Part shown: piece after piece, positions 1 to 38,298 of the stretch
Position numbering within the stretch: position 1 is the first letter of the stretch
How the letters are laid out: every line of letters starts with the position of its first letter
Assembly: GCA_902605135.1 (NCBI GenBank)
Contig: CACLBK010000009.1
Span: 1 to 38,298 of the forward strand
Direction: 5' to 3'
Source: an uncultured Alphaproteobacteria bacterium
GTDB lineage: Bacteria; Pseudomonadota; Alphaproteobacteria; HIMB59; GCA-002718135
Length of the DNA: 38,298 bases
The notes under the pieces: generated by a model
What the model was told of the DNA's origin: nothing
Seen by the model: the letters and a program-made list of their open reading frames with translations, nothing else
Databases searched by the model: none
Made by a program: the position numbers and the translations under genes

Positions 1-35
1 CATCAAAAACTGACATAAAAGGTGTATAATTCATA

Positions 36-923
36 ATGCTGAAATCTAAAAACATTTTTGTTTGTATTGGGGCAATTCATCACGATTATTTATTAAATCT
101 TAAAAAAAATATTATTAATTTTAGATCTAATCAAATTACACAAAAAAGCAGAATTGGTGGAGTGGCGTATAATATTGCAGAATTGCTTTCGAATTTTGTT
201 GATGTAAACTTTTATAGTTTAGCTATCAATGAAGAGATTAGAAAAAAAATCTCAAAAAAAATCTATGTTCATCAAGTGAATAAAGATTATGCAGATAGAT
301 ACTATTTAGCTTTATCAGATAAAAAAAATAAATTTTTATTAGGATTAGCTAACACAGATGAATATGAAAATAATAAATCTTTAAAAATACCAAACATCAA
401 GAATAAAAATATAATATTTGATCTAAATTTTTCTAAAACCTATTTGGAAAAATCAATAAATAAACTATCAAAAAAAAATAAAATTATAGTGTGCGCAACA
501 TCAGTGCATAAAGTTATTAAAATTAAAAGTATTATAAATAAAGTTGATTTTATATTCTTAAATAAAGCAGAGTTACTTAAACTTACAAATTCTTCAAATA
601 TAATGTTAGGTGTAAAAAAAATATTAAAACAAAATAAAAAAATAAAAATAATTACAACTAATTCAAAAAATAATGTAATCTTTGGAAGTAATGAATTTAT
701 AAAAAAAATAAAACCCCCATCAATCAAAGTAGTAAACGAAAATGGAGCTGGAGACGCACTAGCAGCTATGATGCTGTATTTGTTCAGTATAAATGAAAAA
801 ATGAATTATATTTTGAAAACTTCTGTAGCATGCGGGTCTTATTATGCTAGTGGTAAAAGTCTAAAAACTAAGAGTGATTTTTTAAAAATTAAAAATCTTT
901 CTAAGAGAGTGATTGTACAATAA
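36..923 (+). CDS. psuK: PfkB-family sugar kinase, probable pseudouridine kinase
   Basis: A 295-residue ribokinase-like (PfkB) kinase. The C-terminal hallmark Asn-Gly-Ala-Gly-Asp is visible at residues 236-240, with Asp240 as the expected catalytic base and the glycines forming the anion hole; an early Gly-Gly (41-42) fits the substrate-binding part of the fold. The family is broad, and the assignment to pseudouridine kinase (pseudouridine to pseudouridine 5'-phosphate, cytoplasmic) rests mainly on the next gene, which encodes pseudouridine-5'-phosphate glycosidase and begins one base after this stop codon. The ATG at 36 gives a protein of normal length; an AAGGTG stretch lies about ten bases before it. 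The preceding 35 bases contain no recognisable gene end. An adenosine- or ribokinase-like specificity cannot be excluded from sequence alone. Confidence 0.82.
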   Translation: MLKSKNIFVCIGAIHHDYLLNLKKNIINFRSNQITQKSRIGGVAYNIAELLSNFVDVNFYSLAINEEIRKKISKKIYVHQVNKDYADRYYLALSDKKNKFLLGLANTDEYENNKSLKIPNIKNKNIIFDLNFSKTYLEKSINKLSKKNKIIVCATSVHKVIKIKSIINKVDFIFLNKAELLKLTNSSNIMLGVKKILKQNKKIKIITTNSKNNVIFGSNEFIKKIKPPSIKVVNENGAGDALAAMMLYLFSINEKMNYILKTSVACGSYYASGKSLKTKSDFLKIKNLSKRVIVQ

Positions 924-924
924 T

Positions 925-1833
925 ATGCATGAAATATTTGATATAAGTAAAAAAGTTCAAGAAGCAATAAATAGAAAAAAACCAATAGTAGCTTTAGAAA
1001 GCACATTGATTAGCCATGGATTGCCCTATCCAGAAAATATTAAAGTCGCAAATGAGTCTATAAAGGCTGTTGAAGATAACGGTGCAATTGCTGCAACAAT
1101 AGGAATAATTAGAGGTAAGGTTAAAATAGGATTATCGGAAGAAGATATTCAAATATTAGCAAAAGAGAAAAATGTACAAAAAGTTTCAAACCACAATATA
1201 AATTTATCAATATTTAATAAAGAAAATGCTGCTACAACAGTAGCAAGTACAATTTCTATAGCTTCTAAATTTCAAATAAGATTTTTTGCAACAGGAGGAA
1301 TTGGTGGTGTGCATCTAAATGCTGAGAATACCAATGATGTATCTGCAGATCTATATGCACTTTCTGAGAATTCAAATTTTGTAATCTGTAGTGGTGCTAA
1401 ATCTATATTAGATTTAAGTAAAACAAATGAACTTCTTGAAACTTTAGGAATTACAAGAATTGGTTATCAAACAAATTATATGCCTGGTTTTTGGTATGAA
1501 GAAACAGAATATAAAGTCGATAATAAATTTGATGAAATTCATGAAATTTCTTCTTTTTTAAAACTCAATGAAAATATGGGAAATAAAAAATCAATTCTCA
1601 TATTTAATAAAGTTCCATTAGAAAAAGCACTTAATAAAAATGACGTAGAAAAATGGATAAATAATGCAACAATAAAAGCTGATAGAAATAATATTAGTGG
1701 AAAAGAATTAACACCTTTTCTCATAAAAGAAATTAACGAACAATCAAAAAATGAAACTCTAAATGCTAATGTATCTCTAATAATTAATAATGCGAATTTA
1801 GCTGGCAAGATTGCAAAGAGTTTTTATAGTTAA
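925..1833 (+). CDS. psuG: Pseudouridine-5'-phosphate glycosidase
   Basis: Cleaves (reversibly) the C-C bond of pseudouridine 5'-phosphate to uracil and ribose 5-phosphate. The 302-residue protein has the family's N-terminal segment VALESTLISHG with the expected catalytic Glu25, an ATGGIGGVH glycine-rich stretch at 122-130, an Asp at 142 and the Schiff-base lysine in SGAKS (Lys159); these correspond to Glu31, Asp149 and Lys166 of the E. coli enzyme as I remember it. I chose the ATG at 925 because the homologues start similarly close to this point; a TTG at 913 would add four residues and overlap psuK by eleven bases. Together with psuK this makes a two-step catabolic pair for pseudouridine from RNA turnover. 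No pseudouridine transporter gene is adjacent. The 3' end overlaps the convergent nucleoside hydrolase by four bases. Confidence 0.95.
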   Translation: MHEIFDISKKVQEAINRKKPIVALESTLISHGLPYPENIKVANESIKAVEDNGAIAATIGIIRGKVKIGLSEEDIQILAKEKNVQKVSNHNINLSIFNKENAATTVASTISIASKFQIRFFATGGIGGVHLNAENTNDVSADLYALSENSNFVICSGAKSILDLSKTNELLETLGITRIGYQTNYMPGFWYEETEYKVDNKFDEIHEISSFLKLNENMGNKKSILIFNKVPLEKALNKNDVEKWINNATIKADRNNISGKELTPFLIKEINEQSKNETLNANVSLIINNANLAGKIAKSFYS

Positions 1834-2774
1834 GGTAATAACGATAATTTAGCTTTAAGTAATTGAAAAAATTTTTCATCATTAGCTTCATTCATCACAA
1901 AACAATTTACTGATCTTTTAGTAACACCTAGCCAATCAACAACAGTCTCCCCTCTTGTTAATTCAGAATTTTCTTCAACTGTGACATTAACTTCTTTTCC
2001 ACTAAAAATAGATGGATCTAATAAATATGCAATAACACATGGGTCATGCAAAGGAGTTTCCTCAGTTTCGTATAATTCTTTATGAAATATTGTATAAAAT
2101 TCCATTAGTTCTCCAAAAAACTTAGAACTTTTATTTTTATTTTCATTCATTGATTTGATAATTTTTGAATTTACATTTACCTGATGAGTAACATCTAAAC
2201 CCATCATTGTTAAAGGAATGCCTGATTCTAAAACAATATTAGCCGCATGTGGATCCACATAAATATTAAATTCAGCTGATGGTGTAGTATTTCCTAAGCA
2301 CATAGCAGCTCCACCCATAAAAACTATTTCTTTTATATTTTCTTTAATAGATGGATCTTTTTTTAAACTTAAGGCAATATTTGTAAGAGGTCCTGTTGGA
2401 CATAAATAAATTTGCTCTGTTGAAGATTTACAAGTTTCTACTATGAAATCAACTGCATGTTTTTCTTGAGGTTTATAATTTGTATCTATTATTATAGGAT
2501 CACCTTTTTTATCTAATCCGGTTTTTCCATGAACATATTCAGCTGTAAATAATTCATAATGAATAGGTTTATTTGCACCAGAGTAAACTTTAATGTCCGT
2601 TCTTTCAATTAACGTACAAACTTTTAGAGCGTTATTTACTGTATTATTTAAACCACTATTTCCACCGACACAGGTGATACCCAGTATGTCAATCTCTTTA
2701 GAGGAAGCAGCTAACATTATTGCTACAGCATCATCATGACCTGGATCACAATCTAAAATTATTTTTTTAGTCAT
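1830..2774 (-). CDS. Inosine/uridine-preferring nucleoside hydrolase family
   Basis: Hydrolyses the N-glycosidic bond of a ribonucleoside to free base and ribose. The N-terminal motif DCDPGHDDA (residues 8-16) is the calcium- and ribose-binding signature (Asp10, Asp14, Asp15), and a late LHDPCV segment supplies the conserved His and Asp. About 314 residues is normal for the family. The reading frame stays open 24 codons upstream, but the conserved domain starts at MTKKIILDCD, so I place the start at 2774. There ATGACTAA gives an 8-base overlap with the stop of the dioxygenase gene upstream, implying translational coupling. Whether it prefers purine or pyrimidine nucleosides cannot be read from the sequence. 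Released base could feed the purine island and released uracil would resemble the PsuG product. Confidence 0.92.
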   Translation of the reverse strand: MTKKIILDCDPGHDDAVAIMLAASSKEIDILGITCVGGNSGLNNTVNNALKVCTLIERTDIKVYSGANKPIHYELFTAEYVHGKTGLDKKGDPIIIDTNYKPQEKHAVDFIVETCKSSTEQIYLCPTGPLTNIALSLKKDPSIKENIKEIVFMGGAAMCLGNTTPSAEFNIYVDPHAANIVLESGIPLTMMGLDVTHQVNVNSKIIKSMNENKNKSSKFFGELMEFYTIFHKELYETEETPLHDPCVIAYLLDPSIFSGKEVNVTVEENSELTRGETVVDWLGVTKRSVNCFVMNEANDEKFFQLLKAKLSLLP

Positions 2775-3630
2775 TAATAAAACTTTTAAGAGGTATTGAA
2801 GATCTTTGTAACCAATTCCATTCAGGATATTCGTTGTTATTATCAATTACATGAATTGTGTAAGCATGTCTTGATTTTAAACTTGTGTTCTCACATGAAT
2901 AATGAGGAAGTCTACCATGTAATAAAACAAGTGATCCTTTTTTTACTTCTACAAAAGTATCAGTTTCAGGAAATGGGTCATCATTTAGATCTATCATTTG
3001 CATTTTACCGTCTACTTTTTTAAAAAGTTTTCTTAATGGGCCTTTATGACCTCCGCTTGCAACTTGTAAACATCCGTTTGTTTTATTTGCATCTTCTAAT
3101 GCAAACCAGAAACCGATAGTACTTTCCGGCTCAGTATATAAAAAAGTAGAATCTTGATGGCAAACTACTTCACCACCTATTTTAGGTTGTTTAAAAATAT
3201 ACATAGACTGAAGTAATTTTGGTTTTGAGAAACCAAGTGATAAAGCAATATCTTGAAGTTTTTGTTTATGAGAAAATTTATAAAAAACTTTATCTAAGTC
3301 GTGCAACGCATGACCGATTTTATTTACAATAAAATGTTTATTTTCTTCTATGTTATCATCATTTAAATTAGCTTTTTCTTCAAAGAAGAATCGAATTTTA
3401 TCTCCTGATTCTAAAAAATAATTATCATCATTATGAGCTTGATTAACTGTATCAAAAATAGATTTTTGATTATTAAAATTATTATGTTCGATAAGATATG
3501 ATGACCGTTCCATTAATTCATCACATTCTTTATCTGTGTTAAAATTTTCTATAACCAAATATCCATTATCATTCCAAAATTTAATCATTTCATCGTTTAA
3601 GGGTAGATCGTTTTTTGAAAAATATTTCAT
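2767..3630 (-). CDS. Phytanoyl-CoA dioxygenase (PhyH) family, PHYHD1-like
   Basis: A 287-residue Fe(II)/2-oxoglutarate-dependent oxygenase. The iron facial triad is visible as His158-x-Asp160 in a CHQDSTFLYTEP segment and distal His243, and Arg254 is placed to bind the 2-oxoglutarate carboxylate. The segment around the HxD motif and the following FWFALEDANKTNGCL closely resembles animal PHYHD1, a PhyH relative that does not act on phytanoyl-CoA, so a lipid role should not be assumed. The gene starts with a one-base TAATG overlap with the small membrane protein upstream and ends in an 8-base overlap with a nucleoside hydrolase. The substrate is unknown; the coupling suggests a nucleoside- or base-related small molecule, but this is inference. 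Confidence 0.88.
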   Translation of the reverse strand: MKYFSKNDLPLNDEMIKFWNDNGYLVIENFNTDKECDELMERSSYLIEHNNFNNQKSIFDTVNQAHNDDNYFLESGDKIRFFFEEKANLNDDNIEENKHFIVNKIGHALHDLDKVFYKFSHKQKLQDIALSLGFSKPKLLQSMYIFKQPKIGGEVVCHQDSTFLYTEPESTIGFWFALEDANKTNGCLQVASGGHKGPLRKLFKKVDGKMQMIDLNDDPFPETDTFVEVKKGSLVLLHGRLPHYSCENTSLKSRHAYTIHVIDNNNEYPEWNWLQRSSIPLKSFIND

Positions 3631-3863
3631 TATATTCCTATTAATTTTGTCAAGAATGGTAAACCAACTTTAATAAGATTTAATAACTGTGGTATCAAGA
3701 ATTTTCCAGTTGTTGCAAGGAAGAAGATTATACCTCCAATTATGACTATCAGAATTAAATTTCTATAAAAGTTACCATAATTATTATATTGTGATTTGGC
3801 TCTTGATCTCAAAATAAATAGTATAATTACTATAACAATTAAAACTATTAACAATCGGATCAT
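3630..3863 (-). CDS. Small two-helix membrane protein (DnaJ-like N-terminal type)
   Basis: A 77-residue protein with two strongly hydrophobic segments (about residues 2-18 and 34-52), a short basic loop between them (RSRAKSQYNNYGNFYRN), and a hydrophobic tail. The pattern resembles the membrane-anchoring N-terminal region of alphaproteobacterial DnaJ-like proteins, in which a J domain follows; here the protein stops before any J domain and no HPD motif is present. It starts the leftward group that continues through the PhyH-like dioxygenase, which it overlaps by one base (TAATG). The similarity to DnaJ-like anchors is a weak impression from hydrophobic sequence, and the function is unknown. 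Confidence 0.6.
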   Translation of the reverse strand: MIRLLIVLIVIVIILFILRSRAKSQYNNYGNFYRNLILIVIIGGIIFFLATTGKFLIPQLLNLIKVGLPFLTKLIGI

Positions 3864-3931
3864 ATATTTTCTATATTTAGTAAAAATTAATTTGCAATAC
3901 TAATTATATCTTAATAAATAGTTTTTAGTAG

Positions 3932-4315
3932 ATGATCAGATTAAGCATATTATTTTTATCAATTTTTTCTTTAATTTATGGAATTTATTTTTTGTTTTTT
4001 CCATATAGTTTTGTCAATTTAACTATTGCTGAAACAACAAATATTGCATGGCTAAGAAATCTTGGTGGAGCTATAACAGGTCTTTTATTTATTGGTCTTT
4101 TAATGATCTACTTAAATACAAAGGGCTCAATCAGATTACTCAATGTTATTATTATTACATCCATAATACAGAGTTCAGCTTTAATATATTCAAGAATATC
4201 AAATGAGTTTTCTGCAAATAATTTAATAATTATTGATATTACTATTTATGCTGCAATAATTGTTACTATTTACTTATTATATATTTCAATAAGATTTAAA
4301 AAACTATTTATTTAA
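3932..4315 (+). CDS. Four-helix integral membrane protein (DUF4345-like)
   Basis: A 127-residue protein with four predicted transmembrane helices (roughly residues 4-25, 46-63, 68-86 and 98-122). A short loop between the first two helices contains LRNLGG. This topology and the position of the Arg-Asn-Gly-Gly element recall DUF4345-type small membrane proteins, none of which has a clear function known to me. The gene is single, divergent from the small membrane protein at 3630-3863 across a 68-base gap, and its last eight bases overlap the convergent VTT-domain gene. No Shine-Dalgarno sequence is visible. Confidence 0.6.
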   Translation: MIRLSILFLSIFSLIYGIYFLFFPYSFVNLTIAETTNIAWLRNLGGAITGLLFIGLLMIYLNTKGSIRLLNVIIITSIIQSSALIYSRISNEFSANNLIIIDITIYAAIIVTIYLLYISIRFKKLFI

Positions 4316-4901
4316 ATTTAAAAAAAATTCTAAATAATAAAAAAATAATTAATAGTAAAAAAATTAAAATTAATTCAAAAGATAGGATATTGCTCAGTTG
4401 AAATTCTTTGATTTCAATAAGACTTGAAAACTGATTGCCAATATATGAAATAAGAAGAAAATAAGGAGAAAAACCTATAAATGAAGATATTAAAAATTTA
4501 GTTTTTGAAATATTCAATGTTGATAAAAATAAATTTTGAACAAATAATGGTACTCCAAAAATCAATCTTAATAAAATTAAGTATTCAAGAGATGATTTTT
4601 TAATAACTTTATTTAGTTTATAACTAAATCTTTCAACCTGTTTATTAAAATATTTGTTAAATATATTTTTAAAAAAAAGAAAGAAACATAAGCTACCTAA
4701 AACAATAGAAGTTATATTGATTATAAAACCTATTACAAATCCAAAAAAGAAACTGGATGCAAGTATGATAATTAAACTACCGGGTATAGAAAAGGTAAAA
4801 ACTAAAAATGAAAATAAAAAATATAAAATTAAAGATAATTCTAAATTATTTTTGATTAATAAATCAAATTGAATTAAAAAATTAAAAATAACGTCAATCA
4901 T
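4308..4901 (-). CDS. VTT/SNARE-associated domain membrane protein (TVP38/DedA-like)
   Basis: A 197-residue inner-membrane protein. After a first helix it has the family's re-entrant signature, FSIPGSLIIILASSFFFG (about residues 37-54), with the Phe-x-x-Pro-Gly turn, then a glycine-containing helix, a second charged-hydrophobic region and two C-terminal helices. Bacterial members of this group (DedA, YdjX/YdjZ) are implicated in membrane lipid scrambling, undecaprenyl-phosphate recycling and proton-motive-force homeostasis; which applies here cannot be told. The gene starts by an ATGA overlap with the ABC-2 permease upstream, so the two are probably co-translated. Its end overlaps a convergent gene by eight bases. 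Confidence 0.78.
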   Translation of the reverse strand: MIDVIFNFLIQFDLLIKNNLELSLILYFLFSFLVFTFSIPGSLIIILASSFFFGFVIGFIINITSIVLGSLCFFLFFKNIFNKYFNKQVERFSYKLNKVIKKSSLEYLILLRLIFGVPLFVQNLFLSTLNISKTKFLISSFIGFSPYFLLISYIGNQFSSLIEIKEFQLSNILSFELILIFLLLIIFLLFRIFFKFK

Positions 4902-5662
4902 TTAATAATTTTAAAACCTTTGAAAAAAATAAATGATGTAATAATCAAAGTTAATAAAATAAAAACTATTATAAAGATATTTTCAACTAAATTAAATGAA
5001 AATTCATCATTAAATGAATTCCTGAAAAAGCTTACAACATAATAGTAAGGATTATATAAAAGTATAGCTTTCAAATTATCAGGAAGATAATTTATTGAAA
5101 AAAAAGTTCCTGATAAAAAATTAATAGGCGAAACAAAAAAGCTTGAGAATGTACTTTGTGAATCCCAAGAATTAAAAATTATTCCAACGAAACATCCTAG
5201 ACATGAGAAAAATATTATAACTAAAAATAGGTAGTAAAAAAAATAAAATAAATTATAAATTTCTATATCTATTAAAAAAGCAAAAATAAAAAAATTAAAT
5301 AGTGCTAAAATAATTCCAATAATAAGAGATGTTAATATTAAAGATATTAATATTTCAATCCTATAGATAGGTGCCATTAACCAATCATCTAAAGAACCAA
5401 TTTGTTTCATATGAATTAAAGTAGCAGACGAATTATCGTAACTTTCCTGAGCAACGATCATAATGATTAATCCAGGAGCAATAAATTCAACGAAAGAACC
5501 TGAATCCATAGAAAGTGAGTAATAATTTTCTACTGTTATAAAAACTAATATAAATAAAAGATTTGTAGTTAAAGGGGCTAATAAAGAATAATGATACTCT
5601 TGTAGAAATTCTTTTATTCTAAATGCGATTATTGAATAAATCGCACTAAAATTTAACATCAA
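4898..5662 (-). CDS. ABC-2 type transporter permease
   Basis: A 254-residue six-helix membrane protein of the ABC-2 export permease type. The amphipathic N-terminal helix, the segment FIAPGLIIMIVAQESY after the second helix, and the late loop with SGTFFSINYLPDNLK and NPYYYVVSFFRNSF before the last helix are characteristic of this family (as in NodJ/Wzm-like and drug-export permeases). No ATP-binding subunit lies next to it, which is unusual, so the partner must be encoded elsewhere. It is separated from the M20 amidohydrolase upstream by six bases and overlaps the VTT-domain gene downstream by four, so it sits mid-operon. The substrate is unknown. Confidence 0.85.
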   Translation of the reverse strand: MMLNFSAIYSIIAFRIKEFLQEYHYSLLAPLTTNLLFILVFITVENYYSLSMDSGSFVEFIAPGLIIMIVAQESYDNSSATLIHMKQIGSLDDWLMAPIYRIEILISLILTSLIIGIILALFNFFIFAFLIDIEIYNLFYFFYYLFLVIIFFSCLGCFVGIIFNSWDSQSTFSSFFVSPINFLSGTFFSINYLPDNLKAILLYNPYYYVVSFFRNSFNDEFSFNLVENIFIIVFILLTLIITSFIFFKGFKIIK

Positions 5663-5668
5663 TTAAGA

Positions 5669-6847
5669 TTACTTAGAAAAGTATTTTTGAACAAGGTCTA
5701 CCCAAAAATTTACACCAATAGGTAATAAATTATCATTAAAATCATACTTTGTTGTATGTAGATGAGCACTATGTTCTGCATCTCCTTGACCAAGATAAAG
5801 ATAGGAACCAGGTTTTTTTTCTAATAAATATGAAAAATCTTCTCCTCCCATTGACGGGTCAATATCAGTAATAACTTTATCATCACCGACTAAATCTTTA
5901 GCTACATTTGCAGCAAATTTAGTTTCTTCTTTAGAATTTATAGTAGGTGGATATTTATTTACTAAATCAAACTCAATTTTTATCTCTGCACCATGTGCAT
6001 CGGCTATACCTTTACATAATTCATTTAATCTTTTCTCTATGTATGCTCGTGTTTCTCTTCTAAAAGTTCTAATAGTCCCACCCATTTTAACTTGATCATC
6101 AATTACATTATACGCTGTACCAGCATTAATTTTTGTAATACTTATAAGAGCTTTATCAACAGGATCTGTGGATCTACTTATAATTGTTTGAACAGCAGAA
6201 ATAACTTGTGCAGAAATTACAACAGGATCAATTGCTAGATGAGGTGATGCAGCATGACCGCCCTTTCCTTTTACAGTAATATCAAATTCATCAACTGCTG
6301 CCATCATTGGTCCACTATTTACACCAAACGTACCTAAAGGTAACTCAGGCCAATTATGAAGTGCATATACTTCATCAATTTTAAAATCATCAAACATACC
6401 ATCTTGAATCATTTTTTCTCCTCCAGCAAAACCTTCTTCTCCTGGTTGAAAAATGAAATATACTCTTCCATTAAAATTATTATTTTCACTTAGATATTTC
6501 GCTGCTCCAAGAAGCATTGTGGTATGACCATCGTGACCACAACCATGCATCATACCTTTATTTTGTGATTTATGATTAAATTCGTTTTGTTCTGGCATAG
6601 GAAGAGCGTCAAAATCTGCTCTTAAACCAATTGTCTTATCATTAGTAACTTCATTACCATCTACCCAAGCAACAACACCTGTATTAGCGTAACCATCTTT
6701 AAATTTAATATTAAATTCACTTAACTTATTTTTGATATATTTTGATGTTTCAAATTCTTGAAGGCCTATCTCAGGAATTTTATGTAAATCCTGACGCCAT
6801 TCTGTCATCTGATCTTGCATTTGATTTATACTATTTAAAATTGGCAT
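5669..6847 (-). CDS. M20-family amidohydrolase (hippurate/N-acyl-amino-acid hydrolase type)
   Basis: A 392-residue M20D-type metallopeptidase of the ILR1/HipO/AbgB group, which hydrolyse amide-linked amino acids such as N-acyl, N-benzoyl or indole-acetyl amino acids. Metal ligands are visible: Cys103 and His105 in MHGCGHDGH, Glu137-Glu138 in QPGEEGFAGG, His164 in ALHNWP, and a C-terminal His in SAHLHTTKYDF. A dimerisation (lid) domain occupies the middle from about residue 185 to 300. The start codon shares a base with the stop of the lipoprotein upstream (TAATG), and the ABC-2 permease follows after six bases. No signal peptide, so cytoplasmic. The exact acyl group is not predictable. Confidence 0.92.
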   Translation of the reverse strand: MPILNSINQMQDQMTEWRQDLHKIPEIGLQEFETSKYIKNKLSEFNIKFKDGYANTGVVAWVDGNEVTNDKTIGLRADFDALPMPEQNEFNHKSQNKGMMHGCGHDGHTTMLLGAAKYLSENNNFNGRVYFIFQPGEEGFAGGEKMIQDGMFDDFKIDEVYALHNWPELPLGTFGVNSGPMMAAVDEFDITVKGKGGHAASPHLAIDPVVISAQVISAVQTIISRSTDPVDKALISITKINAGTAYNVIDDQVKMGGTIRTFRRETRAYIEKRLNELCKGIADAHGAEIKIEFDLVNKYPPTINSKEETKFAANVAKDLVGDDKVITDIDPSMGGEDFSYLLEKKPGSYLYLGQGDAEHSAHLHTTKYDFNDNLLPIGVNFWVDLVQKYFSK

Positions 6848-7461
6848 TATAGTATTCCGAAGAAACCTTTTTTATTTAGTTTTTCTTCACATTGTTTTAG
6901 TTGTTTATTAAACATCTTAGTATTTCTTTCTACATTTTTAGCAACATCAATCAACCAATCTTTACTTTTAAATGTCTCTTTCGACCATCCGTTTTGACCT
7001 TCATGGTATGCTAAATATTGATTATAGTAATCATTTTTTGAAATTCCAATCATATTTTCGGACTGAGTTGTGTACCAGCCAATAAAATCGGTTACATCTT
7101 TAAAGTTCGCCCTTGATGCATTTTGATTTCCAGTTTTATTCTTATACCAATCCCAAGTGGGATTTGTTATTTGTGCATAACCAAAAGCAGTTGATGGTCT
7201 AGAGGTTGGTATTAAACCTAAAAATTTTTTTCTTTTCGGTTTTGCAAATTGAGTAAAAGATGATTCTTGTTTTATAACTGCTAATTGGAATGCAATTGGG
7301 GTATTCCATTTATCATAAGAATTTTTAGTTGCTTTATACCAGCTTTTCTTTTCATCAAAAATTATGCAACTATCAGCAGTATTTGTTAACTGATTTGAGG
7401 TGCATGCATATAAAAATAACAATGTAATGCACAATAATTTAAAAAAATTATCAAATTTCAT
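6847..7461 (-). CDS. Lytic-transglycosylase-like (SLT) lipoprotein
   Basis: A 204-residue predicted outer-membrane lipoprotein with a goose-lysozyme/SLT fold. The N-terminal signal ends in a lipobox-like LYAC with Cys20 as the lipidated residue. Catalytic Glu66 lies in VIKQESSF, followed by the family's AFGYAQIT (92-99) and a late YHEG (152-155), so peptidoglycan-cleaving activity is likely. I place the start at 7461 rather than an in-frame ATG six codons earlier: MKFDNFFKLL gives a normal lipoprotein signal and a TTAGG stretch sits seven bases upstream of it. It heads the leftward operon with the M20 amidohydrolase and is divergent from htpG across 101 bases. Confidence 0.82.
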   Translation of the reverse strand: MKFDNFFKLLCITLLFLYACTSNQLTNTADSCIIFDEKKSWYKATKNSYDKWNTPIAFQLAVIKQESSFTQFAKPKRKKFLGLIPTSRPSTAFGYAQITNPTWDWYKNKTGNQNASRANFKDVTDFIGWYTTQSENMIGISKNDYYNQYLAYHEGQNGWSKETFKSKDWLIDVAKNVERNTKMFNKQLKQCEEKLNKKGFFGIL

Positions 7462-7562
7462 TATGAACCTAAATACCATAACTTTTACTTATATAGTCTT
7501 AAATGTGGCAAAAAATTATTGCTTACTATTGAATTATAGATATGAATGCTTAAATTTCAAAA

Positions 7563-9422
7563 ATGGCAGAAAAAACTAAAGAAAATTTAACATTTCAAGC
7601 TGAAGTCAGTAAGCTTTTAGATCTTGTTGCTAATTCCCTTTATAGTGAAAGGGAAATATTTCTAAGAGAACTAATATCTAATTCAGCTGATGCCTGCGAA
7701 AAATTAAGATATCAATCACTTTCCAAAAAAAATCTTTTGAAAGATGAAAAGGATTTAAAAATTAATATCAGAGTTTCAAAAAAGAAAAAAATTATTGAAA
7801 TTGAAGATAATGGAATTGGAATGTCAAAAAATGAACTTATTGATAATTTAGGAACTATAGCGAGATCAGGTACTAGTAAGTTTATTGAAGCAATGAAAAA
7901 TAAAAAAAGCAACGATATTTCTGCAATTGGACAGTTTGGTGTTGGTTTTTATTCCTCATATATGGTTGCAGATAATGTTGAAGTGCTTTCTAAAGATGCA
8001 GAAAATGAAGAAACAAATCTTTGGTCATCTAATGGAAAAGAAAATTATACTATTGAAGAAGCCAAAAAAGATAAAAGAGGCACTTGTATAACTCTAGATA
8101 TCAAGAAAGATGCTGATGAATTTTTGGATTCATTTCGTTTAAGATCAATTATAACAAAATACTCAAATTATATTCCTTTTCCAATTTATCTTAAGGACCT
8201 TGATGATAAAGAAAAAGAAGAAAAAATAAATGAAGGTAGTCCATTATGGCTAAAAGATAAAAAAGATATAAAAGAGGAAGACTATAAGCAATTTTATAAT
8301 AATATTTCATTTAACTTTGATGATCCCTTAAAAACTATCCATTATAACGCTGAGGGTGTAATAAGTTATAAGGCTTTACTTTATTTTCCTACAAATCAAC
8401 CTATGGATTTATTCAATGCTGATAGGAAAAATAAAATAAAATTATATGTTCAAAAAGTTTTTATCACTGATGATTGTGAAGACATAATTCCTAATTGGTT
8501 ACGTTTTATTCCAGGAGTAGTCGACTCACAAGATATTTCTCTCAATATAAGTAGAGAAATGCTTCAAAATAATCCTATTATTACAAAAATAAAAAAAGGT
8601 ATTACAAATAAAATTTTAAGTGAAATTGATAGCTTGGCTAAGAAAGAAAAGGATAAATTTGAGACATTTTGGAATAATTTTGGTCCTGTTCTAAAAGAAG
8701 GGTTATACGAACATAATGATCATCATGAAAAAATCCTACCGCTATTGAGATTTGAAAATTCTTTAAATGATAAAAAAATATCTCTTGAAGAGTACACTAA
8801 ATTAATGGCTAAAGATCAAAAAGAAATTTATTATTTTGCTAATACTGATAAGGATCATATTAAAAACTCCCCTCAATTAGAAGTTTTCACTGATAAAAAG
8901 ATACCAGTTTTGTTTATGGTTGATGCAGTAGATGAGTTTTGGATACAAAATGTAAATAAATTTAAAGATTTAGAATTTAAATCAATAACCAAAGGTAAGG
9001 TTGATGTTTCAAAAGTTGGTGAAAAATCAAGTAAGAAAGACGAAGATAAAAAAGAAGTAGATAGTAAAATCAATGATTTAATCAACATACTTAAAACAGA
9101 GCTTAAAGAGACAATATCTGATGTTATTGTATCTAAGAGATTAACCAAAAGCCCAATTCTGCTTGTTGCTGAAGAAGCTGGTATGGATATAAATATGGAA
9201 AAACTGATGAAAATGCATAATCAAAAAACTCCTGTTTCGAAAAAGATACTTGAAATTAATCCTAACCATCCGATGATTATAAATTTATCACAAAATTTAA
9301 CAAAAATTGACCATAAAAAAGCTTCAAATTTAATTTTAGATCAAGCTAATATATTAGATGGTAACATTCTCTCAAATCCATCAGCTTACTTAGAAAATTT
9401 AACAGAAATTTTTATTAAGTAA
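7563..9422 (+). CDS. htpG: Molecular chaperone HtpG (bacterial Hsp90)
   Basis: ATP-dependent cytoplasmic chaperone acting on late folding intermediates. The full 619 residues match the bacterial length. The N-terminal ATPase domain shows FLRELISNSADACEKLRY (with the ATP-contacting Glu and Asn), IEDNGIGM (adenine-binding Asp) and GQFGVGFYSSYMVAD (lid glycine motif). The middle domain holds SLNISREMLQNNP with the gamma-phosphate-sensing Arg, and the last roughly 110 residues form the dimerisation domain. Transcribed alone; the divergent 101-base region with the SLT lipoprotein must hold its promoter, though I found no convincing heat-shock-type promoter. Its 3' end overlaps serA by eight bases, tail to tail. 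Confidence 0.98.
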   Translation: MAEKTKENLTFQAEVSKLLDLVANSLYSEREIFLRELISNSADACEKLRYQSLSKKNLLKDEKDLKINIRVSKKKKIIEIEDNGIGMSKNELIDNLGTIARSGTSKFIEAMKNKKSNDISAIGQFGVGFYSSYMVADNVEVLSKDAENEETNLWSSNGKENYTIEEAKKDKRGTCITLDIKKDADEFLDSFRLRSIITKYSNYIPFPIYLKDLDDKEKEEKINEGSPLWLKDKKDIKEEDYKQFYNNISFNFDDPLKTIHYNAEGVISYKALLYFPTNQPMDLFNADRKNKIKLYVQKVFITDDCEDIIPNWLRFIPGVVDSQDISLNISREMLQNNPIITKIKKGITNKILSEIDSLAKKEKDKFETFWNNFGPVLKEGLYEHNDHHEKILPLLRFENSLNDKKISLEEYTKLMAKDQKEIYYFANTDKDHIKNSPQLEVFTDKKIPVLFMVDAVDEFWIQNVNKFKDLEFKSITKGKVDVSKVGEKSSKKDEDKKEVDSKINDLINILKTELKETISDVIVSKRLTKSPILLVAEEAGMDINMEKLMKMHNQKTPVSKKILEINPNHPMIINLSQNLTKIDHKKASNLILDQANILDGNILSNPSAYLENLTEIFIK

Positions 9423-10353
9423 CTGAATTTATTATTTTTTTATTATTAAAAAATTCAACAAATTGATTAGCGACCATTTCTGCTACAACTATTTGTGCTT
9501 CATCAGTAGAAGCAGCAATATGTGGAGTTAAAATTATATTATCTAAATTATAAAACCCACTTTCTTCCAAAGGCTCATTTTTAAAAACATCTAATGCAGC
9601 GCCTTGAATTTCTTTTTTTTCTAGAGCATTTTTAAGATCATCTTCATCAACTAAGTTACCTCTAGCAGTATTGATAATGATACAATTTTTTTTCATCATT
9701 GATAAATGATTTTTATTCATAATGGGGTTACCATCTTTACTGGGTTTACAGTGAAATGAAATTATATCTGAATATTTAATAATCTCATCGATAGAACAAG
9801 AATTATATTCAGGAAATCTATCCTTAATTGTTTCAAAATATGAAGAAAATATTGAAACTTTCATTCCCAATACATTTGATATTTCTGCAACTCTTTTGCC
9901 TACATTACCAAAACCTACGATACCAATTTTTTTACCTTTAATTTCATTTCCCTTTAATTTCTTTTTTTCCCAAAGACCCTTATGAGTTGTTTCATTTGCA
10001 GCAGTAATTTTTCTTAGTAATGCAAAAATTAAACCAATTGTATGTTCTGCTGTAGCATTTGTATTGCCTCCTGGAGTATTCATTACAATAATATTTTTAT
10101 TTTTAGCAGCCTCCACATCAACATTATCTACTCCTGCTCCTGCCCTACCTATAATTTTTAAATTTGAAAGAGAATCAATTGTGTCTTTTCGCACTTTAGT
10201 TGCTGAACGAATGATTAAACCATCATAATTATCAATTATTTTTTTTAATTCTTCGGGAGATAAGTTTGTTTTTGTATCAACTGAAATATTATTCTTTGTT
10301 AAAATTTCAGATGCGATACTATCTAGTGGATCTGATATTAGTACTCTAGGCAT
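9415..10353 (-). CDS. serA: D-3-phosphoglycerate dehydrogenase, short form
   Basis: First enzyme of serine synthesis: 3-phosphoglycerate to 3-phosphohydroxypyruvate with NAD+. About 312 residues, so it lacks the C-terminal ACT (and intervening) domains of long SerA and is probably not feedback-inhibited by serine through an ACT domain. Visible elements are the Rossmann loop GIVGFGNVGKRVA, the Arg in INTARGNLVDEDDL, the acidic residue in LDVFKNEPLEESGF and the catalytic His in ILTPHIAASTDEA. I place the start at 10353 (MPRVLISDPLD), where ATGCCTAG overlaps the serC stop by eight bases; the open frame continues eleven codons further up, but inside serC. Last gene of the trpB2-DUF1015-serC-serA run. 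Confidence 0.95.
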   Translation of the reverse strand: MPRVLISDPLDSIASEILTKNNISVDTKTNLSPEELKKIIDNYDGLIIRSATKVRKDTIDSLSNLKIIGRAGAGVDNVDVEAAKNKNIIVMNTPGGNTNATAEHTIGLIFALLRKITAANETTHKGLWEKKKLKGNEIKGKKIGIVGFGNVGKRVAEISNVLGMKVSIFSSYFETIKDRFPEYNSCSIDEIIKYSDIISFHCKPSKDGNPIMNKNHLSMMKKNCIIINTARGNLVDEDDLKNALEKKEIQGAALDVFKNEPLEESGFYNLDNIILTPHIAASTDEAQIVVAEMVANQFVEFFNNKKIINSVT

Positions 10354-11509
10354 GTTTTGATTTAATTTCTGAATAAGCCCAATCAATCCAAGGTAAAACT
10401 AATTCTACATCTGAAGTTTGAACAGTTCCTCCAGCCCATATTCTAAAAGAGGGTGGTGCTTTGGGATATCCATTACAATCAAATCCAACATTATTTTCAG
10501 AAAGTAACTTGCAAATATCGGCCATTACAGCTCTTTGACTACTTTCATCTTTATTAGTAAACCAATCTTCAATAATTTTAAAAGTTATTCCAGTATTTGA
10601 AATATAATTCTCATCTTCAATTTCAGATAAAAAAGTAACCCAATCTCTCTCATTAATCCATTCTCGAATTTTTTGTAAAGAGTTCTGAGATTTGGAGATT
10701 AACGAATTTAAACCTCCTTGAGAAGAAACCCAGTTTAAAGAATCAATAATATCCTCAACGCATATCATGGAAGGTGTATTAATTGTATTACCTTCAAAGA
10801 TACCTTTTATTAATTTTTGTTTTTCAGCTAATCTAAATAATTTTGGAACTGGCCAACTAGGTGTAAAACTTTCTAATCTTTCAACAACGCGTGGAGAAAT
10901 TGCTATCATTCCATGCGCAGCTTCTCCTCCAAGTATTTTTTGCCAAGACCAGGTTATAACATCACATTTATTATAATCTATTGGCATACCAAAGATTGCT
11001 GAAGTAGCATCACAAATAGTTAGACCTTTTCTGTCATCAGGTATCCAATCTCCATTAGGAACTTTGACACCAGAAGTTGTCCCATTCCATGTAAAAATTA
11101 CATCATTATCAAAATTGACTTTGCTAAGGTCAGGTAGTTTGCCATAATCTTCTTCATGAATATTTAAATTATCTAATTTTAATTCACTAATTGCATCTAT
11201 TACCCAATCTTTACCAAAATTTTCCCACGCAAGAATATCAACTCCCGTTTTACCTAATAAGCACCACATAGCTGCCTCTAAAGCACCAGTATTTGATCCA
11301 GGCATTATACCCAATAAATAATCATCAGGTAATTTTAGAATATCTTTCGATTTATCAATTGCTTCTTTTAGTCTTGCTTTACATTCAACAGATCTATGAG
11401 ATCTGCCAGTTAAAGCATTACTCAAAACAGATATATCCCAGCCTGGTCTTTTTGAGGTTGGGCCACTTGAAAAATTTGGATTGTTAGGTTTTGTATTAGG
11501 TTTATTCAT
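10346..11509 (-). CDS. serC: Phosphoserine aminotransferase
   Basis: PLP-dependent class V aminotransferase converting 3-phosphohydroxypyruvate and glutamate to O-phospho-L-serine and 2-oxoglutarate. About 387 residues, the longer alphaproteobacterial type. The N terminus NPNFSSGPTSKRPGW and the PLP-lysine region ITWSWQKILGGEAAHGM are typical, as are the phosphate-contacting GNTINTPSM and the C-terminal SFRIWAGGTV. I chose the start at 11509, where ATGAATAA overlaps the stop of the DUF1015 gene by eight bases; an in-frame ATG six codons earlier has no better ribosome-binding site. It overlaps serA by eight bases in turn, so DUF1015, SerC and SerA are likely made in concert. No serB is in the window. 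Confidence 0.95.
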   Translation of the reverse strand: MNKPNTKPNNPNFSSGPTSKRPGWDISVLSNALTGRSHRSVECKARLKEAIDKSKDILKLPDDYLLGIMPGSNTGALEAAMWCLLGKTGVDILAWENFGKDWVIDAISELKLDNLNIHEEDYGKLPDLSKVNFDNDVIFTWNGTTSGVKVPNGDWIPDDRKGLTICDATSAIFGMPIDYNKCDVITWSWQKILGGEAAHGMIAISPRVVERLESFTPSWPVPKLFRLAEKQKLIKGIFEGNTINTPSMICVEDIIDSLNWVSSQGGLNSLISKSQNSLQKIREWINERDWVTFLSEIEDENYISNTGITFKIIEDWFTNKDESSQRAVMADICKLLSENNVGFDCNGYPKAPPSFRIWAGGTVQTSDVELVLPWIDWAYSEIKSKHA

Positions 11510-12719
11510 ATGCTTTTTCAAACTCATAAACTACTAAGCCATCTAAGGGTTTTGGATCAAACCATGTTGATTTAGGAGGCATAGTCAAATTTTTACTCGC
11601 GACCGTAATAACATCACTTATTGAAGATGGGAAGATAGAAAATGCCACACTATCAGTATTTTCATCAACTTTTTTTTCTAAAGCTGCCAAACCATGACAT
11701 CCAGCAATAAATCTTATTCTTTCATCATTGTTAACATCAGAAATATTTAAATATTTTTTGAAAACGAAATTGTTTAAAATATTAATATCTAGTGTATCAA
11801 TAAAATTATCAGTTTTTAATTCGGTTTTAAAATACAATGAATACCATTTTTTTTCATGATACATTCCAAATTGTTTATTTGATTGAGGTTTGAAAGGGTT
11901 TTTTTCATTTTTTATTTCGAAGTTTTCAGAAAGAATTTCTAAAAACTTTTCTTCACTCAAGCCATTTAAATCTTTAACAACTCTATTATAGTCAAATATT
12001 TTAGCTTCATCACTTGGAAACGCCGCTATCATAAAATCTTCCTGTAAAATATTTTTATTATAATTTAATTCTCCAATAATTTTCATTGCTCCCATTCTAT
12101 GATGTCCATCAGCAATGTAAAAATTATCTACTTCATTGATAAAAACAGAAGATAGCTTTTCAATGAAAGATTTATCAGAAACACACCAAAGTTTATGAAT
12201 AGATTTATCGAAGCTTTCAAAATCATAATTTGGAGTATTTGATATTATAGAGGATAACAAATCTTTTATCTTATTATTTTTTTTATATACTACATAAATA
12301 GGACCAATTTGTGTTTTGATATTCAGCATTTGCTCTGCTCTTTCTCTCATCCTTGTCTCATATATTTTTTCATGTGCTTTAATTTTTTCATCTACAAAAT
12401 CTGAGATTTTAGAAAGAGATAAGAATCCTAGTTGTGTATGGCCTTTAAATTCAATTTGATATATGTAATAAAATAATTCATTATCTTTTTTAATTACATC
12501 ATTTACTTTCATTTCTTTAAAATGCGATTTTGCTTCTAAAAGAGTATCTTCCTCTTTTAATTGCCCAACGGGATTCAAAATTTTTAAATAATTCCAATAA
12601 TTATTTTTTTTAAATATTTCTATATTTTCAATACTTAAATGATCAGTAGAAGGAGCAATTAAATTTTTCGCATCTTCGTTGTAAGGACGTGTTCCTTTAA
12701 AAGGTTTAATTTCAACCAT
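11502..12719 (-). CDS. DUF1015 family protein, linked to serine metabolism
   Basis: A 405-residue cytoplasmic protein of the DUF1015 family. The N terminus (IKPFKGTRPYNEDAKNLIAP) and the invariant motif YIADGHHRMGAM (about residues 201-212) are diagnostic. The DGHHR motif resembles that of ParB/sulfiredoxin-fold free serine kinases, and I recall, without being able to verify it here, that a pyrophosphate-dependent serine kinase activity has been reported for relatives. Family members frequently neighbour serA and serC, as here: it overlaps serC by eight bases and follows trpB2 by 46. An AAAGGTG stretch about eleven bases before the ATG may serve for ribosome binding. A role in making or using O-phosphoserine is the best inference; the reaction is not established from this sequence. 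Confidence 0.85.
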   Translation of the reverse strand: MVEIKPFKGTRPYNEDAKNLIAPSTDHLSIENIEIFKKNNYWNYLKILNPVGQLKEEDTLLEAKSHFKEMKVNDVIKKDNELFYYIYQIEFKGHTQLGFLSLSKISDFVDEKIKAHEKIYETRMRERAEQMLNIKTQIGPIYVVYKKNNKIKDLLSSIISNTPNYDFESFDKSIHKLWCVSDKSFIEKLSSVFINEVDNFYIADGHHRMGAMKIIGELNYNKNILQEDFMIAAFPSDEAKIFDYNRVVKDLNGLSEEKFLEILSENFEIKNEKNPFKPQSNKQFGMYHEKKWYSLYFKTELKTDNFIDTLDINILNNFVFKKYLNISDVNNDERIRFIAGCHGLAALEKKVDENTDSVAFSIFPSSISDVITVASKNLTMPPKSTWFDPKPLDGLVVYEFEKAYE

Positions 12720-12765
12720 AATAAAGAAACACCTTTAATTAAATAAAAAAAAATTTAAACTTAAA

Positions 12766-14130
12766 TTATGCTACTTCTGGTATTTGAGAAATAGATTTAC
12801 CTATTCCATCATCATCAATAACATCATCAGCCATTGAGCCATTTAGATAATCATCATAAGCTGACATATCAAAATATCCATGACCACATAAATTAAAGAG
12901 AATAGTTTTTGACTCACCTTTTTCTTTACATTCTAAAGCTGCGTCAATAGCACCTTTGATTGCATGATTTCCTTCTGGAGCAGGAATAATTCCTTCTTGT
13001 TTTGCAAACGTTAACCCTGCCTCAAAGCAATCTTTTTGACCGTAAGCCTTTGCTCTCATAAGACCTAGCTCATATAAATGACTTAAATGATAAGACATGC
13101 CATGGTATCTTAATCCACCAGAGTGGTTAGCTGGTGGTAAGAAATCAGATCCAAGAGTATGCATTTTAATTAATGGAGTCATTTTTGCCATATCACCATG
13201 GTCATATGCATATTTACCTTTCGTAAATGAAGGACATGATGCAGGCTCACATCCAATAATATCAATTTTTTGACCACCTCTTAATTGTTGTCCTAAAAAT
13301 GGAAACATTAATCCAGAAAGATTACTACCACCACCTGTACAACCTACAATTATATCAGGATAATCACCAGCCATCTCCATTTGCATAATAGCTTCATTAC
13401 CATTTATAGTTTGATGCATTAATACATGACCTAAAACACTTCCAAGTGAGTATTTTGCTTTGCCTCCACTTTTAACTGTTGCTTCTATTGCTTCTGATAT
13501 TGCAATACCTAAGCTACCTGGGTTATCAGGATTTTCTGATAATAGCTTGTTACCAAAATCGGTTAAATTTGATGGACTAGCATGACAGTTAGCCCCAAAA
13601 GTTTGCATCATTAATTTTCTATATGGTTTATGATCAAAGCTAACCTTAACCATAAAAACCTCAATATCTATTCCAAAAATTTGACCTGCATACGCTAGGG
13701 AACTACCCCATTGGCCAGCACCTGTCTCAGTAAAAATTTTACTTATTCCCTCTTCTTTATTAAAAAATGCTTGAGGGACTGCAGTATTTGGTTTGTGACT
13801 TCCAGTAGGACTAACACCTTCATATTTATAATAAATTTTAGCTGGTGTATCTAAAAATTTTTCTAATCTTCTTGCTCGAAATAATGGAGAGGGTCTCCAT
13901 TGTTTATAAACTTCTCTTACTGGGTCAGGTATTTCTATTTCTCTTTCAGTAGAAACCTCCTGCATTATTAGACCCATTGGAAATAAAGGAGCAAAGTCAT
14001 CAGGACCTGCTGGTTGTTTAGTTCCAGGATGTAAGGGAGGTGGTGGTGGACTTGGTAAGTCTGCGTTGATATTATACCAAAACTTTGGGGCTTTATTTTC
14101 TTCAAGTAAGTATTTAATTGAGTCGCTCAT
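12766..14130 (-). CDS. trpB2: TrpB2-type tryptophan synthase beta-like enzyme
   Basis: PLP enzyme of the stand-alone TrpB2 branch, 454 residues, longer than the ~400 of TrpB1 because of an N-terminal extension. The PLP lysine is Lys113 in SPTGSHKPN, the catalytic Glu is Glu135 in TETGAGQWG (TrpB1 has TETGAGQHG-like sequence), and the PLP phosphate loop is GCTGGGSN (263-270). No trpA is adjacent, as expected for TrpB2. Characterised archaeal TrpB2 enzymes have been described as making tryptophan from indole and O-phospho-L-serine; the location here upstream of DUF1015, serC and serA in the same orientation agrees with phosphoserine as co-substrate. It is divergent from a possible 28-residue membrane peptide. 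No clear Shine-Dalgarno precedes the ATG. Confidence 0.93.
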   Translation of the reverse strand: MSDSIKYLLEENKAPKFWYNINADLPSPPPPPLHPGTKQPAGPDDFAPLFPMGLIMQEVSTEREIEIPDPVREVYKQWRPSPLFRARRLEKFLDTPAKIYYKYEGVSPTGSHKPNTAVPQAFFNKEEGISKIFTETGAGQWGSSLAYAGQIFGIDIEVFMVKVSFDHKPYRKLMMQTFGANCHASPSNLTDFGNKLLSENPDNPGSLGIAISEAIEATVKSGGKAKYSLGSVLGHVLMHQTINGNEAIMQMEMAGDYPDIIVGCTGGGSNLSGLMFPFLGQQLRGGQKIDIIGCEPASCPSFTKGKYAYDHGDMAKMTPLIKMHTLGSDFLPPANHSGGLRYHGMSYHLSHLYELGLMRAKAYGQKDCFEAGLTFAKQEGIIPAPEGNHAIKGAIDAALECKEKGESKTILFNLCGHGYFDMSAYDDYLNGSMADDVIDDDGIGKSISQIPEVA

Positions 14131-14174
14131 AATAAGAGTATATTGGACTATAAAAAATTAAATATCAACCATAA

Positions 14175-14261
14175 ATGAAATACTTTAACTTCAAAAATGT
14201 GTCTATTTTTATTGCTGCTTTATTAGTATTATATGTTTTTTACGGATATTTTACTCATTGA
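14175..14261 (+). CDS. Possible 28-residue single-helix membrane peptide
   Basis: A short open frame, ATG at 14175 to TGA at 14259-14261, encodes a basic N terminus (MKYFNFKN) followed by one hydrophobic helix of about 18 residues and a short tail ending in Thr-His. It begins 45 bases upstream of the divergent trpB2 start and overlaps the tail of the DMT transporter gene by 33 bases. The helix-like composition and the otherwise empty gap are the only support; no ribosome-binding site is visible and the AT-rich sequence could produce this by chance. Confidence 0.22.
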   Translation: MKYFNFKNVSIFIAALLVLYVFYGYFTH

Positions 14262-15146
14262 TTTTTTTTGCCCTACAAACAGACCAATAAAAACTAAAAT
14301 AATTCCAATTACAGAACTAAATAGTATTTGTTCAGAAAGGAATATGAATCCCCATATTAAAGCAAAAACAGGAATTAAATAAGCAACATAAGATAAGAAA
14401 ACCGGACCAGATTGTTTAACTATATGATAGCGCATTTGAAATGCTATTGCTGTTGGAAAAACACCTAAATAAATAATAGAAATTAAAGAAATTTCATTAA
14501 TATTATTCTCATAATTGATAAAATCGTAAAATAAAAATGGTAATGATATTATCGCTCCAAACAATGTAGCAAAAGTAGTAATTGAAATAGGACTTAATTT
14601 CTTTAATTTATTATAAGCAGCAATATTTGAAATCATGTAACCAAATGCTGCTATAATCACAAAAATTTTTGCTAAAGTACTAATATAGTTTTCATCTTGA
14701 AAATTAAATTTACTTATATCTAAAATAAATATGATACCTACAAAACCTATAATTATTGATAAAAATTTAACCCAAGTAAACTTATCGTCTGAAGTTAATA
14801 CATGAGACATTAGTAATGTTATTAAGGGACCAACTGACATTAATAACCCTGCAGTAGAAGAGGGAATATATTGTTCAGCCCAACTAATCAGATAGAATGG
14901 TAAAAAATTTCCAGAAATGCCTATAAAAGAAAGAATTAAAACTAATTCGAGATTAAATTTAGGATGTTTGTTATATGAATAATATAAAATAATTAAGAAT
15001 ATTGATGCTATAATCAATCTTAAGGAGGCAATACTTGTAGGAGTAAAACTAGATAGGCAAATTTTAATAACAAAAAAAGAAGATCCCCAAATAGCAGCTA
15101 AAATTATAAGAAGTATTAGATTATTTGATAATAATTTATTTAACAA
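14229..15146 (-). CDS. EamA/DMT-superfamily transporter
   Basis: A 305-residue inner-membrane protein with ten predicted helices in two EamA repeats. The repeat hallmarks are present: AAIWGSSFFVIK near the N terminus and, in the second half, GAIISLPFLFYDF and PVFALIWGFIFLSEQI before the last helices. Members export amino acids or other metabolites; the substrate cannot be predicted. The start appears to be TTG at 15146, three bases past the stop of the 99-residue gene upstream, with no ATG nearby that keeps the first helix. Probably co-transcribed with that gene. Confidence 0.9.
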   Translation of the reverse strand: MLNKLLSNNLILLIILAAIWGSSFFVIKICLSSFTPTSIASLRLIIASIFLIILYYSYNKHPKFNLELVLILSFIGISGNFLPFYLISWAEQYIPSSTAGLLMSVGPLITLLMSHVLTSDDKFTWVKFLSIIIGFVGIIFILDISKFNFQDENYISTLAKIFVIIAAFGYMISNIAAYNKLKKLSPISITTFATLFGAIISLPFLFYDFINYENNINEISLISIIYLGVFPTAIAFQMRYHIVKQSGPVFLSYVAYLIPVFALIWGFIFLSEQILFSSVIGIILVFIGLFVGQKKSMSKISVKNI

Positions 15147-15149
15147 AAA

Positions 15150-15449
15150 TTAGATTTTATTTTTTGGTTGTGGAATTTCAATATTTTCAGAATGTTTCAT
15201 AAATTCATCTCTTCTTCCATCCCAAAGATAATCTGCGTAATCAAATTCTGTAATCATTCTATCGGATCGTTCAAATGTTAGACCGTATTTCCTACAATAA
15301 CTAGCAAATTCTTCAGCATTATCTATCGGTAAATTTTCTACAGTCCATTTTCTAGAACTTCTATCAAACTTGAAACCATTTTTTTTGAACCAATCTCTGT
15401 GGTAATATGAGTCTCTACCAAAAGCTGAAAAAGTTATTTTTTTTGACAT
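15150..15449 (-). CDS. Small conserved-looking soluble protein of unknown function
   Basis: A 99-residue soluble protein. The first 40 residues (ITFSAFGRDSYYHRDWFKKN, then a Gly, Phe, Asp and KWTV) read like a small module in which a residue triggers a turn before an aromatic-rich strand, similar in feel to the 'KALGARWD..KKWY' type module of DUF5710 domains; this is only a resemblance. The remainder is rich in Arg, Asp and aromatic residues (YADYLWDGRRDEFMKH). No membrane segment or signal peptide. It is upstream of, and probably co-transcribed with, the DMT transporter, and divergent from the rhodanese gene across 109 bases. Function unknown. Confidence 0.7.
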   Translation of the reverse strand: MSKKITFSAFGRDSYYHRDWFKKNGFKFDRSSRKWTVENLPIDNAEEFASYCRKYGLTFERSDRMITEFDYADYLWDGRRDEFMKHSENIEIPQPKNKI

Positions 15450-15558
15450 AATATTATGCGCTCATATATGAAAAACTTAGAAATAACAAATTTAATTTTT
15501 AAAATTAATTTTATTTAAAATAGTAGAAATCTAATAGTATTTATAATAAGATAATATT

Positions 15559-15891
15559 ATGGATTTTTATAGTAGTAGTGAAATAACAGTTCATCAGTTA
15601 AATGAACTTAAACAAGATGACAAAAAGATTCAAATTATAGATGTAAGAGAAGATACTGAAAGAGATCATGCCCATATTAAAGGTACAATACACATGAAAC
15701 TTTCAGAAATTGCTAAAAGATACACTGAGTTAGATAAGAAAAAGAATATTTTTGTAATGTGTCATACAGGTACAAGAAGCCAAGCTGTATGTAAATGGCT
15801 TAAAGCACAAGGTTATAATCATTGTGTTAATGTACTTGGCGGAATAGATGCATGGGCTGCATTAATCGATAGAAATATAAGAAGATATTAA
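15559..15891 (+). CDS. Single-domain rhodanese-like sulfurtransferase
   Basis: A 110-residue single rhodanese domain. The conserved IDVREDTERDHAHIKGTIH segment is followed by the active-site loop CHTGTRS (catalytic Cys at about residue 72) and the C-terminal VLGGIDAWA. A six-residue loop of this kind binds and transfers sulfane sulfur (persulfide), so this is a catalytic rather than a dead rhodanese. No signal peptide, so cytoplasmic (GlpE-like). The sulfur acceptor is unknown. It is divergent from the 99-residue gene, and its stop overlaps the convergent small membrane protein by four bases. Confidence 0.92.
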   Translation: MDFYSSSEITVHQLNELKQDDKKIQIIDVREDTERDHAHIKGTIHMKLSEIAKRYTELDKKKNIFVMCHTGTRSQAVCKWLKAQGYNHCVNVLGGIDAWAALIDRNIRRY

Positions 15892-16076
15892 GAAATACTC
15901 TCTAAGTACAAACCTAGAAAAATAATAATTATACTAATTAAAAATAGTATTATCCTGAACAGTATTTCAATGAAAAGATTAAATCTTATTCGTTTTTTTA
16001 TAATTAGTTTATATAGAGGGTTACTAATTGAAAGAGAAGTTAATATTATCCCAATAATAATAATAAACCAATGCAT
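15888..16076 (-). CDS. Small two-helix membrane protein, hypothetical
   Basis: A 62-residue protein with two hydrophobic segments (about 2-25 and 39-60) separated by a basic loop (KLIIKKRIRFN). The hydrophobicity pattern and positive inner loop are consistent with a real membrane protein, but there is no motif. Its ATG shares the six bases ATGCAT with the start codon of the divergent nitroreductase-like gene, and its tail overlaps the rhodanese stop by four bases. There is no room for a conventional promoter outside the neighbouring gene. Confidence 0.5.
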   Translation of the reverse strand: MHWFIIIIGIILTSLSISNPLYKLIIKKRIRFNLFIEILFRIILFLISIIIIFLGLYLESIS

Positions 16077-16748
16077 AAAGTTACAAAATACATAGCTGAA
16101 GATTTAAAATTTTCAAATCAAACTATTCAAGAAATGAAGATTAATTCAAAAAATTTTTATAATAATATTAAAGAGAGAAGAAGTATTCGTGAATTTTCAA
16201 AAGATAGAATTGATATAAATGTTATAAAAAATGCTATCTTATCTGCAGGATCAGCTCCAAATGGAGCAAATCTGCAACCTTGGCATTTTGTCGTAATAAA
16301 AAATAAAACCGTAAAAAAGAAGATTAGAATAGAAGCAGAAAAAGAAGAAGAAAATTTTTATAAGTACAAAGCTCCTAAAGAGTGGTTAGATGCATTAACT
16401 CCTTTAGGAACTGATGAAAATAAAAAATTTATTGAAAATGCGCCTTATTTAATAGCTATATTTGAAAAAAAATTTTCAATTTCAAAAAATAAAAAAATAA
16501 AAAATTATTATGTAAAAGAGTCTGTTGGTATAGCTACTGGTATATTAATAACTTGTTTACATTTTTCTGGCTTAGGAATGTTAACACATACGCCAAGTCC
16601 AATGTCATTTCTTAACAAAATTTTGAAGAGACCTAGCAATGAAAAACCATTTGTTTTACTTATTGTAGGACGACCAGATAAAAATGCAAAAGTTCCAAAG
16701 TTTGCAAAAGAAAAGAAAAAAATTGAGGAAATTACTTCAATTTTTTAA
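16071..16748 (+). CDS. Nitroreductase-family flavoprotein, iodotyrosine-deiodinase-like
   Basis: A 225-residue FMN protein of the nitroreductase superfamily. ERRSIREFS (35-43) and APNGANLQPWHFVVIK (62-77) are the FMN-binding motifs. From residue 36 to the end it aligns, as I remember the mammalian sequence, almost without gaps with iodotyrosine deiodinase. It keeps the substrate-closing residues Glu93, Tyr97 and Lys118 in the lid (EEENFYKYK and DENKKF), which in mouse IYD are Glu153, Tyr157 and Lys178. It also keeps the FMN-contacting TPSPMS region in place of IYD's TTPLN. Reductive dehalogenation of halotyrosines is therefore plausible. Alternatives are BluB or a general nitroreductase, which lack this lid. 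It overlaps the phosphoribosyltransferase gene by four bases, tail to tail. Confidence 0.85.
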   Translation: MHKVTKYIAEDLKFSNQTIQEMKINSKNFYNNIKERRSIREFSKDRIDINVIKNAILSAGSAPNGANLQPWHFVVIKNKTVKKKIRIEAEKEEENFYKYKAPKEWLDALTPLGTDENKKFIENAPYLIAIFEKKFSISKNKKIKNYYVKESVGIATGILITCLHFSGLGMLTHTPSPMSFLNKILKRPSNEKPFVLLIVGRPDKNAKVPKFAKEKKKIEEITSIF

Positions 16749-17248
16749 CCAAGTTCTTCTGGTTTCATAGTTTCATAAACCTCATAAGGCATATGTATCC
16801 AAGGAGAATCTTCTAAGTAATCAACATAATAATTTGGTTTAAATGATGATACTGACTTATAAAACAAAACCCCTGTTCTTATTGGTTCATCTATATAAAA
16901 ACCATAAGTGTGATTTAACCAATCAATACTTTTTTTTAGAGTAATACCTGAGTCTGCTAAATCATCTACTATTAAAACTTTTGATCCAATGTTAGGGCTT
17001 GTTTTTGCCAAATCTCTTGAAAATGTGATTGCGCCTCTTTTATTTTTTACTCCCTCACCTTTATATGATTCAACAGAAAGAATTGCTAAAGGAACATCAA
17101 ATATTCTTGCCATTACATCCCCTACTCTCATGCCTCCTTTTGCGATGCATACAACCTGATTAAACTGCCATCCATCCTTATGAATTTGTTTTGCTAAGTC
17201 TTCTGTTTTAGTTCTATATTCGTCCCAACTAATGTGTAAATCAGACAT
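16745..17248 (-). CDS. Purine phosphoribosyltransferase (xanthine/guanine type)
   Basis: A 167-residue type I phosphoribosyltransferase. The PRPP-binding loop is VLIVDDLADSG (91-101), and CIAKGGMRVGDVMARIFDV (34-52) is the second pyrophosphate-contacting loop. Length and overall pattern resemble E. coli Gpt and the COG2236 group, which convert xanthine or guanine to the nucleotide. It is the last gene of the leftward purine operon, following the ABC binding protein with a 68-base gap that contains a hairpin. It likely represents the salvage branch for imported bases. The exact base specificity is not proven, and members of COG2236 are sometimes uncharacterised. Confidence 0.82.
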   Translation of the reverse strand: MSDLHISWDEYRTKTEDLAKQIHKDGWQFNQVVCIAKGGMRVGDVMARIFDVPLAILSVESYKGEGVKNKRGAITFSRDLAKTSPNIGSKVLIVDDLADSGITLKKSIDWLNHTYGFYIDEPIRTGVLFYKSVSSFKPNYYVDYLEDSPWIHMPYEVYETMKPEELG

Positions 17249-17273
17249 AAATCTTCCTTTGAAATTAAGAATT

Positions 17274-17303
17274 AAACCTCTCCCTTTTTAAAGAGAGAGG
17301 TTT
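17274..17303 (-). terminator. Stem-loop after the binding-protein gene, terminator or 3' stabiliser
   Basis: An inverted repeat of 14 paired positions with a single mismatch, AAACCTCTC at 17274-17282 pairing with GAGAGGTTT at 17295-17303, with the stem continuing inwards. Read in the leftward direction of the operon it lies 13 bases past the stop of the BMP binding-protein gene and is followed by a T-rich stretch. It may partly end transcription before the phosphoribosyltransferase gene, or protect the 3' end of the binding-protein mRNA, as is common for highly expressed periplasmic binding proteins. Confidence 0.6.
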
Positions 17304-17316
17304 ATAAGAATTTTAA

Positions 17317-18384
17317 TTATTGTGGTACTTCGCCGTCAATACCTTGAACATAGAAGTTCATTCCAAGTAACATTCCGTCAGGTGCTACTTCACCTTCAGG
17401 AACTACAAGCTCACCAGCTTGATTATAAATTGGACCAGTGAAAGGATGAATAGTCCCATCTTTAATTCCAACTTCCATATTTACAGCTTCTTGAATCAAA
17501 CTTGCTGGCATAAGTTTATTATTATATGGTGACATTACAACCATACCCTTATCCATACCATCCCAAGTATCACCTGAAGACCAAGTGCCATCTACAACAG
17601 CTTTAGCTCTTGCAGCATAGTAAGGACCCCAAATATCTTCAATTGAAGTTAAATGTGCATCTGGACAGAATTCTTCTTGATTTGAAGCTTGACCAAATGC
17701 ATACACACCTGCTTTTTGAGCAGCTTGGCAAGGGGCATATGTATCTGTATGCTGAACAATTATGTCTGCACCTTGATTAATTAAAGTGTTAGCTGCATCA
17801 GCCTCTTTACCTGGATCATACCAAGTAAATACCCAAATAATTTTCATTTTAATATCTGGATTTACTTTAGCCGCCGCTAAATAAAATGCATTAATTCCAC
17901 GAACAACCTCAGGAATAGGAAATGAAGCTATATAGCCAATAGTATTGGTTTCAGTCATATGACCTGCGATATGACCCTCAATCATTCTTCCTTCATAAAA
18001 TCTTGCTGAATACGTAGCTACATTATCAGCTTGGATATATCCAGTAGCATGCTCAAATTTTATATCTGGAAAATCTTTTGCCACTTCATGTGTCTGATCC
18101 ATGTAGTTAAAAGAAGTTGTAAATATTAAATCATGTCCTGAGTCTGCTAGTTTTCTGATAGCTCTCACAGCATCAGCATTTTCTGGAATATTTTCAAGAT
18201 ATGTAGTTGTTATTGAGTCACCTAATTGACTCTCCATATATTTTCTTCCTACATCATGCATGTATGTCCAACCATGATCTCCTGGAGGACCTATATAAAT
18301 AAATCCAACTTTTTTAGGGTCTGCATAAGCAGAACCAAATGAAAATACTAAAAAAGTAGATAAAAAAGTTATTATTCTAATCAT
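17317..18384 (-). CDS. BMP-family ABC transporter substrate-binding protein
   Basis: Periplasmic solute-binding protein, 355 residues, of the basic membrane protein (Med/PnrA) family, whose characterised members bind nucleosides or purines. A cleavable signal peptide (MIRIITFLSTFLVFSFGSAYA) is followed by KKVGFIYIGPPGDHGWTYMHD, the usual start of this fold. No lipobox Cys, so it is a free periplasmic protein. A strong ribosome-binding site AGGTGAGG (18390-18397) with five bases to the ATG fits high expression. It is downstream of the two permeases by a 104-base gap and co-oriented, in an operon with allantoin-degrading enzymes, so a purine, nucleoside or ureide is the expected ligand. Confidence 0.93.
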   Translation of the reverse strand: MIRIITFLSTFLVFSFGSAYADPKKVGFIYIGPPGDHGWTYMHDVGRKYMESQLGDSITTTYLENIPENADAVRAIRKLADSGHDLIFTTSFNYMDQTHEVAKDFPDIKFEHATGYIQADNVATYSARFYEGRMIEGHIAGHMTETNTIGYIASFPIPEVVRGINAFYLAAAKVNPDIKMKIIWVFTWYDPGKEADAANTLINQGADIIVQHTDTYAPCQAAQKAGVYAFGQASNQEEFCPDAHLTSIEDIWGPYYAARAKAVVDGTWSSGDTWDGMDKGMVVMSPYNNKLMPASLIQEAVNMEVGIKDGTIHPFTGPIYNQAGELVVPEGEVAPDGMLLGMNFYVQGIDGEVPQ

Positions 18385-18389
18385 TTTAA

Positions 18390-18397
18390 CCTCACCT
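18390..18397 (-). promoter_or_regulatory. Strong Shine-Dalgarno of the binding-protein gene
   Basis: Leftward AGGTGAGG lies five bases before the ATG at 18384. Most genes in the window lack such a site, so its presence at the binding-protein gene suggests strong, independent translation of the subunit needed in excess over the permeases. Confidence 0.6.
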
Positions 18398-18488
18398 GCT
18401 AATATAACGATTACTCAATAACATTTGTAATATAGAAACAGATCAGATCAATAATTGTATAAGAAAATAAATAAAAAAGAGTGGATAT

Positions 18489-19358
18489 TTATCTTCCTTT
18501 ATAGAAAGGAATAGTCAAAGATGCTGGGGCACTGAGTTTTATTCTTAATTTATTACTAGATATTAATACTAAAACTATAATTGTAGCTACATAAGGAGCC
18601 ATACTAAAAAATTGACCAGGAAATCTTAGACCTAGTGCTTGAAGATTCATTTGAAGAATAGTAACGCCTCCAAAAATATACGCTCCAATAAGAACTCTTT
18701 CTGGTTTCCAAGTTGCAAATACAACTAAAGCTAACGCTATCCATCCACGACCAGCTGTCATACCCTCTTGCCACATTGGAGCATAACAAATTGAAATATA
18801 TGATCCTGCAAGTGCACACATAGAACCTCCAAATAAAATTGATAAAAATCTAATTTTAATAACACTATACCCTAATGCATGTGCAGAATTATGAGATTCT
18901 CCCACTGCTCTTAAAATCAAACCAGCTTTAGTTTTATAAAAAAAATAACTAACCAAAAAAACAATTAAGAAAGAAAATATAACAAAAAACCATGGTGATA
19001 GACCATCAATTGGTGTTCCAATATATTGTTTACCAAGCATAGAACTTAGACCTATTCCAAAAATAGTTAATGCCAATCCTGTTGCAATTTGATTTGACAT
19101 TAAAAATAGAACTAAAAAAGCAAATAAACCAGACATTATAATTCCAGATATTATAGATACAAAAAAAGCTAAAAAATAACTTCCGGTAATTACTAAGATA
19201 ATAAAAGCGGACACTGCTCCTACCAACATCATTCCTTCTACACCTAAATTTAAAACTCCAGATTTTTCTGTGACTAACTCACCTATACCTGCAAAAACAA
19301 GTGGTGTTGTTGCAATTAAAACAATTTGTAATATTCCAAGTATTAAATCAAAATTCAT
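18489..19358 (-). CDS. BMP-type ABC transporter permease, second subunit
   Basis: A 289-residue inner-membrane permease of the branched-chain/BMP (NupQ- and YufQ-like) type, with about eight helices. The family signature GELVTEKSGVLNLGVEGMML (about 26-45) is plain, and the late segment GMTAGRGWIALALVVFATWKP is the cytoplasmic-helix region that meets the ATPase. Four-base overlap with the upstream permease (ATGA), so the two are translated together. It is one of the two different membrane subunits of the importer whose binding protein follows downstream. Confidence 0.93.
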   Translation of the reverse strand: MNFDLILGILQIVLIATTPLVFAGIGELVTEKSGVLNLGVEGMMLVGAVSAFIILVITGSYFLAFFVSIISGIIMSGLFAFLVLFLMSNQIATGLALTIFGIGLSSMLGKQYIGTPIDGLSPWFFVIFSFLIVFLVSYFFYKTKAGLILRAVGESHNSAHALGYSVIKIRFLSILFGGSMCALAGSYISICYAPMWQEGMTAGRGWIALALVVFATWKPERVLIGAYIFGGVTILQMNLQALGLRFPGQFFSMAPYVATIIVLVLISSNKLRIKLSAPASLTIPFYKGR

Positions 19359-20428
19359 AATAATTTTTTGTAAGTTAATTTATAGTTAATTAGCAATTCT
19401 GCACCTAATAAATAAAATAACACCAGTCCCTGAAATATAAAACCTACTGCTGAAGGGATCTGTAGAAACAATTGTGCATCTTCAGCTCCTAGATAAGTAA
19501 GAGCAATAACTAAAGAAGCAAAAATTATACCAATTGGGTGAAGTCTACCTAAGAAAGCAACAATAATTGCAGTAAATCCATAGTTAGGAGAAATATCCCT
19601 ATATAATAATCCAATTGGGCCGGATACTTCAGCTAAACCTGCAATACCTGCAAAAGCACCACAAATTGCAAAAGCAAAAAAAACTAAAGTTGTTTGATTA
19701 AAACCAGCATATCTAGCAGCTTTGGGACTGTAACCGGATACTTTTAATTGAAAGCCAAAAATAGTTTTTGAAAATATAAACCAAGATACAAAAATTAAAA
19801 ATAGCGTTATAATTAATCCAAAGTGAACCCTTAAACCATCAAATAGTAAAGGCATTCTTCCAGATTCACTAAATGGTCTTGATTTAGGAAAACTATAACC
19901 AAATGGATCTTTCCAAGGACCCACTACTAAATAATCTAAAATATATAAAGCAACATAAACTAACATTAAACTTGTTAAAATTTCATTTGTATTAAATTTT
20001 GTTTTTAAAATAGCTGGAATTAAGCCCCACAATGCTCCTCCAATAGCTCCGCCAAAAATCATTAATGGCAACAACCAAAAAGCATTTGTATCATGAAATA
20101 AAATTCCAATACCTCCACCAAAAATTGCACCCATAGTAAGTTGTCCTTCAGCTCCAATATTATAAATATTATTCTTAAAACAATATGAGAGGCCAATTGC
20201 AATTAAGGCTAAAGGAGTTGCTTTTACAAATAATTCAGAAATACCGTAGGTTGAAGAAATAGGTGAAATAAAAAATGTATACAATGCATAAAATGGATCA
20301 AAACCAAGAAGAACAAAAATAATTGAACCTGTAATTAAAGTTAAAACAATAGATATTATGGGAACAAAAAAATTCATTAGACCCGAACTCTGTGAGCGAG
20401 AAACTATAGAGGGAAATAAACTATTCAT
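19355..20428 (-). CDS. BMP-type ABC transporter permease, first subunit
   Basis: About 357 residues, NupP/YufP-like inner-membrane permease of the BMP importer. The signature NIYNIGAEGQLTMGAI (about 93-108) and the late GFTAIIVAFLGRLHPIGII match the family. I start at the ATG at 20428, where ATGAATAG overlaps the ATPase stop by eight bases and a GGGTGG (20434-20439) lies five bases upstream; a GTG three codons earlier is possible but has no ribosome-binding site. Its end overlaps the second permease by four bases. Role: forms the membrane channel with the second permease for uptake of a nucleoside, purine or ureide. Confidence 0.93.
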   Translation of the reverse strand: MNSLFPSIVSRSQSSGLMNFFVPIISIVLTLITGSIIFVLLGFDPFYALYTFFISPISSTYGISELFVKATPLALIAIGLSYCFKNNIYNIGAEGQLTMGAIFGGGIGILFHDTNAFWLLPLMIFGGAIGGALWGLIPAILKTKFNTNEILTSLMLVYVALYILDYLVVGPWKDPFGYSFPKSRPFSESGRMPLLFDGLRVHFGLIITLFLIFVSWFIFSKTIFGFQLKVSGYSPKAARYAGFNQTTLVFFAFAICGAFAGIAGLAEVSGPIGLLYRDISPNYGFTAIIVAFLGRLHPIGIIFASLVIALTYLGAEDAQLFLQIPSAVGFIFQGLVLFYLLGAELLINYKLTYKKLL

Positions 20429-21926
20429 TTTTTCCACCCATCAATAATCCCAATTTTTCAATTCCTACTTCACTAGTTTTAAAAGGTTTGGATAAATTAC
20501 CATCATAAATAACAGATATTTTATGAGTAATTTCAATCAATTCATCTAAATCTTGAGAAATAACAATTATAGATGTTCCATTTTGAGATAATTCTATCAA
20601 AGACTCTCTTATAGAATGCTCAGCACCAGCATCTATTCCCCAAGTTGGATGTGAAATAATTAATATTTTTGGCTTGGATGATATTTCTCTGCCAATGACA
20701 TATTTTTGTAAATTTCCTCCAGACAAACTTGATGCTTTAGCATCATTCCCAGGAGTAATGACTTTAAATTCATTAATTACTTTATTCGCAAAATCATCGA
20801 CGTTATTTTTCAAAATTATACCATTTTTAATAAAATTATTTTTTGGAAATTGACTTAAAAGAATATTATCAGACAAACTCAACTCAGGTACTGCACTATG
20901 ACCCAATCTATTCTCCGGAACAAAAGAAATAGATAAATCTCTTCTTTTTTGTGGCCCATACTTTTCAATTTTTTTATTATCAAAAGTAATTGATCCAGAT
21001 TTAATATTTATATTTTCTCCTGTTAAAATATCCATTAATTCTGATTGTCCATTACCAGCAACACCAGCAATGCCATAAATTTCACCCACTCTAACTTGAA
21101 AAGAAATATTTTTAAGGTCTGTTAAAAATGGATCGTTAAAATCACATGAAATATTTTTTACTTCAAAGTTAACTTCGTCTTTTATATGTCCATAATTAGT
21201 TTTTAAGTCATCTAATTTTTGTCCTAGCATTTTTGTTGCCAGTGTTTTTGCAGTTTGATTTGAAGTACTTGAAGTGTCTATAATTTCACCACTTCTCATT
21301 ATGGTAACTGTATCACATATTGATATTACTTCTTCGAGTTTATGAGTGATATATAATATTGTACGACCTTCTTTGACGAGTGCATTTAATGTTACAAATA
21401 AACTTTCAACTTCTTGTGGTGTTAAGACTGAAGTTGGTTCATCCATAATAAGTATCTGAGGGTCTTGTAATAAAATTCTTACAATTTCTACACGCTGCTT
21501 TTCTCCAGCTGATAAAGCAGTAATTGGAGCATCTAAATCTAAGGGAAGATTATATCTTGAGCTTATATTTTCTAGCTTATTTTCTAAATCTGAATAAGAC
21601 ATCTTTTCATCAATTCCTAAAATTAAATTTTCTTTTACTGATAAAGAATCAAATAAAGAAAAATGCTGAAATACCATTCCTATTCCTTGTTTCCTTGCTT
21701 CTGCTGGGGAATTAACTTTAAAATCCTTATTATTTAATTTAATATTTCCTTCATCTGGTTCTAACAGACCGTATAGAATTTTTACTAACGTAGATTTCCC
21801 TGCTCCATTTTCTCCTAAAATTGCATGAACTGCATTTTTTTTAATATCAAAAGTAACCTTTTTATTTGCAATTACTCTTGGAAAAGATTTTGTAATATTT
21901 TCTATATTTAATATTGTATCACTCAT
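20421..21926 (-). CDS. BMP-type ABC transporter ATPase, two nucleotide-binding domains
   Basis: A 501-residue double-domain ATPase of the sugar/nucleoside (RbsA/NupO) type. First domain: Walker A GENGAGKST (38-46), signature LSAGEKQ (138-144), Walker B ILIMDEPTS (158-166). Second domain: degenerate Walker A GVAGNGQSE, signature LSGGNLQ and ILIISHPTWGIDAGA. The degenerate second site is normal for this family. It energises the two permeases that follow. The start overlaps allA's stop by eight bases (ATGAGTGA), which ties transporter translation to allantoin degradation, and the stop overlaps the first permease by eight. Confidence 0.95.
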   Translation of the reverse strand: MSDTILNIENITKSFPRVIANKKVTFDIKKNAVHAILGENGAGKSTLVKILYGLLEPDEGNIKLNNKDFKVNSPAEARKQGIGMVFQHFSLFDSLSVKENLILGIDEKMSYSDLENKLENISSRYNLPLDLDAPITALSAGEKQRVEIVRILLQDPQILIMDEPTSVLTPQEVESLFVTLNALVKEGRTILYITHKLEEVISICDTVTIMRSGEIIDTSSTSNQTAKTLATKMLGQKLDDLKTNYGHIKDEVNFEVKNISCDFNDPFLTDLKNISFQVRVGEIYGIAGVAGNGQSELMDILTGENINIKSGSITFDNKKIEKYGPQKRRDLSISFVPENRLGHSAVPELSLSDNILLSQFPKNNFIKNGIILKNNVDDFANKVINEFKVITPGNDAKASSLSGGNLQKYVIGREISSKPKILIISHPTWGIDAGAEHSIRESLIELSQNGTSIIVISQDLDELIEITHKISVIYDGNLSKPFKTSEVGIEKLGLLMGGKNE

Positions 21927-22413
21927 AATTTAATTCAAATATTTCTGATTGTTCAAAATCATAAATCTCAATATTATTATCCGCATCTTTTTTATCAATG
22001 GTAATATATTTTTCATTCTCAAGAGATATTAGAGGAAAATGCCATACTTTGGGATTAAAATTTATACCATCACCACCGCTTACTTTGAATATTTCAATTA
22101 AATCAATTTTAGGTATGTTACCTATTGGAGCAACTAAAACTAAAAAACCTGTAGCATTAAACGGAAGAAATACTTGAGAACTAAAGGGGTGATTTTCTAA
22201 CATGTTAATTTTTAATGGAAAGTTTCTTTTCTTTGCCTGAAAAATATTTAATCTAGATCTTTTGTCATTACCAATTATTTGAATATTTGCTAAATCAAAA
22301 AAACTATCGGTTGTATCTTTATTAATACTTTCATAATTTTTATCAGATGTTGTAATTAAATCACCATAATTTTTGAAATTCTCTTTACTAATATTCTTTA
22401 TTTTATAGTTCAC
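21919..22413 (-). CDS. allA: Ureidoglycolate lyase
   Basis: Cytoplasmic, 164 residues, cleaves (S)-ureidoglycolate to glyoxylate and urea, the last purine-degrading step in this island. The cupin-like enzyme has the family's MLENHPFSSQVFLPF (about 70-84), FLVLVAPIG (90-98) and the late GGDGINFNPKVWHFPL (113-128) with a metal- or substrate-binding His in VWHFPL. The start overlaps allantoicase by four bases (ATGA) and the stop overlaps the ABC ATPase by eight. The acidic, Asn-rich C terminus fits its AT-rich genome. Confidence 0.93.
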   Translation of the reverse strand: MNYKIKNISKENFKNYGDLITTSDKNYESINKDTTDSFFDLANIQIIGNDKRSRLNIFQAKKRNFPLKINMLENHPFSSQVFLPFNATGFLVLVAPIGNIPKIDLIEIFKVSGGDGINFNPKVWHFPLISLENEKYITIDKKDADNNIEIYDFEQSEIFELNYE

Positions 22414-23387
22414 AAAAACTTTCCAATTGCCCTGATCCGTGAAATACCACCGTCAGGATAAATATTTAACTTCAAATAATTTATTTTTTTAATGTGTTTA
22501 GTTGAATTAATTTTTAATGATGAATTAGGTTTAAGATTTTTATTTTTTATTAAAAATTTCCAATTTTTGCTTTCATTTATTAATTTGCTTATATTTATAT
22601 TTTTTATTGAATAAAGACCTTGTACTGAGCAATGAGACGGATAATTACCTTTGAAAAAATGAGTTTCAATATTAAACTTTTCAATTAAACCAGGTTTGCC
22701 AAGTTTAATTATAACCCAGTCATATCCTGATACTCTTCTTCTTTTAGTTTCCCAACCATTGCCCATATTTTTAGATTTAAATGGAAGTAATAAATTTTCT
22801 GCCCTTCCAAAATGTTCATCACTACATGCCACAATTTTTGAACCATTAAGGATGCTAAGTAAATCAAATTTTTTATTTGGAAATTTTAATTTTGATACAT
22901 CTAAATTTCCTAATAATTTTAATCTTGCAACTCCTCCATCTGGATAGATGTTCAATCTTATGAAGTTAAAAACTTTATTATTCTGTTGAGTTTTAAAACC
23001 ATGAAGATAATTTGGATAAAGTTTCCTTTTTGATAAAATATTTACCCAATTAAATTTATTTTTTTCAAAATAACAAGCATCAATGCTTGCATATTCAGGT
23101 TGATTGCCATTAAAATAGCTTGTGTCTATTTCAGCAAAATTAATTTTACCAGGAAGGCCTAATTTAATAGTAACATAATCATTTCCTTCAATTCTTTTTC
23201 TTCTTGTTTCCCATCCATCCATCCATTTCCCATTTTTATCATATATTCCTTCTTTAAAAATTGGCTGTTCCTCTTTAAGCAATCTGGATGCTGATCCAAA
23301 AAACTGATCAGATAATCTATGAATTTTTGTACCTAAAACCTTACTACATAAGTTTATATAATTTTTTTGAATGTATTTCTTATTCAT
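22410..23387 (-). CDS. alc: Allantoicase
   Basis: Allantoate amidinohydrolase of the allantoicase type, 325 residues, converting allantoate to (S)-ureidoglycolate and urea. It consists of two homologous jelly-roll repeats: DGWETRRKR and DYVTIKLGLPGKI in the first half are mirrored by NGWETKRRR and DWVIIKLGKPGLI in the second, with FFGSASRLL and HFGRAENLL at the repeat starts. The duplication is characteristic of the family. Translation is probably coupled on both sides: eight-base overlap with uraD (ATGAATAA) and four-base with allA. No other nitrogen-releasing amidohydrolase (AllC) is seen, so this route releases urea rather than ammonia. Confidence 0.96.
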   Translation of the reverse strand: MNKKYIQKNYINLCSKVLGTKIHRLSDQFFGSASRLLKEEQPIFKEGIYDKNGKWMDGWETRRKRIEGNDYVTIKLGLPGKINFAEIDTSYFNGNQPEYASIDACYFEKNKFNWVNILSKRKLYPNYLHGFKTQQNNKVFNFIRLNIYPDGGVARLKLLGNLDVSKLKFPNKKFDLLSILNGSKIVACSDEHFGRAENLLLPFKSKNMGNGWETKRRRVSGYDWVIIKLGKPGLIEKFNIETHFFKGNYPSHCSVQGLYSIKNINISKLINESKNWKFLIKNKNLKPNSSLKINSTKHIKKINYLKLNIYPDGGISRIRAIGKFL

Positions 23388-23889
23388 TAATTAATTCTGT
23401 TAATCTTAATTTTGCAATTTCTTTTACTTGTGAAATTGAAGTTTTTATTTCCAAGTTTAAATCATTATTGTCTAATCTACTTTTAAACTCTGTTATAATT
23501 TCATTTTTATTTTTATTTCTAACTGCAAAAATAAATGGAATATTAAATTTATTTTTAAATCTTGAATTTAAATCTTTAAATAAGTTAAATTCTTGTTCTG
23601 AACAATCTTTTAAACCAGATCTACTTTGTTCTTCATCAGATAATTCAGACAAACCTTTATTTATTTTTATTTTATCGGCTAGATCAGGATGTTTTTTAAT
23701 TATATTTATTTTAGTTTCTTCATCTAAACTATCAAACAACTCTAAAAATATTAATATCATTTCTTTTTTATTTTTAAATGGTCGCTTTTTATCAGCATTT
23801 TCTGTTATAAATTTAGATTCTTCATAAATATTTTTAAAAGAATCAATAAATTTTTCAGAGTTATAATTATTAATATCTTCAATTTTCAT
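23380..23889 (-). CDS. uraD: OHCU decarboxylase
   Basis: Converts 2-oxo-4-hydroxy-4-carboxy-5-ureidoimidazoline to (S)-allantoin, giving stereospecific product. About 169 residues, all alpha. The KKHPDLADK segment contains the conserved His, followed by the family's LSDEEQSRSGL and FNIPFIFAVRNK. I place the start at 23889 (MKIEDINNYN); the frame stays open upstream but only inside puuE, where the residues look unlike the family. The start lies within the last eleven bases of puuE. Order puuE-uraD-alc-allA follows almost the full pathway except for HIU hydrolase, which heads the divergent operon. Confidence 0.93.
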   Translation of the reverse strand: MKIEDINNYNSEKFIDSFKNIYEESKFITENADKKRPFKNKKEMILIFLELFDSLDEETKINIIKKHPDLADKIKINKGLSELSDEEQSRSGLKDCSEQEFNLFKDLNSRFKNKFNIPFIFAVRNKNKNEIITEFKSRLDNNDLNLEIKTSISQVKEIAKLRLTELINE

Positions 23890-24790
23890 CACTAAAATTT
23901 TCATACCAATAATTGGCAATTTCCTCTCTTTTGCATATCCAAATATCATTATAACCAGAAACATAATTCAAAAATTTTACCAAAGACATAAATCTTCCAG
24001 GTCTGGCTATTAATCGACAATGTAAACCCACACTCATCATTTTTGGTTTATTGAACTCGTTTGCTTCTCTGTATAGTGTATCAAATGAGTTTTTTAAGTA
24101 ATTATAAAAGTCCTCACCTGTGTTAAAACCTTGTAAGGTAGAGAATCTCATATCATTATTATCTAGAGTGTATGGAATAATTAGATGTTTTTTATTTTTT
24201 ACTTTTATCCAGTAGGGTAAATCATCTGCATAGGAGTCACTATCGTAAATAATATTTGTATTTTCTAAAATTATATTTCTTGTATTTGGACTTGTTCTAC
24301 CAGTATACCAACCAGACGGAAAATAACCAAAAATATCTTTAATAATGTTGTTACATTTTATAGTATGTTCTTTTTCAACTTCCTCAGTTATATTTTGATA
24401 GTCTATCCATCGATAACCATGGCTAGCTACTTCATACTTTGATTTAATTATTTGTTCACAAACATCAGGATTTTTTTCTAAAGCCATACCAACACCAAAT
24501 ATTGTTAAAGGTAATTTTCTTTTTTCAAACTCATTATGTATTCTCCAAAAACCCCTTCTTGAGCCATACTCATATATTGATTCCATATTCATATTTCTGG
24601 CACCTATTATTTGCTTTGCATTAATTATTTCCGATAAAAAAGTTTCTGATCCTTCGTCACCATTCATTATTGAATTTTCAGCACCTTCCTCATAATTTAG
24701 AACAAATTGAAGAGCTAGTTTTGATTTATTAGGCCAATAAAAGTTAGAGTCATTATTTCCGTAGCCTTTATAATTTCTGTCGTCTTTCAT
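23879..24790 (-). CDS. puuE: Allantoinase, PuuE type
   Basis: Metal-independent allantoinase of the polysaccharide-deacetylase (NodB) superfamily, 303 residues, opening the ring of allantoin to allantoate. Features: KLALQFVLNYEEGAENS near the N terminus, YEYGSRRGFWRIH and VASHGYRWIDYQ (the His-Gly strand), and a GWYTGRTSPNTR region. It is the first gene of the leftward purine operon; its ATG at 24790 faces the divergent HIU hydrolase gene across 52 bases. PuuE enzymes are unrelated to classical AllB allantoinases and are typical of cluster-organised urate degradation. Confidence 0.95.
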   Translation of the reverse strand: MKDDRNYKGYGNNDSNFYWPNKSKLALQFVLNYEEGAENSIMNGDEGSETFLSEIINAKQIIGARNMNMESIYEYGSRRGFWRIHNEFEKRKLPLTIFGVGMALEKNPDVCEQIIKSKYEVASHGYRWIDYQNITEEVEKEHTIKCNNIIKDIFGYFPSGWYTGRTSPNTRNIILENTNIIYDSDSYADDLPYWIKVKNKKHLIIPYTLDNNDMRFSTLQGFNTGEDFYNYLKNSFDTLYREANEFNKPKMMSVGLHCRLIARPGRFMSLVKFLNYVSGYNDIWICKREEIANYWYENFSDEN

Positions 24791-24842
24791 AAAAATGCTT
24801 GATTTAATATTTAGCTAAATACTGTATAAACGAATAAGTATT
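24791..24842. promoter_or_regulatory. Divergent purine-operon control region with 14-bp palindrome
   Basis: The only gap between the two divergent purine operons. It contains a perfect 14-bp palindrome, TATTTAGCTAAATA at 24808-24821, near the middle, a good operator candidate for a regulator acting on both operons. A rightward -10-like TATAAA lies at 24825-24830, twelve bases before the hiuH start, and a TTGATT at 24799-24804 is spaced 20 bases from it, long for a -35. Any such rightward transcript would have a very short leader. No regulator gene is adjacent. Confidence 0.5.
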
Positions 24843-25196
24843 ATGTCTAAAGGATATTTAACTACTCATGTTTTGGATACCTATAATGGTAAGCCTGGTT
24901 CTGGTATAAAAGGGTCTCTTTTCAAAATTGATGGTGAAAATAAAGTTAAAATTTCAAATTTCACTCTCAATGAAGATGGCAGATGTGATGAGCCTATATT
25001 AAGTAAAGAGAATTTTATACTTGGAAAATATGAGTTATTATTTCTTTGCGGGAGTTATTTTAAGGAATTTACAAATCTTCATGAACCATTCTTTCTTGAT
25101 GACGTAATAATTAGATTTGGAATTAACAAAGAAGAGCACTACCATGTCCCTCTTCTTATTACCCCGTGGAGTTATTCAACCTATAGAGGAAGCTAG
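24843..25196 (+). CDS. hiuH: 5-hydroxyisourate hydrolase (transthyretin-like)
   Basis: Hydrolyses 5-hydroxyisourate, the unstable product of urate oxidation, to OHCU. The 117-residue tetrameric fold shows LTTHVLDTYNGKPGSG at the start (conserved His) and the C-terminal YRGS tetrapeptide that marks the true hydrolases as opposed to transthyretin. First gene of the rightward purine operon; its stop TAG shares a base with the GTG start of xdhA. No signal peptide. It complements UraD from the divergent operon. Confidence 0.96.
   Translation: MSKGYLTTHVLDTYNGKPGSGIKGSLFKIDGENKVKISNFTLNEDGRCDEPILSKENFILGKYELLFLCGSYFKEFTNLHEPFFLDDVIIRFGINKEEHYHVPLLITPWSYSTYRGS
25185..25190 (+). promoter_or_regulatory. 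Shine-Dalgarno supporting the GTG start of xdhA
   Basis: AGAGGA five bases ahead of GTG at 25196. It decides the start because no ATG lies nearby in frame and the conserved ferredoxin domain begins a few codons later. Confidence 0.6.
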
Positions 25197-26611
25197 TGTC
25201 TAGAGCGCATATCGATTTTCTTCTTAATGAAGAAAAAATATCTATCAAAGATTTGGACACAAACACAACGGTATTAAATTATCTTCGTAATAATCATGAG
25301 TTAACTGGAACAAAAGAAGGTTGTGCATCTGGTGATTGTGGAGCATGTACTGCAGTTGTAGGAGAATTAAAAGAAAATAAAATTTCTTATAAAAGTATAA
25401 ACACTTGTATTACTTTTTTGTATTCTCTTCATGGTAAGCAATTAATAACAGTTGAGCATATACAAAAAAATAAACTTCATCCTGTTCAACAATCAATGAT
25501 TGATAGTGACGGATCTCAATGTGGTTTTTGTACACCAGGTATTATCATGTCAATGTACAATATGTATGAAAATAAAATAAAACCAACAGAAGAAAATATA
25601 AATAAGTTTCTTTCTGGAAATTTATGTAGATGTACAGGTTATCTTCCAATTAAAAAAGCAATTAAGAATATGTATAGCTATAAAAGTGATAAGTTTTCAA
25701 AGAGTAAAGTTATTAGATTATTAAAATCAATTAAGAAAACTGATATTGTTATTAAAAAAAATGATTCTAAATTTTTCATCCATTATAATTTAAATTCTCT
25801 AATAAAAGACTATCAAAAGATTACTAATGCACATTTACTAGTCGGGGGTACGGATCTAGCTCTTGAAGTAACAAAAAAAAGAAAAGATTTAAAAAATATT
25901 TTCTATTTAGGCTCAAATAAAGATTTAAATTATATTAAAAATAAAAACAACAATTTACATATTGGATCTGCTACACCCATAAATGATATTTTACCAATTT
26001 TAGAAAATATTTATCCAACATTTGCTAAAATGTTTGAAAGATACGGATCTGAGCAAATAAGAAATACTGCATCTCTTGGAGGTAACATTGGTAGCGCATC
26101 TCCAATAGGTGATAGTTTGCCTGTTTTAATTGCACTCAATAGTAAAATTCTAATTCAAGGAAAAGTTAAAAAAACTTTATTATTGGATAATTATTTTCTC
26201 AGTTATCGAAAAACAAAATTAAAACCTAATGAAATAATTAAAGAAATTATAATACCCATCTATAAAAAAAATATTCTTAAATGTTATAAAATTTCAAAAA
26301 GAATAGATGATGATATAAGTTCTGTTTTCATGGCTATAAATGCTAGAATTGAAAAAAACATTATTAAAGAAATAAAAATTGTTTGTGGAGGTTTGGCAGA
26401 AACTCCAAAAATAGCTGAAAAAGCTCAAAAATTTTTATTGAATAAAATATTTAATGAAGAAAATATTAATGAAGCAAAGAAAATTATTAAAAGAGAATTT
26501 GATCCAATAGATGATATGAGAGCGTCAAAAAATTATAGAACTAAAATTAGTCAAAACCTTTTAGAGAGGTTTTTAAATGAAAATAATAAAATTAAATCAA
26601 CATTATATTAA
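25196..26611 (+). CDS. xdhA: Xanthine dehydrogenase, FeS/FAD subunit
   Basis: A 471-residue subunit joining two [2Fe-2S] clusters and FAD. The ferredoxin-like cluster ligands are Cys43, Cys48, Cys51 and Cys71; the helical domain cluster ligands are Cys109, Cys112, Cys144 and Cys146 (CGFCTPG, CRCTGY). The FAD domain follows from about residue 215 (LLVGGTDLALEV; TASLGGNIGSASPIGDSLP). The start is GTG at 25196, preceded by AGAGGA (25185-25190) with five bases' spacing, so the unusual codon is well supported. The stop shares a base with xdhB's ATG. It passes electrons from the molybdenum subunit to NAD+ or another acceptor. Confidence 0.96.
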   Translation: MSRAHIDFLLNEEKISIKDLDTNTTVLNYLRNNHELTGTKEGCASGDCGACTAVVGELKENKISYKSINTCITFLYSLHGKQLITVEHIQKNKLHPVQQSMIDSDGSQCGFCTPGIIMSMYNMYENKIKPTEENINKFLSGNLCRCTGYLPIKKAIKNMYSYKSDKFSKSKVIRLLKSIKKTDIVIKKNDSKFFIHYNLNSLIKDYQKITNAHLLVGGTDLALEVTKKRKDLKNIFYLGSNKDLNYIKNKNNNLHIGSATPINDILPILENIYPTFAKMFERYGSEQIRNTASLGGNIGSASPIGDSLPVLIALNSKILIQGKVKKTLLLDNYFLSYRKTKLKPNEIIKEIIIPIYKKNILKCYKISKRIDDDISSVFMAINARIEKNIIKEIKIVCGGLAETPKIAEKAQKFLLNKIFNEENINEAKKIIKREFDPIDDMRASKNYRTKISQNLLERFLNENNKIKSTLY

Positions 26612-28884
26612 TGGATAAAATATTTACAAAAAATATTGAACATGAAAGTGCAGTAAAACATGTTACTGGAAAAGCAATTTATACTGATGATATATCAGAA
26701 CCTAAAAATTTACTTCACGCGGTAATTGGATACAGTAATTGCAGTAAAGGAGTAATAAAAAAAATTGATTATAAAGATGTTTTATCTTCAGAAGGTGTAG
26801 TAGATATTATTACTGAAAAAGACATTGAAGGTATAAATGATGTTGGGCCAATATTTAAGGGAGATAAAATATTTACTTCAAAAAATATAGAATATTATGG
26901 GCAACCAATTTTTGCAGTTATAGCAAAGACCAATAATTTAGCAAAAAAAGCTGCATTAAAAGTAAAAATAGACTTAAAAATATCTAAACCGATCGTTTCA
27001 ATTGAAGAAGCATTAAAGAAAAAATCATTTGTTTTAAAACCGAAGCATCTAACTAGAGGAGATATAAAAGATGGGTTTAAAAAATCTGACAACATTCTAA
27101 AAGGTAAATTGTATTCAGGGGGTCAAGATCATTTTTATTTAGAAGGTCAAATTGCAATGACTATTCCACAAGAAGATAATAATTTTTTAGTTTATTCTTC
27201 AACACAACATCCATCAGAAACACAGCAAATTATCGGTAAAGTTCTTAAACAAAATTATAATAGTATCCATGTGATAGTAAGAAGAATTGGTGGTGGTTTT
27301 GGAGGAAAAGAAACACAATCTTTTTTGTTTGCAGCCATTACAAGCATTGCAGCAAAAAAGTTATCTAAACCAGTAAAGTTAAGAGTCGATAGAGATGATG
27401 ATATGATCATGACTGGAAAAAGGCATGATTTTTTATTTGATTATGAAGTAGGTTTTAATAATAGTGGTGAAATACTTGCTCTAAAAATAATGATGGCATC
27501 GAGATGCGGTATCTCTCCAGATTTATCAGGAGCTATAAATGATAGAGCCATCTATCATATAGATAATGCTTACTTCTTACCAAATATAGAAATTAATTCG
27601 TATAGATGTAAAACAAATACTGTTTCTAATACAGCTTTTCGTGGATTTGGTGGTCCTCAAGGAATGTTTTGTATTGAAAATATAATTGAAAACATTGCTC
27701 AAAAATTAAATCAAGAAGCAAGCGAAATAAGAAAAAATAATTTTTATAAAGATAAAATTAAAAATACTACTCATTATGGGATGAAAATTACTGACAATGT
27801 GATTGAAGATATTTTTAATAAACTAATTAAAAAATCTAATTACAAAAAAAGAAAAGTAGAAATTGATAATTTTAATAAAAAAAATAAAGTTTTAAAAAAA
27901 GGAATAGCAATAACACCTGTAAAGTTTGGAATATCATTTACAACTACTCATTTAAACCAAGGTGGTGCCTTAGTTCATATCTACACTGATGGATCCATTC
28001 ATTTAAATCATGGAGGAATTGAAATGGGTCAAGGATTGATGACAAAACTTGCTTTAGTGGCTTCAAATGAATTTGGACTTAATTACGAACATATAAAAAT
28101 CTCTTCAACGGACACAGAAAAAGTGCCTAACACATCAGCAAGTGCTGCATCAGCTACAACTGATATAAATGGAGCAGCAATTGTTAATGCTATAAATAAT
28201 ATTAAATCAGGTCTAAATGAATTTATTTATGATTATTTTAAAACAAATAGCAAAATAAAATATGAAAATAATTTTGTTTATTTTGATAAAAGAAAAATAT
28301 CTTTTAAAGAATTGATAAATACTGCTTACTTAAATAGAGTCCCATTGTCATCTTCGGGTTTCTATAAAACTAACAAAATTAATGTAAATACAAAAACACT
28401 TCAAGGTAGACCATTCTTATATTTTACTTATGGAGCAGCGGTAACAGAAGTAATCATTGATAAATTAACAGGTGAAAATAAAATTCTTCAAGTTGATATA
28501 ATTCATGATGTTGGTAATTCTATTAATAAGAGAATTGATAAGGGGCAAATTGAAGGTGGTTATATTCAAGGATTAGGTTGGCTTACAACTGAAGAAGTGT
28601 CTTGGAAATCAAATGGAGTCCTAACAACTCATAGTCCTTCTACTTACAAAATACCAACTGCCGGTGAAACACCATTTAAATTTAATGTCGAAATTTATGA
28701 TCGTGGTTTTAATAAAGAAAAGGTTATTAATCGCTCTAAAGCTGTTGGAGAGCCACCATTTATGCTAGCAATTTCAAGTTTTATTGCATTAAAGGACGCA
28801 GTATATAATGCCAATAAAGGAAAAAATTCTGAAAATTTAATTGCACCCGCTACTGCTGAAAATATATTAAAAAGATTGCATTAA
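26611..28884 (+). CDS. xdhB: Xanthine dehydrogenase, molybdopterin subunit
   Basis: A 757-residue catalytic subunit, hypoxanthine or xanthine to urate. Visible molybdenum-site elements are GGGFGGKE (227-234), AFRGFGGPQ (342-350), EMGQGLMTK and the late VGEPPFMLA. Comparing with bovine xanthine oxidase as I remember it, Glu234 corresponds to Glu802, Arg312 (in NDRAIYHIDN) to Arg880 and the Glu of VGEPP to Glu1261, so the purine-specific residues are present and an aldehyde oxidase is less likely. It starts with TAATG overlap after xdhA and is followed by xdhC after one base. Requires the molybdenum cofactor, whose synthesis genes are not in the window. Confidence 0.96.
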   Translation: MDKIFTKNIEHESAVKHVTGKAIYTDDISEPKNLLHAVIGYSNCSKGVIKKIDYKDVLSSEGVVDIITEKDIEGINDVGPIFKGDKIFTSKNIEYYGQPIFAVIAKTNNLAKKAALKVKIDLKISKPIVSIEEALKKKSFVLKPKHLTRGDIKDGFKKSDNILKGKLYSGGQDHFYLEGQIAMTIPQEDNNFLVYSSTQHPSETQQIIGKVLKQNYNSIHVIVRRIGGGFGGKETQSFLFAAITSIAAKKLSKPVKLRVDRDDDMIMTGKRHDFLFDYEVGFNNSGEILALKIMMASRCGISPDLSGAINDRAIYHIDNAYFLPNIEINSYRCKTNTVSNTAFRGFGGPQGMFCIENIIENIAQKLNQEASEIRKNNFYKDKIKNTTHYGMKITDNVIEDIFNKLIKKSNYKKRKVEIDNFNKKNKVLKKGIAITPVKFGISFTTTHLNQGGALVHIYTDGSIHLNHGGIEMGQGLMTKLALVASNEFGLNYEHIKISSTDTEKVPNTSASAASATTDINGAAIVNAINNIKSGLNEFIYDYFKTNSKIKYENNFVYFDKRKISFKELINTAYLNRVPLSSSGFYKTNKINVNTKTLQGRPFLYFTYGAAVTEVIIDKLTGENKILQVDIIHDVGNSINKRIDKGQIEGGYIQGLGWLTTEEVSWKSNGVLTTHSPSTYKIPTAGETPFKFNVEIYDRGFNKEKVINRSKAVGEPPFMLAISSFIALKDAVYNANKGKNSENLIAPATAENILKRLH

Positions 28885-28885
28885 A

Positions 28886-29716
28886 ATGTATCTTAAAAAA
28901 TTAAGTAAAAATATAAATTTTGATAGTAAAATAGTTAAGGCTAAAATTATTGAAGTTAAAGGATCATCGCCCAATAATTTAGATGACATTATATTAATCA
29001 CTGCTGATACTATCTTTGGAACTATCGGTGGCGGAAACTTAGAATATTTAGTTATCGATGAAGCGAGAAAATTAATTGATAATAATATAGCAAATAAAGT
29101 AATGAATATTCCGCTTGGGCCAGGAATTGGACAATGTTGTGGTGGATACGTACAAGTTAAATTAAGCTTACATAATAATTCCAAAGATGCATTAAAAAAT
29201 GAAAATTTTGTTAATGATTTTAAATCTAACTTATATGTCTTTGGATCAGGACATATTGGTCAAGCGTTAATTTCTAAATTAGAAAATATTAATTTTAATA
29301 CTTTTATAATTGATTCAAGAGAAGATTATTTAAAAATGACAAATATCAAAGATATAAATTATTTACTTTCGAAAAAACCTTGGGAGATTGTATCAAAACT
29401 GGAAGATAATTCTTATTTTATAGTCTTAACTCACAGTCATGATTATGACTTAAAAATATTAAATGAAATTTTGAAAAAAAATAATACTTTTGTTGGTTTA
29501 ATTGGATCTCTTACAAAGAAAAAAAGGTTTTATAAAAGATTAATCGATAATGGTCACAATAAATCAATAGTTGAGAAAATTGAATGTCCGATTGGAATTG
29601 ATATTGGTAATTCAAAAGATCCAAATGAAATAGCTTTCTCAATTATTACAAGAATAATATCAATAAAAAATAGCTTAAAACATTTATCAAATAATAAAAT
29701 TAAAGAAGTTATATGA
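28886..29716 (+). CDS. xdhC: Xanthine dehydrogenase accessory protein XdhC
   Basis: A 276-residue molybdenum-cofactor chaperone that binds, protects and delivers sulfurated cofactor to XdhB. Motifs: VKGSSPNN near the start, TIGGGNLEY (about 50-58), the CCGGYVQVK segment (about 88-96) and a Rossmann-like part with YVFGSGHIGQAL and FVGLIGSLTKKKRF. Position directly after xdhB (one base between) agrees. The stop is inside the start of guaD (ATGA). Confidence 0.93.
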   Translation: MYLKKLSKNINFDSKIVKAKIIEVKGSSPNNLDDIILITADTIFGTIGGGNLEYLVIDEARKLIDNNIANKVMNIPLGPGIGQCCGGYVQVKLSLHNNSKDALKNENFVNDFKSNLYVFGSGHIGQALISKLENINFNTFIIDSREDYLKMTNIKDINYLLSKKPWEIVSKLEDNSYFIVLTHSHDYDLKILNEILKKNNTFVGLIGSLTKKKRFYKRLIDNGHNKSIVEKIECPIGIDIGNSKDPNEIAFSIITRIISIKNSLKHLSNNKIKEVI

Positions 29717-30180
29717 CAAACATAGATTTTATGAAAAGAGCTATTTCACTATCAATTGATAATATCAAAAATAATGGAGGTCCTTTTGGATGTGTTATTG
29801 TAAAAGAAAATGAAATTATTGCAGAGGGAGTAAATAGAGTAACATTTAACAATGATCCTACTGCTCATGCTGAAATTGTTGCTATTAGAAATGCATGTCA
29901 AAAATTAAATACATTTAACTTAGAAGGTTGTGAATTGTATTCCAGTTGTGAACCATGTCCTATGTGCTTGAGTGCGATATATTGGTCACATATAGACAGA
30001 GTATATTATGGTAATTCTAGAGAAGATGCTGCAAAAATTAAATTTGATGACAAGTTTATTTATGATGAACTATCACTAGAAATGAAAGAAAGAAAAATTC
30101 CTATCAGTCAATTATCACGTGATGAGGCAATAAAAGCATTTAATATTTGGGAAAAAGAAGAAAATAAAATAAGATATTAA
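29713..30180 (+). CDS. guaD: Guanine deaminase, cytidine-deaminase fold
   Basis: A 155-residue zinc enzyme deaminating guanine to xanthine, feeding XdhAB. Zinc and catalytic residues: His52 and Glu54 in AHAEIVAI and Cys82 and Cys85 in SSCEPCPMC. The following AIYWSHIDRVYYGNSREDA and the C-terminal aromatic tail resemble B. subtilis GuaD rather than tRNA adenosine deaminase TadA. Overlaps xdhC by four bases and puuD follows after one base. Placement inside a urate pathway cluster supports guanine over tRNA as substrate. Confidence 0.9.
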   Translation: MTNIDFMKRAISLSIDNIKNNGGPFGCVIVKENEIIAEGVNRVTFNNDPTAHAEIVAIRNACQKLNTFNLEGCELYSSCEPCPMCLSAIYWSHIDRVYYGNSREDAAKIKFDDKFIYDELSLEMKERKIPISQLSRDEAIKAFNIWEKEENKIRY

Positions 30181-30181
30181 A

Positions 30182-31624
30182 ATGGAATTATTTCTTAAAA
30201 TTGTTGCACCAGTTCAATCTTATGACTTTCAAACCTTTTTTCATAATTTACTTTTGTCACTACCAGCATCGGCTTTATTAGGTTTATTATTATTTTTTAT
30301 CCTTGGAACATTTTCAGGTTTAAAATCTAAAGAACAAAGGGTCTATATTGTAATTGCAACAACTATAGTCATATCTTTTACTGCAGCTTTTTATAATTTA
30401 GGCGTTCCAACAGAAACATTATTTGCAGTATATTCTGAGTGGTTACATTTAATTGTTAGATGGGTTCATATAATTGTTGGTGTAGCATGGATTGGAACAT
30501 CATTTTATTTTAATTGGCTGGATAGCAGGCTTGAAAGAGATGATCCAGATTTTAAACATCTTGATGGTTATTTATGGTCTGTTCATTCAGGTGGGTTTTA
30601 TAGAATTGAAAAGTTAAAAGGACCTCCTAAAAAACTTCCAAAAGTTCTTCATTGGTTTAAATGGGAGGCGTATGCAACTTGGATAAGTGGTTTTGTACTA
30701 CTTATTTTAGTTTATTACTTAAATGCAAGCTCTATGATGTTGGGAGCAAGCGGTATTATATTAACACCCTTTCAAGCAATATTAATATCTATATTCTTAC
30801 TTATAGGATCTTGGCTTCTATATGATTATCTTTGTAAAAATGTTTTAAAAGATAATGAACAAACTTTGATTGCAACTGGTGTTTTATTATTTGTATTATT
30901 AAGTTATTTTTTGACTCAAATTTATGGTTCAAGAGCTGCATATATACATGTTGGAGCAATTATTGGCACCATTATGGCGGCTAATGTTTTTAGAGTAATT
31001 ATTCCTGCACAAAGAAATCTTGTTTCATCAGCTGAAAACAAACAAAAGCCAAATTTAAATCTTTCATTAGAAGCAAAAAACAGATCAATACATAATAATT
31101 ATTTTACACTACCTGTTTTATTTATCATGATTAGCTCACATTTTTCTTTTACGTATGGTGCAGTAAATAATTGGTTAATTTTAGCTGTTATATCGATAGC
31201 TGGCATTTTAACTCGCCATTACTTTAATTTAAGAAATAAAAAACAATATAAATTTTGGATTTTACCATCAGCTGGTTTAATTATGTTTTTTTTAATGACT
31301 TTAAGTAGTCTTTCAATATTTGAAAAAAAAGATGCAAATGCATCTCTTTCTTTAGAATTAGTCAGTTTCAATGAAGTACAAAATATAATTAAATACAGAT
31401 GTGGAACATGTCATGCCAAATACCCAACTTTTGAGGGTATTGAAGCGGCACCAAAAGGAGTTGTATATGAAACGGCTCAAGATATTGTAAATAATATAAA
31501 ATTAATCAAAGCTCAGGCTATTGATGCTGAAATTATGCCTCCGAATAATCTTACTGGTATTACAAAAAATGAAAGAGAGATATTAAAAGTTTGGATTGAA
31601 CAAGGAGCAAATATCAATAATTAA
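30182..31624 (+). CDS. puuD: Membrane urate hydroxylase with cytochrome c domain
   Basis: Oxidises urate to 5-hydroxyisourate and sends electrons to a respiratory cytochrome, instead of to oxygen as soluble uricase does. The 480-residue protein has about eight membrane helices (roughly 28-385) with several conserved histidines, and a C-terminal cytochrome c domain with CGTCH at 407-411 and a likely axial Met at 452 (EIMPPN). Last gene of the rightward purine operon. The link to the terminal respiratory chain avoids hydrogen peroxide production. The tail overlaps the convergent alkA-like gene by eleven bases. Confidence 0.96.
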   Translation: MELFLKIVAPVQSYDFQTFFHNLLLSLPASALLGLLLFFILGTFSGLKSKEQRVYIVIATTIVISFTAAFYNLGVPTETLFAVYSEWLHLIVRWVHIIVGVAWIGTSFYFNWLDSRLERDDPDFKHLDGYLWSVHSGGFYRIEKLKGPPKKLPKVLHWFKWEAYATWISGFVLLILVYYLNASSMMLGASGIILTPFQAILISIFLLIGSWLLYDYLCKNVLKDNEQTLIATGVLLFVLLSYFLTQIYGSRAAYIHVGAIIGTIMAANVFRVIIPAQRNLVSSAENKQKPNLNLSLEAKNRSIHNNYFTLPVLFIMISSHFSFTYGAVNNWLILAVISIAGILTRHYFNLRNKKQYKFWILPSAGLIMFFLMTLSSLSIFEKKDANASLSLELVSFNEVQNIIKYRCGTCHAKYPTFEGIEAAPKGVVYETAQDIVNNIKLIKAQAIDAEIMPPNNLTGITKNEREILKVWIEQGANINN

Positions 31625-32231
31625 CTGGAATGGGGTCTAATGATCTCCATAAATACCATGTGGCTTGTGAACTATATGGACTCCATTTTTTATAAAGCAA
31701 TTTAAGTTTTCTTTCACTTATAGGAAGTTGAACCTTATAAAGTTTTGAAATTGCTTTTAAAAACCCTAAATCACCTGTTGGAAAAATATTTGAACTTCCA
31801 TAACTAAACATTAAAAACATATGAATAGTCCAATTCCCTACTCCTTTTATTTCAATTAAATTATTATAAATTTCTTCTTCAGAAGATTTATTTATATTTT
31901 TTATGAATTTCTTGTTTTGTAAAAAAAATTTAGAAATATTTCTAATATACAAAATTTTTTGTCTTGATAGACCGCATTTTCGTAAATCTGTAGTACGTAA
32001 TTTTGATACAGTTTGTGGTGTTATATTTCTTTTAAGTTTAAAAAATTTAGTTTTCATCGAATCAGCTGCAGATACTGATATTTGTTGACCAATTATTGAA
32101 TTAATTAATGAATGAAAATAATTAGAATTTAGATTTAAATATTCATTCCTATAAGTTTGAATTAATTTCTTCAAAACTTTATCTTTATTTGATAAATAAA
32201 TCTTACCTTTATTCCAATATTTAGGTTTCAT
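31614..32231 (-). CDS. AlkA-like DNA-3-methyladenine glycosylase
   Basis: A 205-residue helix-hairpin-helix (HhH-GPD) glycosylase that removes alkylated purines from DNA in base excision repair. Seen in sequence: SIIGQQISVSAA (45-56), the HhH region IEIKGVGNWTIHMFLMFSYG (126-145) and catalytic Asp154 in FPTGDLGF. It lacks the N-terminal domain of full AlkA, like the shorter MAG family. No iron-sulfur cysteine cluster, so not Nth/MutY. Its ATG directly abuts the ATG of the divergent small gene (CATATG at 32229-32234), and its tail overlaps puuD. Confidence 0.92.
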   Translation of the reverse strand: MKPKYWNKGKIYLSNKDKVLKKLIQTYRNEYLNLNSNYFHSLINSIIGQQISVSAADSMKTKFFKLKRNITPQTVSKLRTTDLRKCGLSRQKILYIRNISKFFLQNKKFIKNINKSSEEEIYNNLIEIKGVGNWTIHMFLMFSYGSSNIFPTGDLGFLKAISKLYKVQLPISERKLKLLYKKWSPYSSQATWYLWRSLDPIPVNY

Positions 32232-32420
32232 ATGAATTATTATAACAAATTTAAAAAAATAATATCATACATAAATTTTATTTTTGGAATTTATTTATGG
32301 GCTTTAGTAATATATGCAATATTAAGAGCTACAGGGTTAATTAAAAGATTTGCATTACAAGAACATCTCTTAGGTGAGTATTTATCAATACCTATTAAAT
32401 TTATTTTAAGTTTATTTTAA
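32232..32420 (+). CDS. Small membrane protein, hypothetical
   Basis: A 62-residue protein with one clear hydrophobic helix (about 12-31, with FIFGIYLWALVIYAILRATG) followed by an amphipathic part containing LQEHLLGEYLSIPIKF. It starts at the base after the divergent alkA-like ATG and is followed by the DMT transporter after eight bases, so the two are probably co-transcribed. No homology recognised. The uninterrupted packing and the sensible helix make it plausible, but no ribosome-binding site is visible. Confidence 0.45.
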   Translation: MNYYNKFKKIISYINFIFGIYLWALVIYAILRATGLIKRFALQEHLLGEYLSIPIKFILSLF

Positions 32421-32428
32421 TAAGTAAT

Positions 32429-33322
32429 ATGATCTATTATTACTTAATTGCAATGGCTGCTGCACTTTGTTGGGCAGTAGCATCTTTAGTATCAGCAGAT
32501 GTTACAAGAAATATTGGAGGTTTAGCCTTTAATCGTCTTAGATTATTTTTTGTGTCAATAATGTTAATTACTTACACATTTTATATAAATACTTGGAATA
32601 CAATTAGTATTGATTACTTAACAATTATTATTGTTTCAGGAATTGTAGGTATATTTTTAGGTGATACTTTATTATTTATTGCTTTACAAAAAATTGGGCC
32701 AAGAAGAAATAATATTTTATTTTCATTAGCTTCTCCTTTTACTGTAGTAATTAATATTTTTTTTCTAAATGAACTTGCTTCAACTATTAGTATTATTGGA
32801 TGTTTTGTTGTTTTTTTTGGTGTTGTTTTTGCAATTTCCTATGGAGATAAAAAAAGATCTGAGCATAGATGGGAAAAAGTAGAAGGTTCACTTTATATAG
32901 GAATTATTTTATCCATTGGAGCCGCTTTATTCCAAGCAATTGGATTGGTTATGATGAAACCTATATTATCAGATGGAGCAGATCCAATAGCTTCAGCAGC
33001 AATTAGAACTACTATTTCATGTATTTTTTTATCATTTACATTTTTTTTAAATTATGAAGTTTTTAATACAAAAGTTAATCTTACAGCAAAAATTATTTAC
33101 CAATCAATTCTTAGTGGCTTTTTAGGAATGGCCTTAGGTATGAGTTTACTTTTAATCGCATTACAAAAAGCTGATGCAGGTATTGTTGCAACTTTATCTT
33201 CAACCAGTCCAATAATGATATTATTTCTTTTGTGGATATTAACAAAAAAAATCCCTTCTTTTAGTGCGTGGGTGGGAACAATTATTGCGATTTTTGGAAC
33301 GGGATTAATTTTTATCTATTAA
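32429..33322 (+). CDS. EamA/DMT-superfamily transporter
   Basis: A 297-residue membrane protein with ten helices in two EamA repeats. The first repeat opens with [21 protein letters not shown] and the second has [37 protein letters not shown] and [19 protein letters not shown] are the matching late parts. Substrate unknown, and it is clearly different in sequence from the DMT gene at 14229. The last 18 bases overlap the end of aspS, convergent. Confidence 0.9.
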
Positions 33323-35071
33323 TTTAATACCTAATTCTTCTAATCGTTCTTTATCGATACTTGCAGGGGCGTCCATCATTAAATCCATAGCTTGTTGATT
33401 CATTGGGAATGCTATTACTTCTCTAATATTTGGTTCATCAGCAATTAACATAACAATTCTATCAATACCTGGTGCACTACCGCCGTGAGGAGGTGCTCCG
33501 AATTTTAAAGCATTAAGCATTCCTGAAAATTTTTCTTCTAAATCTTCTTTAGAATATCCAGCTATATCAAAGGCTTTATACATAATTTCTGGTTTATGAT
33601 TTCTAATTGCTCCAGAAGATAACTCTACACCATTACATACAATATCATATTGAAACGCTTTTATATCAAGAGGATCTTTTTTTTCTAAAGCTTCCATCTC
33701 ACCTTGAGGCATCGAAAAAGGATTATGGCTAAATTGTATTTTATTAGTTTTTTCATCAATTTCATACATTGGAAAATCAACTATCCAACAAAATTCAAAA
33801 GAATTTTTATTTAGTAAATTTAAATCATTACAAATTTTTTCTCTTACTTTACCAGAAAATAATTGGGCCTCTTTTAATTTATCACATATGAAAAATATTG
33901 AATCATTTTCTTCAAGTTTTAATAATAATAATTGATCTTCATTTAAATTCTTTGCAATAGGACCTTTAAAACTATTTTCTGTAAATGAAATATAACCTAA
34001 TCCAGCCGCACCCTCTTCTCTTGCCCAATTGTTTAATTTATCAAAGAAACTCCTAGGTTGATCGCCAGTATTTTTAACAATTATTCCCTTAACAACTGAT
34101 CCTTTTTCTATTTGATTGCTAAATATTTTAAAATTTGAACCTTTAAACACATTTGTATAATCATCTATAACTAGTGGATTTCGTAAATCAGGCTTATCAG
34201 AACCGTAAACTTCCATCGACTCATTATAAGGTATTCTCCTAAATGGAAACGGACTTACCTTAATTTCATTATTTTTTTTATTTTCATCAAATATTTCAAA
34301 TAAAACTGGTTCAATAGCTTCAAATACATCTTCCTGCGTCACAAAACTCATTTCAAAATCTAATTGATAGAATTCACCTGGAGATCTATCTGCCCTGCTA
34401 TCTTCATCTCTGAAACATGGAGCAATTTGAAAATATTTATCAAAACCAGCTATCATTAATAATTGTTTAAATTGCTGAGGTGCTTGAGGAAGAGCATAAA
34501 ATTTTCCTTTATGTATCCTAGATGGAACCAAATAATCTCTTGCTCCTTCTGGAGATGATGAAGTAAGGATGGGTGTTTGAAATTCTACAAAATTTCTATC
34601 TATCATTTTCTTTCTAATGTCTGATATTATTTTACTTCTTAAAATGATGTTTTTGTGTAATTTATTTCTTCTTAAATCTAAAAATCTATATTTTAATCTA
34701 ATTTCTTCACCATATTCAATATCAGAATTGACAGGTAGAGGAAGTATTTCAGATTTTGATAATAATTTATAGTCTTCAATTTGAACTTCAATTTGGCCAG
34801 TTGAAAGATTTTTATTTATTGTTTCATCAGATCTTTTGATTACTTTTCCAAAAATAGTCAAAACACTTTCATTACTTAATTTGTTAATTTCATCAAACTT
34901 TGAATGTGTTCCATCAATAACACATTGAGTAATTCCATAATTATCCCTTAAATCAATAAATAATAAATTTCCATGATCTCTGATTGTATCTGCCCAACCT
35001 GATAAAGTGACAACATTTCCTAAATTATTTATTGTTAATTCTGAGCAGAAATGTGATCTATATTTATTCAT
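33305..35071 (-). CDS. aspS: Aspartyl-tRNA synthetase
   Basis: Class II synthetase, 588 residues, full bacterial length. An N-terminal OB-fold anticodon domain ([21 protein letters not shown], 24-44 region) precedes the catalytic core. Motif 2 is in [20 protein letters not shown] and motif 3 in [12 protein letters not shown]; a bacterial GAD insert occupies the middle. It charges tRNA-Asp; whether it also charges tRNA-Asn (non-discriminating) is not readable. Followed in the leftward run by the convergent DMT transporter, with 13 bases to the upstream hda gene. Confidence 0.98.
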
Positions 35072-35084
35072 TTTTTTGAACCAT

Positions 35085-35714
35085 CTATATTATTTCTTTT
35101 ATTAATGGTATTGTTAATTGCCTTTTTTTTTCTAACGATAATATATCTAACTTACTTACAATATCGTTAATACCAAGATAGGTTCGATCTACTCTTTTAA
35201 GTATATAGTCAAAGATATCATTGGAATTTATTATAAATTGTTTATCAATTAGTAATTTGGTTAGAATTGTTATAAGCATTTCGTCATCTGGTTGTTTAAT
35301 TTCTGTATTAGAAAATGTTTTTAAACGAGAAGATAAATCTTTGAATTTAAATTTTATTTCATTTATTTTACTATGAGAAGTAATTAATATTTTTAAATCT
35401 TTTAACAAAGAATTATTAACAATATGGAAAATTTTTTCTTCATCATAATATAATAAATCATCAATTAATAAATTTGTTCTATTATCAAAGAATAATTCAT
35501 ATTTTTTATTTAATTGTATAGCTTTATTTTTCTTTAACCAAATTTTTGATAAAAAGGTTTTTCCTGATTTTTTAGGTCCATATAGAAATAAAAAATTAGC
35601 ATTACTATTAATTAAAATATTAAATGCACTATAATTTGTTTTATTAACAAAAAAATTATTTTCATCATCTTTGTCATTAAATTTATAACTGAAACTTTTT
35701 TGCTTATTTATCAT
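35085..35714 (-). CDS. hdaA: HdaA-like DnaA-related ATPase
   Basis: A 209-residue DnaA-domain-III-like AAA+ protein without a DNA-binding domain, expected to promote inactivation of ATP-DnaA at replication initiation. Walker A is GPKKSGKT (46-53), and the Walker B stretch is [10 protein letters not shown]. The short hydrophilic N terminus with no clamp-binding motif that I can confirm ([11 protein letters not shown] might hold a degenerate one) precedes it. I start at 35714 with a four-base ATGA overlap to the DUF2066 gene. Gene order DUF2066-hdaA is common in alphaproteobacteria. Confidence 0.85.
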
Positions 35715-36733
35715 AATCTGATTATACAAATATCATCATATTTATTAACTTTTAAATTATTTAATTGAAATAATTTAAATAGAATTTTTGTATTTCCATA
35801 ATAATAAATATCATAATTAATACTTTTATAAGACAAAGATTTTACATTTAAATTTTCAATAATTGATATATTTTTAATTTTATTTCTGATCTCTTTTAAT
35901 TCAAACATATTAAAATATTTAATCTTACAACTTAAAAAATTTAAAGAATTATTTTGAATGCTATTAATTTTTTTCCAAATATTTAAAGTTTCATGTTCTA
36001 TTTTTTTAAAAAAATTATCCAATTCAATTTTTTTGGAATCTTCTTTTATTTCTAAAATTACTCCATCAGAGTATACAATTAATTCATAAGTAAATTTATC
36101 TTCATTTGCCTTAATTAAAATAATAGCAGTATTATTTAGATTATATTTTTTAGAAAAATTTCTTATTTTATCTAAATTCCTATTCTCTAAATCCTCTTTT
36201 TTTAAAATAAATCTATCGTTAATATCCATATTTGGTAATGTAAATAAATTATGATTATCTATATTTTTTTGTATATAATTATAAAAAACATTATTTCTTG
36301 TAAAAAGATTTTCAATAAATTCGTTTTCTTCATATATTATTAATAAAATTTTTTTTGGGTAGTATTCAATATAGGAAAATTTTTCTTTTCTATAAAAATC
36401 TATTATTTTTTTTTTATCAAAATTTATTTTAAACTTTGACACATATAGGTCATTTACTATTTTCTCATCATTGATTAATATATTTTTTATAAAAGTATTT
36501 ATTAAGTCTTCAGTTAAAAAATTATTAATCTCTTCAACATTCTTATCTAATAATGTTTTTTTAAAGATAGATTCAATAGTTTTAAATTTAATTTTTTTGA
36601 TTTCACTTATTTTATCTTCTTCAATGTTCTTTGATGTAAATTCGATATTATAAAATGGTGTTTCAAATAGATTGTTAGCATATAAATAGCTATTTATAAA
36701 AATTACAAATAAAGTTAAAAAAAAGTATTTCAT
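35711..36733 (-). CDS. DUF2066-type secreted protein
   Basis: A 340-residue protein with an N-terminal signal peptide (MKYFFLTLFVIFINSYLYA) and a Lys/Asn/Ile-rich soluble body. A conserved-looking IDFYRKEKFSYIEYYPKKILLIIY (with Phe/Tyr-Ile-Glu) resembles the middle of DUF2066 proteins, which lie upstream of hdaA in many alphaproteobacteria; the position here is the same. Function unknown. High lysine content and long homopolymeric A/T runs are ordinary for this genome. Confidence 0.7.
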   Translation of the reverse strand: MKYFFLTLFVIFINSYLYANNLFETPFYNIEFTSKNIEEDKISEIKKIKFKTIESIFKKTLLDKNVEEINNFLTEDLINTFIKNILINDEKIVNDLYVSKFKINFDKKKIIDFYRKEKFSYIEYYPKKILLIIYEENEFIENLFTRNNVFYNYIQKNIDNHNLFTLPNMDINDRFILKKEDLENRNLDKIRNFSKKYNLNNTAIILIKANEDKFTYELIVYSDGVILEIKEDSKKIELDNFFKKIEHETLNIWKKINSIQNNSLNFLSCKIKYFNMFELKEIRNKIKNISIIENLNVKSLSYKSINYDIYYYGNTKILFKLFQLNNLKVNKYDDICIIRL

Positions 36734-36776
36734 TATATTATTGCAAAAAAGCCAAATATTAATTATTATAATTTGT

Positions 36777-36908
36777 ATGGATTATAATAAAGATAATATT
36801 GCCAAAGATAAGGCACAAACATGGAAAACTTTTAATAAACTTACAATTTATACAATAATTTTAGTAGCAATTATTTTGATAATTATATTTTCATTATTTA
36901 GTTATTAA
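36777..36908 (+). CDS. aa3-type cytochrome c oxidase subunit IV (small)
   Basis: A 43-residue protein read from ATG at 36777 to TAA at 36906-36908. A polar N terminus ([14 protein letters not shown]) leads to TWKTFNKLT and one hydrophobic helix, the layout of the tiny alphaproteobacterial aa3 oxidase subunit IV (PF07835 type, a single-helix accessory subunit). The Trp-x-x-Phe just before the helix is the conserved element. It is divergent from DUF2066 across 43 bases, and its last eleven bases overlap the convergent ndk gene. The oxidase genes themselves are not in the window, so the role rests on resemblance. Confidence 0.72.
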
Positions 36909-37317
36909 ATATTTCATAATCATTAAAAAAATAATTTATTTCAATTTTAGCATTTTCATTTGAATCTGATCCATGAACAGAATTTTCTTGTATATTTAAA
37001 GCATGTAATTTTCTAATTGTTCCGTTTTCAGCATTTTCAGGATTAGTAGCTCCCATTATTTTTCTATATTTTTCTACTGCATTATCACCTTCTAAAACTT
37101 GAACTACAACAGGCCCTGAAGTCATGTATTCAATAAGTTCTTTAAAAAAAGGTTTTTCCTTATGAATAGCATAAAAACCTTCAGCTTTCTCTTGTGAAAG
37201 TTTAATTCTTTTTTGTGCTATAATAACTAAATTATTATCCTCAATAATTTTATTAATAGAGCCTGTTATGTTTCTTTTTGTAGCATCAGGCTTAATAATC
37301 GAAAAAGTTCTCCTCAT
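36898..37317 (-). CDS. ndk: Nucleoside diphosphate kinase
   Basis: A 139-residue housekeeping kinase equalising nucleoside triphosphates by a ping-pong mechanism. Catalytic His115 lies in [17 protein letters not shown] at the start and [13 protein letters not shown] are typical. A strong AAAGGAG (37323-37329) sits five bases before the ATG. The end overlaps the oxidase subunit IV gene by eleven bases. Divergent from lptF across 130 bases; holC and pepA, which often separate these genes elsewhere, are absent. Confidence 0.97.
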
Positions 37318-37322
37318 AAATA

Positions 37323-37329
37323 CTCCTTT
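37323..37329 (-). promoter_or_regulatory. Strong Shine-Dalgarno of ndk
   Basis: Leftward AAAGGAG, five bases upstream of the ndk ATG. It is the closest match to the consensus that I found in the window and confirms the start. Confidence 0.6.
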
Positions 37330-37447
37330 ATAATCTATGGCTTCTAATTAAGTAATTTGATTTTGTCTATATTTTGATAAAATTAAGAAAATAATTAATA
37401 ATACATGATAATTAAAACCTATATTGTATTAAAAAATTAAAGTTGTT

Positions 37448-38298
37448 ATGTTTATTTATAAAATTAATATCTATTTATACTTACAAATAATAAAATACTT
37501 TACCTTAGTTTTGTTTATTTTTTTATCAATTGCGTGGTTATTGCAAATAACAAGACTTTTTACTATAACCAATTTTTTAAATATAAGAATATTAGATATA
37601 CTTTTTCTTTCTTTTTACTTAATTCCTAATTTGATTACGGTTATTATTCCGTTTATATTGATTTTTGGATTACTATTATGTTTTTTAAAACTAAACAGAG
37701 ATAATGAATTAGTTGCCATTATCTCACTTGGTCTAGGATTAAGACCATTTAAAAGCTCTTTGATATTATTTTTTTTAACAATAATAACGATATTTACATT
37801 ATTAAATCTTTATTTTGCTCCAAGAGTATATGAAATTTATAAAATTAAAGAATTTGAACTAAGAAATACAATTGATTTTAATAAGATGGGTTTTTCTAAT
37901 TTTCTAAATTTGAATAATACCACTATACTTGACTTTGAAAAAAATAATAATGAGTATAAAGATATATTTATTAGTTTTAGTGATGATAAAGAAAATATTG
38001 TATATGCTATAAACGGAAATATAATTAGTGAAAACAATCAATATAGCTTTAAATTAAATAATGGCTTTAAAATTAGCATTGATGAAAGTAAACAAATAGA
38101 AAAATTAGAGTTCCAAAGTTATATTTTAAAAATTGAAAATAAAAGTATAAATTATAATGAGATATTTGATAAAAATACATTTACTATTTTTGATGATTAC
38201 AGAGAAGAAGATTATCTAAACGTTTCCTTTAAGATTTTCGATATTCTTTTGGTCATATATATCATTGTTTTTTTTTATATAAATAATATTAAAGTGCT
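37448..38298 (+). CDS. lptF: LPS export permease LptF, 3' end cut by the window
   Basis: The first 283 codons of a YjgP/YjgQ-family permease, open from ATG at 37448 through the last base. Helices at about 15-33, 50-80 and 103-123 are followed by a large hydrophilic region (jelly-roll periplasmic domain, about 125-258) and the start of the next helix at about 262. LNRDNELVAIISLGLGL (82-98) is the family's conserved post-helix-2 segment. LptF pairs with LptG around LptB to extract LPS. LptF rather than LptG is inferred from the position beside ndk and the start-of-operon context. The stop lies outside the window. Confidence 0.85.
   Translation, partial: MFIYKINIYLYLQIIKYFTLVLFIFLSIAWLLQITRLFTITNFLNIRILDILFLSFYLIPNLITVIIPFILIFGLLLCFLKLNRDNELVAIISLGLGLRPFKSSLILFFLTIITIFTLLNLYFAPRVYEIYKIKEFELRNTIDFNKMGFSNFLNLNNTTILDFEKNNNEYKDIFISFSDDKENIVYAINGNIISENNQYSFKLNNGFKISIDESKQIEKLEFQSYILKIENKSINYNEIFDKNTFTIFDDYREEDYLNVSFKIFDILLVIYIIVFFYINNIKV

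Follow-up and report, generated by a model that had tools for sequence, protein, structure and literature searches.

In a 38,298-nucleotide stretch of DNA (the window) from an uncultured alphaproteobacterium of the HIMB59 order, genes for a stand-alone tryptophan synthase beta chain (TrpB2), a DUF1015 protein, SerC and SerA form a single run, which is likely a complete serine operon with a tryptophan branch. DUF1015 would be a non-orthologous replacement of SerB, probably performing the SerB step from O-phosphoserine to serine, and TrpB2 would join indole to O-phosphoserine or serine. This reading draws on sequence comparison, namely the gene run, how well the family has kept it, how rarely SerB occurs in the order, the way DUF1015 and SerB exclude each other and use a common gene slot in alphaproteobacteria, and serine and tryptophan T-boxes in Firmicutes. 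As SerB is found in hardly any genome of the order and DUF1015 probably replaces it, the run would represent the complete serine pathway plus TrpB2. SerA is predicted to make 3-phosphohydroxypyruvate and SerC to yield O-phosphoserine, from which DUF1015 would take off the phosphate to give serine. TrpB2, first in the operon, would form tryptophan from indole and O-phosphoserine (or serine), with the indole probably escaped from a separate TrpA-TrpB1 complex or taken up.

Gene content of the run

The features of the run and its upstream neighbor are as follows.

9415-10353, minus strand: serA, phosphoglycerate dehydrogenase, short form, 312 aa (TIGR01327, PF02826, PF00389)
10346-10353, minus strand (10353-10346): 8-base overlap ATGCCTAG, serC stop and serA start
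10346-11509, minus strand: serC, phosphoserine aminotransferase, serC_2 type, 387 aa (TIGR01365)
11502-11509, minus strand (11509-11502): 8-base overlap ATGAATAA, DUF1015 stop and serC start
11502-12719, minus strand: DUF1015 protein, proposed SerB replacement, 405 aa (PF06245, 224 bits)
11550-11582, minus strand: C-terminal MPPKSTWFDPK motif of DUF1015, residues 380-390 (alignment A1)
12096-12113, minus strand: A-DGHHR motif of DUF1015, residues 203-208, identical in all 18 rows of alignment A1
12766-14130, minus strand: TrpB2, stand-alone tryptophan synthase beta chain, 454 aa (TIGR01415)
13108-13110, minus strand: codon of Arg341 of TrpB2 (GGLRYHG), Asp in the genome's own TrpB1
14229-15146, minus strand: EamA-family permease (PF00892), 98 bases upstream of TrpB2

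The first-pass annotation described the four genes as co-oriented and three of them as joined by 8-base overlaps. Both points were borne out: all four lie on the minus strand, and two such overlaps link DUF1015, serC and serA, with a gap of 46 bases between the upstream TrpB2 and DUF1015. TrpB2 scored 607 bits against the curated TIGR01415 cut-off of 519, and its top PDB matches were the TrpB2-like chains 6hul, 4qys and 6hte. SerC scored 520 bits against the TIGR01365 (serC_2) cut-off of 448; the open reading frame list has serC begin at an upstream ATG, 11527, and 11509 is used here as its start. SerA exceeded the Pfam cut-offs for PF02826 and PF00389 and scored 324 bits against TIGR01327, under the full-length cut-off of 454, aligning to positions 1-308 of 525; this short form lacks the C-terminal part of the model. 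Promoter and terminator scans returned counts close to the shuffled expectation.

The EamA permease is possibly part of the gene run and is also found upstream in G001 (96% identical) and G005 (53%). It was rejected as a conserved TrpB2 partner, as the permease beside TrpB2 in G002 had no similarity at 1e-5 and a rhodanese gene lies directly upstream of TrpB2 instead in two genera (G105, G009).

A check for trpA and trpB1 elsewhere, proposed in the first-pass annotation, located trpB1-trpA on another contig of the source genome (L197). The same annotation noted no serB nearby, and this held for the source genome as recovered (about 68% complete), in which no SerB match was found at E<=1e-3. 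SerA and SerC are present, with no match found to the HAD-type SerB of the phosphorylated serine pathway. O-phosphoserine as the end product is not implied by the missing serB and was rejected as a reading, DUF1015 as SerB replacement being favored.

DUF1015 in relation to SerB

In a class sample of 230 alphaproteobacterial genomes, with SerB defined as a TIGR00338 match at E<=1e-20, SerB was found in 0/23 genomes with DUF1015 vs 132/207 others (p = 5.7e-10). The exclusion was retained among SerC-positive genomes (0/19 with DUF1015 vs 125/160 without, p = 9e-12), and TrpB2, examined as a control, had no such bias, with SerB in 11/18 TrpB2 genomes and 121/212 others. Within the HIMB59 order SerB exceeded the cut-off in 2/120 genomes, both of which also encode DUF1015 (G080, G117), and in none of the 20 good ones. 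SerC matches were absent in four DUF1015 alphaproteobacteria, and 35 SerC-positive genomes contained neither SerB nor DUF1015, indicating that other solutions exist.

Gene order was compared between 20 of the 132 SerB loci and 20 alphaproteobacterial DUF1015 loci outside the HIMB59 order. The gene miaA was beside or near serB in 17/20 SerB loci, nine of which had the full order hflK-hflC-degP-serB-miaA-ilvI-ilvH-ilvC. DUF1015 lay by miaA and/or degP in 13/20 of its loci and outside this slot in 7/20; the same full order with DUF1015 occurred in seven of the 20, and an eighth has TrpB2 added. Neither serA nor serC was found beside DUF1015 within the flanks of these 20 loci. An alternative SerB position beside serC-serA (L229, L236) corresponds to the position of DUF1015 in the HIMB59 order. 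Taken together, the 0/23 overlap and the slot common to 13/20 loci indicate that DUF1015 takes the place of SerB in genomes, with exceptions that carry both genes.

A wider scan covered 80 DUF1015 loci drawn from Bacillota, Bacteroidota and other phyla. In 42 of the 80, serA and/or serC lay within 3 kb of DUF1015, all on the same strand. SerB exceeded the cut-off in 4/80 of these DUF1015 genomes, and two more contained SerB below the cut-off at E<=1e-20; counting weaker HAD-type matches at E<=1e-5 raised the total to 37/50 genomes examined at that threshold. Two of three control genomes with DUF1015 (Bacteroides ihuae and Methanosarcina acetivorans) also contained SerB. Clostridium and Enterococcus carry serA-DUF1015 together with a SerC-type gene (L191 and L196, with weak SerC scores; L180). 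In Firmicutes, T-boxes with the serine specifier UCC were identified upstream of serA/DUF1015 operons at L170, L191 and L196, so that all three T-boxes found at such operons have a serine codon, and T-boxes with the tryptophan specifier UGG upstream of TrpB2 at L131, L215 and L219.

DUF1015 was the only Pfam family over its cut-off in the protein itself. At E<=1e-3 there was no NCBIfam match, TIGR00338 (HAD phosphatase) included. In the 18-row alignment A1, nine of the 11 positions of the MPPKSTWFDPK motif did not vary. No published function for DUF1015, COG4198 or PF06245 was found in the open-access literature, nor was anything on serine or amino acid biosynthesis in HIMB59. COG4198 is taken here to be DUF1015, with IPR008323 presumably a further accession. 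In metagenomic data, a glycine riboswitch was described ahead of COG4198 genes (PMC2211319); at the Rfam gathering score none was detected in the window region or in the 22 DUF1015 loci scanned.

The putative chemistry of DUF1015 has two unlikely rivals, the first being that it is a free-serine kinase like the archaeal SerK, forming O-phosphoserine from serine for TrpB2 or for a reversed SerC-SerA route to 3-phosphoglycerate. The invariant DGHHR motif recalls the ParB/SerK fold, a motif of this type being presumably a feature of SerK, and there are weak ParB-like Pfam matches at E<=1, below cut-off (ParBc_2 7/65, DndB 2/65), and a match over the motif to PDB 1vk1 at E 0.49. None of these is significant, and neither is the fold link to SerK/ParB by sequence. 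Furthermore, in some archaea serK has SerA-type and aminotransferase genes as neighbors, SerK has been suggested as the start of a serine to 3-phosphoglycerate route (both PMC5120207), and a kinase would also disfavor SerB through a kinase-phosphatase futile cycle. Against a kinase, the serine T-boxes imply that the three serA/DUF1015 operons are induced by serine shortage, the opposite of what a serine-consuming enzyme would call for, and it is SerB's slot that DUF1015 has taken over. Among gut Firmicutes, those that have SerA and SerC but no SerB have been tentatively termed prototrophs (PMC9026213), and serine-independent growth has been reported for species of Clostridium and Enterococcus (PMC7311316), two genera that carry serA-DUF1015. 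Slightly less probable still is a DUF1015 regulator or accessory subunit, with the SerB step performed by an unrecognized HAD or histidine phosphatase. Regulators do exist in the ParB/DndB group (PMC12704722) and weak HAD-type matches (E<=1e-5) occur in most of the 50 genomes examined; a regulator, however, needs neither the exclusion of SerB (0/23) nor SerB's slot, and one unrecognized phosphatase would need to track DUF1015 across phyla.

TrpB2 and a proposed O-phosphoserine branch

TrpB2 adjoins DUF1015 in 55 of the 56 genomes of the window's family (f1) that have TrpB2 over the cut-off, spanning six genera; in the sole exception (G113) TrpB2 is at a contig start and DUF1015 was not found. 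Between the genera compared, identity was 77-87% for TrpB2 and 58-71% for DUF1015, and the complete four-gene order was seen in four genera (L092, L096, L115, L116). The neighborhood is thus conserved well beyond one strain, throughout family f1, but it does not extend to the sister family (adjacency 0/32; TrpB2 elsewhere), and serC and serA were absent within the flanks of TrpB2 in all 15 TrpB2 alphaproteobacteria outside the order, some of these flanks being shortened by contig ends. In four further lineages TrpB2 adjoins DUF1015 (G313, L127) or lies one gene from serB (G120, G311). A TrpB2 tree left the alphaproteobacterial lineages unresolved, with a single origin of the TrpB2-DUF1015 pair neither shown nor rejected. 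A 2007 study reported finding no conserved trpB2 neighborhoods other than the trp operon (PMC1854888).

A chance neighborhood in one small lineage is very improbable. As such an origin would have it, family f1 is the only group of the alphaproteobacteria examined in which TrpB2 accompanies serC and serA, and few lineages besides have it close to DUF1015 or serB; yet the pairing is retained in 55/56 genomes across six genera, and TrpB2 occupies the serB/DUF1015 slot in 3/15 TrpB2 alphaproteobacteria outside the order (G120, G311, G313), from three families, the chance of which is about 5e-5 under an assumed rate of 0.5% per genome.

The residues K113 and E135, which we take to be the PLP lysine and catalytic glutamate of TrpB2, are kept in 59/59 TrpB2 rows and in the genome's own TrpB1. 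The position of Arg341, presumably the published O-phosphoserine determinant (an Asp-to-Arg change), is R in 59/59 TrpB2 rows and D in the own TrpB1. With Arg in every row, this residue does not set the window operon apart. TrpB2 enzymes have been described as O-phosphoserine users (Busch 2014, as cited in PMC11917138), and we infer that TrpB2 may draw on O-phosphoserine in the source organism.

Less probable but serious is the alternative that TrpB2 owes its place in the operon solely to co-regulation with the supply of serine, and that it uses serine as co-substrate or has another role such as serine deamination. Poor serine deaminase activity was described in TrpB2_o proteins (PMC1854888), the TrpB2 gene of L131 points away from serC-serA-DUF1015 and has a tryptophan T-box of its own, most TrpB2 genomes outside the HIMB59 order have SerB, and the linkage is missing from the sister family. 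It is opposed by the O-phosphoserine use described for TrpB2 enzymes, by the Arg in all 59 rows, and by the recurrence of TrpB2 close to an O-phosphoserine-consuming gene in lineages lacking serC and serA nearby. The first-pass annotation took gene order as independent support for an O-phosphoserine preference; conservation in the family and the loci in G313, L127, G120 and G311 do link TrpB2 to O-phosphoserine metabolism, and TrpB2 may take O-phosphoserine directly. The gene order speaks for a putative branch point at O-phosphoserine.

Implications and comparison with known systems

Serine synthesis is central, yet no last enzyme can be named for hundreds of genomes with a presumed capacity for it. 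A study that names SerB2, SerB3 and SerB4 as known alternative phosphoserine phosphatases reported 450 gut genomes in which SerA and SerC occur but all four SerB types are missing (PMC9026213), and Clostridium perfringens and Enterococcus faecalis were named as unexplained for the last serine enzyme (PMC7311316). DUF1015 could fill this gap. We lean towards the wider proposal that DUF1015 represents a novel enzyme class converting O-phosphoserine to serine, with no relation to HAD or histidine phosphatases and perhaps of the ParB/SerK fold, that it closes the SerB gap of Clostridia, Bacteroidota, many proteobacteria and the HIMB59 order, and that with TrpB2 it forms an O-phosphoserine branch point, yielding serine and tryptophan from one phosphorylated intermediate. 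If so, one testable family could close much of the gap, mend many predicted auxotrophies and assign a DUF function, and the recurrence of TrpB2 with an O-phosphoserine-consuming enzyme would provide bacterial genomic support for an O-phosphoserine-fed tryptophan route so far based on TrpB2 enzyme work.

The run resembles the phosphorylated serine pathway (SerA-SerC-SerB) in its adjacent SerA and SerC and in the serine-codon T-boxes of three Firmicutes relatives; it differs in that SerB was not found, DUF1015 stands in its place and SerA is a short form. Its TrpB2 is like other TrpB2 synthases (TIGR01415; e.g. 4qys) in scoring over the cut-off, in keeping Lys and Glu, in having Arg at the TrpB1 Asp position, and in being encoded outside the trp operon of a genome with trpB1-trpA, but is unlike them in being encoded in a serine operon. 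With SerK and SbnI (ParB-like fold) DUF1015 shares a DGHHR-type motif, known from SerK; no significant sequence similarity to them was found, and the serine T-boxes and SerB slot favor the opposite direction. The setting of serK among SerA-type and aminotransferase genes in some archaea is a further likeness (PMC5120207). The proposal for DUF1015 has parallels in SerB2/SerB3/SerB4 and ThrH, non-orthologous SerB replacements found via gene context or assay. SerB3 and ThrH, like the others, are histidine-phosphatase or HAD proteins, whereas the DUF1015 of the window matches neither group in Pfam at E<=1.

The TrpB2 run and its conservation in the order

The first-pass annotation had placed TrpB2, DUF1015, serC and serA in one co-oriented run of the window, and this run is real and has the four genes as claimed; it is listed here with the permease upstream of it:

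12766-14130, minus strand, TrpB2
11502-12719, minus strand, DUF1015
10346-11509, minus strand, serC
9415-10353, minus strand, serA
14229-15146, EamA permease, 98 bases upstream of TrpB2

The 8-base overlaps were borne out, one each at DUF1015/serC and serC/serA, and 46 bases lie between TrpB2 and the downstream DUF1015. The window SerA (9415-10353) is of the short type: it lacks the C-terminal part of the PGDH model and is therefore unlikely to have serine feedback built in. Its gene overlaps, tail to tail by 8 bases (9415-9422), a convergent 619-residue frame (7563-9422) that is HtpG-like by eye. The EamA permease (14229-15146) shows weak likeness to exporters of aromatic amino acids and of O-acetylserine/cysteine; EamA is also upstream of TrpB2 in genomes G001 and G005, and a rhodanese gene is directly upstream in G105 and G009. 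Elsewhere in the window's genome (68% complete) trpB1-trpA was present on a separate contig (L197) and glyA was found. The same assembly gave zero SerB matches at E<=1e-3.

Within the 120-genome sample of the window's order, TrpB2 and DUF1015 were each over the cut-off in 96 genomes. Adjacency counts were made by reading the TrpB2 and DUF1015 search tables. In the window's family (f1), DUF1015 directly adjoins TrpB2 in 55 of the 56 genomes with TrpB2, across six genera. The sole exception, genome G113, has TrpB2 at the head of a contig; in two further f1 genomes (G044, G114) a contig end truncates DUF1015, and neither has TrpB2 over the cut-off. In the sister family (f2), both genes were over the cut-off in 32 genomes and adjacent in 0/32, lying on different contigs in 28 and 128-162 kb apart on one contig in four. 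The serine trio was read in one f2 genome, the single-contig G002, where DUF1015-serC-serA is kept (L094) and TrpB2 lies elsewhere (L088), so the trio predates the TrpB2 link or has been the more stable of the two.

DUF1015 and SerB in Alphaproteobacteria

DUF1015 behaves in genomes like SerB, and this is a stronger discovery than the TrpB2 linkage. Among 230 alphaproteobacterial genomes, DUF1015 was found in 23, spread over 17 families, and SerB (E<=1e-20) in 132. SerB occurred in 0/23 DUF1015 genomes versus 132/207 others (Fisher p 5.7e-10, a value that treats related genomes as independent); restricted to the 179 SerC-positive genomes, the figures are 0/19 versus 125/160. TrpB2, used as a control, had no such bias (SerB in 11/18 versus 121/212). 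Two families with DUF1015 genomes (f44, f82) also have a sampled sister genome with SerB and without DUF1015. Against exclusion, both genes occur in two genomes of the order sample (G080, G117) and in two of three DUF1015 control genomes, Bacteroides ihuae and Methanosarcina acetivorans; the third, Thermotoga maritima, has DUF1015 without SerB at E<=1e-20. The SerB matches over the cut-off beside DUF1015 in the order sample (G080:C1:165963-166595 and G117:C150:2343-2969) are both from the window's genus, and the G117 assembly is in 170 contigs with a listed contamination of 3%. In 35 of the 179 SerC-match genomes neither SerB (E<=1e-20) nor DUF1015 was detected, and a further phosphoserine step may exist in these. 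A very divergent DUF1015 (84 bits; L095, G326:C7:14713-15408) belongs to a 1.0 Mb genome in which no SerC was matched.

Genomic position points the same way. Twenty of the 132 SerB loci, chosen for long contigs, were fetched and their genes labelled with phmmer. The slot genes were identified from Pfam matches of the proteins of three DUF1015 loci (L108, L103, L086). In 17 of the 20 SerB loci miaA adjoined serB or lay no more than about 1.5 kb away; the others had degP-hflC-hflK (L233) or serC-serA (L229, L236) beside serB. The full order hflK-hflC-degP-serB-miaA-ilvI-ilvH-ilvC was present in 9/20, sometimes with intervening genes. Among 20 DUF1015 loci outside the order (L086, L095, L097-L114), DUF1015 lies by miaA and/or degP in 13 (L086, L099-L109, L112); seven of these keep the same full order, and an eighth, L086, has it with TrpB2 added. 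In the serB slot, DUF1015 looks like a replacement in place. It lies outside the slot in seven loci (L095, L097, L098, L110, L111, L113, L114), and across all 20 loci the fetched flank held serA or serC in 0/20. In the window's order DUF1015 occupies the other SerB position, by serC-serA.

DUF1015 beyond the class, TrpB2 placement and T-box leaders

A scan based on an 18-row DUF1015 alignment, one genome per species, confirmed at least 580 loci; the best 80 by likeness to the window protein were kept, a choice that makes the set non-random. Among these best 80 of at least 580, serA and/or serC lay within 3 kb of DUF1015 in 42, always on the same strand, and both did in 33. Because the SerA and SerC models were derived from these same hits, dissimilar variants could have escaped them; the SerC labels of L143, L191 and L196 are weak. 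SerB was over the cut-off in four of the 80 genomes (G360, G361, G377, G419), with two more (G357, G366) at E<=1e-20 but under the cut-off; some SerB-model match at E<=1e-5, nearly always weak and HAD-type, occurred in 37 of 50 DUF1015 genomes. The motifs DGHHR and MPPKxTWF are candidate sites for DUF1015 chemistry. They are invariant in the 65-row alignment, partly by construction since the scan patterns contained them, and also in the 18 rows drawn from Pfam searches and the window.

TrpB2 was found in the serB/DUF1015 slot in three of 15 TrpB2-bearing alphaproteobacteria outside the order:

G120 (L091, L241), hflK-hflC-degP-TrpB2-(NYN gene)-serB-miaA-ilvIHC
G313 (L086), degP-DUF1015-TrpB2-miaA
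G311, contig end L093, front of the TrpB2 gene after hflK-hflC-degP
G311, contig end L240, TrpB2 end piece one small frame from serB-miaA

TrpB2 was over the cut-off in 22 of 50 searched DUF1015 genomes, and in three of those 22 it lay in the fetched DUF1015 flank: a close relative of the window (L117), a Rhodospirillaceae contig with TrpB2-DUF1015 (L127), and Coprocola (L131), where TrpB2 is transcribed divergently, 3.9 kb away from DUF1015 and separated from serC by one gene. The window TrpB2 has Arg341 where the TrpB1 of its genome has Asp, and Arg is present there in 59/59 different TrpB2 rows, many from the window's order; we take this position to be the residue given by Busch 2014 for O-phosphoserine choice. 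That study is cited in PMC11917138. The earlier proposal that TrpB2 uses O-phosphoserine gains support, as TrpB2 recurs by an O-phosphoserine-consuming gene. Separately, an 855-residue open frame in G302 (L087:6456-9023) has TrpB2 as its C-terminal half; its N-terminal ~430 residues are without a Pfam match, reflecting either a fusion or a wrong start.

Rfam scans covered 22 DUF1015 loci, mostly titled Bacillota, and five TrpB2 loci (L131, L213, L215, L218, L219). T-boxes were found upstream of serA/DUF1015 operons in 3/22 (L170, L191, L196) and upstream of TrpB2 in 3/5 (L131, L215, L219). The triplet after GAA/GAU of the specifier loop, presumably the specifier position, is UCC (serine) in the former and UGG (tryptophan) in the latter; these three serA-DUF1015 operons should therefore respond to serine shortage and these three TrpB2 genes to tryptophan shortage. 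From the slot, the SerB exclusion and the serine T-boxes, we infer that DUF1015 acts in the serine-producing direction.

Relation to described systems

Several reports describe a gap in serine synthesis: 450 genomes of diverse Firmicutes have SerA and SerC and none of four SerB types (PMC9026213), Roseburia has serA and serC without serB (PMC7478625), a Desulfovibrio phosphoserine phosphatase was not found (PMC5764234), and C. perfringens and E. faecalis, which can be grown in the absence of serine, have low-confidence SerB candidates only (PMC7311316). No function for DUF1015 was found in the open-access literature searched. COG4198 genes are reported to be preceded by glycine riboswitches (PMC2211319), and 'DU1015', taken as DUF1015, is among the domains fused to a ParB-CTPase fold (PMC12704722). 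A Dehalococcoides trpB-like gene with a T-box has been published (PMC2494555), TrpB2 families are treated in PMC1854888 and PMC2395257, and the archaeal SerK is described in PMC5120207.
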